Assembly: GCF_002005145.1 (NCBI RefSeq)
Contig: NZ_CP019698.1
Location: forward strand, 1,798,001 to 1,862,000
DNA length: 64,000 bases
Direction: 5' to 3'
Source of the DNA: Desulforamulus ferrireducens
GTDB taxonomy: Bacteria > Bacillota > Desulfotomaculia > Desulfotomaculales > Desulfotomaculaceae
The notes beneath the pieces were generated by a model. The model ran no database searches and was not told the origin of the DNA. It worked only from the letters and a program-made list of their open reading frames with translations. The position numbers and the translations under genes were made by a program. This document shows positions 1 through 64,000 of the stretch, one piece after another. The first letter of the stretch is position 1. Each line of letters starts with the position of its first letter.

Positions 1-285
1 AGGCAATTGGAAAGGTTAACTGGCATTGAATCCCGTGTGACAGTATTGGGACATCTGCAGCGGGGCGGTAGTCCAACTCCCTATGATCGTATCTTAGCCA
101 CCCGTTATGGGGTAGCAGCCACAGATTTAGCTGTGCAGGGACAATTTGGTTATGTGGTTTCTTTGGATGGAGAAAAAATTAAGCCCATTCACCTTTCCGA
201 GGTAGCACATGGTATTAGGAAGGTTGATACAGAGGGTGAATTATTGAAGGCTGCCAGAAAAATTGGCATTTGTTTCGGTGATTAA
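1..285 (+). CDS. pfkA: 6-phosphofructokinase, C-terminal part (cut by window start)
   Basis: This is the last 94 codons of an ATP-dependent 6-phosphofructokinase, which phosphorylates fructose-6-phosphate in glycolysis. The reading frame is open to the window edge, so the first visible Leu codon is internal. The segment RVTVLGHLQRGGSPTPYDR is the family's conserved C-terminal substrate-binding motif, with Arg, His, Gln and Arg-Gly-Gly in the expected order. The gene ends TAA, 15 bases before the next gene's GTG. Only the C-terminal third is visible, so the active-site Gly-rich loop cannot be checked. Confidence 0.9.
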   Translation, partial: RQLERLTGIESRVTVLGHLQRGGSPTPYDRILATRYGVAATDLAVQGQFGYVVSLDGEKIKPIHLSEVAHGIRKVDTEGELLKAARKIGICFGD

Positions 286-300
286 GTGAGGTGAAACAGC

Positions 301-573
301 GTGTTAAAAAACTATATGGAATTGGCAGTGGAGGAAATGCTGGATGATGTTCTAGCTGACTATGCGAAGAAAAATCCTGATACCTGTACCTGCCCCCGCT
401 GTCGTTTGGATATTATGGCCATTGCCCTCAATACACTACCTACACGCTATGTGGTTACCGATGAAGGCGGTATTTATACTAAAGTAGCTATGGAACTGGT
501 GGGGGGCCGTGCCCAAGTAATTGCCGCTATATTAAATGGAATTAAATCTGTTAAAAATAGTCCGAGGCATTAG
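301..573 (+). CDS. ComFB-like late competence family protein
   Basis: A 90-residue protein with a GTG start, eight bases after a GAGGTG ribosome site. The pattern NYMELAVEEMLDDVL near the N-terminus, then a Cys cluster (CTCPRCRLD, residues about 33-41) and LNTLPTRYVVT, matches the ComFB family. This family is found in competence operons and as stand-alone proteins, and its biochemical role is poorly known. Here it is stand-alone, directly after pfkA, with no competence genes nearby. The three Cys residues in CxCxxC suggest metal binding (inference). Confidence 0.8.
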   Translation: MLKNYMELAVEEMLDDVLADYAKKNPDTCTCPRCRLDIMAIALNTLPTRYVVTDEGGIYTKVAMELVGGRAQVIAAILNGIKSVKNSPRH

Positions 574-640
574 TTTTCTAAGTTTAATTAATCACTCCTT
601 GGTTAATACTCTTAATTAGTTAGTATTATAAGGGGTGTCT

Positions 641-1804
641 GTGTTGCGCATCGGTATTTTCTCAGATAGTTACAAGCCTTATGTTGGCGGTGTTGTCAGG
701 TCTATAGAAACCTTTAGTAAGGAATTAAAAAAATTAGGACATGAGGTATATATTTTTGCTCCCAATTATCCGGGCATACCTGACGAAAAGGATGTCTTTA
801 GATTCCCTTCCATACCGTCAACCTATAAAGGATTTTATCTTGGTCTGCCCTTTTCCCGTCGCTTAAATGACTTTCTAGCCAGTCATCCATTGGATATTGT
901 CCATGTTCATTCACCCTTTATCCTGGGACGGCTGGGAGCAAGGGTAGCTAAAAGACTGGGTGTCCCTTTAGTGTTTACCTATCATACCCTTTATGACCAG
1001 TACACCCATTATGTTCCATTCTTGAGGGGGCTCTCCAAGGAAATAACCCGTAAGGTGGCAGTGGATTTTTGCAACCGTTGTGACTTAGTAATTACCCCAA
1101 CAGAGATTATAGGCAAACACATTCAGGGTATGGGGGTAAAAACTAATATCCGTTGGTTGCCCACGGGCATTGACCTAACAGAATTCAATAACAATGATCG
1201 CACCTGGCTCAAGCTAAGTTTGGGGCTGGAACCAGATGCTCCTGTACTGTTATATGTGGGCAGGATTGCCAAGGAGAAGAATATTACCTTTCTTATTGAT
1301 GTTTTTACCCTAATTGTCAGAGAACATAGCAAAGTAAATTTAGTGTTAGTAGGGGAAGGACCGGAAAGCAAGAATTTAAAAAAGTATGCTGCGGAACTGC
1401 AATTAGCTGACCGCATTCACTTCACCGGCAAACTCCTGCGGCCAGCATTAGTTAATGCCTATTGCGGGGCTGATATCTTTGTTTTTGGTTCCGTTACAGA
1501 AACCCAGGGCATAGTGATTGCCGAAGCTAAGGCAGCTGGGTTACCGGTGGTAGCTGTCAATGCCTTTGGTGTTTCTAACATGGTAGCAGATGGGGAGGAT
1601 GGTTATCTCTTAGAGATGGATGCGCAGGCCTTTGCCCGGCAAATACTTAACTTACTAGGGGACCATGATTTGCGCCAACGCTTAAGTAAGAAGGCTTTAG
1701 AAAATGCCCGGCATTTCTCTGCCCAGCTTTGTGCTGAGAAATTAGTTGATTACTATCGAGAGCTAATACCAAAAGACACCACGGTGAGACAACATGTACA
1801 ATAA
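641..1804 (+). CDS. GT4-family glycosyltransferase
   Basis: A GT-B fold glycosyltransferase of family 4, about 387 residues. The N-terminal acceptor domain opens with RIGIFSDSYKPYVGGVVRSI and contains HVHSPF and TYHTLYDQY. The C-terminal nucleotide-sugar domain has LLYVGRIAKEKN, LVGEGP, and the acidic stretch FGSVTETQGIVIAEAKAAGLPVVA ending in the EX7E-type motif. The closest recognised types are diacylglycerol glucosyl- or mannosyltransferases, so a role in membrane glycolipid synthesis is likely but not proven. An in-frame GTG at 635 lies inside the AAGGGG ribosome site; GTG at 641 has normal spacing and was chosen. It is followed at once by a terminator shared with the convergent gene. Confidence 0.82.
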   Translation: MLRIGIFSDSYKPYVGGVVRSIETFSKELKKLGHEVYIFAPNYPGIPDEKDVFRFPSIPSTYKGFYLGLPFSRRLNDFLASHPLDIVHVHSPFILGRLGARVAKRLGVPLVFTYHTLYDQYTHYVPFLRGLSKEITRKVAVDFCNRCDLVITPTEIIGKHIQGMGVKTNIRWLPTGIDLTEFNNNDRTWLKLSLGLEPDAPVLLYVGRIAKEKNITFLIDVFTLIVREHSKVNLVLVGEGPESKNLKKYAAELQLADRIHFTGKLLRPALVNAYCGADIFVFGSVTETQGIVIAEAKAAGLPVVAVNAFGVSNMVADGEDGYLLEMDAQAFARQILNLLGDHDLRQRLSKKALENARHFSAQLCAEKLVDYYRELIPKDTTVRQHVQ

Positions 1805-1824
1805 AAGCACCTGCCGGTGCTTTT
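1803..1824. terminator. Bidirectional intrinsic terminator
   Basis: A perfect 9-bp stem, AAAAGCACC / GGTGCTTTT, around a TGCC loop, with A-runs and T-runs on both sides. It sits between two convergent genes and can stop transcription from either direction. It overlaps the stop codon of the glycosyltransferase gene. Confidence 0.85.
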
Positions 1825-1825
1825 A

Positions 1826-2437
1826 TCACTTGGGTTTGTTTTGGTTTTTTAAATCTGTTAAAACAGCAATTATTTCATCCAACTGATCTTCGTACACTTC
1901 AAAGAACACTGCTTGCTTGTTTATTTCGTCCATATTATCTTTGACAACCAATTTAAGTAGAATGGTTTCCTGGGCAGGGTAGTTAGGGCTGGCAGCTTTA
2001 ACTATCCTCTGGGCAGCAAACTGCTCCAAAACATAACCAATACAGGTGCGATAAAAATGAAAGGCATTCTGTAATTTATCACTGATAATATGCTGTTTTA
2101 CCACATCTATTTTCTTTTGCAGGATGCTTTCGTTAGTTTTTCCTTCTTCCCGAGCTTGGTTTAACATCTGTTGTTCCTGATTATTTAATAATAGCAGGGC
2201 TATTTCTACTATTTCTTCAGTTACGGACTTGATTTTTTCCTGGGAAAAACGAGCCAGGTCACCCTCAAATTTAGGGGATGGGTTAAGGGTTAAAGCGGCC
2301 TCCGAGTGATCAAAGGAAAAGGTGGCCTCACCAACCTGTAGCATTTCTCCGAATATTTTAGCTATGTCAATAAAAATATCGCAATTTTTCATGAACAGTT
2401 CTTTTTCAAAACTGATCACGTTGTTTTTTTCAGCCAT
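1826..2437 (-). CDS. Unknown soluble protein, 203 aa
   Basis: I do not recognise this protein. It is acidic, mostly helical in appearance and has no signal peptide or membrane segment. Residues about 75-140 are rich in Glu, Gln and Lys (NNQEQQMLNQAREEGK) and could form a coiled coil. Two ATG codons lie six bases apart. An AGGAGG site directly abuts the upstream one (2443) and is six bases from the one at 2437, so the latter is the better start. The gene is monocistronic, convergent with the glycosyltransferase. Confidence 0.7.
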   Translation of the reverse strand: MAEKNNVISFEKELFMKNCDIFIDIAKIFGEMLQVGEATFSFDHSEAALTLNPSPKFEGDLARFSQEKIKSVTEEIVEIALLLLNNQEQQMLNQAREEGKTNESILQKKIDVVKQHIISDKLQNAFHFYRTCIGYVLEQFAAQRIVKAASPNYPAQETILLKLVVKDNMDEINKQAVFFEVYEDQLDEIIAVLTDLKNQNKPK

Positions 2438-2598
2438 GCTCATCCTCCTGTTAACAGACAGCTTTCACCAGTGCTATTATGCCCTTATCTCTTAAATGTT
2501 ACTAACAAAAAGGATTACAGACATAGTAATGAAGGATTTAAGCAAGTTGCGTGGAAAAAAATATAAAAGTCGATATTTCGTAGAAAGGGGTTTGTATA

Positions 2599-2889
2599 AT
2601 GGTCATACCAATTATTAAAGATCTTGTTGACTGGGATTACGATTTTAGTAATGATTTTAAGAAAAGAGACAGGGGTTATACCTTCGTGGTGGATGCCTGG
2701 GAGGAAACTCCTAAACTTGCCTTATATAAATTTACTCCCTATGGAGTTAAGTGCGATTATTTAGAACAGCAGCCGCCCAAGGAAATGCTGTTGGAAGCAC
2801 TGCAAGGGCAAGAAAAGAATCGCGAAAACATCTATAAGATTAACCAAGCACTTCGAAACTGGATTGAAGAAAATATTAACTTTGCTTAA
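2599..2889 (+). CDS. Unknown small protein, 96 aa
   Basis: A small protein with a GAAAGGGG ribosome site nine bases before its ATG. It is Trp- and Tyr-rich in its first half (DWDYDF, RGYTFVVDAWEE) and amphipathic-helical at the C-terminus. It has no signal peptide, membrane span or motif known to me. It is separated by about 160 bases from the divergent upstream gene and stands alone. Confidence 0.65.
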   Translation: MVIPIIKDLVDWDYDFSNDFKKRDRGYTFVVDAWEETPKLALYKFTPYGVKCDYLEQQPPKEMLLEALQGQEKNRENIYKINQALRNWIEENINFA

Positions 2890-2994
2890 ACCATTTAATG
2901 AATTTTTCAATAATTTACTTTAAGGAAAAGGAAATTGTCCAGGGGAAGTGAATATATAATATTACCTTAACACGTGATGTAGGAGGTGCTTAAT

Positions 2995-3105
2995 TTGCTG
3001 AGAGCCCTTTGCAGTTTATTTTCCATTTTTTCTGTCAGCCCGGTCATTGAGCTGGTAATCTTTGCAGCCCTGGTCTCTATCGTGTTTATTATCGCCTTAA
3101 TTTAA
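2995..3105 (+). CDS. Small hydrophobic peptide, 36 aa
   Basis: A short ORF with a TTG start six bases after a perfect AGGAGGTG ribosome site. The product reads MLRALCSLFSIFSVSP then VIELVIFAALVSIVFIIALI, so it has a single C-terminal membrane span of about 20 residues. It is followed 21 bases later by an intrinsic terminator and so forms a complete small transcription unit. The hydrophobic small-protein form resembles type I toxins or membrane modulators, but nothing shows its function. Confidence 0.55.
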   Translation: MLRALCSLFSIFSVSPVIELVIFAALVSIVFIIALI

Positions 3106-3126
3106 CAAGCCTAAATTTTTTTCCAT

Positions 3127-3157
3127 ACCGGCAAAATGCCGGTTTTTTATTTTTTTA
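3127..3157 (+). terminator. Intrinsic terminator after the 36-aa gene
   Basis: Stem ACCGGCA / TGCCGGT with an AAA loop, followed by a T-rich run. It argues against starting the following penicillin-binding protein at the in-frame ATG at 3136, which lies inside this hairpin. Confidence 0.85.
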
Positions 3158-3231
3158 TTTCTCTTCTAAGGCTTCCCGGTCTGCCAATATATATTACTGA
3201 TTACCATCAATGCAAGACTGGGGGCGTTGTC

Positions 3232-5355
3232 TTGGATATTAAACATATACTTGCCAAGTTAAAAAGCATAAAATGGCATCCCTGTTTAATTCTCGGCATT
3301 ATCTTATTTGCTTTTATGTTAACCTGTGCCATTTCCCTAGGTATTTGGGTAGTGCAAGAATATCGAGCAGTGGCAGAGAAATATGACATGGCTAATTTTC
3401 AATACCAAAGCAGTAGGAGGGGTGCCATCTATTCAGCAGACGGTGTTTTGCTTACTTATCTCTACCAGCAAAATAAGGATCACGTGCAGTTGCAGCAAAT
3501 TGCCAAACCCTTGCAACAGGCAGTGATAGCCATAGAAGATCACCGTTTTTACATACATTTTGGCATTGATGTATTGGGAACCCTCCGGGCTCTCTACAAG
3601 GATTTGACCACTGGTCAAGCGGTGGAGGGGGGCAGCACCATTACTCAGCAATTGGCAAGAAACTTGTTCTTAACGCCGGAGAAAACCCTCTCCCGAAAAA
3701 TTACTGAAACATTCCTGGCCATTCAATTGGAACGAAAATTTACCAAAGAAGAAATTCTGGAAATGTACCTCAACGAAATCTATTTTGGCAACGGTTGTTA
3801 TGGTGTAGAAACAGCAGCCCAAAAATACTTCGGGAAACCTGCCAGTGAACTGAATCTGGCGGAAGCCACCATGCTGGCAGCTATCCCAAAGGCACCAAAT
3901 CTATATGAACCCCTTAATCACCCTAAGGAAAATAAGAAGCGTCAAGAGTTGGTGCTGGGGAGGATGCTGGATTTATCTCTAATTAGCCAGCAAGAAAGGG
4001 AGGAAGCGCTTAAGCAAGAGGTTAAGGTACGGCAGTTTAAACCAATTGTCCAGCATATACCATACAAGTTTCCTTATTTCACCACCGAGGTTATCAATCA
4101 ACTCTTAAAAATGTATGGCAGAGATAAAGTTTATAACGGTGGCTTAAAGGTGGTTACCACCTTAGATTCCCGGGCTGCCCAAATTGCTGAGGATATTGCT
4201 AAAGCAAAGATAGAACAATTTAAGCGTTCCGGTATTGCCGCCTCTAATATTGCTCTGGTGTCGGTAAATAATAAAACCGGTGCTATCTTGGCCATGGTTG
4301 GCGGGTATGATTTTTCCCAGGATCAAAACAACCTGGCAATGATCCCCAGACAACCAGGTTCAGCTATCAAGCCGCTCCATTATGCCGGGGCCATTGACAA
4401 AGGCGTAATTAGTGAAAATAGTATGTTGGCTGCCTATGCCAAAAGCTACGGTAACTATCATGTTGATTCTAACATCAATGCCCATGTATCAGTAATGGTA
4501 GCCTTAAAAAATTCTCTGAATGTACCGGCTGTTGAGGTGGTTAATACCTTTGGCATAAGTAATACTCTGGCTAATTTAAAAAGATTTGGTATTACCACCC
4601 TGAGCGAACATGATAGCAATCTGGCCATTGCCCTGGGTGGTATGTATCATGGAGTTAAGCCATTGGAAATGGCAGCTGCCTTTGCTGTCTTTGCCAATAA
4701 CGGCGTGTATAACAAGCCATATTTTATTAGTTCAATAGAGGATGCCGCAGGAAACATCTTATATTTACATCGACCAGAACGTAGGCAAGTGATTGAACCC
4801 AGAACCGCTCAAGTCATCACCCAAATACTCTTACAAGCAGTGCGGGGAGGGACGGGGAGCAGAGCAAATATCTCTGGCAACGAAGCCGGTAAAACCGGCA
4901 CCACCAATGACAGCCGTTGCTTATGGTTTGTAGGTTACAATAAAGATATTTCCACAGCAGTCTGGATTGGCAACAGTGATCATAGTCCCGTCCGTGGTTT
5001 TTATGGTGGTGATTTGGCTGCCCCTACCTGGCGGGAGTATCACCTGGCCTTAATCAATCAAGGCATCCTTAAACCAACCCCAATATATGACCAAGTAATT
5101 TCCATTAAGCAAGAAGTTCAGGAAAAACCTAAAGAAGAAACGAGAGAAGAAATCACAGAAGCCACGCCTGAACAGCCGGTTCACCAGGAAGTATCAGAGC
5201 CAACAACTCCTGCAGCAGAGGTGGTAACACCGGCACAGCCAGCCGAAATCATTGAGCATACTCCCACCGACACGCCCACTGAGCCTCCGGTGCCTGCGCC
5301 GACAGAAACTACGGAAACACCGGCGGAAATACCGGTGGAGGATACTTCACCCTAG
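3232..5355 (+). CDS. Bifunctional penicillin-binding protein (class A, PBP1A-like)
   Basis: A peptidoglycan glycosyltransferase/transpeptidase of about 707 residues. Order: short cytoplasmic tail, one membrane anchor (about residues 16-40), a GT51 domain (EDHRFY with the catalytic Glu near residue 102; GGSTITQQLARN near 134; RKITETFLAIQLER and EIYFGNGCYG following), then a transpeptidase domain with SAIK (about 377), SLN (about 427) and KTGTT (about 553). The last 80 residues are a Pro/Thr/Glu-rich, probably disordered extracellular tail. The frame is open to 3136, but that ATG is inside a terminator; TTG at 3232, after a GGGGG stretch, is the best start I can see. The start is uncertain; the function is not. 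Confidence 0.9.
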   Translation: MDIKHILAKLKSIKWHPCLILGIILFAFMLTCAISLGIWVVQEYRAVAEKYDMANFQYQSSRRGAIYSADGVLLTYLYQQNKDHVQLQQIAKPLQQAVIAIEDHRFYIHFGIDVLGTLRALYKDLTTGQAVEGGSTITQQLARNLFLTPEKTLSRKITETFLAIQLERKFTKEEILEMYLNEIYFGNGCYGVETAAQKYFGKPASELNLAEATMLAAIPKAPNLYEPLNHPKENKKRQELVLGRMLDLSLISQQEREEALKQEVKVRQFKPIVQHIPYKFPYFTTEVINQLLKMYGRDKVYNGGLKVVTTLDSRAAQIAEDIAKAKIEQFKRSGIAASNIALVSVNNKTGAILAMVGGYDFSQDQNNLAMIPRQPGSAIKPLHYAGAIDKGVISENSMLAAYAKSYGNYHVDSNINAHVSVMVALKNSLNVPAVEVVNTFGISNTLANLKRFGITTLSEHDSNLAIALGGMYHGVKPLEMAAAFAVFANNGVYNKPYFISSIEDAAGNILYLHRPERRQVIEPRTAQVITQILLQAVRGGTGSRANISGNEAGKTGTTNDSRCLWFVGYNKDISTAVWIGNSDHSPVRGFYGGDLAAPTWREYHLALINQGILKPTPIYDQVISIKQEVQEKPKEETREEITEATPEQPVHQEVSEPTTPAAEVVTPAQPAEIIEHTPTDTPTEPPVPAPTETTETPAEIPVEDTSP

Positions 5356-5377
5356 GAAAAATGCAAATTGGTATTGT

Positions 5378-5406
5378 TTGGCTGTTTTATCCTCTAATGT
5401 TATAAT
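5378..5406 (+). promoter_or_regulatory. Sigma-A promoter of yqeY
   Basis: TTGGCT, 17 bases, then TATAAT, ending 33 bases before the TTG start of yqeY. Confidence 0.7.
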
Positions 5407-5439
5407 AATGTAAATTAGATCTGGAAAGGATGACAATCT

Positions 5440-5877
5440 TTGAAGGCAAGATTAATGAACGATATGAAAACAGCCATGAAGGCCAAGGATAAACTAAGGG
5501 TAGATACCATCAGAATGGCCAATGCCGCTATTAAAAATGCTGAGATTAATGGCAAAAAGGAACTAAATGATGGTGAAGTCATTGAGATTATTGGCAAAGA
5601 AATAAAAATGAGACGGGATGCCCTGGAGGAATATAAAAGGGCCAACCGTCTGGAGGATGTTGCCAAAATAGAAAAGGAAATTGAAATATTATTGGAATAT
5701 ATGCCCGAACAACTTTCTGAGGAGGAACTGCGTTCCCTGATTCAAGATACCATTAAGGAAACCGGTGCCCAGGGCCCCCGGGACATGGGGAAACTGATGA
5801 GTGCTCTGATGCCCAAGGTAAAGGGTAAAGCAGACGGCAAATTAGTGAGCAATCTGGTGAAGGAGTTATTGGGCTAA
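5440..5877 (+). CDS. yqeY: GatB/YqeY domain protein
   Basis: A 145-residue protein of the YqeY family, which shares the C-terminal tRNA-contacting domain of the amidotransferase subunit GatB. The pattern KARLMNDMKTAMKAKDKLR, then IRMANAAIKNAEI, LEYMPEQLSEEEL and MGKLMSALMPKVKGKADGK matches over the whole usual length. The TTG start lies seven bases after AAAGGATG. It has its own promoter and is not next to rpsU, its frequent neighbour in Firmicutes. It may bind tRNA, but the exact role is unknown. Confidence 0.88.
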   Translation: MKARLMNDMKTAMKAKDKLRVDTIRMANAAIKNAEINGKKELNDGEVIEIIGKEIKMRRDALEEYKRANRLEDVAKIEKEIEILLEYMPEQLSEEELRSLIQDTIKETGAQGPRDMGKLMSALMPKVKGKADGKLVSNLVKELLG

Positions 5878-5902
5878 CGGTCGTTGCTCATTTAAGGATG
5901 TG

Positions 5903-6168
5903 TATTGGCCGTTCGGCCACTGGTTCCTTTGACCTCCCTCACCGAGGGAGGTGTCGGCGGAGCCGACGGAGGGAGTTGGACCCAAAAGCAACTCCCCCAG
6001 TCGCTTCGCGCCAGCCCCCTCACTGAGGGGGCTCAAATAAATTCCTTTCCATGGGAATGTCTACAAGTACCGGGTATAATTCAAAAAGCCGACAGCCGAT
6101 GGCTGAGGGCTAACGGCCAAAAAAGTAAGTGTCGCATTACCGTGTAGTTTTGCGACACTTCTTTGTTT
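5903..6168 (-). repeat. Modular hairpin repeat element, copy A
   Basis: One of five related intergenic elements in this window. Read on the minus strand from the xdh stop codon it has: a TGTCGCA hairpin with T-run (6118-6160), a GGCC/GGCT-rich stretch, a linker with GTACTTGTAGACATTCCC, then AGCCCCCTCAGTGAGGGG with GCGCGAAGCGAC and TGGGGGAGTT, a GGGTCCAACTCCCTCCG arm with a GCCGAC palindrome, and CTCCCTCGGTGAGGGAG. It fills the whole gap between yqeY and the xdh operon. Short ORFs across it are artefacts of the repeat. Confidence 0.85.
6118..6160 (-). terminator. Terminator of the molybdenum hydroxylase operon (repeat A hairpin)
   Basis: Stem AAGTGTCGCA / TGCGACACTT with, on the minus strand, a following ACTTTTTT run. 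It lies 11 bases after the stop codon of the large subunit. Confidence 0.8.
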
Positions 6169-6170
6169 AG

Positions 6171-8444
6171 CTATTTTTTCTGTAACCCCTGAAATACTTT
6201 TTCCGGAGTAATGGGAAGTTTCGTTACCCTGACACCCACAGCATTATAAACAGCATGGGCGATGGCCGGAGCCGGGGTGTTAATCACCACTTCACCAATG
6301 GATTTTGCACCGAAGGGTCCGGTAGGTTCATAGCTTTCCTCGAAGGCTACCCGAATATTGCCAATATCTTTGCGGCAGGGAATCTTGTATTGCATAAAGG
6401 AATTAGTGAGCATGTTTCCCTTGGCATCATACTTTACATCTTCATATAGGGCTAAACCAATCCCTTGGACAATACCGCCCTCCACCTGAATACGGGCTAA
6501 GTTGGGATTAATCACTGTACCGCAATCCACCACCGCCACATAATCCAACAATTCCACCTTACCGGTCTCCCGATCCACTTCAACTTCGGCAAACCCGGCC
6601 ACAAAGGGCGGCGGTGAAACATCACTGCCGAAAGTACCGTGACCAACTAACTGTAATTTTCCCGTTCCCAATACAGTCAGTTCAGCCAGTTTTTGCAGAG
6701 TTAGAGTTTTTTCTCCGCATTGCAGTACTTCACCGTTAAAGGTTACTTCCTCCTCAGGTACACCCAACAGAAATGCACCCTGGGCAATAATCTTGGCCAC
6801 TAAATCCATGGCTGCCTTGACCACCGCCATACCGGTAACATAGGTGGTACTGGAGGCATAAGAACCGGGATCAAAGGGGGAGATATCTGTATCCGCTGCG
6901 TGAACAATAATCCTATCCAAAGAAGTCTCTAAAACCTCAGCTGCCATCTGAGCCAGGATGGTATCACTGCCGGTCCCCATATCGGTGGAGCCGAGGAGGA
7001 GTGTATAGTTACCATCGTCATTGAGCCGAATCTCTGCCGAAGCGGTGTCGATGCCGGCGATACCTGAACCCTGCATGGTTACAGCCATACCTACAGCCCG
7101 CACCTTGTTAGGGCTAATCTCCTGGCGAGGGTATTTTTCCTGCCAGCGGATCATTTCTTTGCCCCTTTCAATGCACTGATGCAGGGTAGAACTGCCCAGG
7201 ATTTTACCATGATAAGCCAGGGAGGTTTCGCCTGCTCTGATAATATTTTTTAACCTTAACTCTGTGGGGTCCATGTGCAGCTTTTCAGCCAGCTTATTTA
7301 CGGCACTCTCCAGGGCAAAGGTACCCTGGGTAGCTCCATAACCCCGTAAGGCGCCGGCTGGCATTTTGTTGGTATACACCACTTTGCCATGATAGCGCAC
7401 AGCTCTGGTTTTATTGTAGAGAGGTAGGGTTTTTTCACCCAGGACCCAAAAGACGGTGGGGGCGTGTTCCCCATAAGCTCCGGTATCAGATAAACCCTCA
7501 ATATCCAAAGCTCTGATATATCCTTCCTCATCAGCACCCAAACGTACCTTTATACGCATGGCATGACGACTGGTGGTACAGGTAAAGGTCTCCCGCCGAT
7601 CTAAGACAATTTTTGCCGGCTGACCGGTCTTTAAGGTAACCAAAGCGGCAAAAACCTCAACTGCACCGGTCTGTTTGCCGCCAAAACCACCGCCAATTCT
7701 CGGTTTAATCACACGAATTTTGCTGGCGGGTATCTCTAAGGCCCGGGCTAACTGTCTTCTTATATGAAAGGGAATTTGTGTGGAGCTAGTCACCACCAGC
7801 CTGCCGGTGTGGTCTAGATAAGAAACAGCCCGGTAGGTTTCCATCATAGCATGGGCTTGGGCCTGGGTGTAGTAGGTTTCTTCCACCACCACAGCACACT
7901 TGGCAAATTCCTGTTCCACATTCCCAATCTCTTGATAATGGGAACAGACAATATTTTTATCCTGCTGCATAGCAATATCTACATTACAGATCAGGTCAGT
8001 CTCTGGATGAACCACTGAAGGATGTTCATGGGCGGTTTCAAAATCCAAGACGGGCTCATAAACTTCATACTCTACTTTAATTAATTCCATAGCTCGTAGG
8101 GCAATTTTTTCATTTACTGCGGCAATGATGGCTACTTCATCACCAACATAGCGGACTATTTCATCTAAGATATAGCGATCGTAAGGGGAGGGTTCCGGGT
8201 AGGATTGTCCCGCCAGGGTAAATCTTGTTTTGGGAACATCCCGGTGGGTTAAAATACAAACAACACCCTCCAGTTCCGCCGCCTTGGAAGTATCAATATT
8301 GATAATTTTGGCAAAGGCGTGCGGGCTGCGCAGTATTTTAACCACCAATGGGTTAGCCGGAACTACATCCTCGGTATAAACAGGGTGCCCAGTGGCAATA
8401 CGCAGACTGTCAATTTTGGGTACCCCTTTTCCAACGTATTTCAT
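6171..8444 (-). CDS. Xanthine dehydrogenase-family molybdenum hydroxylase, large (Moco) subunit
   Basis: The 757-residue catalytic subunit of a xanthine oxidase-family enzyme, which hydroxylates a heterocycle or aldehyde using water and passes electrons to FeS and FAD subunits. The N-terminal domain begins KGVPKIDSLRIATGHPVYTED. Cofactor-binding motifs include GGGFGGKQTGAVEVFAAL, ALRGYGATQG, and the C-terminal GPFGAKSIGE whose Glu is the catalytic base in the family. The motifs look intact. The substrate cannot be told from sequence: xanthine, nicotinate, purine or an aldehyde are all possible. It is the last gene of a three-gene operon, two bases after the 2Fe-2S gene. A Mo/W-cofactor riboswitch and tungstate-binding protein lie 6-7 kb away. 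Confidence 0.9.
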   Translation of the reverse strand: MKYVGKGVPKIDSLRIATGHPVYTEDVVPANPLVVKILRSPHAFAKIINIDTSKAAELEGVVCILTHRDVPKTRFTLAGQSYPEPSPYDRYILDEIVRYVGDEVAIIAAVNEKIALRAMELIKVEYEVYEPVLDFETAHEHPSVVHPETDLICNVDIAMQQDKNIVCSHYQEIGNVEQEFAKCAVVVEETYYTQAQAHAMMETYRAVSYLDHTGRLVVTSSTQIPFHIRRQLARALEIPASKIRVIKPRIGGGFGGKQTGAVEVFAALVTLKTGQPAKIVLDRRETFTCTTSRHAMRIKVRLGADEEGYIRALDIEGLSDTGAYGEHAPTVFWVLGEKTLPLYNKTRAVRYHGKVVYTNKMPAGALRGYGATQGTFALESAVNKLAEKLHMDPTELRLKNIIRAGETSLAYHGKILGSSTLHQCIERGKEMIRWQEKYPRQEISPNKVRAVGMAVTMQGSGIAGIDTASAEIRLNDDGNYTLLLGSTDMGTGSDTILAQMAAEVLETSLDRIIVHAADTDISPFDPGSYASSTTYVTGMAVVKAAMDLVAKIIAQGAFLLGVPEEEVTFNGEVLQCGEKTLTLQKLAELTVLGTGKLQLVGHGTFGSDVSPPPFVAGFAEVEVDRETGKVELLDYVAVVDCGTVINPNLARIQVEGGIVQGIGLALYEDVKYDAKGNMLTNSFMQYKIPCRKDIGNIRVAFEESYEPTGPFGAKSIGEVVINTPAPAIAHAVYNAVGVRVTKLPITPEKVFQGLQKK

Positions 8445-8446
8445 AC

Positions 8447-8896
8447 TTAGGCACCCCCTAAATATTTTTTAATGGCTCTTAATTGACCCAGATAACCGGT
8501 ACAGCGGCAGAGGTTACCAGTTAGATAGTGAATAATCTCTTGCTCTGTGGGGTTTTTTAACTCCTGTTTCATGGCCAGTACGGTCATAATAAAACCAGGA
8601 CTGCAAAAGCCACATTGTTCTGCCCCCTCAGCAGCCAACACTTGAGCAAATTCCTCAGCCTGCTGCCGCACACCTTCAATGGTAGTGATATGCTTACCCT
8701 TAACTCGGAAAGCCAGGGTGGTACAGGAGAGGGTTGGTTTACCATCAATCCATACCGTACATAAGCCGCAGCAAGAGGTGTCACAGCCCTGTCTAATGCT
8801 GAGAAACCCCCGTGCCCTTAAAGCATCCGACAAAAGCTCATCCGGAGCCACTTCCAAAGTCATTTTCTGATTATTAATGGTAGCCTCTATTTGCAT
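8447..8896 (-). CDS. Molybdenum hydroxylase 2Fe-2S subunit
   Basis: A 149-residue electron-transfer subunit with two [2Fe-2S] clusters. The plant-ferredoxin-type cluster ligands are in GCDTSCCGLCTVWIDGK (about residues 37-53) with a further Cys at about 58. The helical C-terminal domain carries CGFCSPG and CRCTGY. Length and spacing are normal for the family. The ATG is nine bases after GGAGG and the gene overlaps the upstream FAD subunit by 10 bases, indicating translational coupling. Confidence 0.92.
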   Translation of the reverse strand: MQIEATINNQKMTLEVAPDELLSDALRARGFLSIRQGCDTSCCGLCTVWIDGKPTLSCTTLAFRVKGKHITTIEGVRQQAEEFAQVLAAEGAEQCGFCSPGFIMTVLAMKQELKNPTEQEIIHYLTGNLCRCTGYLGQLRAIKKYLGGA

Positions 8897-9684
8897 TGCA
8901 GAACCTCCATAATTCCTCTTTTCACCAAAACTGGACAGATGGCTTTACGATACTCGGCACTACCCCTGATGTTGGAGCCAAAGGACAGTTCCTCCGCTGC
9001 CAATGCTGCCGCCTGTCCTATATCTTCCGCACTTAATTTACTCTGGGACAATGCCTCGGAGGCTTTAGTGGCAATCTGTGCCCTTAGTGGTCTGGCACCC
9101 ACCACAATGCGCCATTTTTGATCCAGTTCGGAAACGGCAACGGTTAAAATGGGATAGTCGCTGCTGGAGTTTCTCAGACTCTGATAGGAGGCCCGACGCT
9201 TATTTTTTTGGATAAATATTCTGGTAAGAATATCCTTGGGGTAGGATTTGTTGAGAAATTCTATCAGGGTCATTCTACCCCCTTTATGTAGCTCAACCTC
9301 TGTATCCAAGGCTAGCAGTGCTGTGAGTAGATCGGAGAAACCATATTTGGAGTAAACCGTAGCCCCCACCGTCACAATATTTCTAAATTGAACACCAATG
9401 ATCGGGCTGACGGCTTTGGGTAACACACCGTTAAAGCATTCCCTTAGGGTAGGGTTGGTCTCCAAAGTTCTGAAGGTAGTCATGGCACCGATTTCTATTT
9501 CTTCAGCTTTTTCTAGCACATAATCTAGATTTAATTTGCTTAAATCAATAGCTGTGCCAATTTTCTTGGAACCTAACCTTAGAAAAGCACATCCACCAAG
9601 AACCGTATTGCTGACATGGGCATTTAAGACTTGATAGGCTTCCTCCAGGGTTGCTGGTTGCAAAACCCGCTCGATAGTAAACAC
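8887..9684 (-). CDS. Molybdenum hydroxylase FAD subunit
   Basis: The medium, FAD-binding subunit of the same enzyme, about 265 residues. It starts FTIERVLQPATLEEAYQVL, has the FAD_binding_5 pattern GGCAFLRLGSKK and IVTVGATVYSKYGFSDLL, and a CO_deh_flav_C-like end. The frame is open to 9771, but a GTG at 9684 sits eight bases after AAGGAGG and begins exactly where the family's proteins do. Gene order FAD, FeS, Moco is a common operon order. No xdhC-type maturation gene is present here. Confidence 0.87.
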   Translation of the reverse strand: MFTIERVLQPATLEEAYQVLNAHVSNTVLGGCAFLRLGSKKIGTAIDLSKLNLDYVLEKAEEIEIGAMTTFRTLETNPTLRECFNGVLPKAVSPIIGVQFRNIVTVGATVYSKYGFSDLLTALLALDTEVELHKGGRMTLIEFLNKSYPKDILTRIFIQKNKRRASYQSLRNSSSDYPILTVAVSELDQKWRIVVGARPLRAQIATKASEALSQSKLSAEDIGQAAALAAEELSFGSNIRGSAEYRKAICPVLVKRGIMEVLQCK

Positions 9685-9817
9685 ACCGCCAACCTCCTTA
9701 AAATACAAGCCATTAACAGAATTTGATAATTTATTGTAGCAAATATTAGCTGACTGTTCTATATATTTCATGACAAGCTAAGATTAGAAAATAAATGTCT
9801 GTGCGAGGAGGACTTTT

Positions 9818-9892
9818 GTGCGCCTGTATAGAATATATTCAGTAAATTTTCATAATTCTATTGTACAATGGGTGATACAATGTCCGACATGA
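9818..9892 (+). CDS. Possible 24-aa leader peptide
   Basis: A GTG six bases after a strong GAGGAGG site opens a 24-codon frame whose TGA overlaps, as ATGA, an in-frame ATG of the following membrane-protein gene. The peptide is unremarkable (MRLYRIYSVNFHNS...). The following gene lacks a ribosome site of its own, so this ORF may deliver ribosomes to it by coupling. It is too short to be certain. Confidence 0.4.
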   Translation: MRLYRIYSVNFHNSIVQWVIQCPT

Positions 9893-10110
9893 TGGCTTAC
9901 ACCATTGCCTTAACTATTTGCCTAATTGGCTTAGTGGAATTAGTCCTGGAGAGAGAGCTGAAATTTGTTTTTGGCTTGCTGGGTATTGCCGGAGCCATTT
10001 TAATCGGACTGTTTATTAAAAACCACCATTGGTATGAACTTAGTATTTCTTTGTTCCTACTGCTTCCCTGTGGTTATTACCTAAAAACCTATTATTATAG
10101 TCAAACCTGA
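9889..10110 (+). CDS. Small two-span membrane protein
   Basis: A protein of about 73 residues with two or three hydrophobic segments (AYTIALTICLIGLVELVL; FVFGLLGIAGAILIGLFI; LSISLFLLLPCGYYL). In-frame ATGs lie at 9868, 9880 and 9889. None has a good ribosome site, and the one at 9889 overlaps the stop of the leader ORF, so it is preferred; 9868 would give 80 residues. Function unknown. Confidence 0.55.
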   Translation: MMAYTIALTICLIGLVELVLERELKFVFGLLGIAGAILIGLFIKNHHWYELSISLFLLLPCGYYLKTYYYSQT

Positions 10111-10127
10111 GTATGCGCTCAGGTTTT
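10103..10127 (+). terminator. Intrinsic terminator
   Basis: Stem AAACCTGAG / CTCAGGTTT around TATGCG, followed by TATATTTTC; the 5' arm overlaps the stop codon of the small membrane protein gene. Confidence 0.8.
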
Positions 10128-10159
10128 ATATTTTCTCTTTATGAGTAGGAGATTCTGTT

Positions 10160-10188
10160 TTGACTAAAGGTCACAGGCAAGATAAAAT
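10160..10188 (+). promoter_or_regulatory. Sigma-A promoter of the ABC-F gene
   Basis: TTGACT, 17 bases, TAAAAT, followed by an AT-rich leader of about 75 bases before the ATG. Confidence 0.7.
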
Positions 10189-10271
10189 ATACAAAGTATT
10201 GCTGATTTTCATAGCGGACTTCCTCAGAAGTATGCCTATGTTTTTATATTAACAGAAAAAGGGAGAAGCAA

Positions 10272-11828
10272 ATGAGTGTATTAACAGTAGAGAATGTTTC
10301 CCATGGTTTTGGTGGCAGAACGATCTTAGAAGATGCCTCCTTTCGTTTATTAAAGGGGGAACATGTGGGTTTGATCGGGGCAAACGGGGAGGGTAAGTCC
10401 ACCTTCCTAAACATCATAACCGGTGAACTTACCCCTGATCAGGGAAGGGTTGAATGGTCTAACCGAGTAACCGTTGGTTATCTGGATCAACATACCGTAT
10501 TAACCAAGGGTAGAACCATACGGCAAGTTTTAAGGGACGCCTTTAAGAAAATGTATGAATTGGAAGCAGAAATGCTGGAGTTATATGATAAAATGGCCAC
10601 AGCCTCCGCAGATGAGGTTGACCGTATGATGGAAGAAGTGGGAGAGATTCAATCCATTCTTGAGGATAATGGCTTTTATACCCTGGATGCCAAGATTGAA
10701 GAGGTTGCCAATGGCTTAGGACTGGTGGAAATAGGTTTAGACAGAGATGTCACAGACTTAAGTGGTGGTCAAAGAACCAAAGTACTATTAACCAAACTTC
10801 TTTTAGAAAATCCCACCATTTTAATTTTAGATGAACCAACCAACTACTTAGACTTTGAGCACATTGAGTGGTTGAAAAAATATCTGCAGAACTATGAAAA
10901 TGCCTTTATCCTGGTGTCCCATGACATACCCTTTTTAAATGACGTGGTCAATGTCATTTACCACGTGGAAAATAGTCAGCTCACTCGCTACACAGGCAAT
11001 TACGAGCAATTTCTCCAGCTTTATGAGGTCAAGAAAAGACAAGAATTGAAGGCCTATGAAAAACAACAAAAAGAAGTGGAACGGTTGGAGGATTTTATCG
11101 CCCGGAACAAGGCAAGAATTTCCACCACAGGACGGGCAAAAAGCCGCCAAAAACAATTGGATAAAATGGAGATCCTGGAAAAGCCCCGGGAAAGAGTTAA
11201 GCCTATTTTCAAATTTAATGAAGCCAGAACCCCCAGCAGAGTTATTTTTGAAACAGAGGATCTTATCTTGGGTTATGATGAACCCTTAACTAAACCTTTA
11301 AAAGTAATGTTAGAAAGAAATCAGAAGGTAGCCATCCGGGGAGTCAATGGACTGGGTAAGTCTACCCTGCTTAAAACTTTGCTTGGTATAATTAAACCCT
11401 TTTCTGGGGAAGTGAAGTTAGGAGATAACCTATCTCCCGGTTATTTTGCACAGGAAAGTAGCCGTGATAACAATAATACAGCCATGGAGGAAATTTGGAG
11501 CGAATATCCCGGACTTAGTAATTACGAAGTCCGGCAAGCCTTGGCCAAATGTGGTTTGACCAATGAACACATCACCAGTCAAATGATGGTATTAAGCGGG
11601 GGAGAGAATGCCAAGGTACGTCTGTGTAAACTAATGCTCAAGGAAGTAAATTGGCTGGTGCTGGATGAGCCCACCAATCACCTGGATGTGGATGCCAAGG
11701 AAGAACTAAAAAGGGCACTGAAGGAATTTAAAGGAACTGTGGTCCTGGTCTCCCACGAGCCGGACTTTTATGAGGATTGGGTAACAGACATCTGGAACGT
11801 GGAGGACTGGACAACTAAAATAGTTTAG
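10272..11828 (+). CDS. ABC-F family ATPase
   Basis: A soluble protein of 518 residues with two ABC ATPase domains and no membrane span, the ABC-F layout of ribosome-associated factors. Domain 1 has Walker A GANGEGKST, signature LSGGQ and Walker B LILDEPTNYLD. Domain 2 has GVNGLGKST, LSGGEN and LVLDEPTNHLD. Between them is the charged linker (about residues 240-300, KKRQELKAYEKQQKEVERLE). Members act on ribosomes as translation factors or, in some cases, give resistance to ribosome-targeting antibiotics. Which applies here is not clear, though the leader shows no obvious attenuator. Followed 16 bases later by an HD-domain gene, probably co-transcribed. Confidence 0.88.
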   Translation: MSVLTVENVSHGFGGRTILEDASFRLLKGEHVGLIGANGEGKSTFLNIITGELTPDQGRVEWSNRVTVGYLDQHTVLTKGRTIRQVLRDAFKKMYELEAEMLELYDKMATASADEVDRMMEEVGEIQSILEDNGFYTLDAKIEEVANGLGLVEIGLDRDVTDLSGGQRTKVLLTKLLLENPTILILDEPTNYLDFEHIEWLKKYLQNYENAFILVSHDIPFLNDVVNVIYHVENSQLTRYTGNYEQFLQLYEVKKRQELKAYEKQQKEVERLEDFIARNKARISTTGRAKSRQKQLDKMEILEKPRERVKPIFKFNEARTPSRVIFETEDLILGYDEPLTKPLKVMLERNQKVAIRGVNGLGKSTLLKTLLGIIKPFSGEVKLGDNLSPGYFAQESSRDNNNTAMEEIWSEYPGLSNYEVRQALAKCGLTNEHITSQMMVLSGGENAKVRLCKLMLKEVNWLVLDEPTNHLDVDAKEELKRALKEFKGTVVLVSHEPDFYEDWVTDIWNVEDWTTKIV

Positions 11829-11844
11829 AAAAGGAGTCCTGAAA

Positions 11845-12438
11845 ATGGTTTCTGAAAGGTTATACAAACAGTTAGAGTTCATCGTGGAGATTGATAAACT
11901 AAAGCAGGTATTGCGTCAAAGTGTAGTTACCGGCAGTTTAAGAAATGAAAATGATGCTGAGCATTCCTGGCATTTAGCTGTTATGGCCATTTTACTTGCC
12001 GAATATGCGGCAGAAAAGGACGTAGATATACTGCGGGTTGTTAAAATGGTGCTAATCCACGACTTGGTGGAAATAGACGCCGGGGATACCTTTTGCTATG
12101 ATGCCAAGGGCTATGAGGACAAGGCAGAGAGAGAGCAAAGGGCCGCGGATCGCATCTTTAACCTGCTGCCAGCGGATCAGGCTGCTGAAATTATGGACCT
12201 ATGGCATGAATTTGAAGAAATGACTACCCCCGAAGCCCGTTTTGCAGCCAGCCTGGATCGCCTACAGCCGTTACTTCTGAACTACCACACCAACGGCCAT
12301 ACCTGGCAAAAACCCGGTGTTAACAGCGAGATGGTATATAAACGCAATGCTGTGCTTAAAGAAAACGCCCCGGAGCTTTATGAATACGTTAAAGAGGTTA
12401 TTGAAGATTCCATCGCCAAAGGATATTTACGAAGGTAA
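11845..12438 (+). CDS. HD-domain phosphohydrolase (YfbR/HDDC2-like)
   Basis: A 197-residue metal-dependent hydrolase. HD-superfamily ligands are visible: the His in DAEHSWHLAV (about residue 40), the His-Asp pair in LIHDLVEIDAGD (about 74), and the later Asp in SLDRLQPLL. The pattern matches the HDDC2/YfbR group, whose characterised members are 5'-deoxynucleotidases. Substrate here is inferred only. Start ATG follows AAAGGAG with normal spacing, 16 bases after the ABC-F gene. Confidence 0.8.
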   Translation: MVSERLYKQLEFIVEIDKLKQVLRQSVVTGSLRNENDAEHSWHLAVMAILLAEYAAEKDVDILRVVKMVLIHDLVEIDAGDTFCYDAKGYEDKAEREQRAADRIFNLLPADQAAEIMDLWHEFEEMTTPEARFAASLDRLQPLLLNYHTNGHTWQKPGVNSEMVYKRNAVLKENAPELYEYVKEVIEDSIAKGYLRR

Positions 12439-12443
12439 ACCTA

Positions 12444-12512
12444 AAAATTCCCACCGTTGAGCCGCCCTCCTTCTAAGAGGGAGGAAGCACAGCCGACGGT
12501 GGGAGTTTTTAC
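12444..12512. terminator. Bidirectional terminator with nested hairpins
   Basis: Outer arms AAATTCCCACCGT and ACGGTGGGAGTTTTT enclose an inner CCCTCCTTCTAAGAGGGAGG hairpin. It lies between two convergent genes with A- and T-runs outside. The inner part resembles the CTCCCTC modules of the repeat family but the rest of that element is missing. Confidence 0.75.
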
Positions 12513-13492
12513 TCTTTCTCCAATGCCAACAATTTTTGTACAGTTTGGGGGCTGAGACGGTCCAGCAGTTCCTGGCGCAAATGCGCCCCGGACTTATGAC
12601 GATTCAAGGCAAATTTTTTAGCAATGGCAGCCCATTCTATTTTTCTTGAGCGATAATACAAGTCCATGTCCACAAAACGAGAGCCATCCGCAGCATATTC
12701 CAAGCCAAGTAATAAAGTTTTCAGTTCCAGGGGATCAATCATAGTAAATAAACGAATTTGATAAGCCACCACAGAGAAAAGGGCTAGGGCATGATCCTTA
12801 GTCCAGGTCTCTCCCAATATCATGCCCACTTCTAAGTCTTCCAGCACCAGTTCCAAGCGACGGGCATGCATTTCATAACGCTCATCGGCGTCATAAATAT
12901 TGATCTTAACCTCATACCATTGGCTTTGGGCCAATCCCTGGGTAAAATATAAGACGGCCTTCCGGCGTAAATCCCGATAAACCTGGGGAATGGGTTGATG
13001 GATCAAGAGACAGGGATTATGCACCTTTTCCAAGCGAACTGCCCTTTGGAGGGTATCCTCAGTAAATGCCACAATGGTGTCATTGGCTTCCCCTACATGA
13101 ATAGCCTCCTCTAAGGACATAGCCTCACCCTTGTGCTCCTGTTTAATCAGTTCAACCACCTTGGTACCCCCCTGAGGCAACCTCTGCAACAGCAGGCCAG
13201 CACCCAATTCCGAACGAACCAGTAAATCCCCTAGCCTTAAATTCATTAACTTACACAGGGTTACCGAGGAACCCAGAGGCAGCAGCACAATATGGCTGGC
13301 ATTACTAACTCTGGGAGTAGGTGCTCCCTCCGGGGTAACAAGCACAATGGTTTCACTTTCCTCCGCGGCCTCGACGGCTGCCGAAAAGGAAACCTCTCTC
13401 CCCATAAGTTCATTAATGAGAATAGCTTTTAAGGCATCCGGTGCGGGAGTAAATAAAAACAAAAATCGTGGGCCTGTCCTGACAAAGATCAT
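12509..13492 (-). CDS. Unknown protein, about 327 aa
   Basis: I do not recognise this protein. It has no signal peptide or membrane span. The second half has acidic, Arg-rich helices (DADERYEMHARRLELVLEDLEVG) and a C-terminal RHKSGAHLRQELLDRLSPQTVQ. A GTG at 13501 overlaps the AAGGGG ribosome site, so the ATG at 13492 was chosen. It follows the phosphoesterase gene by a dozen bases and is surely in its operon. Confidence 0.65.
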   Translation of the reverse strand: MIFVRTGPRFLFLFTPAPDALKAILINELMGREVSFSAAVEAAEESETIVLVTPEGAPTPRVSNASHIVLLPLGSSVTLCKLMNLRLGDLLVRSELGAGLLLQRLPQGGTKVVELIKQEHKGEAMSLEEAIHVGEANDTIVAFTEDTLQRAVRLEKVHNPCLLIHQPIPQVYRDLRRKAVLYFTQGLAQSQWYEVKINIYDADERYEMHARRLELVLEDLEVGMILGETWTKDHALALFSVVAYQIRLFTMIDPLELKTLLLGLEYAADGSRFVDMDLYYRSRKIEWAAIAKKFALNRHKSGAHLRQELLDRLSPQTVQKLLALEKE

Positions 13493-13504
13493 CTGTAACA
13501 CCCC

Positions 13505-14134
13505 TTAAATGGTTTTAGGGAGATTTTTGGTCATCCTGCGGTCATGGTTTGTTGACCAAGGGTAGGATATTTTAAAAATTCGGTTACTTGGCAAGAGAAT
13601 CACATGAATATGATTTAAGCCATTGAGATAATGGGCATCCTGTTGTTCATGTAAGGGTTGCCTAAAATTATGGCCATAGAGATGAAACTCCGCTTGCTGG
13701 GGCAATTTTTTCAACCTATGGGCCAAACCGAAGGTGGAGCAACCTATCTGCAATTGGGAGCCCTCTGGTAGTAACTCGATTTTTTGGATGTGTTGTGTAA
13801 TCACATCAACATGATCATGATTACCCGGTACGATAAAAAGCTGTTCTGCCTGGCTGTTTTCCAGCGCTGCCAGCAGGGGAACAATGGAACGGCTATAATA
13901 GGCCAGTAGATGGGGGTTGTTTTCCAGTTTTATATCATCAGCCAAATCACCTGTATGAATAACGACATCAGGCTTGAGGGAACTTATCAACTGCTGGATG
14001 GCAGGATAAAGGGTAGTGGGCGTATCACTTAAATGCAGTACTTTTTTTTCCGTAGACTCCAATAAAGTGGGGGGGATAAATATACGTCCCAGCATTTGAT
14101 CAAATATTTTTCGTAGTCCCGTGGCCTGCAGCAA
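13505..14134 (-). CDS. Calcineurin-like metallophosphoesterase
   Basis: About 209 residues with the metal-ligand series of this fold: LHLSDTP (Asp replacing the more usual DxH start; only D is obvious), VIHTGDLADD, VPGNHDHVD and LYGHNF. The first motif is atypical because the usual His two residues after Asp is missing. The frame is open to 14167, but TTG at 14134 has AAGGGG seven bases upstream. It is the first gene of a two-gene operon with an unknown protein. Substrate unknown. Confidence 0.7.
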   Translation of the reverse strand: MLQATGLRKIFDQMLGRIFIPPTLLESTEKKVLHLSDTPTTLYPAIQQLISSLKPDVVIHTGDLADDIKLENNPHLLAYYSRSIVPLLAALENSQAEQLFIVPGNHDHVDVITQHIQKIELLPEGSQLQIGCSTFGLAHRLKKLPQQAEFHLYGHNFRQPLHEQQDAHYLNGLNHIHVILLPSNRIFKISYPWSTNHDRRMTKNLPKTI

Positions 14135-14198
14135 ATTATTCACCCCTTGTGTAACACCTATAGCCAATATAGCTAACTAATTGATAAATGTAAAGGCA

Positions 14199-14220
14199 AA
14201 AGGCCTCAAATGAGGCCTTT
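14199..14220 (-). terminator. Terminator of tupA
   Basis: Stem AAAGGCCTC / GAGGCCTTT with an AAAT loop, 14 bases beyond the tupA stop codon; the minus strand continues with TTTTGCCTTT. Confidence 0.75.
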
Positions 14221-14233
14221 AATTTACGAATCC

Positions 14234-15115
14234 TTATAGTTCTTCTTTACCAGCGTCGGGGAAGAAGAGGGGTTCACCGTACTTATCTACGCCAAACTTA
14301 CCAATTATTTCTTGGGTTTCTTCAGAAATCATGAAATCAACAAAGGCCTTGCCGCCTTCGCCGTTTACTTTGTCAAATTTCTCGGGATTGACGTTCATCA
14401 CATGGTAAATGTTGAGTAGAGACTTGTCACCTTGTTTTAAAATAGCCAGTTTTAAATTATCCTTTTGAGCCAGGTAAGTGGCACGGTCGGTCATGGTGTA
14501 GCCTTGTTTTTCAGAAGCAATGTTGAGGGTAGCACCCATGCCGCTGCCGGCCTCCTGATACCACTGCTGACCTTTAGGATCGATGTTAGCTTCTTTCCAA
14601 AGCTCCAGTTCTTTCTTATGAGTACCGGAATCATCACCACGGGAAACAAAGAGAGCACCCTTCTCGGCAATTTTCTTCATAGCCTCGGCAGTATCTGTGG
14701 CATCTTTAATGCCAGCGGGATCATCTGCGGGGCCTACCAGGATAAAGTCATTGTGCATTACCAGAGAATAGTTAATACCAACACCGCTATCCACCAAAGC
14801 CTTTTCAGATTGGGGAGCGTGAACTAAAAGGACGTCTGCTTCACCCTTTTCACCCATCTTGAGGGCAGCACCGGTACCAACAGCAATAATTTTTAGTTTA
14901 TAGCCGGTTTTCTTTTCAAATTCTGGCTGTAAAACATCCAATAAACCACTATCCTGTGTGCTGGTGGTAGTAGCCAGGATAACATCCTGATTGGCTACTG
15001 GTTTTGCTTCTTCCTTATTGGCTTCTTCCTTGGGCGCTTCTTGCTTGGCGCAACCAGCAAATACCAGCATGCTCAGTGTCAAAAGTAAGGCAATTAGTTT
15101 TGAAGCTCTTTTCAT
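14234..15115 (-). CDS. tupA: Tungstate ABC transporter substrate-binding lipoprotein
   Basis: A 293-residue periplasmic-type binding protein anchored as a lipoprotein (signal peptide ending LVFAGCAK, lipobox Cys near residue 21). The ligand motif VILATTTSTQDSGLLD and the following GTGAALKMGEKGEADVLLVHA are characteristic of TupA/WtpA-like tungstate binders, with the TTTS run contacting the oxyanion. No tupB permease or tupC ATPase is next to it in this window, which is unusual. Expression appears controlled by a Mo/W-cofactor riboswitch with its own terminator. Start ATG follows AGGGAGG. Confidence 0.88.
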   Translation of the reverse strand: MKRASKLIALLLTLSMLVFAGCAKQEAPKEEANKEEAKPVANQDVILATTTSTQDSGLLDVLQPEFEKKTGYKLKIIAVGTGAALKMGEKGEADVLLVHAPQSEKALVDSGVGINYSLVMHNDFILVGPADDPAGIKDATDTAEAMKKIAEKGALFVSRGDDSGTHKKELELWKEANIDPKGQQWYQEAGSGMGATLNIASEKQGYTMTDRATYLAQKDNLKLAILKQGDKSLLNIYHVMNVNPEKFDKVNGEGGKAFVDFMISEETQEIIGKFGVDKYGEPLFFPDAGKEEL

Positions 15116-15196
15116 GATAACAACCTCCCTGTTATATATTACCTGGAATAGTGCTTATTAAGAAGGACACAGACTCCCTAATTCACCTCCTGACGT

Positions 15197-15240
15197 AAAA
15201 ATAAAAACCGTATGCTGTGTGTAAAGGTACAGCATACGGT
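15197..15240 (-). terminator. Riboswitch-linked terminator upstream of tupA
   Basis: Perfect 12-bp stem ACCGTATGCTGT / ACAGCATACGGT, followed on the minus strand by a T-rich run (TTTTTATTTTT). It is about 80 bases before the tupA start and directly after the riboswitch, as expected for transcriptional control. Confidence 0.85.
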
Positions 15241-15357
15241 CCCATTCCGGTCAAAAAATTCTCCTTTCCACACAGGAGGAATGCCCGTTTCCAGACAATC
15301 CCTATCGGCCTGGGAACCATAATAAAAATATCGTAGGCTCCCAGGCTCGGAGTCCAT
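15241..15357 (-). ncRNA. Molybdenum/tungsten cofactor (Moco/Tuco) riboswitch
   Basis: On the minus strand the leader reads ACTCCGAGCCTGGGAGCC near its 5' end, a hairpin closed by CCTGGGA / TCCCAGG, then GGAAACGGGCATTCCTCC and a small GGAG-closed hairpin. The CTCCGAGCC and GAAACGGGCATTCCTCC blocks are the signature of the Moco RNA motif. Its place before a tungstate-binding protein favours the tungsten-cofactor form, but I cannot separate the two by eye. It is followed by a terminator. Confidence 0.85.
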
Positions 15358-15373
15358 ATTAAATTATCATTCC

Positions 15374-15402
15374 TTAATATGCTAAAAGTATTAATTCTAC
15401 AA
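15374..15402 (-). promoter_or_regulatory. Sigma-A promoter of the tupA riboswitch transcript
   Basis: On the minus strand TTGTAG, 17 bases, TATTAA, about 15-20 bases before the riboswitch. Confidence 0.55.
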
Positions 15403-15547
15403 TTAATATAAAGTTCCTTTTTGTTTTCTCAAGAATTTTCTCTATTTTGCTGATTTATGTATCTACCTGCGAATATCCCACAGACATAGGGAGGATATTA
15501 CATAAAAACAACTAATAATATTATTGATCAAAAAAAAGGAGGGCATC

Positions 15548-16504
15548 ATGAACAACGCAGTATTTCTTAATGTGGAAAGATTGAATTTTGACCATAAATT
15601 AGATTTTTCCTCAATAGACAAACTTACTAAGCTAACCCAATACGAGGCTAGCAATGACGACAATATTTTAAGCAGAGTGCAAGGGCAAAATATTGTTATC
15701 ACTAAGGAATTACCCGTGGGGAGGGATTTGATCAGTCAGTTTCCCCCTTCGGTAAAAATAATCTGTGAAGCTGGGACAGGCTATAACAACATAGATATTG
15801 AGGCAGCCAAAGAAAAAAATATTATAGTTTGCAATGTGCCGGGCTACAGCACCCAGGCAGTGGCTCAACTGGTTATGACCCTGATCTTGAATTTTTGTTG
15901 CTCTTTAACACTGCAACAACTGATGATTAAGAGGGGTAATTTTGATAACTTCACCAAGGACATATTGCTACCACACTTTGAGGTACAGGAAAAAACACTG
16001 GGCATTATTTGCAGCGGGTCCATTGGCCGCCAGGTCATAGAGCATGCCCTTAATTTTGGCATGAAGGTACTGGTTTATAATAGAACACCCAGGCAATGGA
16101 ACAATCCCAACATTAAAAATGTTAGTTTGGAAGAATTGCTCAGGCAAAGTGATTTTATCTCCCTGCACTGTCCATTAACCCCAGACACTAAGTATCTCAT
16201 TAATAAAGATACCTTAAAGTTAATGAAGCCCACAGCCTACATCATTAACACTTCCCGGGGACAAATTATCAAGGAAGCGGACTTAATTGAAGCGTTACAA
16301 AATAAACAACTGGCCGGAGCCGCCCTGGATGTGCAAGAACAGGAACCACCGGCATTGGATAACCCTTTGTTTACCATGGATAATGTCATTATGACTCCTC
16401 ATATCGGTTGGAAAACCCTGGAGTCACGGCAAAGACTAATCGAGCTGTTAGCTATGAATATTGAAGCTTATCTTAAAGGAAAGCCCATTAACGTCATAGG
16501 ATAA
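15548..16504 (+). CDS. D-2-hydroxyacid dehydrogenase
   Basis: A 318-residue NAD(P)-dependent oxidoreductase of the D-isomer 2-hydroxyacid family, which interconverts 2-oxoacids and D-2-hydroxyacids. The catalytic Arg (NTSRGQII), Glu (DVQEQEPP) and His (MTPHIGW) are present. The nucleotide loop reads IICSGSIGR, where the first Gly of GxGxxG is replaced by Cys, and the strand after it ends YNRTP without the acidic residue typical of NAD users, hinting at NADP (inference). The ATG at 15548 follows AGGAGGG; an upstream in-frame ATG does not. It is monocistronic and upstream of the tRNA cluster. Confidence 0.88.
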   Translation: MNNAVFLNVERLNFDHKLDFSSIDKLTKLTQYEASNDDNILSRVQGQNIVITKELPVGRDLISQFPPSVKIICEAGTGYNNIDIEAAKEKNIIVCNVPGYSTQAVAQLVMTLILNFCCSLTLQQLMIKRGNFDNFTKDILLPHFEVQEKTLGIICSGSIGRQVIEHALNFGMKVLVYNRTPRQWNNPNIKNVSLEELLRQSDFISLHCPLTPDTKYLINKDTLKLMKPTAYIINTSRGQIIKEADLIEALQNKQLAGAALDVQEQEPPALDNPLFTMDNVIMTPHIGWKTLESRQRLIELLAMNIEAYLKGKPINVIG

Positions 16505-16513
16505 CTTAAATTA

Positions 16514-16555
16514 CCATATCTTTCACTTGTCAAAGGGTGAAAGATATGGTACTAT
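16514..16555 (+). promoter_or_regulatory. Promoter of the tRNA operon within a 13-bp inverted repeat
   Basis: A perfect inverted repeat (CCATATCTTTCAC / GTGAAAGATATGG) has the -35 TTGTCA in its 10-base loop. The -10 TACTAT follows immediately, with 17-base spacing. The first tRNA starts nine bases after the -10. The same hairpin could serve as the upstream gene's terminator, though there is no T-run. Confidence 0.55.
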
Positions 16556-16564
16556 ATAATCCTC

Positions 16565-16640
16565 GATCCATTAGCTCAGTTGGTAGAGCACCTGACTTTT
16601 AATCAGGGTGTCCCGCGTTCGAGTCGCGGATGGATCACCA
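16565..16640 (+). tRNA. tRNA-Lys (anticodon TTT)
   Basis: A 76-base cloverleaf with acceptor GATCCAT / ATGGATC, anticodon stem CCTGA / TCAGG around CTTTTAA, T-loop GTTCGAGTC and encoded CCA. Confidence 0.95.
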
Positions 16641-16644
16641 TTGC

Positions 16645-16735
16645 GGAGTGGTACTCAAGTGGCTGAAGAGGGCGGTTTGCTAAACCGTTAGTGGTCGCAA
16701 GGCCAGCGCGGGTTCAAATCCCGCCCACTCCGCCA
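16645..16735 (+). tRNA. tRNA-Ser (anticodon GCT)
   Basis: A 91-base tRNA with acceptor GGAGTGG / CCACTCC, anticodon loop TTGCTAA, a long variable arm (class II) and encoded CCA. It lies four bases after tRNA-Lys. Confidence 0.95.
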
Positions 16736-16738
16736 GCT

Positions 16739-16812
16739 GCGGGTGTAGCTCAATGGTAGAGCCCTAGCCTTCCAAGCTAGTCGCGTGGGTTCGATTCCCA
16801 TCACCCGCTCCA
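16739..16812 (+). tRNA. tRNA-Gly (anticodon TCC)
   Basis: A 74-base tRNA with acceptor GCGGGTG / CACCCGC, anticodon loop CTTCCAA and encoded CCA, three bases after tRNA-Ser. It is the last of the co-transcribed trio. Confidence 0.95.
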
Positions 16813-16833
16813 GTTAATAAAGCTAAGACAATT

Positions 16834-16890
16834 ACTGGAACCATTTTATTGCCAAACCAAAGTGACAATAAAATGGTTCCAGTTTTTTAT
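16834..16890 (+). terminator. Terminator of the tRNA operon
   Basis: Perfect 18-bp stem, ACTGGAACCATTTTATTG with its complement, followed by TTTTTT. Confidence 0.9.
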
Positions 16891-17124
16891 TATTTCTATT
16901 GTTATTTATTTTGACATAAGAAAGCTATACTTTTTTAGAAATTAAGTTGAGATTATAATGGTTGTCCAAGTCATAAGTAAAAGAAAATTTTTTTAAAATC
17001 TCCAATTTTTCTATGATTTTATTTTGACGAATAAATAATTACATAATATCTTTTATACTAAAGGGAGAAGCATAGGATGTATAGAAGTAAATTATAAAAG
17101 TCTGCAGAAAGCATTGTGAAATGA

Positions 17125-17223
17125 GAGAGCTGGCCAAGCACCATAATAAATGGCTTAATAGAATTAGATCTGGACGATAGCATCAAAGTAAACTATGCTA
17201 AATTTGAAGGCCTTTTGGATTAG
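17125..17223 (+). pseudogene. C-terminal remnant of a DNA methyltransferase-like gene
   Basis: A 32-codon open stretch ending in TAG reads ESWPSTIINGLIELDLDDSI then KVNYAKFEGLLD. The ELDLDDGIKVNYAKF-type ending is one I associate with the C-termini of class I DNA adenine methyltransferases of BREX/type II restriction systems. It is preceded by stops in the same frame, has no start or ribosome site, and lies 40 bases before the defence-like gene pair. It is probably what remains after deletion. Family assignment is from memory and weak. Confidence 0.4.
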
Positions 17224-17263
17224 GTTAGAGTAGACTACAAAGTACTAATGTGAGAGGGTTCTT

Positions 17264-18406
17264 ATGTTATATAACATTAAGTTAGACGGTTTTAAATCTA
17301 TAAAATCAATGAACATGAACTTAAAACCATTGAATGTACTGATTGGTGCCAATGGAGCAGGAAAATCTAATTTTATTTCTTTCTTTAAAATGCTCAATTA
17401 TGCCATGAGTGGTTATTTACAAGGTTATATTGGTGAGTCGGGTGGGGCAGATTCCTTACTTCATTACGGTTCCCGCTATACCCCCAAACTCACCGCCACT
17501 TTACACTTTGACACAAAATCAGGGGAGAATATCTATTACCTCTGTCTTACTAGTGCTGCCCAGGATACCCTAATTTTTACAGATGAAGCCATTTCCTTTA
17601 CTAAAAAGGGTACTGTAAAAGCACCCCTAGTTTCTCTTGGAGCTGGACACAAAGAATCTGAATTAATTAACCTGATTGAAGGAAAATCCCGGGCAAAAAC
17701 AACAAAGATAAATATAAAGACCGCTAAGGTTATTAAAGCTATCATGGAACGATGGAGAGTGTATCATTTCCATGACACCTCGGCACAAGCCAAGATTAAA
17801 AAAATTGGCTATATTCACGATAATTATTACCTAAGAAGTGATGCAGGTAACCTAGCCGCCTTTCTATATATGTTAAAAGAAACCAAGGTAGATTACTATA
17901 AACGAATTGTTTCAACAATCCGTTTAATGGCACCTTTTTTTGATGATTTTGTTTTACAACCATCAAGATACAATGAAAATAATATTTTATTAAACTGGAG
18001 AGAAAAAGATTCACCTCCAGAATCTATTTTTGGACCACACCAATTATCCGATGGTACTTTGAGGATGATGGCACTTGTAACACTGCTTTTGCAACCGGAC
18101 CTGCCAGAATTGATTATTGTTGATGAACCGGAGCTAGGATTACATCCCTATGCCATCAATGTTTTAGCCTCTTTATTAAAAACTGTCTCAGCTAAAACGC
18201 AAATCATTGTTTCTACTCAATCGGTTTCTCTGGTAGACCAACTGGACCCAGAAGATTTTATTGTAGTTGATAGGGAAATAACTGCAGAAGGATATAAGTC
18301 AGTTTTTAGGCGTTTGTCAAGAGATGATTTGCAAGAATGGTTGGATGAATATACACTTGGTCAACTATGGGAGAAGAACGTATTGGGAGGGAGACCTTCC
18401 AGATGA
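17264..18406 (+). CDS. AAA ATPase (AAA_21/SMC-like), probable defence protein
   Basis: A 380-residue ABC/SMC-type ATPase. It begins IKLDGFKSIKSMNMNL, has Walker A GANGAGKSN (about residue 29), signature LSDGTLRMMAL (about 263) and Walker B LIIVDEPELGLHP followed by the ISTQS-type sensor (IVSTQSVSLVDQL). There is no membrane span. Such ATPases pair with a TOPRIM-like or other nuclease subunit in antiphage systems (PARIS, AbiL and OLD/Rlo-type pairs). Here the partner is DUF4276, whose start overlaps this stop codon as ATGA. It lies next to tRNA genes, a usual site for insertions. Substrate or trigger unknown. Confidence 0.82.
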   Translation: MLYNIKLDGFKSIKSMNMNLKPLNVLIGANGAGKSNFISFFKMLNYAMSGYLQGYIGESGGADSLLHYGSRYTPKLTATLHFDTKSGENIYYLCLTSAAQDTLIFTDEAISFTKKGTVKAPLVSLGAGHKESELINLIEGKSRAKTTKINIKTAKVIKAIMERWRVYHFHDTSAQAKIKKIGYIHDNYYLRSDAGNLAAFLYMLKETKVDYYKRIVSTIRLMAPFFDDFVLQPSRYNENNILLNWREKDSPPESIFGPHQLSDGTLRMMALVTLLLQPDLPELIIVDEPELGLHPYAINVLASLLKTVSAKTQIIVSTQSVSLVDQLDPEDFIVVDREITAEGYKSVFRRLSRDDLQEWLDEYTLGQLWEKNVLGGRPSR

Positions 18407-19077
18407 TAAGAGTTAATATAATTGTTGAAGGACAAACTGAAGAAACGTTTGTTCGTGACGTTTTGGCACCTCATTTGGGGAATCTACAAATAGTTATTTC
18501 GGTAAGATGTGTAGAAACTGGCAGGAAGAACAATAAAATATTTCGTGGTGGAATGACAAGTTACCTAAAAGCCAAGAGAGATTTATTGAACTGGATTAAG
18601 CAGGACAGAAATGCTTATTTTACTACGATGTTTGATTTGTATCGGTTACCCGGAGATTTTCCAGGCATGAAAACAACTGAAAGGTTTGCAGACCCCTATC
18701 AAAGGGTTGCTTTTATCGAAAGGGAATTTGCCCTGGATATTAATGAAGAACACTTTATTCCTTATATTCAATTACATGAGTTTGAGGCACTACTACTAAC
18801 GGAACCTAGTAAATTCAATGTGTATTATTTTGACAGGTCTAAGGAAATTAAGATACTTGAACAATTGTGTGCAGAATACCAAACTCCTGAACATATAAAT
18901 GATGGTGAAGATACCGCACCATCGAAGAGAATTGCTAATCTAATTCCCGAATACACCACTGCGAAAGATGTGGCTGGGCCAATAATTGCCCAGGCCATTG
19001 GGTTAACTAAGTTGAGGTATGAATGCAGGCATTTTAATGAATGGTTAGAAAGACTGGAAAACTTAAGACTACTTTAA
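18403..19077 (+). CDS. DUF4276 protein, TOPRIM-like partner of the ATPase
   Basis: A 224-residue DUF4276 protein. IIVEGQTEETFVRDVLAPHL gives the acidic Glu expected for a TOPRIM fold near residue 9. TTMFDLYRLPGDFPG has the conserved Asp about 80 residues in, and IQLHEFEALL is the third family block. The TOPRIM relation is my inference from this pattern. The ATG overlaps the ATPase stop by four bases and has GGAGG 11 bases upstream; a longer frame from 18367 would overlap the ATPase further and is less likely. Together the two genes form a compact module likely to act in phage defence. Confidence 0.8.
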   Translation: MIRVNIIVEGQTEETFVRDVLAPHLGNLQIVISVRCVETGRKNNKIFRGGMTSYLKAKRDLLNWIKQDRNAYFTTMFDLYRLPGDFPGMKTTERFADPYQRVAFIEREFALDINEEHFIPYIQLHEFEALLLTEPSKFNVYYFDRSKEIKILEQLCAEYQTPEHINDGEDTAPSKRIANLIPEYTTAKDVAGPIIAQAIGLTKLRYECRHFNEWLERLENLRLL

Positions 19078-19216
19078 TATGGAATATAGATCTCGTAAGA
19101 CGGTGATGGAAAGCTTTGCGGAACTTATGGTTCTTGCTTTTTCTGATAGTCAATCAACTTCAATTATTATCAATTTATCCCACTTTCATGTATACTGCAT
19201 TTCGGTTCATTTAGTG

Positions 19217-19245
19217 TTGTCATTTGCCTTTGAGGATAATATAAT
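19217..19245 (+). promoter_or_regulatory. Sigma-A promoter of amtB-glnK
   Basis: TTGTCA, 17 bases, TATAAT: a near-consensus promoter. The predicted RNA starts about 19252, just before the first ANTAR-type hairpin, so both leader modules would be transcribed. Confidence 0.75.
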
Positions 19246-19256
19246 AGCAATATCCA

Positions 19257-19328
19257 GGGAACAATGATGTACCCAAACAGCCAATGAAGGCCCAAGGTTT
19301 GTATTAGGAACCTTGGGCCTTATTTATT
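19257..19328 (+). promoter_or_regulatory. ANTAR-type antitermination module 1 of the amtB leader
   Basis: Hairpin P1 (19257-19274): GGGaAC, loop AATGAT, GTaCCC. Five-base linker. Hairpin P2 (19280-19291): GCC, loop AATGAA, GGC. Both loops have A at position 1 and G at position 4. The 3' arm of P2 is part of the 5' arm of a 13-bp terminator stem (AAGGCCCAAGGTT / AACCTTGGGCCTT, 19287-19321) followed by a modest T-rich stretch. P2 and the terminator cannot form together, so a protein binding P1-P2 would allow read-through. Confidence 0.8.
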
Positions 19329-19329
19329 A

Positions 19330-19399
19330 CACAATGATGTGCATTTAGCAAAGGTGCTTGCTAAGGGTAATACCCTTAGAATCAAGCACCTTATTTTTT
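19330..19399 (+). promoter_or_regulatory. ANTAR-type antitermination module 2 of the amtB leader
   Basis: P1 (19330-19341): CAC, loop AATGAT, GTG. Five-base linker. P2 (19347-19358): AGC, loop AAAGGT, GCT. Loop positions 1 and 4 are again A and G. The 3' arm of P2 lies in the 5' arm of a second, stronger terminator (AAGGTGCTTG...CAAGCACCTT, 19351-19392) with an inner CTAAGGG / CCCTTAG stem and a run of six T. This is a complete second copy of the control unit two bases after module 1. Confidence 0.75.
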
Positions 19400-19461
19400 G
19401 GAGAAGCCTTCCGGAAGGGTACCCGAGGACTTCTCTGCCAACAAATTTGGGAGGGATTCAG

Positions 19462-21160
<1,699 letters not shown>

Positions 21161-21180
21161 AAAATAAAGAAGCTCTCTTA

Positions 21181-21209
21181 AACCGATCTCTTATGGAGGT
21201 CGGTTTTTT
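21181..21209 (+). terminator. Terminator of amtB-glnK
   Basis: Stem AACCGATCTC / GAGGTCGGTT with a TTATG loop and TTTTTT. Confidence 0.85.
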
Positions 21210-21312
21210 ACTGGCTTCCTCTTTTTAACCCCGGCTATTACTTGAAAAAGGCTTGCAGTAATTGAAAAATACCGTTATTTTATTAGGAAAAAGAAAATGG
21301 AGGGAGTCCATT

Positions 21313-21651
21313 TTGTTAGCCACTGTTTTAATATCCCTGGGATTTTTATTTTTGATTGGCCTAATCATGATTAAGGGTTCCTATGAAAGACTAAACAACC
21401 AAGATATACCCCCTGTATATCAACATCCTACGGTGAATTTTATTCTCAGGTTGTCAATCTTTCTTTTCATAGGCTATGCCGGTTTTTTCATTTTCTACGA
21501 CTGGAAGTTGTTTTTAGTTTTATTGGTCGTGGGTATTCTCACTGCCAGATTTACCACCGTGGTATTTTGGGATGTTGTGTTCGGTGCCCTGTTTGGAGAT
21601 AAAAATGCCAGAGTTAATGTTACTAAGAAAAGAAAGCCGAAAAAAAGATAA
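21313..21651 (+). CDS. Small membrane protein of unknown function
   Basis: About 112 residues with three hydrophobic segments (LATVLISLGFLFLIGLIMI; LRLSIFLFIGYAGFFIF; LFLVLLVVGILTARFTTVV) and a very basic C-terminal tail (KNARVNVTKKRKPKKR). TTG at 21313 is eight bases after GGAGGG; an upstream TTG at 21262 lacks a ribosome site. Monocistronic, ending directly before repeat element B. Confidence 0.6.
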   Translation: MLATVLISLGFLFLIGLIMIKGSYERLNNQDIPPVYQHPTVNFILRLSIFLFIGYAGFFIFYDWKLFLVLLVVGILTARFTTVVFWDVVFGALFGDKNARVNVTKKRKPKKR

Positions 21652-21658
21652 TATATGT

Positions 21659-21996
21659 ATATAGAGAAGTGTCGCATAACTACGGTAATGCGGCACTTTT
21701 TTGGCCATCGGCCATCAGCCTTCGGCCGTCGGCTTGGTTGGATTAAACCCGATACTCGTACACATTCCCTGTAGTGGGGATTTTATTTGAGCCCCCTCAG
21801 TGAGGGGGCTGGCGCGCAGCGACTGGGGGAGTTTACAGGGTTTTATCCTCGACTCTCTCCGGCGGCTGCGCTGCCACCTCCCCAAAGGGAGGTCAAAAAA
21901 GGCCAATGGCCAAGAGCCAAAGGCTAAAGGCCAGAAGCCAATGGCTTACGGCCTCTGGCCTAAGGCCCACAAGCCGACGGCTGATGGCCGATGGCC
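21659..21996 (+). repeat. Modular hairpin repeat element, copy B
   Basis: Same order as the other copies on the plus strand: a TGTCGCAT terminator hairpin (21667-21702), GGCCATCGGCCATCAGCC and GGCCGTCGGCT, the linker TTGGATTAAACCCGATAC and CACATTCCC, AGCCCCCTCAGTGAGGGG, a GCGCAGCGAC piece with TGGGGGAGTT, CTCTCTCCGGCGGCTGCG, then a long GGCC/AGCC-rich tail ending GATGGCCGATGGCC. Its start lies within a few bases of the upstream stop codon. Confidence 0.85.
21667..21702 (+). terminator. Terminator hairpin of repeat B
   Basis: AAGTGTCGCAT / ATGCGGCACTT with T6, 16 bases after the stop codon of the membrane protein gene. Confidence 0.8.
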
Positions 21997-22090
21997 AATA
22001 CGCAACATCCCATTAATTTTCACATCTATAACAATATTTTCACCCTCAATTGGACAATATTAGATAAAAAGCTCTAGGAGGGTTTCGCAG

Positions 22091-22483
22091 ATGTGGGAAG
22101 GTTGGCCACTTAGTAAAGTTATCTTATTATTTACCGGCATTGCCATGCTCCTTATTTCCTTACAAGTAACACTTTATCACTATCGGCAAAACTTTAGACA
22201 CTGGATTATGTACAGTCCGGTGGTGGGGGGACCGGTAATTGGGTTTTTAACCATTGCCCTGGTTTTTTATCCTGTACCACTACTAAGGAGCATTACCATT
22301 ATCATGCTTTTGGTTGGTGCGGCACTGGGTGTTACGGGAGGTTATCTGCATTTTAATGGCATTGGCGAGCGGGTTGGCGGTTACGGCGAAGCGCAAAATT
22401 ACCTGGTGGGTCCACCTCTGATATTACCTTTAATGATCTCTGCTATGTGCCTACTGGGTTTAATTGCCCTGTATTGGAGGTAG
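22091..22483 (+). CDS. Four-span membrane protein of a GMC oxidoreductase operon
   Basis: A 130-residue integral membrane protein with about four hydrophobic segments (VILLFTGIAMLLISLQV; VVGGPVIGFLTIALVFY; IIMLLVGAALGVTGGYLHF; LPLMISAMCLLGLIALYW). I do not recognise the family. It starts with ATG after GGAGGG and ends four bases before the gluconate-dehydrogenase-like subunit, so it probably anchors or serves that enzyme. No haem-binding CxxCH motif is present, unlike the cytochrome c subunit of classical gluconate dehydrogenase. Confidence 0.65.
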   Translation: MWEGWPLSKVILLFTGIAMLLISLQVTLYHYRQNFRHWIMYSPVVGGPVIGFLTIALVFYPVPLLRSITIIMLLVGAALGVTGGYLHFNGIGERVGGYGEAQNYLVGPPLILPLMISAMCLLGLIALYWR

Positions 22484-22487
22484 AGCT

Positions 22488-23093
22488 ATGCAGGACATCA
22501 GAACCAGATATCCTTCCTATGACGTTTTAAAGGAACAAGAGCACTGGGATGAACATACCAGAGAGATTGTATTAAAAAGGTTGGGTCCCTTTGAACAACT
22601 GAAATTTTTAGAGGAGCACGAAGCAGAATTGGTCTTTGCCATTGCCAAACACATAGTTTATGACCAACGCCCCGAAATTCTGGATTATGTGGTGCATCAG
22701 CTGGATCAAACCCTGGCCTCCTCCGTTGGTGAAGGCCAGCGCAAGTTGGGTCTGCCGGAACAAAGGGTTCTCATCCGAGAGGGTCTGGCAGCCCTGGATA
22801 AACTGGCAAAAAAGCAATATGGGGCACCCTTCCTTAAGCTCAATAGTCAGGAGCAATTTACTTTGCTGCAGGATCTGGACCAGGGAAAAGCCAGCCCCCT
22901 GCTGGCCTGGCAGAAGATTCCTCAACAGGAACTCTTTAAAAAACTGGCAACGGAAATAGTCAGTGCCTATTATTCTCACCCTACTGTTTGGTCCGAGATT
23001 GGTTATGGAGGCCCGGCCTACCCCCGGGGCTATATACGTACGGAAATAGGTCTGACGGACCCGTGGGAGGCGAAGCGCGATGCCAACGAATAA
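22488..23093 (+). CDS. Gluconate 2-dehydrogenase subunit 3-like protein
   Basis: A 201-residue protein of the gluconate 2-dehydrogenase subunit 3 family, the small subunit that accompanies GMC-type flavin dehydrogenases. The C-terminal part with AYYSHPTVWSEIGYGGPAYP and the final RGY...DPWE is the family's most conserved block. It lacks an obvious Tat signal, so the complex may be cytoplasmic or membrane-attached inside. The ATG follows GGAGGTAG, and the 3' end overlaps the next gene by 14 bases. Confidence 0.78.
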   Translation: MQDIRTRYPSYDVLKEQEHWDEHTREIVLKRLGPFEQLKFLEEHEAELVFAIAKHIVYDQRPEILDYVVHQLDQTLASSVGEGQRKLGLPEQRVLIREGLAALDKLAKKQYGAPFLKLNSQEQFTLLQDLDQGKASPLLAWQKIPQQELFKKLATEIVSAYYSHPTVWSEIGYGGPAYPRGYIRTEIGLTDPWEAKRDANE

Positions 23094-24708
23094 TCATGAT
23101 TATGTGACACATAACTGCGACCATTACGATGGTCACCGCCTTAACCACCTCAATAAAAGAAAGTATGGCGAGGAGGCAGACATCTGCATTGTTGGTGCCG
23201 GAGCAGCCGGTGGTGTCCTGGCTTATGAGCTGAGCAAAGCAGGTTTTAAGGTGGTTGTCATTGAAGCAGGACCCTTCTGGAATCCCCAAACTGATTTTGC
23301 CAGTGATGAACTGGCCATGGAAAGTCTAGCCTGGAACGACACTCGCCTGGTAGCCGGCAATAATCCTCTTACCATGGGGCACAACAACTCAGGTAGGGGA
23401 GTAGGTGGCGGCACCGTTCATTTTACCGGCGTCTTTTTCCGTTTCCATGAAAGTGACTTCAGGGTTAAAACCTTGGACGGGGTAGGGGAGGACTGGCCCA
23501 TTACCTATGCGGATCTGGCACCCTATTACGCTAAAATTGAGAAAGATATTGCTGTATCCGGACCCAGGCATTTTCCCTGGGGGCCCTTTCAGGGACCTTA
23601 CCCCTACCCAGAAAGGGAACCTATCAGTGCCAATTCGCAAATTTTTCGCCGGGGCTGTGAGAGGTTAGGCATTAGAAGTGTAGTGGCCCCACTGGCCATA
23701 CTTTCCGCTCCCTTTGATGGGCGACCACCCTGCATTAACCGAGGCTTTTGCAATCAGGGCTGTATGCCCAATGCCAAATTTAGTACGTTGATACACCATA
23801 TTCCCAAGGCCATTGGTTACGGCGCAGAAGTACTTAGTGACTGTATGGTCACCCAGGTGCTGGTGGATAAGACTGGCAAAGTCACAGGCGTTACTTTTGT
23901 CCACGACAAACAGGAATATTTTCAGAAGGCCAAAATTGTTATCCTGGCCAACTTCTGCATTGAAACTCCCAGACTACTGCTTCATTCGGCCTGTCCAGAG
24001 TTTCCTGACGGCTTGGCCAACAGCAGTGGCATGGTAGGTAAGGCCTTAATGACCCACAGTGGACATGATGTGTACTGTAAGTTTGATGATGAAGTTCGTC
24101 TCTATAAAGGTACCCCGGTACTGGCAGTTTCCCAGGAATTTTATGAAACAGATCCCTCCCGTGGCTTTGTGCGAGGGTATACCCTTAATGCCCACGGCGC
24201 CAGACCTTTGGGGCTAAGTAAAGCCCTTGTTTCCAGGGCTGGTATCTGGGGGAAAAAACTCTATGACATCATGCGGGATTATAATTTCTATGCCAGGGTT
24301 ACCCTGGTGGGAGAGGTACTACCCAATAAGCAAAATTCTGTTACCCTCAGTGATGAAAAGGATGAATATGGCATACCCAGACCCCTTGTGACCTTCAGTT
24401 ATGGTGAAAATGACAATAAGTTGATTGCCCATGGAGTAAAGAAAGCCCAGGAAATCCTTGAGGCGGCAGGTGGGAAAGAAAGCTTTGTCATTCCTGATTC
24501 CGCTCACCTAATGGGTGGCTGCCGCATGGGTAATGATCCTGCCACTTCCGTGGTGGACGGTTTTTGTCGCAGCCACGATATACCTAATCTTTACATTTGT
24601 AGTGCCAGTGTTTTTGTTACCTCCGGCGGTTGCAATCCCACCGAAACAGTAATGGCCATTGCGGCTCGTACGGCGGATTACATTATCCACGAAGCACATA
24701 AAGGGTAG
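23080..24708 (+). CDS. GMC-family FAD oxidoreductase (gluconate dehydrogenase-like)
   Basis: A 542-residue flavoprotein. The dinucleotide motif CIVGAGAAGGVLAYELSKAG is near residue 35, GMC signature-like GRGVGGGTVHFTG near 107, and the C-terminal substrate region has DSAHLMGGCRMG and SGGCNPTETVMAIAARTADYI. A Cys-rich patch (CINRGFCNQGC) near residue 215 is typical of this dehydrogenase group and could bind iron. It likely oxidises a sugar acid or alcohol and passes electrons to the membrane pool via its two operon partners. Substrate is not determinable. Confidence 0.82.
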   Translation: MPTNNHDYVTHNCDHYDGHRLNHLNKRKYGEEADICIVGAGAAGGVLAYELSKAGFKVVVIEAGPFWNPQTDFASDELAMESLAWNDTRLVAGNNPLTMGHNNSGRGVGGGTVHFTGVFFRFHESDFRVKTLDGVGEDWPITYADLAPYYAKIEKDIAVSGPRHFPWGPFQGPYPYPEREPISANSQIFRRGCERLGIRSVVAPLAILSAPFDGRPPCINRGFCNQGCMPNAKFSTLIHHIPKAIGYGAEVLSDCMVTQVLVDKTGKVTGVTFVHDKQEYFQKAKIVILANFCIETPRLLLHSACPEFPDGLANSSGMVGKALMTHSGHDVYCKFDDEVRLYKGTPVLAVSQEFYETDPSRGFVRGYTLNAHGARPLGLSKALVSRAGIWGKKLYDIMRDYNFYARVTLVGEVLPNKQNSVTLSDEKDEYGIPRPLVTFSYGENDNKLIAHGVKKAQEILEAAGGKESFVIPDSAHLMGGCRMGNDPATSVVDGFCRSHDIPNLYICSASVFVTSGGCNPTETVMAIAARTADYIIHEAHKG

Positions 24709-24798
24709 GCTGGATCACTCTGAACAGCTTTCTTGCTAAATTTTTTCAGGTTAGCTGGAGGAGTCTGACTGTGAAATCTTGAATAAATTATGGACTGG

Positions 24799-24832
24799 AA
24801 AGACGACATCAATCTTGGGTCGTCTTTCTTTA
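24799..24832 (+). terminator. Terminator of the GMC operon
   Basis: Stem AAAGACGAC / GTCGTCTTT with TCTTTAT after it, about 90 bases past the GMC stop. Its presence rules out the upstream extension of the next ORF. Confidence 0.75.
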
Positions 24833-24858
24833 TCTTAATTATGAGTAGGGAGAACCAG

Positions 24859-25638
24859 ATGAAAAACCTTTACCTTGCGGAAGTTAAAAGGGAATTGGCC
24901 AGACAACCAATTAGCCAGGGTGAGGTAATAACAGAAAAGGACCTTGCCCCACTACCCGAGCCAGTACAAAGATTTTTTCGTCATTGTGGCTACCTGGGTC
25001 AGTGCAGGATGAATCAGGCAGAAATAGTGTGGCAGGAGGTTAAATTTAAAAGTTCTCCCCGAGCAAAGTGGATGAAACTGAACTGTTATCAGTTTAATTC
25101 AGTTTTGCCACCAACCCGCATTGTCTATATGAAAAGTAATTTACTAGGTCTTTTTCCCTTGGAAGGAAGGGATAAATACCAGGACGGACAGGGCCATATG
25201 CTCATTAAATTATTAAAATACATCCCCATCGCCGATGCCAGGGGAAGAGAGATGGATGCCTCCTGTCTGGTAACCCTCCTTGCTGAGTGTTTTCTCTTAC
25301 CAGCTTACGCTCTGCAGGATTATATAAAATGGACCGCTGTGGATGAATACTGCGCCCAAGCGGAACTAACCTATCGTGATACCACCGTCAGCGGCTTATT
25401 TTTCTTTAACCCTCAGGGTGAGTTTACTCGCTTTGTGACAGAGGACCGCTACTACTCCGAAAAGGGCGGCACCTATAAAAAAATGAAATGGTCTGCCGTT
25501 GCCGATAACTACAGGGAAATAAATGGCCTACGCTTGCCAACCTTCTTTAAGGGCATTTGGCATACGGAAAAGGGCGATTACGAATATTTTCAAGGCAGCA
25601 TTAAAGGGGTCAAAACCCCGCAGTTAGAGTTGAATTAA
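24859..25638 (+). CDS. DUF6544/DUF6920-like protein
   Basis: About 259 residues without a signal peptide. The pattern LPEPVQRFFRHCGYLG near the N-terminus and GLFFFNPQGEFTRFVTEDRY resembles a domain-of-unknown-function family (I recall it as DUF6544/DUF6920), so the number is tentative. ATG at 24859 follows TAGGGAGA; the frame upstream crosses a terminator. The next gene begins within 20 bases, suggesting an operon. Confidence 0.6.
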   Translation: MKNLYLAEVKRELARQPISQGEVITEKDLAPLPEPVQRFFRHCGYLGQCRMNQAEIVWQEVKFKSSPRAKWMKLNCYQFNSVLPPTRIVYMKSNLLGLFPLEGRDKYQDGQGHMLIKLLKYIPIADARGREMDASCLVTLLAECFLLPAYALQDYIKWTAVDEYCAQAELTYRDTTVSGLFFFNPQGEFTRFVTEDRYYSEKGGTYKKMKWSAVADNYREINGLRLPTFFKGIWHTEKGDYEYFQGSIKGVKTPQLELN

Positions 25639-25654
25639 GGTGGGTGTTAGTTTA

Positions 25655-26194
25655 TTGCTTTCTTTTAGACAGGCTACTATTAATGACATTGATAGCATCA
25701 TTACCATAGAAGAGCAATCCTTTGCTGCTGGCATCAAAGAAGCCAGAGAGGTTTTCTTAGAACGGATCAGGGTCTTCCCCGCAGGTTTTCTTTTGCTGGA
25801 AACAAAGGAATCTGACTCACCGATAGGCTACATTTGTTCGGAATTATGGCCCGGTGAGCATGAATTACAACTTAACAATCTAACCTTGGGTCATTCCATC
25901 CAAAAAGTGCATCATCCCCAGGGTCAAAAACTCTATATTTCCTCCATGGGTGTATTACCGGAGTTTCGCGGCAGGGGATACGGTGAGCTACTGCTGAACC
26001 AGTTAATCGCCGTGATCACCAGAGACTACCCCCAGGTAAAAAGTGTGGTACTGATAGTCTCTGAAAATTGGCTGGCCGCCAGGAAAACCTACCAAAAACT
26101 TGGTTTTCAGGAAATTGGCCTGATACCGGCGTTCTTTCAACCAGTAGATACCCCAAGCGAACAGGGCATTATAATGAGAAAGAAAATTAGTTGA
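25655..26194 (+). CDS. GNAT-family N-acetyltransferase
   Basis: About 179 residues. FRQATINDIDSIITIEEQSF opens the domain, and SSMGVLPEFRGRGYGELLLNQL is the acetyl-CoA-binding motif A with its RGxGxG. The end (VSENWLAARKTYQKLGFQEIG) is the typical fourth block. It resembles serotonin N-acetyltransferase-like GNATs of bacteria, but the substrate is unknown. Start is either GTG 25640, which overlaps the AAGGTGG site, or TTG 25655. Confidence 0.8.
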   Translation: MLSFRQATINDIDSIITIEEQSFAAGIKEAREVFLERIRVFPAGFLLLETKESDSPIGYICSELWPGEHELQLNNLTLGHSIQKVHHPQGQKLYISSMGVLPEFRGRGYGELLLNQLIAVITRDYPQVKSVVLIVSENWLAARKTYQKLGFQEIGLIPAFFQPVDTPSEQGIIMRKKIS

Positions 26195-26210
26195 TTTATG
26201 TAATGCCATG

Positions 26211-26235
26211 GCACTCTTGCAAAGAGAGTGCTTTT
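26211..26235 (+). terminator. Terminator before topB
   Basis: Stem GCACTCT / AGAGTGC with TTTT, between the acetyltransferase and topB. Confidence 0.65.
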
Positions 26236-26263
26236 CTGGTCTATTTCTATCTGGAGGTTACGA

Positions 26264-28345
26264 ATGAAACAGCTTATCCTGGCAGAAAAACCCTCTGTGG
26301 GGAGAGATATAGTCAATGCCATTGGCGGTACCTTTAAGAAAAGGGACGGCTACTTTGAAAATGACCGGTATATTGTTAGTTGGGCAATTGGTCACCTGGT
26401 AGAATTATGTGAACCGGAGGATTACAATCCTAACCTAAAAAGATGGAGTCTGGCAACACTACCTATCATTCCGGAGTCCTTTCGACTGAAGCCCAATCCC
26501 CAGACCCTTAAACAATTTAGCATAGTCAAGGATTTACTTAGTCGACCTGATGTGGAGCTAATAGCAGGCACTGATGCCGGGCGGGAGGGTGAGCTAATCA
26601 TACGCTATATTATGCGTTTAGCCGGTTATAACCGACCCTTTAAACGACTTTGGCTGTCGGAAACCACACCGGAAGCCATTAGACAGGGACTTGCCAACCT
26701 TCTCCCGGGAGAAGCTAAGGATTTATTGGCTGCCGCAGCAGAGGCCAGGTCATATTCCGACTGGCTTATAGGCATCAATGCTACCAGGGCCTTTTCCAAA
26801 AAACATGGTGATTTATTTTCTGTGGGCCGGGTACAAACACCAACCTTAGGCCTCATTGTGGCCAGGGAAAGGGAAATCCGTAATTTTACCCCTTCTTTGT
26901 ACTGGGAGTTATTTGTGGATTTTGCCAAAAGCGATGGCCAAATTTATCGGGGTAAATGGTTTAAAAGCAAGAACCAGGGCAGATTTGAGCAAGAAGCAAC
27001 AGCTCTGGAGATTAGGGATAAGGTTGTCGGCCAAACAGGTTCAATAATCAAGACTGAGGAAAAAGAAGTCACCGAACCACCGCCAACCTTATTTAATCTC
27101 AATGATCTACAAAAGGAGGCCAATAAAAAATTTGGCTTTACCGCCAGTCAAACCCTGGATCTAGCCCAGTCCTTATACGAAAAGCACAAGCTGTTAAGCT
27201 ATCCTAGAACCGAATATAAACACCTGACCAAGGAATTGGCCAAAACGATTCCCGCACGGTTGGCTGCTTTGGAATCAGTTCCGGGTTATGCTAAGTATGT
27301 GGCCTTTGCCAAAACAGCACCCAAGCCAGGCAAGAGGTTTATTGATGATACCAAGGTTGGGGATCACCATGCCATAATTCCCACCAGTGTGAAGCCAACA
27401 GCGGGTTTGTCTGCCAATGAAGGGAAAATTTATAATCTGGTGGTACGCAGATTTTTAGCAATGTTTTATCCCGCAGCGGTGTACAAACAAACAAAGGTTA
27501 TCACCATGGTTGCAGGGGAAACCTTTCAAACCTCGGGGAGAATTGAGTTGCATCCTGGCTGGAAGGAGGTTATTCCGCCGGTCAAGGGCGACAAGAGGGA
27601 CAAGGAGGACGAGGAAACATTACTGCCCCCTCTGGTGCAAGGTGAAAGTGTAGAGGCCACCAAGGCAGAGCTCAAGCAGAAAAAGACGGAACCTCCCAAA
27701 AGATATACCGAGGCCACACTGCTGGCAGTTATGGAGGGAGCCGGCAAGTTTGTTGAGGATAAGGACCTAAAGGATGCCATGAAGGGGCATGGTCTGGGCA
27801 CCAGTGCCACCAGAGCTGCCATTATTGAAAGACTCATTAAAGTTGGTTATATAGAAAGGAAGGGTAAGGTGTTAATCCCTACCCAAAAGGGGGAAACTCT
27901 GATTGATTTGGTGCCGGAAGTTGTCTCCAGCCCACAAATGACAGGGGAATGGGAGAAGGCTCTGCTGGATATTGAAGCGGGTTTAGTTAAACCCAGCAAC
28001 TTTATGGCAGGTATTATTGAACTGACCAAAAAAATTGTTAACCTGATTAAAGAACAACAGACAACCAAACCGACGGTCCAAGGCAAACCAGTGGTGGGTC
28101 AGTGTCCCCTGTGTGGCAGTGAAGTTTTAGAATATCCCAAGAATTATGGTTGCTCCGGTTACCGGGAAGGCTGCAAATTCTCCTTTGGCAAAACAATATT
28201 GCAGAAAGAAATAACCATTGAACTGGCCAAGCAGTTATTAGTCGCGGGAAAGGTAACTTGCCAGGGCTTTACTAGCAAAACCGGGAAAAAGTTTGATGCC
28301 GCTCTGGTGCTTAAGGATGGTAACATCACCTTTGACTTTACTTAA
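26264..28345 (+). CDS. topB: DNA topoisomerase III
   Basis: A 693-residue type IA topoisomerase. The Toprim domain has LAEKPSVGRDIVNAIGG and AGTDAGREGELI. The active-site Tyr is in LLSYPRTEYKHLT (about residue 317). IPTSVKP and the QTPTLGLIV block are also present. The C-terminus carries a zinc-finger-like CPLCGSEVLEYPKNYGCSGY followed by EGC and a topo C-terminal repeat. It relaxes negative supercoils and resolves DNA intermediates. The ATG follows GGAGG; the longer frame overlaps the terminator. No conjugation genes are near, so it is presumably the chromosomal copy. Confidence 0.93.
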   Translation: MKQLILAEKPSVGRDIVNAIGGTFKKRDGYFENDRYIVSWAIGHLVELCEPEDYNPNLKRWSLATLPIIPESFRLKPNPQTLKQFSIVKDLLSRPDVELIAGTDAGREGELIIRYIMRLAGYNRPFKRLWLSETTPEAIRQGLANLLPGEAKDLLAAAAEARSYSDWLIGINATRAFSKKHGDLFSVGRVQTPTLGLIVAREREIRNFTPSLYWELFVDFAKSDGQIYRGKWFKSKNQGRFEQEATALEIRDKVVGQTGSIIKTEEKEVTEPPPTLFNLNDLQKEANKKFGFTASQTLDLAQSLYEKHKLLSYPRTEYKHLTKELAKTIPARLAALESVPGYAKYVAFAKTAPKPGKRFIDDTKVGDHHAIIPTSVKPTAGLSANEGKIYNLVVRRFLAMFYPAAVYKQTKVITMVAGETFQTSGRIELHPGWKEVIPPVKGDKRDKEDEETLLPPLVQGESVEATKAELKQKKTEPPKRYTEATLLAVMEGAGKFVEDKDLKDAMKGHGLGTSATRAAIIERLIKVGYIERKGKVLIPTQKGETLIDLVPEVVSSPQMTGEWEKALLDIEAGLVKPSNFMAGIIELTKKIVNLIKEQQTTKPTVQGKPVVGQCPLCGSEVLEYPKNYGCSGYREGCKFSFGKTILQKEITIELAKQLLVAGKVTCQGFTSKTGKKFDAALVLKDGNITFDFT

Positions 28346-28410
28346 TCTTTTACATTTACTGGACAATCCTCCAAGTAAATGGTATCATTTTACAATAATT
28401 GAATAATTCT

Positions 28411-28569
28411 AGTGTTAGGTACCTCTAGAGGTTTAATAAGGAATCGGGTGCAATTCCCGAGCGGTCCGGCCACTGTGAATGACTAGTTAGTTTCCGAAAT
28501 ACCACTGGATTTTTCTGGGAAGGTGGAAACTAATGTTATTAGTCTAAGTCAGGATACTTGCCTAACACT
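28411..28569 (+). ncRNA. Cobalamin (B12) riboswitch
   Basis: The outer P1 stem is AGTGTTAGG / CCTAACACT. Inside are GGGTGCAATTCCCGAGCGG, CCGGCCACTGTGA, CCACTGG, GGGAAGG and the B12 box AGTCAGGATACTTGCC. These match the adenosylcobalamin riboswitch core in order. It precedes cobalt uptake genes, which it would switch off when cobalamin is abundant. Confidence 0.95.
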
Positions 28570-28631
28570 CAACTGAACACCTCCCGAGGAGAGGCAAGCA
28601 GTTTAAGAAAAGAGGTTATCTATGCCCTGAT

Positions 28632-28668
28632 GCCAGTCTTAACTCTTGCAGTTAAGGCTTTTCTATTT
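28632..28668 (+). terminator. Expression-platform terminator of the cobalamin riboswitch
   Basis: Stem GCC..CTTAACT / AGTTAAGGC with TTTTCTATTT, between the riboswitch and cbiM. Confidence 0.65.
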
Positions 28669-28718
28669 ATGCCTATGACCAACTCCTTGGGCATTAAATC
28701 CAGAAGGAGAGAAAAAGG

Positions 28719-29468
28719 TTGTTAAAACGAAATCATTTTATGATTGCCCTTGGCCTGGGGAGTTTCCTTGTCATGCCCAAGGCAGCCTACGCCATGCATA
28801 TTATGGAAGGATTTTTGCCTGTTAAATGGAGTATCAGTTGGTATGTTCTATCGTTACCCTTTCTAATTTGGGGACTCATCTCTATCCAAAAGATCATTCA
28901 CAAAGAGCCAAAATATAAAATGCTGCTGGGTTTGGCCGGCGCCTTTGTTTTTATCCTTTCTGCCTTGAAAATTCCCTCTGTGACAGGTAGTTGTTCTCAC
29001 CCAACCGGTGTCGGCCTGGGAGCTATCCTCTTTGGTCCTACCGCCATGACTGTCATAGGTTGTATTGTCTTGATCTTTCAAGCTCTGCTGCTGGCCCACG
29101 GTGGTATCACCACTTTGGGGGCAAATACCTTTTCCATGGGGGTGGTGGGGCCCTTTGCCTCCTTCATCATTTACCACGGTCTAAAAAGGCTGGGTGGTCC
29201 CCAATGGCTGGCGGTATTTGCAGCGGCTGCCCTGGGCAACCTGCTTACTTATGTTACTACCTCTGTGCAGCTTGCTTTGGCCTTTCCGGCGGCAACCGGA
29301 GGGTTTATGGCTTCATTAACCAAATTCCTGGGTGTTTTTGCTCTGACCCAACTACCCTTAGCCATTAGTGAAGGACTGCTCACGGTTTTTATTTTTAATC
29401 TTTTAACTTCCTACAACAGCGCTGAACTTAAGGAACTTTTAATGTTCAGAAAGGAAGGTAAGGTATGA
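28719..29468 (+). CDS. cbiM: Cobalt ECF transporter S component CbiM
   Basis: A 249-residue membrane protein that binds Co2+ for the energy-coupling-factor cobalt importer. After a signal-like segment is the diagnostic MHIMEGFLP, whose N-terminal Met-His forms the metal site after processing. GSCSHPTGVGLGAILFGP and GGITTLGANTFSMGV are family blocks. The TTG start lies after AAGGAGAG. The downstream cbiN overlaps by four bases. Control is by the cobalamin riboswitch. Confidence 0.94.
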   Translation: MLKRNHFMIALGLGSFLVMPKAAYAMHIMEGFLPVKWSISWYVLSLPFLIWGLISIQKIIHKEPKYKMLLGLAGAFVFILSALKIPSVTGSCSHPTGVGLGAILFGPTAMTVIGCIVLIFQALLLAHGGITTLGANTFSMGVVGPFASFIIYHGLKRLGGPQWLAVFAAAALGNLLTYVTTSVQLALAFPAATGGFMASLTKFLGVFALTQLPLAISEGLLTVFIFNLLTSYNSAELKELLMFRKEGKV

Positions 29469-29800
29469 GGGCTACTGTAACAAAAAACCCCCTTGGTAAA
29501 AAAGTATTTATACTGAATCTTTTGTTGTTAATCATGGTCATAGCACTGGCCGTTACCCCTGTGATCATGCTGCAGGATGCGGAGTTTGGCGGTGCCGATG
29601 GCGAAGCGGAAAAGGTCATCTCAGAGATCGATCCTGATTATCAACCCTGGTTCCAACCACTATGGGAACCGCCCAGTGGTGAAATCGAGAGTCTCCTGTT
29701 TGCTTTACAAGCAGCCCTTGGGGCAGGTTTTATCTGTTATTATCTAGGCTATATGCATGGTAAAAGAAAGGCGGCCAAAAACCAGGATGATCCATCTTGA
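29465..29800 (+). CDS. cbiN: Cobalt transporter accessory protein CbiN
   Basis: A 111-residue protein with two membrane spans flanking an extracellular loop rich in acidic and Trp residues (EFGGADGEAEKVISEIDPDY). This is the CbiN layout needed with CbiM for metal loading. The ATG overlaps the cbiM stop as ATGA. Confidence 0.92.
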   Translation: MRATVTKNPLGKKVFILNLLLLIMVIALAVTPVIMLQDAEFGGADGEAEKVISEIDPDYQPWFQPLWEPPSGEIESLLFALQAALGAGFICYYLGYMHGKRKAAKNQDDPS

Positions 29801-30557
29801 TCAATATGCCTATGGTAACGCTTTAAGAAATGTCCACCCACAGGAAAAATTTTTCTTTGCGTTGGCAACCATGATTATCTGTCTGGCTGCCAATTCCTTT
29901 GTTGTGTCACTAATTGTTATCCTTTTAATGGCAGGGGTATCAATCCTGGCAGGAAAAATACCCCTGCGTTTTTATTGCAAACTGATGCTAATACCCGCTG
30001 CCTTTCTCCTGGTGGGAACCGCTACCATAGCTATCAATATTGTAGATAACTCAGCTAATCTACTGTGGGGCTGTCAGATTTTTCATGTTTACTTGGGAGT
30101 AACCAACCAAAGCTTACTCCTGGCTGCCAAGCTGTTTTTCAGAGCATGGGGGGCAGTGTCCTGTCTATATTTTTTATCCCTGACTACACCTTCCGTAGAA
30201 ATAATAGCTATTTTAAGAAAGCTAAAAGTTCCGGAGTTGTTCTTGGATTTAATGTCCCTGACTTATCGGTTTCTTTTTGTTCTGATGGACAGGGCGGATA
30301 ACATTCACATTGCTCAAACTGTGAGATTAGGTTACACGGATATCAGAAAGGGCTATCGTTCCCTGGGACAGTTAGTGGCTAACCTTTTTTTACATTCCTA
30401 CCAGCGTTCCCGGGACTTATATACCGCTCTGGAAGCCAGGGGCTATCAGGGCTACTTTAGGGTGCTGGAAAGGGAATATCGGTACTCCAAGAAAAACCTG
30501 TGCCTTATTCTCTGTCTAGAGATGCTCTTAATTTTGATTGCCTGGAGGTACTCCTAA
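29787..30557 (+). CDS. cbiQ: Cobalt ECF transporter T component CbiQ
   Basis: About 256 residues with four to six membrane spans and the coupling helices expected of EcfT proteins (DLMSLTYRFLFVLMDRADNI and the Ala-Arg-Gly motif in YTALEARGYQG). It starts with MIHLDQYAYGN 14 bases inside the end of cbiN; translation is probably coupled since the ribosome site is weak. Confidence 0.9.
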   Translation: MIHLDQYAYGNALRNVHPQEKFFFALATMIICLAANSFVVSLIVILLMAGVSILAGKIPLRFYCKLMLIPAAFLLVGTATIAINIVDNSANLLWGCQIFHVYLGVTNQSLLLAAKLFFRAWGAVSCLYFLSLTTPSVEIIAILRKLKVPELFLDLMSLTYRFLFVLMDRADNIHIAQTVRLGYTDIRKGYRSLGQLVANLFLHSYQRSRDLYTALEARGYQGYFRVLEREYRYSKKNLCLILCLEMLLILIAWRYS

Positions 30558-31429
30558 TGACCACTAATATATTGGAGGCACAACAGCTTTACTTTAGCTA
30601 TCCGGACGGTACCCAAGCTTTGGCCGGGTTATCAGTTACCATAGAAAAGGGAAGCAAAGTTGCTATTTTAGGGCCCAATGGCACTGGCAAATCCACCTTT
30701 CTCCTGCATTTAATCGGCATCTTAAAACCAACCAAGGGCGATATTTTTTTTGAGCAAAAAAAACTTGACTATAGACGCGCATCCCTGCAAGCCCTACGCA
30801 GCAGAGTGGGCTTTGTCTTTCAGGACCCAGACAACCAATTGTTTTCAGCCTCTGTCTGGCAGGAGGTATCCTTTGGTCCCATGAATTTAGGCTGGAGTAA
30901 GGAGAAGGTCATTGAGCAGGTTAACCTGGCCCTGGACCTTACAGGCACTGCCCACTTAAAAGAGAGGCCCATCCATGCCTTGAGTTACGGCCAAAAGAAG
31001 TTAATTGCCATCGCCGGGGTACTGGCTATGGCGCCGGAAGTGATCATTTTGGACGAGCCCACTGCTTCCTTGGACCCTCAGTACACCAACCATATATTAA
31101 AGCTCCTTGAGGAGATAAACAGTGGGGGTACAACTGTCATCATGGCCACCCACGATGTAGACCTGGCTTACACCTGGGCTGATACCTTAGTGGTAATGAA
31201 GGATGGTAGGGTGCTAAAAAAGGGGCAGCCTGTGGAAGTATTTCTTGACGACGAGGTGCTGCAAGCAAGCTCCTTGACCAAACCCTACGTGTTGGAGATT
31301 TTTCAGCAATTGCAACGCAACGGTTATTTTGCTGAAGATATCATGATTCCCCGCAGTAGACAGCAGCTTTTAGAAATAATAGCCGCGAGGGGGCAGGACC
31401 TCATAAATAAAAGGGCTGTTGCTTACTAA
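30557..31429 (+). CDS. cbiO: Cobalt ECF transporter ATPase CbiO
   Basis: A 290-residue ABC ATPase with Walker A GPNGTGKST, Q-loop VFQDPDNQLF, signature LSYGQKKL and Walker B VIILDEPTASLDP. The Q-loop with DNQLF is typical of ECF transporters. Its ATG overlaps the cbiQ stop as TAATG, with GGAGG eight bases before. It is the last gene of the operon, ending next to repeat element C. Confidence 0.93.
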   Translation: MTTNILEAQQLYFSYPDGTQALAGLSVTIEKGSKVAILGPNGTGKSTFLLHLIGILKPTKGDIFFEQKKLDYRRASLQALRSRVGFVFQDPDNQLFSASVWQEVSFGPMNLGWSKEKVIEQVNLALDLTGTAHLKERPIHALSYGQKKLIAIAGVLAMAPEVIILDEPTASLDPQYTNHILKLLEEINSGGTTVIMATHDVDLAYTWADTLVVMKDGRVLKKGQPVEVFLDDEVLQASSLTKPYVLEIFQQLQRNGYFAEDIMIPRSRQQLLEIIAARGQDLINKRAVAY

Positions 31430-31437
31430 GAGATAAT

Positions 31438-31742
31438 GTATCACTGGCCGTCGGCCATCGGCTTAAAAAAATTGGCCATAGGCTTTTGGCCTTTAGCCTT
31501 TGGCCATTGGCCATTTAAGAGCATCCCTATGGTGTAGGTGGTAGCGTAACCACCGGAAGGAGTTAAAAAAACTCCCCCAGTCGCTTCGCGACAGCCTCCT
31601 CGCTGAGGGGGCTTCCAGGGGAATGTGGTAAGAGTACCAGGTTTAATCCAACCAAGCCGACGGCCGATGGCTGATGGCCGATGGCCAAAAGCTTACAACC
31701 ACAAAAAGGAAGTGTCGCATTACCGTTTATGCAACACTTCCC
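31438..31742 (-). repeat. Modular hairpin repeat element, copy C
   Basis: Minus-strand orientation relative to the aminotransferase gene whose stop it abuts. From that stop: a GGAAGTGTTGCAT hairpin (31703-31742), GGCCATCGGCCATCAGCC and GGCCGTCGGCTTGG, TTGGATTAAACCTGGTAC, CACATTCCCCTGG, the AGCCCCCTCAGCGAGG piece, CTGTCGCGAAGCGACTGG with GGGAGTT, a shortened and diverged CCTTCCGGTGGTTACGC arm, and a GGCC-rich tail. Confidence 0.85.
31703..31742 (-). terminator. Terminator hairpin of repeat C
   Basis: GGAAGTGTCGCAT / ATGCAACACTTCC with one C-A mismatch; the minus strand then has TTTTTGTGG. It is eight bases after the aminotransferase stop. Confidence 0.7.
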
Positions 31743-31749
31743 TTGCAGT

Positions 31750-32913
31750 TTAAAAAATCTTGGCCAGTCGTCTAATGCCACTCTTAATTTTGTCTGGAGT
31801 AGAATTGGAATAATTTAAGCGCAGGGTGTTAAAGCAAGCATCCTTTGAGTAAAAGGGAGCTCCCGGCACATAAGCAACCTTTTCCTCAATTGCTCTGGTT
31901 AACAGCTTGACCGAGTCTAAGTGTTCCGGTAAGGTAACCCACAGGAACATACCACCCTGGGGTTTGGTACAGGATACGGAGGAAGGAAAGCATTCGGCCA
32001 TTTCCTTAAGCATAACATCTCGCCGCCGACCATACTCCAAACAAATCCTTTGCACATGGTCACTGACATTATAATTAGTTAGATAGTAATACGCCGCCCT
32101 TTGTACTAAGGTACCCGTATGCAAATCTGTTCCTTGCTTGGCCAAAACCAGCTTCTTCATCAATTCCTCATCTGCCACCACCCAGCCCAGTCTTAACCCC
32201 GGGGCGATGGTTTTGGAAAAGGTACTCAGGTAAACCACCCAACCCGTTTCATCATAGGATTTAATGGGTGGAACAGGCTCTCCGTAAAACCTTAGTTCCC
32301 CGTAAGGATCATCTTCAATCAAAAGAACCTCGTTTTCCTGGACAATTTTAGCCACAGCGCGTCGCCTTTCACTACTTAAGGTAACACCTGTGGGGTTCTT
32401 GAAGGTAGGTGTCAGGTAAATAAATTTTGGTTTGTGTTCTTTAATAGCTTGCTCCAGGGCAGCCACCTGAATTCCCTCGTCATCTGTAGGGATATCCATA
32501 AACTGGGGCTGATAACTTCTGAAAACTTGCAGTGCACCTAAATAACTGGGTTTTTCCACCAGCACCACATCCCCTGGATTAATCAACAGCTTAGCCAATA
32601 AGTCTAAGGCTTGTTGGGAGCCATTGGTTATTAAAATATTTCCGGGGGTTGTGCTAATCCCTTTATCTTGCATCCTTTGTTGGATATATTCCCTCAGTGG
32701 TAAATATCCTTCGGTGGTGCTATATTGAAGAACCGAGGCATCACTACTTAGTACATGATTAAAGGCTTCTCTCATTTCTTCCAGGGGAAACAGTTCCGGG
32801 GCTGGCAGACCTCCAGCAAAGGAGATCATCTCGGGTTGCTCCGTTACTTTCAATATCTCCCGAATAGCTGAGCTTTGCATTAAATTTACCCGTTCGGCAA
32901 AGGAATATTTCAT
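31750..32913 (-). CDS. PLP-dependent aminotransferase (class I, LysN/2-aminoadipate type)
   Basis: A 387-residue fold-type I aminotransferase. ISFAGGLPAPELFP opens the family pattern, LITNGSQQALDLL follows, and the PLP Lys is in YLSTFSKTIAPGLRLGW. The Arg that binds the substrate carboxylate is in FNTLRLNYS. The class includes LysN, aromatic and branched-chain aminotransferases. The adjacent azlCD exporter and MocR regulator suggest branched-chain or related amino acid metabolism (inference). The ATG follows GGAGGGG. Confidence 0.85.
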   Translation of the reverse strand: MKYSFAERVNLMQSSAIREILKVTEQPEMISFAGGLPAPELFPLEEMREAFNHVLSSDASVLQYSTTEGYLPLREYIQQRMQDKGISTTPGNILITNGSQQALDLLAKLLINPGDVVLVEKPSYLGALQVFRSYQPQFMDIPTDDEGIQVAALEQAIKEHKPKFIYLTPTFKNPTGVTLSSERRRAVAKIVQENEVLLIEDDPYGELRFYGEPVPPIKSYDETGWVVYLSTFSKTIAPGLRLGWVVADEELMKKLVLAKQGTDLHTGTLVQRAAYYYLTNYNVSDHVQRICLEYGRRRDVMLKEMAECFPSSVSCTKPQGGMFLWVTLPEHLDSVKLLTRAIEEKVAYVPGAPFYSKDACFNTLRLNYSNSTPDKIKSGIRRLAKIF

Positions 32914-32950
32914 AATTAGCCCCTCCTCTGAAAAACTTGATTATCTCTGC

Positions 32951-33292
32951 TTAAAATGGCAGCAACTCCCATTGACCGGCCCAATGCAGTGAAAACATAA
33001 CCATGATACCCACTCCCACCGTGGCCAGAATATTGCGACTCTTATAAGCCACCAGCGAGGCTAAAATGCCAGCCAGCAAGTAGTGGTTTTGCAGCGATAG
33101 ATCCAGATACCCCTTGGGCAGCAGGAGGCTGGGCAGGATTAAGGCAGTTAAGATTGCGGTGGGGACATGTCTCAACCAACCTGTTAAAAAGGCAGGCATG
33201 CCGGTTTGGCGGAATACAAGCAAGCAGCCAAACCTGGTGAGAAAGGTAACCACAGCCATGCCGATAATAATTAATATTATTTCAGTTCTCAC
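32951..33292 (-). CDS. azlD: Branched-chain amino acid exporter small subunit AzlD
   Basis: A 113-residue protein with four hydrophobic spans (IILIIIGMAVVTFLTRF, AILTALILPSLLLPKG and others) matching AzlD. It works with AzlC to export leucine, isoleucine and valine. GTG start overlapping the end of azlC by 11 bases. Confidence 0.88.
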   Translation of the reverse strand: MRTEIILIIIGMAVVTFLTRFGCLLVFRQTGMPAFLTGWLRHVPTAILTALILPSLLLPKGYLDLSLQNHYLLAGILASLVAYKSRNILATVGVGIMVMFSLHWAGQWELLPF

Positions 33293-34007
33293 CTTTATTT
33301 CTCCTTTCCATGATGGAACCTACGACACTGGCAAGCAGGCAGGCCACAATGATGTACCACTTACCCGGCAAATACAGGGCCCCCACAACAGCAATAATTC
33401 CCGATAAAGCACAAACAACAATACTAATACGATCCACCAGACGGGGAATCAAAAGTACCAGAAAGGTGGCAATCATGGCAAAATCCAAGCCCCATTCCAA
33501 ACATCTGGCTAAGTAACCACCCATCATAACCCCGATGACCGTTGATAAAATCCAGGATAAATAAAGGGCCGCACTGGCACCAAGCTGATAATAAGCACTA
33601 TATCCGTCTTTATAAATACGGTTGGCTGTCAAAGCATAGGATTCATCAACCAGACCAAAGGACAGCACAGCCTGGAGGGGAAGGGGGAGTTTCATCATAT
33701 AGGGGGCGAGGGAAGCGCCCATAATAATGTGTCTTAAATTAACCAACAGGGTTGTAAAAACAATGATACTCCATTCTGTTATTCCCGCACCCAGCATGGT
33801 CATACTAACAAACTGAGATGCCCCGGCAAATACTAAGACCGACATTAAGATTGTTTCTGCCTGGGTCAAACCAGTGGTAATTCCCATTAGGCCACAGGTG
33901 ATGCCAAAGGGAATAATTCCCAGGATAATTGGCAGACTATCCCGTACTCCCTGACTTAAATGCAGGTTATTGAGATTCTCTGTCCGGGCAACCAGTGGCT
34001 TTGTCAT
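33282..34007 (-). CDS. azlC: Branched-chain amino acid exporter AzlC
   Basis: A 241-residue AzlC/YgaZ-family permease. SLPIILGIIPFGITCGLMG and FAGASQFVSMTMLGAG are the conserved N-terminal blocks. About six spans. It is the first gene of the azlC-azlD operon, reading away from the MocR-type regulator; a palindrome between them is a likely operator. The ATG follows GGGAGGCGG. Confidence 0.9.
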   Translation of the reverse strand: MTKPLVARTENLNNLHLSQGVRDSLPIILGIIPFGITCGLMGITTGLTQAETILMSVLVFAGASQFVSMTMLGAGITEWSIIVFTTLLVNLRHIIMGASLAPYMMKLPLPLQAVLSFGLVDESYALTANRIYKDGYSAYYQLGASAALYLSWILSTVIGVMMGGYLARCLEWGLDFAMIATFLVLLIPRLVDRISIVVCALSGIIAVVGALYLPGKWYIIVACLLASVVGSIMERRNKGEN

Positions 34008-34067
34008 TTTACCGCCTCCCTTAAAAATTAATATTCCTTATCTTAACCGGCAGGAAAGTAATCGTAA

Positions 34068-34104
34068 ATATCCAATTATAGTAATTATCTGATTAATTGG
34101 ATAT
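34068..34104. promoter_or_regulatory. Candidate operator between azlC and the MocR-type regulator
   Basis: Inverted repeat ATATCCAATTA / TAATTGGATAT separated by 15 bases, in the 117-base gap between divergent genes. It is AT-rich and probably overlaps both promoters. Binding by the adjacent regulator is inferred from position. Confidence 0.6.
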
Positions 34105-34124
34105 TATGAGGTGATAATTGAGTA

Positions 34125-35636
34125 ATGGATATATCCAAATATTTAATGGAAACCAAGATAGACGCAAATTCCCACGAGCCTATGTATTTGCAAATTGCCC
34201 GCAGCATTGCCCAAAGAATTATAGATAACACCCTGCCCAAGGGAACAAAACTACCTCCCGAACGGGAATTATGTAATTATTTTGGTGTGAGCCGCACCAC
34301 CGCCATCAATGCCTACCGTTGGTTAGAACAGGAAGGACTGGTGGTTACCAAAGTGGGCAGCGGCACCTATGTCAAGGAGAACACTAACCAGCAGAGCAAT
34401 ACTTTGCAAGTTCCTTGGTCCCAGCTTTTTATACCCTACCCCCAAACACCTATGACCTCAATACTAAAGGAACTGGTTTCCACACCCTATGCCAGTGAAA
34501 TCATCTCCCTGGCCACAGGTATGCCCGACCCAACCTCTTACCCGCTGACCATTTTTCATAACTTATTTAAAGAACGGTTTCCCACAGCCAACCCAGCGGA
34601 TTTTGGTTATATCCCCACAGAGGGCTACCAGCCTTTACGGGAATACCTGGTTGAGCTCCTAAATGAACAAGGCATAGCCACAACCGCAGACAGAACTATG
34701 ATTCTCTCAGGCTCTCAGCAGGGTTTATATTTAACCAGCAAGGTCTTGTTAGAGCGGGGAGACTATGTCATTGTCCAGTCACCCACCTATATCGGAGCTA
34801 TCCAGATTTTTCAAACCATCGGTGCCCGCATGCTGATCCTGCCCGGTGAGCAATCATTAAATCTGGACATTCTTGAGGACTATCTCATTAGGTACCGCCC
34901 GAAACTGTTTTATCTCATCTCCACCTTTAACAACCCTACCGGACAGGTGCTAACAGAACAGGAACGCAAGGATTTACTGCGACTGGCCGCCAGACATCGT
35001 TTGGTGATCCTGGAGGACGACCCCTATAGCCAGCTCTATTACGAAGAAAAACCACCCTTAGCCCTCAAAGCTTGGGATACCAATGAAAGTGTCATTTATA
35101 TGGGTACCTTTTCCAAAACCCTTGCCCCAGGCCTGCGTACCGGCTATCTCACCGGTCATCCTGCCTTAATTAACCGGTTATCCTTAGAGAAGCAGTATGT
35201 GGACCTGCATAGCAATAACTTTTCCCAGTGGTTGCTGTATCTTTATTTAAGGGAAGGCTACTATAGCGAACACTTAAAATTTATTCGCGTTCTGTATAAA
35301 AAAAGAAGGGACAGCCTGGTCAAAGCTATCCGCCGTTACTTGGGTGATCATATATCCTTTGATGTACCGGAGGGAGGTTTTTATCTCTGGTGCAAATTAA
35401 AAAGCGGCAGCTCCGCCAGGTTATTGCAGGAGGCCATTAAGTGTGGCGTTTTCTTTGTACCAGGCCAAGCCTTTTATACCGTGCCTAGCGAAGAAAATGA
35501 ATTTCGTCTTTGTTTTGCCACCCATCCCGAAGCAGTTCTGGTGGAAGGGATCAAAAGATTAACTACGGCCTTTGATCATATACACAAAAGCAAGCCCAAA
35601 ACCATTGACAATAATCCATTAAAACCCATTGTGTAA
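34125..35636 (+). CDS. MocR/PdxR-type GntR regulator with aminotransferase domain
   Basis: A 503-residue fusion of an N-terminal GntR winged helix (QIARSIAQRIIDNTLPKGTK, LPPERELCNYFGVSRTTAIN, GLVVTKVGSGTYV) to a fold-type I aminotransferase-like domain (ATGMPDPTSYP, ILSGSQQGLYL, the Lys in MGTFSKTLAPGLRTGY). Such MocR proteins use PLP or an external aldimine as effector and control nearby amino acid or vitamin genes. The divergent azlCD and aminotransferase are the likely targets. ATG nine bases after GAGGTGAT. Confidence 0.88.
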   Translation: MDISKYLMETKIDANSHEPMYLQIARSIAQRIIDNTLPKGTKLPPERELCNYFGVSRTTAINAYRWLEQEGLVVTKVGSGTYVKENTNQQSNTLQVPWSQLFIPYPQTPMTSILKELVSTPYASEIISLATGMPDPTSYPLTIFHNLFKERFPTANPADFGYIPTEGYQPLREYLVELLNEQGIATTADRTMILSGSQQGLYLTSKVLLERGDYVIVQSPTYIGAIQIFQTIGARMLILPGEQSLNLDILEDYLIRYRPKLFYLISTFNNPTGQVLTEQERKDLLRLAARHRLVILEDDPYSQLYYEEKPPLALKAWDTNESVIYMGTFSKTLAPGLRTGYLTGHPALINRLSLEKQYVDLHSNNFSQWLLYLYLREGYYSEHLKFIRVLYKKRRDSLVKAIRRYLGDHISFDVPEGGFYLWCKLKSGSSARLLQEAIKCGVFFVPGQAFYTVPSEENEFRLCFATHPEAVLVEGIKRLTTAFDHIHKSKPKTIDNNPLKPIV

Positions 35637-35672
35637 CCGGAAGGGCTATTAACTTTATTTAAAAATTTAAGA

Positions 35673-35701
35673 TTGACTTGGCAGGGGAGTTATGCTAAGT
35701 T
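35673..35701 (+). promoter_or_regulatory. Promoter of the T-box leader
   Basis: TTGACT, 17 bases, TAAGTT, with a TGC just before the -10 (extended -10). Confidence 0.55.
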
Positions 35702-35704
35702 ATT

Positions 35705-35981
35705 AGATAACTACATAAGCTATCGACATTGATGGAGGAAAGTAGATCAAACCCAACCTTCCAGGGAGAAGAAGTCGCGACTGAGAGCTTCTTTATGGTA
35801 TGGCTGATTGAAGTTCCCTCCGGAGTTGCTGCAGTGAAAGATTTTAGTAGCTTCAGCCGGGAGCCCGCCGTTAAAAGGGAGGAGGTATCGGATGTTTGTC
35901 CCGTACCGGTAAAGCAACTACACACTAGGGTGGTATAGCGAAATGATGCATTTCGTCCCTGGAGGATGAAATGCTTTTTTA
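35705..35981 (+). ncRNA. T-box leader 1 with terminator
   Basis: A full T-box leader. Stem I is closed by GGAGG / CCTCC and contains an AAAGTA (AGTA motif) opposite GAAGTTC. Long intervening helices follow, then the T-box AGGGTGGTATAGCG (from 35927) and a terminator GCATTTCGTCC / GGATGAAATGC with T6 (35948-35980). The TGGT bulge fits a tRNA with discriminator A. The specifier could be GTT (Val) or, one base on, TTC (Phe); I cannot decide. It would sense uncharged tRNA and control downstream transport genes. Confidence 0.85.
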
Positions 35982-36090
35982 TTACCGGCAGGAAGAAGTC
36001 CCGTACCTTTTGAGCTGGGCTATTAAGCCAATTTGGGTGGTACCGCGGAGATAACTCTTCGTCCCTTGTTGAGGGATGAAGAGTTTTTTT
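35982..36090 (+). ncRNA. Partial second T-box: antiterminator and terminator only
   Basis: A second, closer-to-consensus T-box, GGGTGGTACCGCG (36035-36047), followed by terminator AACTCTTCGTCCC / GGGATGAAGAGTT and T7. Only about 55 bases separate it from terminator 1, too few for a Stem I, so it probably lacks its own specifier. It repeats the GTCCCGTACC segment seen before T-box 1, suggesting partial duplication. Confidence 0.75.
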
Positions 36091-36282
36091 AATTATATCC
36101 GAAGGGAGGGGTTTTATCTTCTTTACGTTACTAAGGTTTGTGGAAAAAAACATCATTAATATTTGGGAGGTAGTAAGTCTGAAACCAGCTCCACGGGGGC
36201 ACAAACTAAAAAAGAGCATAGCAAACAGACCATCCATGGGATGATCTTTAAAAAGTGAAAAGTGATAACTTGTGTATTTCCA
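36091..36282 (+). other. Remnant leader between the T-boxes and the IS110 element
   Basis: No convincing gene. A GGGAGG site at about 36164 is followed by a short open frame with only a CTG as start (KPAPRGHKLKKSIANRPSMG, stop). This may be the 5' end of a gene cut by the insertion or simply leader. The left end of the insertion element should lie in the last 40 bases. Confidence 0.4.
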
Positions 36283-37521
36283 TCAATCCTTAACTACAGA
36301 GTACCCGTGCCTCCGAGCTATAAGAATAGCCTGTTCTACTGTGATTTCACGAGATGCAGGAAAAGGTTGCGCTTTCTTATAAAGTTCTGGGTTGTAAGGT
36401 TCACCTTTTTTAAGGATGTGATAAATGGCAGTAAGCAACATTCGTGCAATAGCTATAATAGCACGCTTATGGCCACGCCGCTTTTTGATGGATAAATAGC
36501 GGCCCTTGATTTCAGGGTGTTTATCACTTTTAACAACAGCGTTGGCGCACTGTACTAAAAGTGGCTTGATATAAACACCGGCACGGGATATGCGAACAGA
36601 ATGTTTTTTGCCCGCACTCTCGTTGTTTTGAGGAGTCACTCCTGCCCAGGAACACAAGTGTTTGGCTGTAGGGAACACAGACATATCAGCACCGATTTCT
36701 GAAATTATAGCGATTGCAGAAAAGGGATTTTTGATACCTGGTACAGTGGACACTAAAGTACGTTCCTTGGCATAAGGCTCTGAGAGCGATAGAATTAAGG
36801 ATTCAAGGTTGGACTTGCACTTTCCTAATTCGCCATAATGCTGAAGAATAATATTCATTTTTTGCCGCTGTTCCGGTGTAATCATTCCGTCCAGGGCAAG
36901 ACGGATATCGTCCACTTTATGCAGCATGGATGAGTGAAGAAGAGGAACAAAATCGAAATCCTTATCATCGGGCTTTTCAAGCAAGTAGTCAATGATTCTC
37001 ATTGAACTCTTACCGAAAGTATCAGATACCACGTTGGCGAGCTGGATATTTGATACAGTAAGACAATTTTGAATCCGGTTCTTCTCGCTGGAACTAAAGT
37101 TTGTGAGCTTAAAACGATAACGCATCAAGTCACGCAATTGACGAATTGGAAGGGGTGGCATAAAGCTTCCGGCAACAAGGTCGTGCTTAAACAGGTCGGC
37201 AATCCACTTGGCATCCTTTTTATCGGTTTTCTTACCGCGAATCGCTTTGACATACTTTGGATGAGCCAGTGTAATTTTACAGGTGGCTTCCAAAATATTG
37301 TACACAGGTACCCAATACTTGCCGGTGGATTCCATGCAAACATGTGTGCAGGAATTGGAGGAAAGCCACTCCGACAGCTTTCGCAAATCGTTTGTGAAGG
37401 TAGAAAAGCGTCTGGACTTGTAAGTGGTAACACCTTTGTCATTGGTAAAGGCAATACAAGCAACAAGAAACTTTTTGTGGACATCAATTCCACAACAGAT
37501 GGGGTAAACGATTTTTAACAT
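36283..37521 (-). CDS. IS110-family transposase
   Basis: A 412-residue DEDD/RuvC-type recombinase. N-terminal acidic residues: YPICCGIDVHKKFLVACI, CMESTGKYWVPVYNI and KKTDKKDAKWIADL. C-terminal transposase_20 domain with TVPGIKNPFSAIAIISEIG and LCSWAGVTPQNNESAGK, where the Ser is the expected nucleophile. Length is normal and no frameshift is seen, so the element may still be active. ATG at 37521 follows GAGAGAC; the extension to 37563 lacks a ribosome site. IS110 recombinases use an RNA guide. Confidence 0.92.
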   Translation of the reverse strand: MLKIVYPICCGIDVHKKFLVACIAFTNDKGVTTYKSRRFSTFTNDLRKLSEWLSSNSCTHVCMESTGKYWVPVYNILEATCKITLAHPKYVKAIRGKKTDKKDAKWIADLFKHDLVAGSFMPPLPIRQLRDLMRYRFKLTNFSSSEKNRIQNCLTVSNIQLANVVSDTFGKSSMRIIDYLLEKPDDKDFDFVPLLHSSMLHKVDDIRLALDGMITPEQRQKMNIILQHYGELGKCKSNLESLILSLSEPYAKERTLVSTVPGIKNPFSAIAIISEIGADMSVFPTAKHLCSWAGVTPQNNESAGKKHSVRISRAGVYIKPLLVQCANAVVKSDKHPEIKGRYLSIKKRRGHKRAIIAIARMLLTAIYHILKKGEPYNPELYKKAQPFPASREITVEQAILIARRHGYSVVKD

Positions 37522-37568
37522 TAAAGTCTCTCTTCGCAAAAAATTATTGAGAAAAGCAGGCATTGACT

Positions 37569-37654
37569 GACTGTCCAGCTATAAACGAGTTGTTTATACA
37601 AAGATAAGTCTTCGTACTCTGAAGGCACACTTATTTGTGCTTGAAAGGACAGTC
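37569..37654 (-). ncRNA. Candidate bridge RNA region of the IS110 element
   Basis: In the non-coding 5' region of the transposase the minus strand has an outer stem GACTGTCC / GGACAGTC enclosing two small hairpins (AAGCACA...TGTGCC-type and ATAAAC / GTTTAT). IS110 elements encode a structured bridge RNA in this position, so this is the best candidate. It could extend to about 37740. Structure read by eye only. Confidence 0.45.
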
Positions 37655-37746
37655 TACACATATAAAAATACGGTCTGCTCCCAAAGGAACAGCGCACTCA
37701 CCTCCACGTGATTTGTAGTTGCCTGTTATCTCAATAAGATAGTTTT

Positions 37747-37800
37747 AAAACAAAACAAGCTCATAGGCAATGTTTCATTCCGTTTTGTGCCTTGAGCTTG
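37747..37800 (+). promoter_or_regulatory. Hairpin just before the ABC importer ribosome site
   Basis: Arms CAAGCTCATAGGCA and TGCCTTGAGCTTG pair with small internal loops and end just before GAAAGGA, the ribosome site of the binding-protein gene. There is no T-run. It could be a leader hairpin or a terminator remnant at the IS junction. Confidence 0.35.
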
Positions 37801-37820
37801 CGAAAGGAATGGTTATAAAT

Positions 37821-38807
37821 ATGAAAAAATTATTAGCTATTGTGATGATGTTGCTGGTATTAGGCTTAACCGGTTGTGGCATTGGCGATGCAACTTCTAC
37901 ACCACAGAGCGAGGAGAAGGTGAAACTGGGAATTATCCAAATTGTTGAACACCCGTCTTTGGACGCGGCTAGAAATGGCTTTTTGGATCTCCTTAAGGAA
38001 CAGGGATATGTCGAGGGAGAAAAACTGGTGGTGGATTATCAAAATGCCCAGGGTGATCAAGGAAATCTGCAGACCATAGCTCGCAAGTTAGTTCAAGATA
38101 AAAACGATTTAATCTTGGCTGTGGCCACCCCTTCAGCCATGATGATGGCTAATGAAACCACTGAAATTCCCATTTTAATCACAGCTGTCACCGACCCGGT
38201 CAGTGCTAAGCTGGTGAAAAGCATGGAAAAACCTGAAACCAACGTCACCGGCACCACCGACATGAACCCCATCAAGGATCAATTACAATTAATTAAAGAT
38301 ATCGTGCCAACAGCGAAAAAAATAGGCCTTATCTATAACGCCAGTGAAATTAATTCCCAGGTCCAGGTAGATATCGCAGATAAGGAAGCTCCCGAACTGG
38401 GTTTAGAATTGGTCAAAGTTACTGTTACAGCCAGCAGCGAAGTAATGCAAGCAGCCCAATCCCTGGTGGGCAGAGTGGATGCAATTTATTTACCCACCGA
38501 TAATATGGTAATTTCCTCTCTGGCAGCAGTACTTAAGGTAGCTGAAGAAAACAAACTACCGGTTATTGCCGGTGAAGGCGATTCAGTAGAAAATGGCGCA
38601 CTGGCTACCGTCGGCATTGACTATTATCAATTGGGCCGCACCACCGGTGAAATGGCCCTGCGTATTATAAATGGTGAAAAACCACAGGAAATGGCTATCC
38701 AAAGTCAATCTGGTTCGGAACTGGTTATTAACCTCCAGGCAGCAGAGCGCATGGGTGTAACCGTTCCGGAAGAACTTATCGCAAAGGCTAAAAAAGTAAT
38801 TAAGTAG
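37821..38807 (+). CDS. ABC transporter substrate-binding lipoprotein (DUF534/TrpX-like)
   Basis: A 328-residue lipoprotein: signal peptide MKKLLAIVMMLLVLGLTGCG with the lipobox Cys at residue 19. The body (LGIIQIVEHPSLDAARNGFL, VEGEKLVVDYQNAQGDQGNL, ILAVATPSAMMMAN) is the ABC_sub_bind (DUF534) family. In Firmicutes these importers are often controlled by T-boxes and are thought to carry aromatic amino acids (TrpXYZ). The two following genes supply permease and ATPase. Upstream lies an IS110 element that parts it from a tandem T-box leader, so its native control may be lost. Confidence 0.85.
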   Translation: MKKLLAIVMMLLVLGLTGCGIGDATSTPQSEEKVKLGIIQIVEHPSLDAARNGFLDLLKEQGYVEGEKLVVDYQNAQGDQGNLQTIARKLVQDKNDLILAVATPSAMMMANETTEIPILITAVTDPVSAKLVKSMEKPETNVTGTTDMNPIKDQLQLIKDIVPTAKKIGLIYNASEINSQVQVDIADKEAPELGLELVKVTVTASSEVMQAAQSLVGRVDAIYLPTDNMVISSLAAVLKVAEENKLPVIAGEGDSVENGALATVGIDYYQLGRTTGEMALRIINGEKPQEMAIQSQSGSELVINLQAAERMGVTVPEELIAKAKKVIK

Positions 38808-38817
38808 GGTGATTTAA

Positions 38818-39735
38818 ATGACAGCAATTGGACTTGGCGTCATAGAACAGGGGTTGCTCTGGGGGATTATGGTGCTGGGGGTTTACCTAACCTTCCGGGT
38901 ACTGGATTTTCCGGATCTTACCGTGGATGGCAGCTTCACCCTGGGGGCAGCGGTGGCAGCCCGCCTGATTTTTGATGGTTATGACCCCTGGCTGGGCACC
39001 GGGCTGGCTTTGCTGTGTGGTCTGGCGGCAGGGTTAATTACCGGTATATTAAATACCAAGCTGCGTATTGCACCACTTTTATCCGGTATTTTAATGATGA
39101 TCGCCCTTTACTCCATAAACTTACGTGTAATGGGAAATAAATCCATGTTATCCCTGTTACGGATGGAAACCATTTACACTGATCTGGCAGCCCTAGGGAT
39201 TCCGTCACAGTTAACCGTGGTCAGTTTAGGATTACTGGCAGTGCTGCTAACCACCATGTTGATCTACCTTTTCTTACAGACTGAGTTAGGTTTGGCACTG
39301 CGAGCCACCGGTGATAACGAGCAAATGATCCGTAGTTTGGGGGTAAATACCGACACCACCAAGATTATGGGGCTCGCCTTAGGCAACGGATTGGTGGCTC
39401 TGTCAGGTTCCTTGGTGGCCCAATATCAAAGCTTCAGCGATGTGGGTATGGGCATTGGTATGATTGTGGTAGGTTTAGCTTCGGTCATTGTCGGTGAAGT
39501 GATCTTTGGCAATGGCAGCCTCAGGCGAGCCCTGCTGGCTGTGGTGGCAGGTTCTCTGGTTTATCGTGCTGTCATAGCTCTGGTGATGCAAATGGGCTTA
39601 CCTACTACGGATCTTAAGCTGTTTACCGCCCTGTTAGTGATATTAGCCATGTCCTCACCGCTGCTCAAGGAAAAAATACTATGTCGTAAAACAACCAGAG
39701 GGGGTACAAAGGATGCTGTCGCTCGTTGGAATTAA
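38818..39735 (+). CDS. ABC transporter permease (TrpY-like)
   Basis: A 305-residue permease with about eight hydrophobic spans, of the LivH/RbsC-like BPD_transp_2 type. Conserved FRVLDFPDLTVDGSFTLGAA near residue 30 and GLALGNGLVALSGSLVAQYQ near 190 match the permease that goes with DUF534 binding proteins. It begins 10 bases after the binding-protein gene and overlaps the ATPase gene by 23 bases. Confidence 0.87.
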   Translation: MTAIGLGVIEQGLLWGIMVLGVYLTFRVLDFPDLTVDGSFTLGAAVAARLIFDGYDPWLGTGLALLCGLAAGLITGILNTKLRIAPLLSGILMMIALYSINLRVMGNKSMLSLLRMETIYTDLAALGIPSQLTVVSLGLLAVLLTTMLIYLFLQTELGLALRATGDNEQMIRSLGVNTDTTKIMGLALGNGLVALSGSLVAQYQSFSDVGMGIGMIVVGLASVIVGEVIFGNGSLRRALLAVVAGSLVYRAVIALVMQMGLPTTDLKLFTALLVILAMSSPLLKEKILCRKTTRGGTKDAVARWN

Positions 39736-40519
39736 AAAAACCTTTAATCCAGGCAGTGTCAATGAACGCCTCGCTCTGTCTGGAGTGTCCTTAAAACTTA
39801 AGCCAGGTGAAGTGGTAACGGTAATTGGCGGCAATGGTGCCGGCAAATCCACTTTATTAAACTGTATTGCCGGTGTTTATCCACTGGATGAAGGCCAAAT
39901 CTGGATTGAGGGACAGCAGATCCAGCAGCTGCCGGAGTATGACCGCGCACCCTTTATTGGTCGGGTATTCCAGGACCCTTTACTGGGTACAGCAGCTTCC
40001 ATGACCATTGAAGAAAATTTAGCCCTGGCACTGAAAAGGGGCCAGCGCCGCCAGCTACGCTGGGGCATTAGGGCTAAGGATCGGGCCTTTTTTAAAGAAC
40101 AATTGAGTAAATTGGGGTTAGGTTTAGAAAACCGGCTGACCACCAGGGTAGGTCTGCTATCCGGCGGCCAACGTCAGGCCTTAACCCTCTTGATGGCCAC
40201 CCTGGTACCGCCTAAAATCCTGTTATTGGATGAACACACCGCGGCACTGGATCCCAATACCGCCCAAAAGGTACTACACCTAACGGAAAAACTCGTGACA
40301 CAGCACCAGTTAACCACCCTCATGGTTACCCATAACATGTCGGATGCCCTTCGCCTGGGCAACCGCACCATCATGATGCACGAAGGCCGTATTATCCTTG
40401 ATTTGCAAGGAGAAAAACGGCAAAACACCACTATTCCCGATTTGCTGGCAATGTTTAAAAAGGCCAGCGGTGAGTCCTTGGTCAATGACAGAATGCTGAT
40501 GGTGGCCGGGGGGAATTAA
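39713..40519 (+). CDS. ABC transporter ATPase (TrpZ-like)
   Basis: A 268-residue ABC ATPase with Walker A GGNGAGKST, Q-loop VFQDPLLGTA, signature LSGGQRQAL and Walker B ILLLDEHTAALDP (His after DE instead of the usual Pro; this variant is seen in this subfamily). GAGGGGG seven bases upstream sits within the permease gene. It is the last gene of the importer operon and ends next to repeat element D. Confidence 0.9.
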   Translation: MLSLVGIKKTFNPGSVNERLALSGVSLKLKPGEVVTVIGGNGAGKSTLLNCIAGVYPLDEGQIWIEGQQIQQLPEYDRAPFIGRVFQDPLLGTAASMTIEENLALALKRGQRRQLRWGIRAKDRAFFKEQLSKLGLGLENRLTTRVGLLSGGQRQALTLLMATLVPPKILLLDEHTAALDPNTAQKVLHLTEKLVTQHQLTTLMVTHNMSDALRLGNRTIMMHEGRIILDLQGEKRQNTTIPDLLAMFKKASGESLVNDRMLMVAGGN

Positions 40520-40525
40520 CAACAA

Positions 40526-40947
40526 TACCATGTTGCGTAAAGGTGATGATGCGAAACTGGCCATCGGCCGTCGGCTGTCGGCCTTCGGCTTTTGGCTTTT
40601 GGCCTTTAGCCTTTGGCTTAGTTGGATTAAACATGATACTTGTAGCACATCCCCTGGGGAGAAGATTATAGGAGCCCCCTCAGTGAGGGGGCTGTCGCGA
40701 AGCGACTGGGGGAGTTGCTTTTGGGTCTAACTCCCTCCGGCGGCTTTGCCGCCACCTCCCTCGAGGAGGGAGGTTCAATAAAGCCATGGCTAACGGCCAA
40801 AGGCCAATGGCCAATATTTAGCCGACGGCCGATGGCTGATGGCCAAAAACTAAATGCAAACTGCCAATTTTTTAAGCCTAAGGCTCAAAAGCTGACGGCC
40901 AAAAAGGGGAGTGTCGCAAAACCTTAGTAATGCGACACTCCCCTTTT
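40526..40947 (+). repeat. Modular hairpin repeat element, copy D (hairpins at both ends)
   Basis: The longest copy. It starts with a degenerate TGTTGCG...GATGCGAAAC version of the hairpin near the ATPase stop, then GGCCATCGGCCGTCGGCT, GGCCTTCGGC, TTGGATTAAACATGATAC, AGCCCCCTCAGTGAGGGG, CTGTCGCGAAGCGACTGG, TCTAACTCCCTCCGGCGG, CTCCCTCGAGGAGGGAGG and an AGCCGACGGCCGATGGCTGA tail. A second, strong hairpin at its right end serves the convergent YjcZ-like gene. The GGCCATCGGCCGTCGGCT start and AGCCGACGGCCGATGGC tail are inverted complements. Confidence 0.85.
40901..40947. terminator. Bidirectional terminator at the right end of repeat D
   Basis: AAAAGGGGAGTGTCGCA pairs with TGCGACACTCCCCTTTT, 15 bases after the stop of the YjcZ-like gene. 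Confidence 0.85.
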
Positions 40948-40961
40948 GGGGTTATCCCGTG

Positions 40962-41093
40962 TTATTTACTTGCACCATACCAGCTATAGGGGGTGCCTAA
41001 CAGAAGTAGGATTAGGATGAGGAAGATGATGAAAGCGGGATCATAATAGCCGCCTCCGCCGCATCCTGCACCGCCGCCATAGTTGTAGCCCAT
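40962..41093 (-). CDS. YjcZ-type small sporulation protein
   Basis: A 43-residue protein with ATG after AAAGGAGG. It begins MGYNYGGGAGCGGGGYYDPA and continues with a hydrophobic span FIIFLILILLLLG, then a short PYSWYG tail. The Gly-rich head followed by a single membrane span is typical of the YjcZ/YczC small sporulation proteins of Bacillota, which are found in spores. Terminated by the hairpin of repeat D. Confidence 0.7.
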   Translation of the reverse strand: MGYNYGGGAGCGGGGYYDPAFIIFLILILLLLGTPYSWYGASK

Positions 41094-41199
41094 GTATATT
41101 CCTCCTTTGCTTTAGTGTAATACATATTATGGTAGCTGCAGGTTAGTTGTTACAGTATAAACTATATTTTCTAGCTGCTCAGTTAAACTAAATGTGACC

Positions 41200-43044
41200 T
41201 TATTTCACCACTACCTTATACTCTGACAACCAGACATTAACCTGATACAGGAAGGCAAAGAGCTGCGGTCTGGCCATGAGCTGCCCAAACCAGGGTCGGC
41301 TGATACTATCATTGCTGGCTTCTAACATATCTTGAACTGTATTGGTGTCAATGAATTGCAGCAGTGGGGAGGAGGGGTCATCAAGGATATCCTGGACTAA
41401 AGCTTTTACCGCCGCCAGGTAAGCAGGATTGTGAGTTTTGGGATAGGGACTTTTCCGCCGCTCCAATACATCAGCCGGCAGTACATCACTTAAAGCCATA
41501 CGCAGCAAACCCTTTTCTCGCTGATTAAAGCTTTTCATGGACCAGGGAACGTTCCAGACATATTCCACCAGGCGATGGTCGCAGAAGGGCACCCGTACCT
41601 CCAGGCCGGTGGCCATACTCATGCGATCCTTGCGATCCAACAGGTTCTGCATAAACCAAACCAGGTTGAGATAAAAAATCTCCCGCCTCCTTGCCTCTAA
41701 GGGTTCTTCCCCTGGCAGTCGAGGTACTTCCGCCAGGGTTTCTCGATAACGCTCAGCCACATAGGCCGCCGGCTTGATCAGATTTGTCAGCTCAGGTGAT
41801 AGTATTTGTGTCCTATCCCTTAACGACTGAGACCAAGGAAAGGTATTGGCTTGTAAATCCTCTTGCCTGTGAAACCAGGGATAACCACCAAACACTTCGT
41901 CGGCGCACTCACCGGAAAGGGCTACCGTGGCACCCTTTTTAATTTCCTTGCAAAATAAATAGAGGGAGGAATCCACATCGGCCATGCCGGGTAAATCCCT
42001 GGCTAGCACAGCGATTTTGAGAGCATCTACCAGTTCGTTGGTATCTACGGTAATATAATGGTGTCGAGAACCTAGAAAATCCACCATACGTTTGACCCAA
42101 GGGGCATCGTCATTGGGTTGGAAAGCGCTTGGTTGGAAGTAACGAGCATTGTCAACATAATCAACAGAATAGGTGTGCAGCCTTTCCCGGCCTTGTTTTT
42201 GATAAGCTCTGGCTGCAAAGGCAGAGAGGGCACTGGAATCCAATCCCCCGGACAGACAGGTGCAAACTTGCACATCAGCTACCAATTGTCTGGTGATACT
42301 GTCCTCCAGCAACTCTCGCACCTTTTCAATGGTGGTGGCTAAATCATCCTCGTGGGGCTTGCTGATTAAACTCCAGTACCGGTACAGGTGAATTTGGTTA
42401 TCTCGGTAGAGTAAGGCCTGACCGGGTCGTAGTTCGTAAACATCTTTAAAAACTCCGTGTCCCGGCGTGCGGGCGGGACCCAGGGCAAAGATTTCCGCCA
42501 GCCCGTCGGCAGTTACTTCCGGCTGAACCAAAGGGTGAGCCAGCAGCGCATTTAATTCACTGCCAAAAATTAAGGTGGTGCCCCGCTGGGCATAGAAAAG
42601 TGGCTTGACACCCAGGCGATCCCGGGCCATAAACAGGGTTTGCTGAGACTCCTGCCAAATAGCAAAGGCGAAGATACCATTGAACTTTTCCACACAGGAA
42701 GGACCCCATTCTATATAAGCAGCCAGGAGAACCTCGGTATCTGAGTGCCCTTGAAAGCGATGGCCAAGGTAGGTTAACTGTTGCCTAAGTTCCGGCGTAT
42801 TATACAACTCGCCGTTATAGACTATGACGAAGGTATCCTGACCCTGGTGTCGGATCATAGGCTGGGCACCTCCTTCCGGGTCTACTACGCTAAGACGCCT
42901 GTGCCCCAGGGCGACCCGAGAGGAAAACCAGAAACCCTCGGCATCCGGACCCCGGTTGATTAAGGTGGCAGTCATTTTTTCCAAAATGACACGATCCCGG
43001 GGTAGTTCGATTCCCTGGTCAACAAAACCGGTAATTCCACACAT
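41200..43044 (-). CDS. asnB: Asparagine synthase (glutamine-hydrolysing)
   Basis: A 614-residue class II glutamine amidotransferase fused to an AMP-forming synthetase. The nucleophile is Cys2 (MCGITGFVDQ). NRGPDAEG, YNGELYN and DTEVLLAAY are glutaminase motifs. The synthetase P-loop is CLSGGLDSSALSAF (about residue 263). It makes asparagine from aspartate, glutamine and ATP. ATG after AAAGGAG. The minus-strand leader has a terminator and an ANTAR-like hairpin, and the gene is divergent from the ANTAR regulator. Confidence 0.94.
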   Translation of the reverse strand: MCGITGFVDQGIELPRDRVILEKMTATLINRGPDAEGFWFSSRVALGHRRLSVVDPEGGAQPMIRHQGQDTFVIVYNGELYNTPELRQQLTYLGHRFQGHSDTEVLLAAYIEWGPSCVEKFNGIFAFAIWQESQQTLFMARDRLGVKPLFYAQRGTTLIFGSELNALLAHPLVQPEVTADGLAEIFALGPARTPGHGVFKDVYELRPGQALLYRDNQIHLYRYWSLISKPHEDDLATTIEKVRELLEDSITRQLVADVQVCTCLSGGLDSSALSAFAARAYQKQGRERLHTYSVDYVDNARYFQPSAFQPNDDAPWVKRMVDFLGSRHHYITVDTNELVDALKIAVLARDLPGMADVDSSLYLFCKEIKKGATVALSGECADEVFGGYPWFHRQEDLQANTFPWSQSLRDRTQILSPELTNLIKPAAYVAERYRETLAEVPRLPGEEPLEARRREIFYLNLVWFMQNLLDRKDRMSMATGLEVRVPFCDHRLVEYVWNVPWSMKSFNQREKGLLRMALSDVLPADVLERRKSPYPKTHNPAYLAAVKALVQDILDDPSSPLLQFIDTNTVQDMLEASNDSISRPWFGQLMARPQLFAFLYQVNVWLSEYKVVVK

Positions 43045-43073
43045 GGTCTAACACTCCTTTACATAAAATTGTT

Positions 43074-43144
43074 CAAAAAACAAACGCCTCCGCTAAAGGT
43101 CAAGACCTTTAACCAGAGGCGCCGTTGCCTTGGAGACACATCTC
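43074..43144 (-). promoter_or_regulatory. ANTAR-type antitermination site and terminator of the asnB leader
   Basis: On the minus strand, P2 (43130-43117) is AGGC, loop AACGGC, GCCT, with A at loop position 1 and G at 4. Its 3' arm is the 5' arm of a terminator GCCTC...GAGGC containing TAAAGGTC / GACCTTTA and followed by GTTTGTTTTTTG. The upstream P1 candidate (43144-43133) is GAG, loop ATGTGT, CTC; it has A1 but T at position 4 and a three-base linker, so P1 is a weak match. Confidence 0.6.
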
Positions 43145-43149
43145 ATTTT

Positions 43150-43178
43150 CTATTAGCATGGTATGCTAAGTTCAGCAA
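43150..43178 (-). promoter_or_regulatory. asnB promoter
   Basis: Minus strand TTGCTG, 17 bases, TAATAG with TGC directly before it (extended -10). The RNA would start just before the leader hairpins. Confidence 0.5.
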
Positions 43179-43208
43179 AATGTGTCATGTATACATTACA
43201 TAATTCTA

Positions 43209-43237
43209 TTGACTGACCAGTATGCACTGTCTATAAT
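43209..43237 (+). promoter_or_regulatory. Promoter of the ANTAR regulator-glnA unit
   Basis: TTGACT, 17 bases, TATAAT: near-consensus sigma-A. No other promoter is evident before glnA, so ANTAR gene and glnA are probably co-transcribed. Confidence 0.75.
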
Positions 43238-43253
43238 TAAGTCAAGTAAATAA

Positions 43254-43322
43254 GGGATACAACGTGGTATCCCAATGTGGCAATGTGGCCCAGTACAGAT
43301 TATTTATCTGTCTGGGCTTTTT
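43254..43322 (+). promoter_or_regulatory. ANTAR-type antitermination module of the regulator's own leader
   Basis: P1 (43254-43273): GGGATAC, loop AACGTG, GTATCCC. Five-base linker. P2 (43279-43290): GGC, loop AATGTG, GCC. The 3' arm of P2 starts the terminator GCCCAG...CTGGGC (43288-43317) with inner ACAGAT / ATCTGT and a T5 run. This implies the regulator controls its own synthesis. Confidence 0.82.
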
Positions 43323-43343
43323 GTGTTTGTGAGGTGACAAATA

Positions 43344-43931
43344 ATGGCCAATCCACGAATCCTAATTGTTGATACCGATTTTGCTTACCTGCAACAATTA
43401 AAATCAGTGTTAACCAGATTAGATTTTATGGTAGTGGGGGAAGCCTGTGACGGTCCCTCCGCCCTAAAATTAGTGCGAAACAGAGACCCGGATTTGCTAA
43501 TTACCCAGGATAAACTACCTGGCATTAGCGGAATTGAAATAGCACGAATTATGTATGAAGACAAACTGGGACCGGTTATTATCACCACCGATTACTTGGA
43601 GCAAGAATTACTGGTCAAGGCAAAGGAATTCAGGGTTTCTCAGATTCTGGTTAAACCTTTGGAAGATTATCACCTACTACCGGCGGTGGAATTAGCCCTC
43701 GGTAATTATCAGGAAATAATCAAGCTGGAGAAACAGATTAAAGATCTGAAAAATAACCTGGAAAGTAGAAAGTTAGTGGAAAAGGCCAAGGGTATTTTAA
43801 TGCAAACCATGCACTTAAATGAGGCAGAGGCCTTCCGTCGCATCCAGAAACAAAGTATGAATAAGCGGATGTCCATGCGGGCTGTGGCGGAAGCGGTGAT
43901 TATGGCACATTCCCTGCAAGATACCAAATAA
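43344..43931 (+). CDS. ANTAR-domain antitermination regulator with atypical receiver
   Basis: A 195-residue response-regulator-like protein. The receiver domain (1-120) begins RILIVDTDF and has Lys in ILVKPLE, but the phospho-acceptor position, four residues before the Pro of KLPG, is Gln55 with Asp one residue later (DLLITQDKLPG). A short coiled coil (125-140) joins to a C-terminal ANTAR RNA-binding domain (LVEKAKGILMQTMHLNEAEA, FRRIQKQSMNKRMSMRAVAE). No histidine kinase is near. Canonical phosphorylation is doubtful, so control may be by ligand or partner protein, as for AmiR. It is upstream of glnA and between genes that carry its probable RNA sites. Confidence 0.9.
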   Translation: MANPRILIVDTDFAYLQQLKSVLTRLDFMVVGEACDGPSALKLVRNRDPDLLITQDKLPGISGIEIARIMYEDKLGPVIITTDYLEQELLVKAKEFRVSQILVKPLEDYHLLPAVELALGNYQEIIKLEKQIKDLKNNLESRKLVEKAKGILMQTMHLNEAEAFRRIQKQSMNKRMSMRAVAEAVIMAHSLQDTK

Positions 43932-43950
43932 CTGTGGAACTGAATAATTA

Positions 43951-44030
43951 GGTACGAGGCTGTACCACCAAGGCAAGGGAGCCTTTTATGAAAGGAAGCA
44001 AGCGTGTCCTTTTGTAAAAGGCATTTTATA
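43951..44030 (+). promoter_or_regulatory. ANTAR-type antitermination module upstream of glnA
   Basis: P1 (43951-43966): GGTAC, loop GAGGCT, GTACC (G at position 1, G at 4). Five-base linker to P2 (43972-43983): GGC, loop AAGGGA, GCC, extended by AA / TT. The 3' arm starts a terminator GCCTTTTA...TAAAAGGC with an inner AAAGGA / TCCTTT helix; the T-run after it is interrupted by A. Confidence 0.72.
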
Positions 44031-44068
44031 TTTTATACACAACTTTAATTAAAGAAAGGTGGATTATT

Positions 44069-45403
44069 ATGGATAACGCAATGAAAAAGGAAGTTTTGGA
44101 AAAGGCCAGGGAAGCGGGGGTAAAATTTGTTCGCTTGCAATTCACAGACATCTTCGGTGTACTCAAAAATGTTGCCATCACCGTAGAGCAACTGGGCAAA
44201 GCCCTGGATGGAGAATTGATGTTTGACGGTTCTTCCATTCACGGTTTCACTCGCATTGAAGAATCTGATATGTATCTGCGTCCGGATCCCTCTACCTTTG
44301 TGGTATTTCCCTGGCGCCCCAGAGAGGGTGCAGTGGCCCGCCTGATTTGTGATATTTATAATCCAGATGGCACTCCCTTTCAAGGCGATCCCCGTTATGC
44401 TTTAAAGAAGGTTTTAGCTGAAGCCAAGGAAATGGGCTATACCATGAACGTAGGTCCGGAGTGTGAATTTTTCCTCTTCCAAGTGGATCAAAATGGTCGC
44501 CCCACCACAACCACCCATGACAAAGCAGGTTATTTTGATATGACTCCCGTAGATATGGGGGAAAACGCTCGGCGTTATATGGTGTTAACCCTGGAAGAAA
44601 TGGGCTTTGAAATCGAAGCTTCCCACCATGAAGTGGCCCCCGGTCAACACGAGATCGACTTTAAATACTCCGATGCCTTGGATGTGGCCGATAAAATTAT
44701 GACCTTTAAATTTGTGGTACGCACCATTGCCCAACGCCACGGTCTCCATGCCACCTTTATGCCTAAACCAATTTTTGGCATTAATGGTTCCGGTATGCAT
44801 ATGAATCAATCCCTGTTTACCCTGGACGGGGAAAATGCCTTTTACGATCCCAGCACCCCGGACCAACTAAGTGAAACCGCCAGGTACTATATCGGAGGTT
44901 TAATTAAACATGCCCGGGCCTTTGCCGCCTTAACCAATTCCAATGTCAACTCATACAAGCGTTTGGTGCCCGGTTACGAAGCCCCCTGTTATGTCGCTTG
45001 GTCCTTAGCCAACCGGAGTTCCCTCATTCGCATACCAGCTAAAAGGGGAATGTCCACCAGGGTAGAATTACGCAATCCCGATCCATCCTGCAACCCTTAC
45101 CTGGCCATTGCCGCAGCCTTAAAAGCCGGCCTGGATGGTATTAAAAATAAAATTGCGCCTCCCGCCCCCACAGAACGCAATATTTATCATATGTCTGTGG
45201 AAGATCGTGATCTGGAAGGCATTGTCAGCCTGCCCGCCAGCCTGCAGGAAGCCATCCAAGAATTACAGGCCAACCCGGTTATCTCCTCGGTACTGGGAGA
45301 TCATATCCTGAAAAACTTTGTTTCCGGCAAACAAGCAGAGTGGGATGAATTTAGAACCGCAGTACACCAGTGGGAAATCAACAAATACCTGACTCTCTAT
45401 TAA
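44069..45403 (+). CDS. glnA: Glutamine synthetase (type I)
   Basis: A 444-residue GSI-type glutamine synthetase, ammonium assimilation into glutamine. [52 protein letters not shown] and the Arg/Glu-rich [15 protein letters not shown] are the ordered active-site motifs. Length and lack of a long adenylylation loop match the GSI-alpha group of Firmicutes. ATG after AAAGGTGG. It is followed by a strong terminator. Confidence 0.95.
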
Positions 45404-45421
45404 AAAAAGCCGCCAAAAATA

Positions 45422-45466
45422 TCCGGCAAATTCGTCCCTCGGGGCGAGTTTGCCGTTTTTTTATAA
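45422..45466 (+). terminator. Terminator of glnA
   Basis: Stem CGGCAAA TTCGTCCC / GGGGCGAG TTTGCCG followed by TTTTTTT, about 20 bases after the stop. Confidence 0.85.
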
Positions 45467-45549
45467 AAAAACAACCTGGTATACATAATTCATATCATCT
45501 ATCTCTGGCTTTTCCTTGATCTGTTCTATATAATAGTAAACAAATATAC

Positions 45550-45628
45550 CAGCACAATGTCGTGCTGATTAACGGCAATGAAGCCTGCAACAGATAACAT
45601 GTTTGTTATCTGTCTGTCAGGCTTTTTT
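45550..45628 (+). promoter_or_regulatory. ANTAR-type antitermination module of the gltB leader
   Basis: P1 (45550-45567): CAGCAC, loop AATGTC, GTGCTG. Six-base linker. P2 (45574-45585): GGC, loop AATGAA, GCC. The 3' arm begins the terminator GCCTG..ACAGATAAC / GTTATCTGT..CAGGC followed by T7. A TATAAT at 45529-45534 (weak -35 TGGCTT, 17 bases upstream) would start RNA about 10 bases before P1. Confidence 0.82.
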
Positions 45629-45664
45629 TATTTTTCTTTGGCTGCAAATAGGAGGTAATGAAAG

Positions 45665-48600
45665 ATGACTACGATGTCTACCCTGAGCTATGGTTTACCC
45701 CCCAAACAAGGGCTGTACGACCCAAGCTTTGAACATGATGCCTGTGGTATTGGTTTGGTGGCCAATATCTCAGGAGAAAAATCCCACGATATTCTGCAAA
45801 AAGCCTTAACTATGTTGGTAAATTTGGATCACCGGGGTGGTCAGGGGGCAGAAACTAATACAGGTGACGGAGCCGGTATTCTGCTGCAGTTACCTCACAG
45901 CTTCCTGGTCAAAGAATGTGCAAGGTTAAATATCAACCTGCCACCCGCTGGATGTTATGGTGTAGGTATGTTATTTTTACCCCAGGATCCTGAGAAACGC
46001 CATGCCTGCCAACAAAAAATAGAGCAAATCATTGCAGAAGAAGGTCAAAGCTTGTTAGGGTGGCGGAAGGTACCTGTTAATGATACCGGGCTGGGCAAAA
46101 CAGCGGCCCTGACCCAACCGGCTATCTTCCAAGTTTTTATTGGCGCCCAGCCACACTTGGAAGGCCTGGACTTTGAACGCAAACTGTATGTCATTAGGAA
46201 ACTGGCAGAGAAGGAAAGAGGAAGTTTACCACTGCAAGAGGAAGATAACTTCTACTTTGCCAGCCTATCTGCCAGAACCATTGTCTATAAAGGCATGCTC
46301 ACACCGGAGCAATTACCTCAGTATTATTTAGATCTGCAAGATCCTGCTATAGAAACCGCTCTGGCGCTGGTGCATTCGCGCTTTAGTACCAACACCTTTC
46401 CCAGTTGGGAAAGGGCACACCCCAACCGCTATATCATTCACAATGGTGAATTTAATACTCTGCGGGGTAATGTGAACTGGATGCATGCCCGCCAAGCCCT
46501 TTGCAGTTCGCAGTTGTTCGGAGAAGACATGGAAAAAATACTGCCTGTGATAGATCAGCAGGGAAGTGATTCCGGTATGTTTGACAACTGCCTGGAATTT
46601 CTTTACCTGTCGGGCCGCTCACTGCCCCATGCAGTGATGATGATGATTCCCGAGCCCTGGGAGCATCATGAAAATATGAGTGATCTTAAGAAAGCCTTTT
46701 ATGAGTATCACAGTTGTTTGATGGAACCCTGGGACGGTCCGGCGGCCATCGCCTTTACCGACGGCACCATCATTGGTGCTTCGTTGGATCGCAACGGACT
46801 TAGACCTTCCCGTTATTATATAACTAAAGATAACCTGATTATCCTGGCCTCGGAGGTTGGCGTCCTGGATATCGACCCGGCTAACATTGCCTATAAGAAA
46901 CGCTTGCAGCCAGGCCGCATGTTGCTGGTGGATACCAAGGAAGGACGTATTATCAGTGATGAGGAATTAAAGGATAGCATTGCTGCACAACATCCTTACC
47001 GTCAATGGCTTAATGAATATCTCTTGGATCTCCAAGAACTGCCGGCTCATCCAGTGGAAGATGATTGGCAGCCCAACCAGCTGTTACAACAGCAGCAGGC
47101 CTTTGGCTATACCCATGAAGATTTAACCAAAATGCTGGCACCAATGGCCCAGGACGGTAAAGATCCCGTGGGCGCCATGGGCCATGATGCCTCCCTGGCT
47201 GTTTTATCTGAAAAACCACAGCTATTATATAACTACTTTAAGCAGCTCTTTGCCCAGGTGACCAATCCGCCCATTGATGCCATAAGAGAAGAAATTATCA
47301 CTGCCACCAACGTCACCATTGGCTCGGAAAAGAACCTTATTCAACCGGAACCAGATAGCTGCCGCAGGATCAAATTAAAAACACCCTTCCTTAACAACGA
47401 AGAACTTAGCCGACTTAAGTCAATACAGCAGCCCGGCTTTAAAGCTGTTACACTACCCATACTTTATCAAGTAAAGCAGGGCTTCCAGGGCTTTCAAGAA
47501 GCTCTGGAGAAGCTTTTACAAACTGCCGACCAGGCCATCGCAGAGGGAGCGAATTTGCTGATCCTATCCGATCGGGGGGTTAACGCTGACAGGGCAGCCT
47601 TACCAGCTCTATTAGCCGTGTCAGGTTTGCACCATCATTTAATTCGCAAGGGTACTCGTACCAAGGTCAGTCTGATCTTGGAATCCGGCGAACCCCGGGA
47701 AGTCCATCATTTTGCGGTGTTATTGGGCTATGGCGTCAGTGCCATCAACCCCTACCTGGCCCTGGCTACACTGCAAAACTTAATTGACCAGGGTTATCTC
47801 AAGGACATTAGCTACGACCAGGCAGTCAAGAACTATCTCAAGGCAGCCGTCAAGGGTGTAGTAAAGGTCATGTCCAAGATGGGTATTTCTACCCTGCAAA
47901 GTTATTGCGGTGCCCAAATATTTGAGGCCCTGGGCATCCATCCCTCGGTTATTGAGCAGTACTTTACCTGGACTCCTTCCCGCATTGGCGGTCTTGACCT
48001 AGCCGCCATCGCGGAGGAAGCAACCCTGCGTCATCAGCGGGCTTATCCCCAGCGCGGCGGGTGGGATAACACCCTTGATACAGGCTCTACGCACCAATGG
48101 CGTTACAACGGCGAAGAGCATTTATATAATCCTCAGAGCATTCACTTGTTACAACAGGCTTGCTGGCAAAATGATTATTCCCTGTTTAAAAAATACTCTG
48201 CCCTGATGAACGAAGCAGGAAAAAGCTGTACCATTCGGGGGTTATTCACCTTTAAGTCCAACCGTCAGCCGGTACCCCTGGACGAGGTGGAATCTGTGGA
48301 GTCCATCTGCCGCCGTTTTAAAACCGGGGCCATGTCCTATGGTTCCATTAGTAAAGAGGCCCACGAATGCTTGGCCATTGCCATGAATCGCTTGGGTGGC
48401 AAAAGTAATACCGGCGAAGGAGGGGAGGATCCCTCTCGTTTTATACCCGATGCCAATGGTGATTCCCGCCGTAGTGCCATTAAGCAGGTGGCCTCAGGGC
48501 GGTTTGGCGTGACCAGTCACTATTTAGTCAATGCCGATGAGATTCAAATCAAGATAGCCCAGGGGGCAAAACCCGGTGAAGGTGGGCAACTACCCGGCAA

Positions 48601-50218
48601 AAAGGTATATCCCTGGATTGCCAAAGTGCGTGGCACCACTGCGGGAGTAGGACTCATCTCACCTCCACCGCACCATGATATTTATTCCATCGAAGATCTG
48701 GCTGAATTAATTCATGATTTAAAAAATGCTAATCCCAGAGCCAAAATTAACGTCAAACTGGTGTCAGAGGTTGGCGTAGGTACCATTGCTGCGGGAGTTG
48801 CCAAAGGCCGGGCCGATGGTGTGCTCATTAGCGGCTATGACGGAGGAACCGGTGCCTCGCCGCGAACCAGTATTAAACACGCCGGGTTACCCTGGGAGTT
48901 AGGTTTGGCGGAAACTCACCAGACACTGTTACTTAATAATTTACGGGACAGAATTGTTGTGGAAACCGATGGGAAGTTGCTCACCGGACGGGATGTGGTT
49001 ATAGCCGCCCTGTTGGGTGCCGAGGAGTACGGTTTTGCCACAGCACCCCTGGTTGCCCTTGGCTGTGTCATGATGCGCATTTGTAATTTGGATACTTGTC
49101 CGGTGGGTGTAGCCACGCAAAATCCCGAACTGCGTAAAAATTTCAAGGGCAAGCCTGAATATGTAGTCAACCTAATGCGTTTTATCGCTCAGGAAATGCG
49201 GGAAATTATGGCCCAGTTAGGCTTCCGCACTGTCAATGAGATGGTGGGACAGACCGATGCGCTGGATGTACAGCCTGCGGTAAATCACTGGAAAAGAAAA
49301 GGTTTGGACCTATCGGCGTTATTATTCAAGCCTGCGCTAGAAGAAAATGCCACTCGCTACCAACGGATAGCACAGGATCACAGGCTGGAACATTCCTTAG
49401 ACAGTCAGGTATTGCTTAAGCTCTGTCAACCGGCTCTGGAGAGCGGTCAACCGGTGGTAGCCCACCTGCCCATTCGTAACACCAACCGGGTGGTTGGCAC
49501 CATGTTGGGCAGTGAGGTCACCAGACGTTACGGAGCAGCAGGGCTGCCAGAGGATACCATTCAGCTTACCTTTGAGGGATCCGCCGGCCAGAGTTTCGCT
49601 GCCTTTGTACCCAAAGGTCTAACCCTTAAACTGGTTGGAGATGCCAATGATTATCTGGGTAAAGGGCTATCCGGAGGCAAGGTCATTGTGACACCGCCAG
49701 CCAAGGCCACCTATGTACCAGAGGAAAACATCATCGTTGGTAACGTTGCCTTCTATGGCGCCACCGGTGGGGAAGCCTATATCCGGGGCATTGCCGGGGA
49801 AAGGTTCTGCGTGAGAAACAGTGGTGTGCAAGCAGTTGTGGAAGGTGTGGGTGACCACGGCTGTGAGTATATGACCGGCGGACGAGTGGTGGTATTAGGT
49901 GGTACCGGTCGCAATTTTGCAGCGGGTATGTCCGGTGGCATCGCCTATGTGCTGGATACCGAGGGAACTTTCTCCAATCGCTGCAATAAGGAAATGGTGC
50001 TCCTGGAAAAACTGGAAAATACCCAGGAAATCAAAGTAGTTCGAAGTCTTATTGAACGACATGCGAAATATACCCAGAGTACAGTGGCACAGTGGGTTTT
50101 AAATAACTGGGAAAAACTACTGCCTAAATTTGTCAGAGTAATTCCCACGGAATACAAACGCATCACGGAAAGCATAGAAAACCAAGAACCGGCTATTTCC
50201 CGGGTCAGTGGTTATTAG
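45665..50218 (+). CDS. gltB: Glutamate synthase large subunit
   Basis: A 1517-residue NADPH-GOGAT alpha-type subunit. The N-terminal class II amidotransferase nucleophile is in [12 protein letters not shown] (Cys near residue 27, after a propeptide that is removed). Then the central domain, the FMN-binding synthase domain ([52 protein letters not shown]), a 3Fe-4S Cys cluster ([13 protein letters not shown]) and the C-terminal GXGXG beta-helix ([20 protein letters not shown]). It makes two glutamates from glutamine and 2-oxoglutarate. ATG follows AGGAGGT. Confidence 0.96.
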
Positions 50219-50229
50219 GAGGGTGCAAG

Positions 50230-51687
50230 ATGGGTAAACCTGGCGGTTTTATGGAATATCAGAGGGAAACCGCAGTTACGCGAGATCCTATAGAGAGGCT
50301 AAAGGACTGGCAAGCATTTTATACTTCCTTGCCAGAAGCAAAACTAAAAAATCAGGCAGCTCGCTGTATGGACTGCGGCACACCCTTTTGTCATAACGGC
50401 TGTCCCAATCACAACCTGCCACCGGAGTGGAACGAGCTTATCTATCGGGGTTTATGGCGGGAAGCTTACTATAGACTGAGCAAAACCAATAACTTCCCCG
50501 AGTTTACCGGCCGGGTTTGTCCGGCCCTCTGCGAAGGGTCCTGTACAGTAGGACTCATTGGCTCAGCGGTAACCATCAAGGATATTGAACGGGCCATTAT
50601 CGAAAAGGCCTTTGCCGAGGGCTGGGTGGCTCCTCAACCCCCTGCCCAACGCACCGGCAAAAGGGTTGCTGTGGTTGGCTCCGGACCATCGGGCCTGGCC
50701 TGTGCAGATCAATTGAACAAGGCTGGCCATAGTGTTACTGTTTTTGAAAGGGCAGATCGTGTGGGCGGTTTGTTAATGTACGGCATACCCAATATGAAAC
50801 TGGAAAAGAAATATGTCCAAAGAAGAGTGGAGCTTATGACCGCAGAGGGTGTTCAGTTTGTCACCGGTACAGAGGTGGGGAAGGATTATCCTGCTGCTCA
50901 ATTGCTCACTGATTTTGACGCTGTGGTTTTATGTGGGGGCGCAACTAAGCCTCGGGAATTAGTGGTGGAAGGCAGTAAACTGGCGGGTGTTCACTATGCC
51001 GTAGAGTTCTTGGGAGCAAATACCAGGAGTCTGTTGAATTCAAATCACAGAGACGGACAATTTATTTCTGCCACAGACAAAGATGTCATCATTATTGGTG
51101 GTGGTGACACCGGCACCGATTGCGTGGGCACGGCCTTACGTCAAGGCTGCCGCAGCGTAGCCCAATTGGAGATTATGCCCCAATTACCCCCTACAAGGGG
51201 AGCCAATAATCCTTGGCCGGAATATCCGAGAATTCACAAGGTGGATTATGGCCAGCAGGAAGCCATGGCAGTACAGGGGGATGACCCCAGGCACTACAAT
51301 ACCATGACCAAAAGAATTGTTGGTGATGAGCTGGGACGGGTAAAAGAAGTGCATACTGTTCAGGTAGAGTGGATAAAAAATAATGAAGGACGTTTAGTAC
51401 CCCAGGAAGTACCCGGCTCTGAGAAAATCTGGCCTGCTCAGTTGGTACTCATCGCCATGGGCTTTATCGGACCGGAAGATCAATTACTGGATCAACTGGG
51501 TGTGGCCAGGGATGAGCGCAGTAATGCCAAGGCAGACTACGGCAAGTTTGCCACCAATTTGCCCGGTGTTTTTGCGGCAGGGGATATGCGCCGGGGACAA
51601 AGCCTGGTGATCTGGGCTATCAACGAGGGCCGAGGTGCTGCACGGGAATGCGACCGCTATCTAATGGGTGAGACCTTTCTACCTTAA
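50230..51687 (+). CDS. gltD: Glutamate synthase small subunit
   Basis: A 485-residue NAD(P)H-oxidising partner of GltB. The N-terminus carries the 4Fe-4S ligands ([19 protein letters not shown] and [12 protein letters not shown]). FAD and NADPH dinucleotide folds follow ([17 protein letters not shown] and [15 protein letters not shown]). The C-terminal [19 protein letters not shown] is the FAD contact typical of this family. 11 bases after gltB. Confidence 0.95.
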
Positions 51688-51729
51688 TCCGTAAAAACCA
51701 CTTCAAAGATGAAGAACGGGGGTGCGACC

Positions 51730-54279
51730 ATGGGTATGCATGAAAGGGTTAGTACCGGTATAGCTGGACTTGATCAAATAATCGATCAGCTCCGCATGGG
51801 AGATAATGTTGTCTGGTTGGTGGATAACATCAATGATTATAAAAAGGTGATTGCACCCTATGTCGCCCAGGCCTTGCGGGATAACAGAAAGGTAATCTAT
51901 GTTCGTTTTGGTAGACACGAACCCTTGCTGGATGAGCACCCGGATATTTTATTTTTTCCCATTGACGCTCAAAAAGGTTTTGAGAGCTTTGCCACAGCGG
52001 TACACAGCTTAATAGCCCAAGAGGGCCGAAAGACCTTTTACGTCTTTGACTGTTTGACTGATTTGTTAGAATACTGGTACTCAGACTTAATGATAGGAAA
52101 CTTTTTTAAGGTTTCCTGTCCCTTTTTATATAAGATGGATGCCCTGGCTTACTTTGCTATCATCAGAAATATCCATACCTACAGCACCATTGCCGGCATT
52201 CGTGAAACCACCCAGGTCTTACTGGATTTATATCAAGTTAAGCAAAATTATTATGTTCACCCCCTTAAGGTTAGTCAGCGTTATTCACCAACGATGTTTT
52301 TCCCTCATTTAATACAGGGGCAGGAGGCTATCTGCATCACTGCCAGTTCCCAGGTGGCTGAGCTGTTTTCCAGCATTAATCGAGGCGGGGAATGGGTGGA
52401 TTATTGGCAGGCAATTATAGGTAAAGCTAAAGCAGCCCTAGCTCTCAGCCATGAGCAGCAGGAAAAAACCAAAAGACTTTTAATGTCCATGCTCATTGGC
52501 AATAAATCGAGAATGTTTGACCTCTGCGATCAATACTTTACCTTAAGGGATGTCCTTAACATTGCAGCCAGAGAGGTAGGTACCGGCTTTATTGGCGGTA
52601 AAAGTGTTGGTATGCTATTGGCCAGAAAAATCTTAGAGAGAGAAGGGCAGGGCCGTTTTACCCCTTTTATGGAGCCCCACGACTCCTATTACCTTGGTTC
52701 GGACATTTTTTACACCTATATTGTCCAAAACGGCTGGTGGGAGCTGCGCACCAAGCAAAAAACCAAGGAGGGCTACTTTAAATATGCCCCGGAGTTAAGG
52801 GAAAAGCTTTTACAAGGCAAGTTTCCGGAAAACATTCAGGAACAATTTATGCAAATGTTGGAGTATTTTGGGCAATCGCCAATTATTGTCCGCTCGAGCT
52901 CCTTACTGGAGGATAATTTTGGCAACGCCTTTGCGGGTAAATACGACAGTGTTTTTTGTGTTAATCAAGGTAGTCCCGAGGAACGTTATCAAGCCTTTGA
53001 ACAGGCGGTACGCATCGTTTATGCCAGTACCATGAATGAGGATGCCCTGGCCTACCGCATGAACAGAGGACTTTTTGATAAAGATGAGCAAATGGCTATT
53101 TTGGTCCAGCGTGTTTCCGGGGATTATTATCAAGATTACTTTTTTCCCCATGTGGCAGGTGTGGGAAACTCTTCTAACCTATACGTTTGGGATCAAAGTG
53201 TGGATATGCAGGCAGGCATGCTTCGTTTGGTATTTGGCCTGGGGACCAGGGCGGTAGACAGAAATTTCGGAGATTATGCAAGAATGGTCTGTTTAGATAA
53301 GCCTACCCGCCTGCCCCCCATGAATAACGAAGAACAACATAGATTCTCGCAACATTATGTTGATACACTCTCCTTAAAGGAAAATCTCTTAGTCAGCAAA
53401 AGTCTGGATGAAATAATATCACAGGATTTAAAGGTAGACCGGGAACTTTTTGCCCATGCGGACTATCAAAGGGCCCGGCAACTGCGCAAGCTTGGCTATA
53501 CCGATGTCACAACTCCTTATATTCTGGATTTTCACAGATTACTGACAGATACCGAGTTTCCCCAACTAATGAGAGATATGCTAGCTTTGCTGTCCAAGGT
53601 CTATGATTACCCTGTGGATATAGAGTTTACCGCAAATTTCTCCCGGGACAACAGCTTTAAAGTTAATTTGCTCCAGTGTCGCCCCTTACAGACCAGGGGT
53701 TTAGGCAAATCGGTGGCAATACCCAAGCTATTGGATGATAGGGATTGCCTCTTTTCTCAGCAAGGTAATTTTATGGGGGGCAATGTGCATTTACCCATAG
53801 ATTATGTTGTCTTTGTGCGGGCACAGGCCTATCTCAAGCTTTCCGAACAGGAAAAATACGGGGTTGCCCGACAAATTGGTATGATTAACAACGCTCTCAA
53901 AGGAAAAAATGTTATGCTCATAGGACCAGGCAGATGGGGAACCACAACACCCTCCCTGGGTGTGCCGGTTCATTTTTCGGAGTTATGTCATATGTCGGTT
54001 ATTGGTGAGGTAGCTTCCCGGGAGGGTGGCTTTATGCCCGAGGTATCCTATGGCAGCCATTTCTTTCAAGATTTAGTGGAAACGGGTATTTTTTATGTGG
54101 CCATCTTTGAGGGACAAAGTAATGTTGTTTTCAACCCCCAGCGGATTTTAGAAAAGGAAAATGTTCTAGGGTGCCTGCTGCCCCAAAGTGAAAAATTCTC
54201 AGAAGTAATCCACATTGCCCAGACCGACGGCCTGGAATTATTTTCTGATGTGGTTACGCAGAAGGTATTATGTAGATAA
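51730..54279 (+). CDS. PEP/pyruvate-binding protein with KaiC-like N-terminal domain
   Basis: About 849 residues. The N-terminal 230 residues begin RVSTGIAGLDQIIDQLRMGD then NVVWLVDN, the pattern of RecA/KaiC-type proteins but with no Gly-Lys-Thr P-loop. From about residue 285 comes a PPDK N-terminal ATP-grasp domain: GTGFIGGKSVGMLLAR, SPIIVRSSSLLEDNFGNAFA and GKYDSVF, then VFGLGTRAVDRNFGDYARM, and a late IEFTANF...LLQCRPLQ with Gln-Cys-Arg-Pro. The swivelling phospho-His domain of true PEP synthase is not evident, and the C-terminal 180 residues (GPGRWGTTTPSLGVPVHF) are family-specific. I infer a regulatory or substrate-phosphorylating protein. It is 42 bases after gltD; the start was chosen for the GGGGGTG five bases upstream. 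Confidence 0.75.
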   Translation: MGMHERVSTGIAGLDQIIDQLRMGDNVVWLVDNINDYKKVIAPYVAQALRDNRKVIYVRFGRHEPLLDEHPDILFFPIDAQKGFESFATAVHSLIAQEGRKTFYVFDCLTDLLEYWYSDLMIGNFFKVSCPFLYKMDALAYFAIIRNIHTYSTIAGIRETTQVLLDLYQVKQNYYVHPLKVSQRYSPTMFFPHLIQGQEAICITASSQVAELFSSINRGGEWVDYWQAIIGKAKAALALSHEQQEKTKRLLMSMLIGNKSRMFDLCDQYFTLRDVLNIAAREVGTGFIGGKSVGMLLARKILEREGQGRFTPFMEPHDSYYLGSDIFYTYIVQNGWWELRTKQKTKEGYFKYAPELREKLLQGKFPENIQEQFMQMLEYFGQSPIIVRSSSLLEDNFGNAFAGKYDSVFCVNQGSPEERYQAFEQAVRIVYASTMNEDALAYRMNRGLFDKDEQMAILVQRVSGDYYQDYFFPHVAGVGNSSNLYVWDQSVDMQAGMLRLVFGLGTRAVDRNFGDYARMVCLDKPTRLPPMNNEEQHRFSQHYVDTLSLKENLLVSKSLDEIISQDLKVDRELFAHADYQRARQLRKLGYTDVTTPYILDFHRLLTDTEFPQLMRDMLALLSKVYDYPVDIEFTANFSRDNSFKVNLLQCRPLQTRGLGKSVAIPKLLDDRDCLFSQQGNFMGGNVHLPIDYVVFVRAQAYLKLSEQEKYGVARQIGMINNALKGKNVMLIGPGRWGTTTPSLGVPVHFSELCHMSVIGEVASREGGFMPEVSYGSHFFQDLVETGIFYVAIFEGQSNVVFNPQRILEKENVLGCLLPQSEKFSEVIHIAQTDGLELFSDVVTQKVLCR

Positions 54280-54321
54280 TTATCACCAAAGCCTAACTCC
54301 CATAAGTACACCTGGATTTAT

Positions 54322-54347
54322 GCCCTTTGCTAAGGGCGCTTTTTTTG
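54322..54347 (+). terminator. Terminator after the PEP-binding protein gene
   Basis: Stem GCCCTT / AAGGGC with a TGCT loop, then GCTTTTTTT. Confidence 0.85.
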
Positions 54348-54368
54348 CTTTTCGACATTTTCCACTTC

Positions 54369-54409
54369 TTGTCAACAAAGAAAAACTCTAATATAATTGT
54401 CTTGACAAT
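54369..54409 (+). promoter_or_regulatory. Promoter with overlapping palindrome before a DUF2269-like gene
   Basis: TTGTCA, 17 bases, TATAAT. An inverted repeat ATTGTC TT GACAAT (54396-54409) overlaps the -10 and start site, a place suited to a repressor. Confidence 0.6.
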
Positions 54410-54439
54410 AAATTGTTTCATATAAAGGACTGAATAAGC

Positions 54440-54937
54440 ATGAAAAAACTAGGTTTGACAGGCAAGGCATGGTTAAAGGGATTTCATATCTTTTGTGCCT
54501 GTTCATGGATTGGAGCGGCAATATCCATGCTGCTACTTTCCTTTTTAAGAAAGCAAATTACAAATGGTGATGAACTTTGGGCCTTTAACGCTTGTGTAAA
54601 ATTTATTGATGACTTTATCATTATCCCTTCAGCAGTGGGTTGTTTAATAACCGGCATTTTGTTTTCCTGCTTAACCAACTGGGGCTTCTTTAAATTTCGC
54701 TGGATTATTGTTAAATATGTGATAAACATTGGGGCGATTTTGTTTGGTACCTTTTACCTTGGCACCTGGGTAAATGGGATGGAAGCTATCTCTAATGTTG
54801 AACGTCTGGCAGCACTGCAAAATGATACTTATTTACAATATGCCAAATTACACTTTAATTTTGGTTCCATTCAAGTATTTCTTCTGATTGTAGCAGCTTT
54901 TCTTTCTGTCTTTAAACCATGGGGTAAAAGGGGATAA
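54440..54937 (+). CDS. DUF2269-like integral membrane protein
   Basis: A 165-residue membrane protein with four hydrophobic segments and conserved-looking charged positions (WLKGFHIFCACSWIGAAISM; LHFNFGSIQVFLLIVAAFL). I recognise it only loosely as DUF2269, a family of unknown function. Monocistronic, ending at repeat element E. Confidence 0.65.
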   Translation: MKKLGLTGKAWLKGFHIFCACSWIGAAISMLLLSFLRKQITNGDELWAFNACVKFIDDFIIIPSAVGCLITGILFSCLTNWGFFKFRWIIVKYVINIGAILFGTFYLGTWVNGMEAISNVERLAALQNDTYLQYAKLHFNFGSIQVFLLIVAAFLSVFKPWGKRG

Positions 54938-54945
54938 GCAAGAGT

Positions 54946-55320
54946 TAAAGGGATGTCGCATTACTACGGAAATGCGGCATTTCTTTTTTGGGCCATCGGT
55001 CGTCGGCTTTTGGCCATCGGCCATCAGCCTTCGGCCGTCGGCTAAATACTGTCCATTGGTCTTTGGCTGTTAGCCATTGGCTTAGTTGGATTAAACCTAG
55101 TACTCTTAGCACATTCCACTGGGGAGAGTATTATAAAGCCCCCTCGTTGAGGGGTCGGGGGTCGTGTCGCGAAGCGACTGGGGGAGTTGTGTTTTGGGTC
55201 CAACTCCCTCCGTCGGCTTTGCCGACACCTCCCTCGGCGAGGGAGGTCCCAAAAGGCCTAAGGCCCAAAAACTAAAAGCCGATGGCTGATGGCCGATAGC
55301 CGACGGCCAATACGCATCAT
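54946..55320 (+). repeat. Modular hairpin repeat element, copy E
   Basis: Plus orientation after the DUF2269-like gene: an ATGTCGCATT / AATGCGGCAT hairpin with T-run (54951-54989), GGCCATCGGCCATCAGCC, GGCCGTCGGCT, TTGGATTAAACCTAGTAC, CACATTCCACTGGGGAG, a diverged CCCCCTCGTTGAGGGG, TGTCGCGAAGCGACTGG, TCCAACTCCCTCCGTCGG, CTCCCTCGGCGAGGGAGG and the tail AGCCGATGGCTGATGGCC. Confidence 0.85.
54951..54989 (+). terminator. Terminator hairpin of repeat E
   Basis: ATGTCGCATT / AATGCGGCAT, then TTCTTTTTT, 15 bases after the stop codon. Confidence 0.75.
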
Positions 55321-55360
55321 CACCTAGCTGTGCAACAGCTCTTAATTTATGAAATTTCTC

Positions 55361-55389
55361 TTGACTTAATATTAGAGAATCCATATGAT
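55361..55389 (+). promoter_or_regulatory. Promoter of the TauE-type exporter gene
   Basis: TTGACT, 17 bases, TATGAT. Downstream in the leader are two direct repeats, TTGCATATTGCATAT (55404-55418) and TTACATATTACATA (55429-55442), which might bind a regulator. Confidence 0.6.
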
Positions 55390-55483
55390 TATAACAACAC
55401 TATTTGCATATTGCATATATAAAGAGTATTTACATATTACATAGATTTTTGACTATAATTGGCAGTTATAGGGAGGTAAAATT

Positions 55484-56455
55484 ATGCATTTTCCTGTTTC
55501 CGGTGTGGATGTGCTACCCATTATACCACCGCTGGTAGCCTTTCTTGTGTCTTCCCTGACGGCTTCTGCCGGGGTATCCGGCGCTTTCCTTTTACTACCA
55601 TTCCAGATGAGTGTGTTAAACTATACCAGCCCTTCGGTGAGTCCCACTAATTTAATATACAACATCGTTGCTATCCCTGGCGGTCTTTACCGGTTTATCA
55701 AAGAGGGCCGCATGGCCTGGCCCTTAACCTGGGCTGTGGTCATTGGCACTTTACCCGGTGTTTTCGTAGGTGCCTGGGTGCGTATTCGTTACTTGCCGGA
55801 CCCTAAAGCCTTTAAGGTATTTGTCGGTTTTGTTTTATTGTACCTGGGTTATCGACTGTTATCCGATTTATTTGGGTGGAACAAGAAGGTTCAGGAACAA
55901 AATAAAATTATGAAAAAGAAGTTTGCTGAACAGGTGGCCAAGATGAAGGAGGAAAACTCCAGTCGTTTGGCTGCTGGATTACCTGCGGAAGCAGTGGTAA
56001 AAACCAAGAGAGTCTCTTGGCAAAAGATTGAATATGAATTTTGGGGTGAAACCTACTCTTTCAGTGGCATCGCCATTTTAACCCTGTCCCTCGGGGTGGG
56101 ATTAATTGGCGGTATCTATGGTATTGGTGGCGGCGCCATTATCTCTCCCTTTTGCGTAGCTGTGCTGGGCCTGCCCATTTATACTGTGGCCGGAGCGGCC
56201 TTAGCCGGTACTTTCATAACCTCCATTGCTGGGGTAATTTACTATCATCTACTGGCGATGAGCAATGTGGCAGCCGGTGCTGCGGTGGCCCCTGACTGGG
56301 CGCTGGGAGCTCTCTTTGGTATTGGTGGTCTGTTGGGAACTTATGTAGGTGCGCGTATCCAGAAATTCTTACCGGACAAAATTATTAAGATTGTCCTCAC
56401 CATGCTGATTATGTACCTGGCCCTAAATTACATCGGTCAGTATTTCTTCAACTAG
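55484..56455 (+). CDS. TauE/SafE-family anion permease
   Basis: A 323-residue membrane protein with two repeated halves of about four spans each. The first half has LVSSLTASAGVSGAFLLLPF and the second GGIYGIGGGAIISPFCVAVL, the Gly-rich motif of the family. A charged cytoplasmic loop of about 60 residues (QNKIMKKKFAEQVAKMKEEN) joins them, longer than in most members. The family exports sulfite, sulfonates or related anions. In a sulfate reducer a sulfite or sulfur-anion role would be natural, but is inferred. ATG after GGGAGGT. Confidence 0.82.
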   Translation: MHFPVSGVDVLPIIPPLVAFLVSSLTASAGVSGAFLLLPFQMSVLNYTSPSVSPTNLIYNIVAIPGGLYRFIKEGRMAWPLTWAVVIGTLPGVFVGAWVRIRYLPDPKAFKVFVGFVLLYLGYRLLSDLFGWNKKVQEQNKIMKKKFAEQVAKMKEENSSRLAAGLPAEAVVKTKRVSWQKIEYEFWGETYSFSGIAILTLSLGVGLIGGIYGIGGGAIISPFCVAVLGLPIYTVAGAALAGTFITSIAGVIYYHLLAMSNVAAGAAVAPDWALGALFGIGGLLGTYVGARIQKFLPDKIIKIVLTMLIMYLALNYIGQYFFN

Positions 56456-56467
56456 ATTATCTATAGA

Positions 56468-56493
56468 AACCCAAGCTCCAGGGGGCTTGGGTT
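56468..56493 (+). terminator. Probable terminator of the TauE-type gene
   Basis: Stem AACCCAAGC / GCTTGGGTT followed by a weak GTTATAATT run. Confidence 0.55.
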
Positions 56494-56576
56494 GTTATAA
56501 TTAAGATGGTTTGAAATATTCCAGTCCACTTAGAGACAGAATAACCGAGAGGAAATAAGGTTAAGGAGGTTGGCTT

Positions 56577-57212
56577 ATGAATATCCGGAAACTACTTATC
56601 TATCTATTTATTTCCCTGGTTTTGCTGGTGGGATGTGATAAAAAAGATACTAATCCACCCTCTAATGGCGATCAATTACCCATAGGATCTATAACAGATA
56701 TGACCAGCTACTTTTATACTGAGCAAAATACTACTTGGGAGTATCAAGGTACAGGCAATGAATATGCCTCTTTTACCAGAAAGGTTCTTCACAGGGAGAA
56801 CAACCTGGTACAGATTACCGATAACAACGGTGGTACCATCATGGCCATGGTCTTTAGGCTGTCCCCGGAAGAAATCGTCAAAATTTATGCCGAGGCAGAA
56901 TTTTACGATGATAGAAACATCCTGACAGCTCAACCCAATCGGCAGGAAATTATACTAAAATCCCCCCTACAAGTGGGAGCACAGTGGCAAGATGAAATCT
57001 TTAAGAGTGAAGTTATCAGTATAGATGAAAAAATAGAGGTTCCCGCTGGCAAATACAATGATGTGGTTAAGATTAAAAGAACTTCCCTCAAGGACAAAGA
57101 CAGCGGTGAGAATTATGAGTACTACGCTAAGGGCGTTGGTTTAGTAATGCGTGAATATATCAGCGGCGATTTTAAAGTCACCTCTCAGTTAAAAGCCATG
57201 GCCAAGCAGTAG
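56577..57212 (+). CDS. Lipoprotein of unknown function
   Basis: A 211-residue protein with a lipoprotein signal (LFISLVLLVGCDKK; Cys near residue 20). The mature part is beta-rich and mostly polar, with TWEYQGTGNEYASF and a C-terminal YYAKGVGLVMREY that I have seen in several Firmicutes lipoproteins of unknown function. ATG after AAGGAGG. Monocistronic with its own terminator. Confidence 0.7.
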   Translation: MNIRKLLIYLFISLVLLVGCDKKDTNPPSNGDQLPIGSITDMTSYFYTEQNTTWEYQGTGNEYASFTRKVLHRENNLVQITDNNGGTIMAMVFRLSPEEIVKIYAEAEFYDDRNILTAQPNRQEIILKSPLQVGAQWQDEIFKSEVISIDEKIEVPAGKYNDVVKIKRTSLKDKDSGENYEYYAKGVGLVMREYISGDFKVTSQLKAMAKQ

Positions 57213-57274
57213 TTAAACCAAAAACTGAGAAGGTAGTCATAGGAGCTGGCAAATATTAAAATGAAATGTGATAT

Positions 57275-57305
57275 AAGCCTTCGGCAAATTGCCGGAGGCT
57301 TTTTT
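57275..57305 (+). terminator. Terminator of the lipoprotein gene
   Basis: Stem AAGCCTTCGGCAA / TTGCCGGAGGCTT with T6. Confidence 0.85.
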
Positions 57306-57380
57306 GGTTATATTTTTGAGTTTTAATTAACATTTAGCTTCGGAATGTTCAGTAATAGACATTGTAAATATTATTGTTTG

Positions 57381-57443
57381 TTGCATAAAACTGACAATCT
57401 GTATAGTATATTCATATGGTTTAATGAACACGGCGTTCATTAA
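57381..57443 (+). promoter_or_regulatory. Promoter and palindromic operator of the TetR efflux operon
   Basis: TTGCAT, 17 bases, TAGTAT, then a perfect inverted repeat TTAATGAAC ACGGC GTTCATTAA at 57421-57443, near the start site. A dyad of this size is typical for TetR-family autoregulation. Confidence 0.7.
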
Positions 57444-57522
57444 CTTTTGAGGATTGAATTATTCTCTTAGTAGTTCTTAATAATTTAGAAGGTATTAGTC
57501 AAAAATGGGAGGGTTGTAAGGT

Positions 57523-58149
57523 ATGGCAGATAACCCCATGGACAAACGAGTTATTCGCACGAAACGTTTGATCCGTGATGTTTTTACGGAATTAATGGGG
57601 GAAATAGGGTTCGAAGCAATTACCGTGAAGGAACTAACTACCAAAGCGGATATTAACCGAGGAACATTTTATTTGCATTACAAAGATAAACATGATCTGC
57701 TGGAGCAAAGTAAGGAGCAGATTATCACAGAAATCAATGATATTTTAAATATCGCCCGGCATCTTACTTTAGAGGAAACATTGCAGTATTACTCTAATTA
57801 CGAACCACCTCCATTTCTCATCAAGCTATTTAATTACATATATCAAAACTCCTCCTTTATGAAAGTAATGCTAGGACCAAAGGGCGATCCTTCCTTTCAG
57901 GTAAAGATGAAAGAGGTATTCAGAATAAAAATGCTGGCCAATATGGAGGAAAAATTAACAAAAGAACAAATGATGGTTCCGCCAGACTGTCTATCTGCTT
58001 ATGTTACTTCAGCCTTCCTAGGGGTTATCCAATACTGGTTAGAAAGTGGCATGAAGGAATCGCCCCGGGATATGGCGCTGGCTTTATTAAAAATCACCTA
58101 TTTAGGGCCATTTGCTGTTTCAGGCTTCTTCAATAACTCTAAATCATAG
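57523..58149 (+). CDS. TetR/AcrR-family regulator
   Basis: A 208-residue regulator. The N-terminal helix-turn-helix is clear: KRVIRTKRLIRDVFTELMGE, FEAITVKELTTKADINRGTF and YLHYKDKHDLLEQ. The C-terminal TetR_C domain is of the type found in YxaF/DhaS-like proteins. It begins an operon with HlyD-type and ABC-2 membrane genes, which it probably represses until an inducer appears. Confidence 0.9.
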   Translation: MADNPMDKRVIRTKRLIRDVFTELMGEIGFEAITVKELTTKADINRGTFYLHYKDKHDLLEQSKEQIITEINDILNIARHLTLEETLQYYSNYEPPPFLIKLFNYIYQNSSFMKVMLGPKGDPSFQVKMKEVFRIKMLANMEEKLTKEQMMVPPDCLSAYVTSAFLGVIQYWLESGMKESPRDMALALLKITYLGPFAVSGFFNNSKS

Positions 58150-58171
58150 TACATACAAGGAGTGACCACAT

Positions 58172-59173
58172 ATGAAAAAGAAATTATTGCCTCTTGTTCT
58201 TCTTATCGCCGCCTTCATTATTGGTGGTTTATTTATGACATTGGATGGCAAAGATGCAGTAAGCATGGCTTCCGCTAAGAAAAGCAGTATATTGACTGCC
58301 GATACCCTGAACGTATCCTTTCAAGGGGTGGGTGGCAAGGTGACATCCATTCAGGTCACTGAGGAACAACAGGTTAAGCAGGGGGATGTACTGATGACCT
58401 TGGACCCCACCGATATTGATTTGCAAATAGCTAAACTGAAAACTGATATTCTTCAGCAGGAAGTTAAGATAGAACAAGCCAAAGCTCTAGGGGACCGCAA
58501 GGAAGAGGTAGAACGTCAAGAATTAGCGGTGGAAGCAGCCCAACAAGCCCTAGACCTGGCACAACTTAATTATGATCGGACAAAGGCGTTATTTGATGCG
58601 GAAGCTGTTGCCCAGGCTACCCTTGATACTGCCAGCCATCAGCTAGAGACTGCCAAAAATGCTTTATCCCAGCAACAGGCCAGCCTGAAAAAGCTTAAGA
58701 CAGATATTAATAACAATGTTTACAATGTGGAACTTGCGGAAAAACAACTGGAAACCATGCAAGTACAACTGCAATCCCTAGAGGTGCAAAAAGAACGTAT
58801 GACCTTGAAAGCGCCAGTGGATGGTAAAGTGACCCGCATAGTGCCCAAGATGGGGGAAAATGTAAGCGCAGGGGTGCCAGTGGTAGTCATTGAAACTGAC
58901 CAGTTATATTACAACATCTATGTTGATGAAACCCAAATTTCTAAGTTTAAACCCGAGGGAATGGTATCTGGATATGTTGTAGGCTTGAACAAGAATGTGG
59001 AAGGGAAGGTACGTTATATTACTGCTGCGCCTCAATACGCCAACATGAGAATGAGTCGAGAAAAGGGACAAGCTGATGTTAGTTTCTTCCTGGTGCGCAT
59101 TGATGTGCCACGTACCGATGGGCTGTTGCCGGGCATGTCAGTGGAGGTGAATATTGATGAAAGCACTAATTGA
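58172..59173 (+). CDS. HlyD/EmrA-type membrane fusion (efflux adaptor) protein
   Basis: A 333-residue protein with one N-terminal membrane anchor (LPLVLLIAAFIIGGLFM). Then come the biotinyl-lipoyl half-motif (GGKVTSIQVTEEQQVKQGDV), a long coiled coil (about residues 90-205, rich in Gln, Leu and Ala), and the second half-motif (LKAPVDGKVTRIVPKMGENV). It links an inner membrane pump to the cell surface. It overlaps the following permease by 17 bases. Confidence 0.87.
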   Translation: MKKKLLPLVLLIAAFIIGGLFMTLDGKDAVSMASAKKSSILTADTLNVSFQGVGGKVTSIQVTEEQQVKQGDVLMTLDPTDIDLQIAKLKTDILQQEVKIEQAKALGDRKEEVERQELAVEAAQQALDLAQLNYDRTKALFDAEAVAQATLDTASHQLETAKNALSQQQASLKKLKTDINNNVYNVELAEKQLETMQVQLQSLEVQKERMTLKAPVDGKVTRIVPKMGENVSAGVPVVVIETDQLYYNIYVDETQISKFKPEGMVSGYVVGLNKNVEGKVRYITAAPQYANMRMSREKGQADVSFFLVRIDVPRTDGLLPGMSVEVNIDESTN

Positions 59174-60281
59174 TGAGTGGAGATTTATTAACCAGGGTAA
59201 ATTTATTATCTTAATCCTGCTTGTTCCTTTAGTAGTGGCAGCTATTTTTGGCTATATCTTTAAAAACAGCACAGTAAACGAAGCACCTCTGGCGGTTATC
59301 GACCTTGACCATAGCTACTATAGTAGACAACTAGTTAACAAGTTGGATGCCTCACAATATGTCAATGTTGTTTCCGTTTATGACAACTACATTGAAGCTG
59401 ACTTACTTCTCTACAATGAAAAACACTCTGGTGTTTTATACCTGCCTGCAGGCTTAGAAGCAGCCTACCTGCAGGGTAAAACCATAAATATGGGCTTATA
59501 TTTAGATATGACGCTCTCCGCCAGTGCCGGTAGTCTGCGCACGGGAGTCAGTGAGGTGATTGCTACAGAAAACGCCGTCAAAAGCACATCTGGACCATTA
59601 GCCCTGGAGCAACGCACCTTGTATAACCCAACCAATAGTAACGTTATGATCTCTGTTATGCTGTTTATTAATGTCATTATGGTCGCCCTCTTTGCTTTAT
59701 ATACCTTACCCATCGTGGCGCGCCTGCGCCAAGAAGGTCGTTTACAGGAGGAATTACAGCAACCTCTGGGTATTGTTTGTCGCTTAATACCCTATGCGGT
59801 AATCACCTGTGCCTCAACCTATTTAGTTATGGGGGTGCTTAAACAAGTAGGTGGCCTTCGCTTTGAGGCCAATTGGCTGTTAATATCCATACCGTTTCTT
59901 TTGTATACCATCAGTACGGGTTTATTAGCCATGTTAATAGGCTGGACGGCACCCAATACTACCCATGCAAGCGGCAGAATTGTCGTACTTATGTTGCCTT
60001 CCTTCTTATTAAGTGGTGGTCAAGTTCCGGTAGCTTTGCTACCCGAACTGCTCCAATGGGTGAACAAGATCATTCCTTTGTCCCTACACTTCAAATTTTT
60101 ACGGGGTATGGCCTATAAGGGTGGGGAATTGCATTATTTTATTCCCGAATTAGGACACTACCTGATTTTGATTGGTGTATTTTTAATTGGCATCTTTATC
60201 CTTATGCTGAGAGAAAAGCCTACCCAAAAGCAAACTGTTGCAGAGGGAACCTTATCTCTTGAGGAAAGCTCAAGTGCTTGA
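59157..60281 (+). CDS. ABC-2-type membrane transport protein
   Basis: A 374-residue membrane protein with one N-terminal span, a large extracellular region (about residues 40-160) and five C-terminal spans: the layout of ABC-2 permeases such as YhhJ/YhgE. NPTNSNVMISVMLFINVIMV and PSFLLSGGQVPVALLPELL are family blocks. No ATPase gene is in the operon, so an ATPase must come from elsewhere or the operon is incomplete. ATG seven bases after GGAGGTG. Confidence 0.82.
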   Translation: MKALIDEWRFINQGKFIILILLVPLVVAAIFGYIFKNSTVNEAPLAVIDLDHSYYSRQLVNKLDASQYVNVVSVYDNYIEADLLLYNEKHSGVLYLPAGLEAAYLQGKTINMGLYLDMTLSASAGSLRTGVSEVIATENAVKSTSGPLALEQRTLYNPTNSNVMISVMLFINVIMVALFALYTLPIVARLRQEGRLQEELQQPLGIVCRLIPYAVITCASTYLVMGVLKQVGGLRFEANWLLISIPFLLYTISTGLLAMLIGWTAPNTTHASGRIVVLMLPSFLLSGGQVPVALLPELLQWVNKIIPLSLHFKFLRGMAYKGGELHYFIPELGHYLILIGVFLIGIFILMLREKPTQKQTVAEGTLSLEESSSA

Positions 60282-60322
60282 TGTCGTACATAGCCCAGTC
60301 AATTGAATGTCTAAGATAAAGT

Positions 60323-60360
60323 ATGGCATACCATTTTGCTTGTGGTATGCCATTTGTTAT
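60323..60360 (+). terminator. Terminator of the efflux operon
   Basis: Perfect 10-bp stem ATGGCATACC / GGTATGCCAT, followed by TTGTT. Confidence 0.65.
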
Positions 60361-60677
60361 GACAGTTCAGGCAAAACTAAACCCATCACCTGGGAATTTC
60401 CTCTTAGCAACTATACAACCAAGCCATGTATCATGGATTATATGACCACAGTGCACAAAACACGAAAATTGTTGCCATGCGGCAGGAAAACCAAACAAAA
60501 AAATATAAGTATTTCGAGGAAGAAGAATTTTTATGACAGATGCTGGCTCGTGACTATAAAAACTGAGGTGGTTAAACTGGAAACTTGCAAAGCTGACTAA
60601 TGATTGCTGATTAAGATGTCTTATGTTTTCCTTCCACTCCATAGCTATAACTATTATTTCAAGTAGGGAGAGAAGCA
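60361..60677. other. Non-coding gap before the type I restriction genes
   Basis: About 317 bases without a supported gene. An open frame crosses the upstream terminator and has no ribosome site or family likeness. The stretch is A-rich and includes GGGAGAG, the ribosome site of hsdM, at its end. It could hold the left boundary of an inserted restriction island. Confidence 0.4.
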
Positions 60678-62144
60678 ATGTTAACAGGAGAAATACGTAA
60701 TAAAGTTGACAAAATATGGACTGATATTTGGGCTGGGGGGATTACAAACCCTTTAACAGTTATCGAGCAGCTTACTTATTTAATGTTCATTAGATCTTTG
60801 GATGAAAAGGAACTGGAGAATGAAAGATTTGAAGCATTGACTGGACAAGCTATGCCCAAAATCTTCCCCCAAGACGAAGATGGGCAAGCTATGCGTTGGA
60901 GTAAATTTAAAACCAGGGATGCCAGAGAAATCTTTCATATTGTTGGGACAAAAGTTTTTCCCTTTATAAAGAATTTGAACGGGGATAGTCAGACGGCCTT
61001 TTCCCGGTATATGGAGGATGCCCTATTTTTAATTCCAACCCCACAGGTTCTACAGAAGATTATTACCGGGCTAGATGAATTATATGAGCATGATATTCAA
61101 GACCTGGATATGCAGGGTGATCTTTATGAATATATGCTTGGGAAATTATCTACTGCTGGTCAGAATGGTCAATTCAGAACACCTAAGCATATTCGCGATA
61201 TGATGGTCCGTTTGCTTGACCCTACACCGGATGATAAAATCTGTGATCCAGCCTGTGGAACCGCCGGATTCCTTGTTTCTGTAGCCGAATACATTCGGGA
61301 AAAATATGAGTCTGTAATGACAGATAAGCAATGGGAACATTTTTCCGGGGAAATGTTTACCGGATTTGATATAGATAGAACCATGCTTCGGATTTCGGCA
61401 ATGAACCTGATGCTTCATTCAATTACTAAACCTACAATTGAGTATGTTGATAGCGTTTCTAAGCAGAATAGCATCACTTCAAAATATGATATTATCCTAG
61501 CCAATCCACCCTTTACCGGTACAATTGATGCGGAAAGCATTAACGATAATCTAAAGGCCGTCTGTAACACGAAAAAGACTGAGCTTTTATTTGTTGCGCT
61601 CTTTTTACGAATGCTGCGTAAGGGAGGGCGTTGTGCCTGTATTGTTCCGGATGGGGTTCTGTTTGGCTCCACCAAAGCCCATAAAGCCCTTCGTAAAGAG
61701 CTAGTTGAGAATCATCAATTGGAAGCAGTTATATCCATGCCTAGCGGTGTATTTAAACCTTATGCAGGGGTTAGTACAGCCGTATTGGTGTTCACTAAAA
61801 CCAGTGCAGGCGGGACGGATAAGGTCTGGTTTTATGATATGAAGGCGGATGGATTCTCCTTGGATGATAAACGTTCGCCAATAGAAGAAAATGATATACC
61901 CGATATACTTGCTCGTTTCCACAACCTTGAGGGTGAAGTTGACCGTAAGCCGACTGAACAGAGCTTTTTTGTAGACAAGGCTGCCATAGTAGCAAATGAC
62001 TATGATTTATCAATTAATCGGTATAAAGAAGTTGTCTATGAGAAGGTAGAGTATGATCCGCCTGCAGTGATTATGGCTAGACTTGATAAGCTGAATCAAG
62101 ATATTGCTTCTAAGATGGAGGAGTTGAGGGGGCTTATTAAGTGA
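60678..62144 (+). CDS. hsdM: Type I restriction-modification DNA methyltransferase subunit
   Basis: A 488-residue N6-adenine methyltransferase. The HsdM N-terminal domain (VDKIWTDIWAGGITNPLTVI) is followed by the SAM-binding motif CDPACGTAGFLVSVAEYI and the catalytic NPPF in DIILANPPFTGTI. The helical C-terminus contacts HsdS. It methylates the asymmetric target set by HsdS. ATG after AGGGAGAG. Confidence 0.95.
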   Translation: MLTGEIRNKVDKIWTDIWAGGITNPLTVIEQLTYLMFIRSLDEKELENERFEALTGQAMPKIFPQDEDGQAMRWSKFKTRDAREIFHIVGTKVFPFIKNLNGDSQTAFSRYMEDALFLIPTPQVLQKIITGLDELYEHDIQDLDMQGDLYEYMLGKLSTAGQNGQFRTPKHIRDMMVRLLDPTPDDKICDPACGTAGFLVSVAEYIREKYESVMTDKQWEHFSGEMFTGFDIDRTMLRISAMNLMLHSITKPTIEYVDSVSKQNSITSKYDIILANPPFTGTIDAESINDNLKAVCNTKKTELLFVALFLRMLRKGGRCACIVPDGVLFGSTKAHKALRKELVENHQLEAVISMPSGVFKPYAGVSTAVLVFTKTSAGGTDKVWFYDMKADGFSLDDKRSPIEENDIPDILARFHNLEGEVDRKPTEQSFFVDKAAIVANDYDLSINRYKEVVYEKVEYDPPAVIMARLDKLNQDIASKMEELRGLIK

Positions 62145-63268
62145 TAAAAAAGAAAATTGGAGAAATCTGTGAAATCATAAGCGGATATGCATTTGATTCT
62201 AAATTATTTACAGACAATCCATTAGATACTCCTTTAATAAGGATAAGAGATGTTGTTAGGGGATATACAGAAACCTATACAAAAGAAGACTATGATAAGA
62301 AATATATTGTGAAAAAAGGTGATTTACTTATTGGAATGGATGGTGAATTTAATATTGCGCCATGGCAAAGTAATGACGCTTTGTTAAACCAACGAGTGTG
62401 TAAAATCTGGTGTTCATCAAATGATGTAATAGATAAGTACCTTTTTTATTTTTTAACAAAAACATTGAAAAAAATTGAACAAAAAACTTCATATGTAACA
62501 GTAAAACATTTATCTGTAAAGACAATTAATGAAATTGAGGTTCTTCTTCCACATTTGGAAACCCAAAAACAAATAGCCAAAACTTTAGACACTGTCTCAG
62601 AACTCCTTGCCATGCGCAAACAACAGCTTACAGAACTGGATAACCTTATCAATTCCATCTTTTATGATATGTTCGGTGATCCTTTAACCAATGAAAAGGG
62701 ATGGGAAGCTAAAAAACTAGGTGAATTATCTACTTTAGTAAGTGGGGGTACTCCATCAAGAAAACATCAGGAATATTTTGATGGTACTATTCCATGGATT
62801 ACCACAGTATCGCTTGGTAAAACTTTCATAGATGAAAGAGATGCGGTTGAATTTATAAATGAAAAAGCAATATTAAATAGCTCCACTAAACTAATAAAAG
62901 AAAATTCCTTATTATTTGGTGTGAGAGTTGGTGTCGGCAAAATATCGATTAATCGAGTAGCAATGTGTACCAATCAAGACATTGTATCTATTGTAGATGT
63001 TAATCAAGAAGTTCTAAACCAAGTTTATTTACTTAATACAATTAGAGCTTTTGCTGATTATTTTGATAGACAAAAGCGTGGAGCAACAATTCAAGGTATA
63101 AAAAGCGAAACCTTAAAATCTATAAACATACCAATCCCTCCAATGGATTTACAAATTAAATTTTCGCTAATAGTTACTAAAATCGAAGACCAAAAAGCCC
63201 TTGTCCAAAAAGCCATCGATGAAACTCAATACCTGTTTGACAGCTTGATGAGCATGTATTTTGATTGA
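62141..63268 (+). CDS. hsdS: Type I restriction-modification specificity subunit
   Basis: A 375-residue protein with two target-recognition domains. TRD1 begins KIGEICEIISGYAFDSK and ends in HLSVKTINEIEVLLP. The central coiled coil follows (LLAMRKQQLTELDNLINSIF). TRD2 begins WEAKKLGELSTLVSGGTPSR and ends SETLKSINIPIPP, with a C-terminal coiled coil. It sets the bipartite DNA target. GTG start overlaps the hsdM stop as GTGA. The recognition sequence cannot be read from it. Confidence 0.93.
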   Translation: MIKKKIGEICEIISGYAFDSKLFTDNPLDTPLIRIRDVVRGYTETYTKEDYDKKYIVKKGDLLIGMDGEFNIAPWQSNDALLNQRVCKIWCSSNDVIDKYLFYFLTKTLKKIEQKTSYVTVKHLSVKTINEIEVLLPHLETQKQIAKTLDTVSELLAMRKQQLTELDNLINSIFYDMFGDPLTNEKGWEAKKLGELSTLVSGGTPSRKHQEYFDGTIPWITTVSLGKTFIDERDAVEFINEKAILNSSTKLIKENSLLFGVRVGVGKISINRVAMCTNQDIVSIVDVNQEVLNQVYLLNTIRAFADYFDRQKRGATIQGIKSETLKSINIPIPPMDLQIKFSLIVTKIEDQKALVQKAIDETQYLFDSLMSMYFD

Positions 63269-63284
63269 TACTGAGGTGAGTTCA

Positions 63285-64000
63285 ATGTCTGCAAACTTTG
63301 ATTTCCTAAAGGGTCAATCTGAATATGCGTTATTCGCCACAGCCTGCATAGAAGCAGAGCGTGTCTTAGCTACATCTCCGGCTATGTCAGCCGTAGGTAG
63401 CCGCAAGGCACTTGAACTTGCTGTAAAATGGGTATATTCAGCCGATAACACTATATTCATGCCCTATAAGAACAATTTGCAGGCATTGATTCACGAACCC
63501 TCTTTTAAATTTGCAGTGGATAGTCAAACGTGGAATAAACTGCGCTATATTATCAACTTAGGCAATCTGGCAGTTCACACCGATAAAGCCATTAGTCGTA
63601 ACGAGGCTGTACTTTCTCTTGCCGGTCTTTTTGAGTTTATCCAATGGCTTGATTATTGTTATGGCCAAAATTATGAAGAACGGTTTTTTGATGAAGCTAA
63701 AATTCCCTCTGAGCAGGTCGGCTTGGATGTGGATTGGATTAAAGAAAAAGAAAGTCTCCTTGAGCAAAAGGAAGCCGAGATTCAAGCCTTACTAGCTAAG
63801 ATTGAGGCCAGGAGCGAACGGCTAACGGCTGAGAAAGGGCAGCATAAGGAAGAACGCCAATTTACAGCCCAAGATATGTCCGAATTTGAAACACGCAAAA
63901 GATATATTGATGTGGAATTAAAACTGCTCGGATGGGTGTTTGGCAGGGATGTTCAAGAAAATGTAGAGCTTTTCGGTATGCCTAATCCTAAGGGAAAAGG
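63285..64000 (+). CDS. hsdR: Type I restriction endonuclease subunit, N-terminal part (cut by window end)
   Basis: The first 238 codons of a likely HsdR. FDFLKGQSEYALFATACIEA and SRKALELAVKWVYSAD, then NLGNLAVHTDKAISRNEAV, is the DUF4145-type N-terminal domain often fused to HsdR, followed by a long coiled coil. The nuclease and helicase parts would lie past the window. ATG seven bases after GAGGTG, 16 bases from hsdS. Confidence 0.85.
   Translation, partial: MSANFDFLKGQSEYALFATACIEAERVLATSPAMSAVGSRKALELAVKWVYSADNTIFMPYKNNLQALIHEPSFKFAVDSQTWNKLRYIINLGNLAVHTDKAISRNEAVLSLAGLFEFIQWLDYCYGQNYEERFFDEAKIPSEQVGLDVDWIKEKESLLEQKEAEIQALLAKIEARSERLTAEKGQHKEERQFTAQDMSEFETRKRYIDVELKLLGWVFGRDVQENVELFGMPNPKGK

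What the first reader, a model, noticed from the sequence alone, without database searches (positions are those of the whole stretch)
19257..19399. Two complete ANTAR-terminator modules in series upstream of amtB
Two P1-P2-terminator units follow one near-consensus promoter with two bases between them. Each has its own P1, five-base linker, P2 and terminator. Two gates in series would give a sharper response or lower leak than one. Tandem riboswitches are known; a tandem ANTAR leader is not something I recall.
Basis: seen in the sequence. Interest (0 to 1): 0.82.

Follow-up and report, generated by a model that had tools for sequence, protein, structure and literature searches.

The report
Two ANTAR RNA gates before amtB
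The ammonium-transporter gene of this anaerobic bacterium is preceded by two complete protein-controlled RNA off-switches in a row; the arrangement is real, conserved in relatives and common at nitrogen genes of its whole order, so it is a recurring, little-described variant of a known switch rather than a one-off.

Summary
Confirmed. Window 19257-19399 holds two P1-P2-terminator units in series, 5-nt linker in each, behind one TTGTCA-17-TATAAT promoter. A covariance model built without this genome still ranks them first and third in 64 kb. Shuffled windows gave no tandem pair. Each unit is conserved separately, with compensatory changes, in relatives.

The window also carries an ANTAR regulator beside glnA-gltB, with single units before the ANTAR gene, glnA and gltB. 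The genome's nifH leader is tandem too. Of 82 amtB leaders in the order, 39 hold at least two hexaloop-terminator units and 8 at least three; 0 of 410 shuffles had two.

Ramesh 2012 (PMC3369931) already reported ANTAR RNAs before ammonium transporters and 13 in six transcription units of one Desulfotomaculum. The kind is therefore known; serial stacking in one leader is a variant I found no paper describing.

Best mechanism: two independent antitermination gates, probably read by the same ANTAR protein(s), giving lower leak and a steeper response. A likely origin is fusion of two leaders around a lost glnK copy. Termination, binding and dose response are untested.

The parts
19190..19202 (+). 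Conserved DNA motif GTATACTGCATTT, exactly 37 bp upstream of the -10 (candidate activator operator of the nitrogen regulon)
   Evidence: same motif at the same spacing before gltB and nifH (the only three matches in this genome) and in relatives
19217..19245 (+). Promoter TTGTCA-17-TATAAT; start of transcription about 19252 (inferred)
   Evidence: 11 of 12 matches; same -35/-10 in relatives
19257..19274 (+). Module 1 P1 hairpin, hexaloop AATGAT, A.A mismatch at third pair
19280..19291 (+). Module 1 P2 hairpin (antiterminator), hexaloop AATGAA; 3' arm shared with terminator 1
19287..19329 (+). Terminator 1 (14-bp stem) and U-rich tail
   Evidence: compensatory changes in relatives
19330..19341 (+). 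Module 2 P1 hairpin, hexaloop AATGAT
19347..19358 (+). Module 2 P2 hairpin (antiterminator), hexaloop AAAGGT; 3' arm shared with terminator 2
19351..19399 (+). Terminator 2 and U-tract
   Evidence: compensatory changes in relatives
19402..19435 (+). Further conserved hairpin with palindromic GGGUACCC in its loop, between terminator 2 and the ribosome-binding site
   Evidence: no Rfam match above threshold
19462..20808 (+). amtB, ammonium transporter (PF00909)
20822..21160 (+). glnK-type PII gene downstream of amtB
43344..43931 (+). Receiver-ANTAR regulator gene (PF00072 + PF03861), paralogue A; candidate reader
43255..43318 (+). ANTAR unit in the leader of the ANTAR gene (autoregulation)
43950..44027 (+). 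ANTAR unit before glnA
   Evidence: 29.2 bits
45479..45491 (+). Same DNA motif before gltB, GTATACATAATTC
45550..45626 (+). ANTAR unit before gltB
   Evidence: 33.6 bits
43083..43144 (-). Possible ANTAR unit (P2 plus terminator, weak P1) before asnB
   Evidence: 18.0 bits

Best explanation
The amtB-glnK operon belongs to an ANTAR-controlled nitrogen regulon, and RNA polymerase must pass two independent ANTAR-controlled terminators in series. When the ANTAR regulator is inactive, P2 of each module is absorbed into its terminator and most transcripts end after about 70 or 140 nt. When it is active, the dimer binds the hexaloops, holds P2, blocks the base of the terminator stem and lets polymerase through; the next gate then repeats the decision. 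Probably the same ANTAR protein, or interchangeable paralogues, reads both gates, so leak multiplies and the dose response steepens ('pseudo-cooperative', as in tandem riboswitches). Shown here: anatomy, conservation, covariation, regulon context, single promoter by pattern. Inferred: termination, binding, antitermination, which paralogue acts, and the steeper response.
For: Both modules score high with a model built without this genome. Each is conserved as its own lineage in relatives, with compensatory pair changes in its terminator. P2 and the terminator stem share bases in both. An ANTAR gene lies in the window beside glnA and gltB, and another sits directly before the amtB leader in relatives G001, G004 and G009. 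Multi-unit amtB leaders also occur in genomes with a single ANTAR gene (G034, G055, G056, G057, G059, G060, G081), so one regulator can suffice. No promoter was found between the modules. The tandem nifH leader shows recurrence. The mechanism of single units is established for EutV (PMC3369931, PMC8934654).
Against: No RNA, binding or expression data. Terminator 1 has an interrupted U-tail (TTATTTATTA), so it may be leaky. P1 of module 1 has only two pairs before a mismatch. In the single-ANTAR genomes most units lack a clear P1, so they are imperfect analogues. The genome has three ANTAR paralogues, so two different readers are possible.
Confidence: 0.6

Rival explanations
1. Fused leaders without special tuning: the array is a by-product of operon rearrangement. 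Ancestrally one attenuator preceded a first glnK and others stood between glnK and amtB; loss of that glnK put them in one leader, and the serial order adds little.
For: In G005, G007 and G008 a glnK copy lies between the first unit and the following one. The middle unit of the triple leader in G001/G009 is homologous to the unit between glnK and amtB in G005/G007 (alignment scores 31 and 46 against a best of 14 in 500 shuffles).
Against: Both modules have been kept with compensatory changes in G000, G002, G003 and G006. nifH leaders are also tandem with no gene between the units. Origin does not exclude function.
Confidence: 0.25
2. Two-input AND gate: the two modules are read by different ANTAR paralogues that carry different nitrogen signals.
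For: The genome has three ANTAR paralogues with different receiver sites. The two module lineages differ in stem sequence and second loop.
Against: Single-ANTAR genomes also have multi-unit amtB leaders. P1 loops of both modules are identical here (AATGAT). Base-specific contact in EutV is limited to G4 (PMC8934654), so loops offer little discrimination.
Confidence: 0.15
3. Sponge: short leader RNAs titrate ANTAR protein away from other targets, like EutX/Rli55.
For: Terminated leaders would still expose P1, and a single hexaloop can bind EutV (PMC8934654); EutX is a precedent (PMC5821096).
Against: Terminated RNAs lose P2 to the terminator. EutX carries a binding site without a terminator, unlike this leader.
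Confidence: 0.04

Closest known systems
ANTAR-target antiterminator RNAs of nitrogen genes (Ramesh et al. 2012, PMC3369931), including Desulfotomaculum reducens and D. acetoxidans
   Same: Dual hairpin with A1/G4 hexaloops, terminator overlapping P2, ANTAR gene in the genome, nitrogen genes including ammonium transporters and PII; 13 RNAs in six transcription units in D. acetoxidans
   Different: The text does not describe two complete units stacked in one leader or test serial gating; its supplementary tables were not readable here
eut locus of Enterococcus faecalis (EutV/EutW, EutX)
   Same: One ANTAR regulator controls several terminators along one locus
   Different: The four eut terminators stand before different genes; here two stand back to back before one gene, and no histidine kinase was seen beside the ANTAR genes
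Tandem pseudo-cooperative riboswitches (TPP, c-di-GMP-I; PMC9481103)
   Same: Two or three complete sensor-terminator units in series before one gene
   Different: The ligand is a protein (ANTAR), not a small molecule bound by RNA

Membership tests
ANTAR-target antiterminator RNA (Ramesh 2012) | Two hairpins with at least 3-bp stems | tested here: met
   P2 of both modules and P1 of module 2 have 3 bp; P1 of module 1 has 2 bp + A.A + 3 bp, kept in relatives
ANTAR-target antiterminator RNA (Ramesh 2012) | Hexaloops with A at position 1 and G at position 4 | tested here: met
   AATGAT, AATGAA, AATGAT, AAAGGT
ANTAR-target antiterminator RNA (Ramesh 2012) | Intrinsic terminator overlapping P2, correctly oriented | tested here: met
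ANTAR-target antiterminator RNA (Ramesh 2012) | ANTAR protein encoded in the genome | tested here: met
   Three ANTAR genes, one in the window
ANTAR-target antiterminator RNA (Ramesh 2012) | ANTAR protein binds and prevents termination | not testable with these tools
   Needs binding and transcription assays
Tandem pseudo-cooperative leader (PMC9481103) | Two complete sensor plus expression-platform units before one gene, one promoter | tested here: met
Tandem pseudo-cooperative leader (PMC9481103) | Both units respond to the same ligand | tested here: inconclusive
   Multi-unit leaders in single-ANTAR genomes support it; three paralogues in this genome leave it open
Tandem pseudo-cooperative leader (PMC9481103) | Steeper dose response | not testable with these tools
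   Needs reporter assays

The most novel reading that the evidence does not exclude
Relay antitermination: in ANTAR arrays only the first unit needs a recruitment hairpin (P1); later units are single-hexaloop terminators served by the ANTAR dimer already parked upstream, making the array a processive antitermination track. In 39 multi-unit amtB leaders P1 was found in 30 first units but only 15 last units (relaxed test, p about 0.001, not corrected for relatedness). In this window both modules do have a P1, so here the idea would apply only as hand-off from module 1 to module 2.
Probability: 0.1. Interest if true: 0.75.

Novelty: new variant of a known kind. Interest (0 to 1): 0.5.

Why it matters
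Serial protein-controlled attenuators would be the protein counterpart of tandem riboswitches. The natural set of one-, two- and three-unit leaders on the same gene in related bacteria makes it possible to test whether stacking sharpens control or simply records operon history. It also sharpens the picture of nitrogen control in Desulfotomaculum-type bacteria: one DNA motif at the promoter plus one to three ANTAR gates.

Tried and rejected
Chance inverted repeats: rejected by shuffles, hold-out model and conservation. Second promoter between the modules: none found. A known Rfam family: none above threshold for the leader. Recent duplication of one module: rejected, since the two lineages keep different stems across species. 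Pairing of GGGUACCC with P1 of module 1: rejected, the complementarity is not kept in G003 and GGGUACCC persists where module 1 is not in the amtB leader. The genome-contig scan with AmtB gave only distant relatives and was not used for leaders. Ramesh supplementary tables could not be opened (no look-ups allowed), so whether they list these exact tandem pairs is unknown.

Full report
What is there. The leader of amtB (19252-19461) contains, from 5' to 3': a near-consensus promoter (19217-19245), module 1 (P1 19257-19274, P2 19280-19291, terminator 19287-19329), module 2 (P1 19330-19341, P2 19347-19358, terminator 19351-19399), a further conserved hairpin with GGGUACCC in its loop (19402-19435), then the ribosome-binding site and amtB followed by a glnK-type PII gene. 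All four loops fit A1/G4. In both modules the 3' arm of P2 is the foot of the terminator stem, so P2 and terminator exclude one another.

More than chance. A strict search for P1 + P2 + overlapping terminator found four sites on the + strand and one weak one on the - strand; the four are amtB (two), the ANTAR gene and gltB. Shuffled windows gave 0.37 sites per 64 kb and no pair within 100 nt in 30 shuffles. A covariance model made only from other genomes scores the two amtB modules 34.3 and 32.9 bits, gltB 33.6, glnA 29.2 and the ANTAR gene 25.1, the five best hits in the window. Stem pairs covary across the 20 modules aligned (0 of 500 shuffles reach the covariation score; sliding the partners abolishes it); these sequences were chosen by the same motif, so this supports but does not independently prove the structure.

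Regulon. This genome has three ANTAR genes, all receiver-ANTAR proteins. Paralogue A (window 43344-43931) precedes glnA and gltB, and its own leader has an ANTAR unit. Paralogue B follows an alanine racemase gene; in relatives G001, G004 and G009 it is directly upstream of the amtB leader. Paralogue C precedes a second glnA. At the usual phosphorylation site A has Gln or His (Cys in one fragment), B has Asp and C has Glu, so activation by a histidine kinase is doubtful for A and C; the signal is unknown.

Relatives. The two-module leader is kept in G000, G002, G003 and G006. G001 and G009 have a third unit between the two. G004 has a full first and a P2-only second unit. Module 1 and module 2 are separate lineages, each with compensatory changes in its terminator. 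Over the order, 82 amtB leaders from 76 genomes were read: 76 leaders have at least one P2-terminator unit, 39 at least two, 8 at least three; 48 have at least one full unit and 15 at least two. In 410 shuffled leaders the numbers were 8 with one unit, 0 with two, 1 with one full unit, 0 with two. Thresholds were set by me on this material, so the counts are approximate. The nifH leader of this genome is tandem as well, and the same arrangement is seen in nifH leaders of its genus.

How the array arose. In G005, G007 and G008 an extra glnK copy sits between unit 1 and the next unit. The unit between glnK and amtB in G005 and G007 is clearly homologous to the middle unit of the triple leader in G001 and G009. 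The simplest reading is that attenuators that once preceded separate genes came together when that glnK was lost; the opposite, insertion of glnK into an array, is not excluded.

One reader or two. Seven genomes with a single detected ANTAR gene (six at least 99% complete, one 93%) have amtB leaders with at least two units, though many of those units lack a clear P1. This argues that stacking does not need two different ANTAR proteins, but does not prove it for this genome.

Position effect. In multi-unit leaders P1 is present in 28 of 39 first and 8 of 39 last units by the strict rule, 30 and 15 by a relaxed rule (p about 0.001, not corrected for relatedness). The EutV structure paper redefined the minimal site as one hexaloop and called P1 a recruitment hairpin (PMC8934654). 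A relay along the array is therefore conceivable, but the same paper found that lengthening the P1-P2 linker by 20 nt abolishes antitermination, which speaks against hand-off over 50-70 nt.

Literature. Ramesh et al. 2012 (PMC3369931) reported ANTAR RNAs before ammonium transporter and PII genes and 13 attenuation systems in six transcription units of D. acetoxidans. No held paper describes stacked complete ANTAR units in one leader; absence from this library is weak evidence. Tandem riboswitches of the same ligand are called pseudo-cooperative and give steeper responses (PMC9481103), the best model for what these gates would do.

Verdict. It remains a well-conserved, experimentally tractable variant that I did not find described.

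Noticed in passing
window 19190-19202 and 45479-45491; G000:C1:2064276-2064331: DNA motif GTRTACWNNATTY lies exactly 37 bp upstream of the -10 of amtB, gltB and nifH, the only three matches of motif plus spaced -10 in this 3.24-Mb genome; 26 matches in nine genus genomes against 4 for the reversed control pattern, most of them before ANTAR leaders. Looks like the operator of an unknown nitrogen activator.
   Followed up: partly
window 19402-19435: Hairpin with palindromic GGGUACCC loop between terminator 2 and the start codon, present in all nine family genomes checked (shortened to GGUACCC in G009) even where ANTAR units differ; not in Rfam; possible translational or dimerising element.
   Followed up: partly
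G000:C1:2064082-2064331 (L137): nifH leader with two ANTAR units in series; P2 loops begin with G instead of A (GAGGTC, GTTGAG), so the A1 rule is not absolute in these bacteria.
   Followed up: partly
window 43344-43931; L135; L136: Three ANTAR paralogues in the genus; the usual phospho-acceptor is Gln/His in A, Asp in B, Glu in C, and the reading frames listed around them show no obvious histidine kinase, so they may be activated otherwise, for example by PII or glutamine synthetase (inference).
   Followed up: partly
window 17264-19077: AAA ATPase plus DUF4276 gene pair matching PADLOC candidate defence system HEC-01, directly upstream of the amtB leader and behind a tRNA cluster at 16565-16809.
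   Followed up: partly
window 15245-15364 (-), 28400-28579 (+), 35720-36069 (+): Molybdenum cofactor/tungsten riboswitch, cobalamin riboswitch and T-box leader, all above Rfam thresholds.
   Followed up: no
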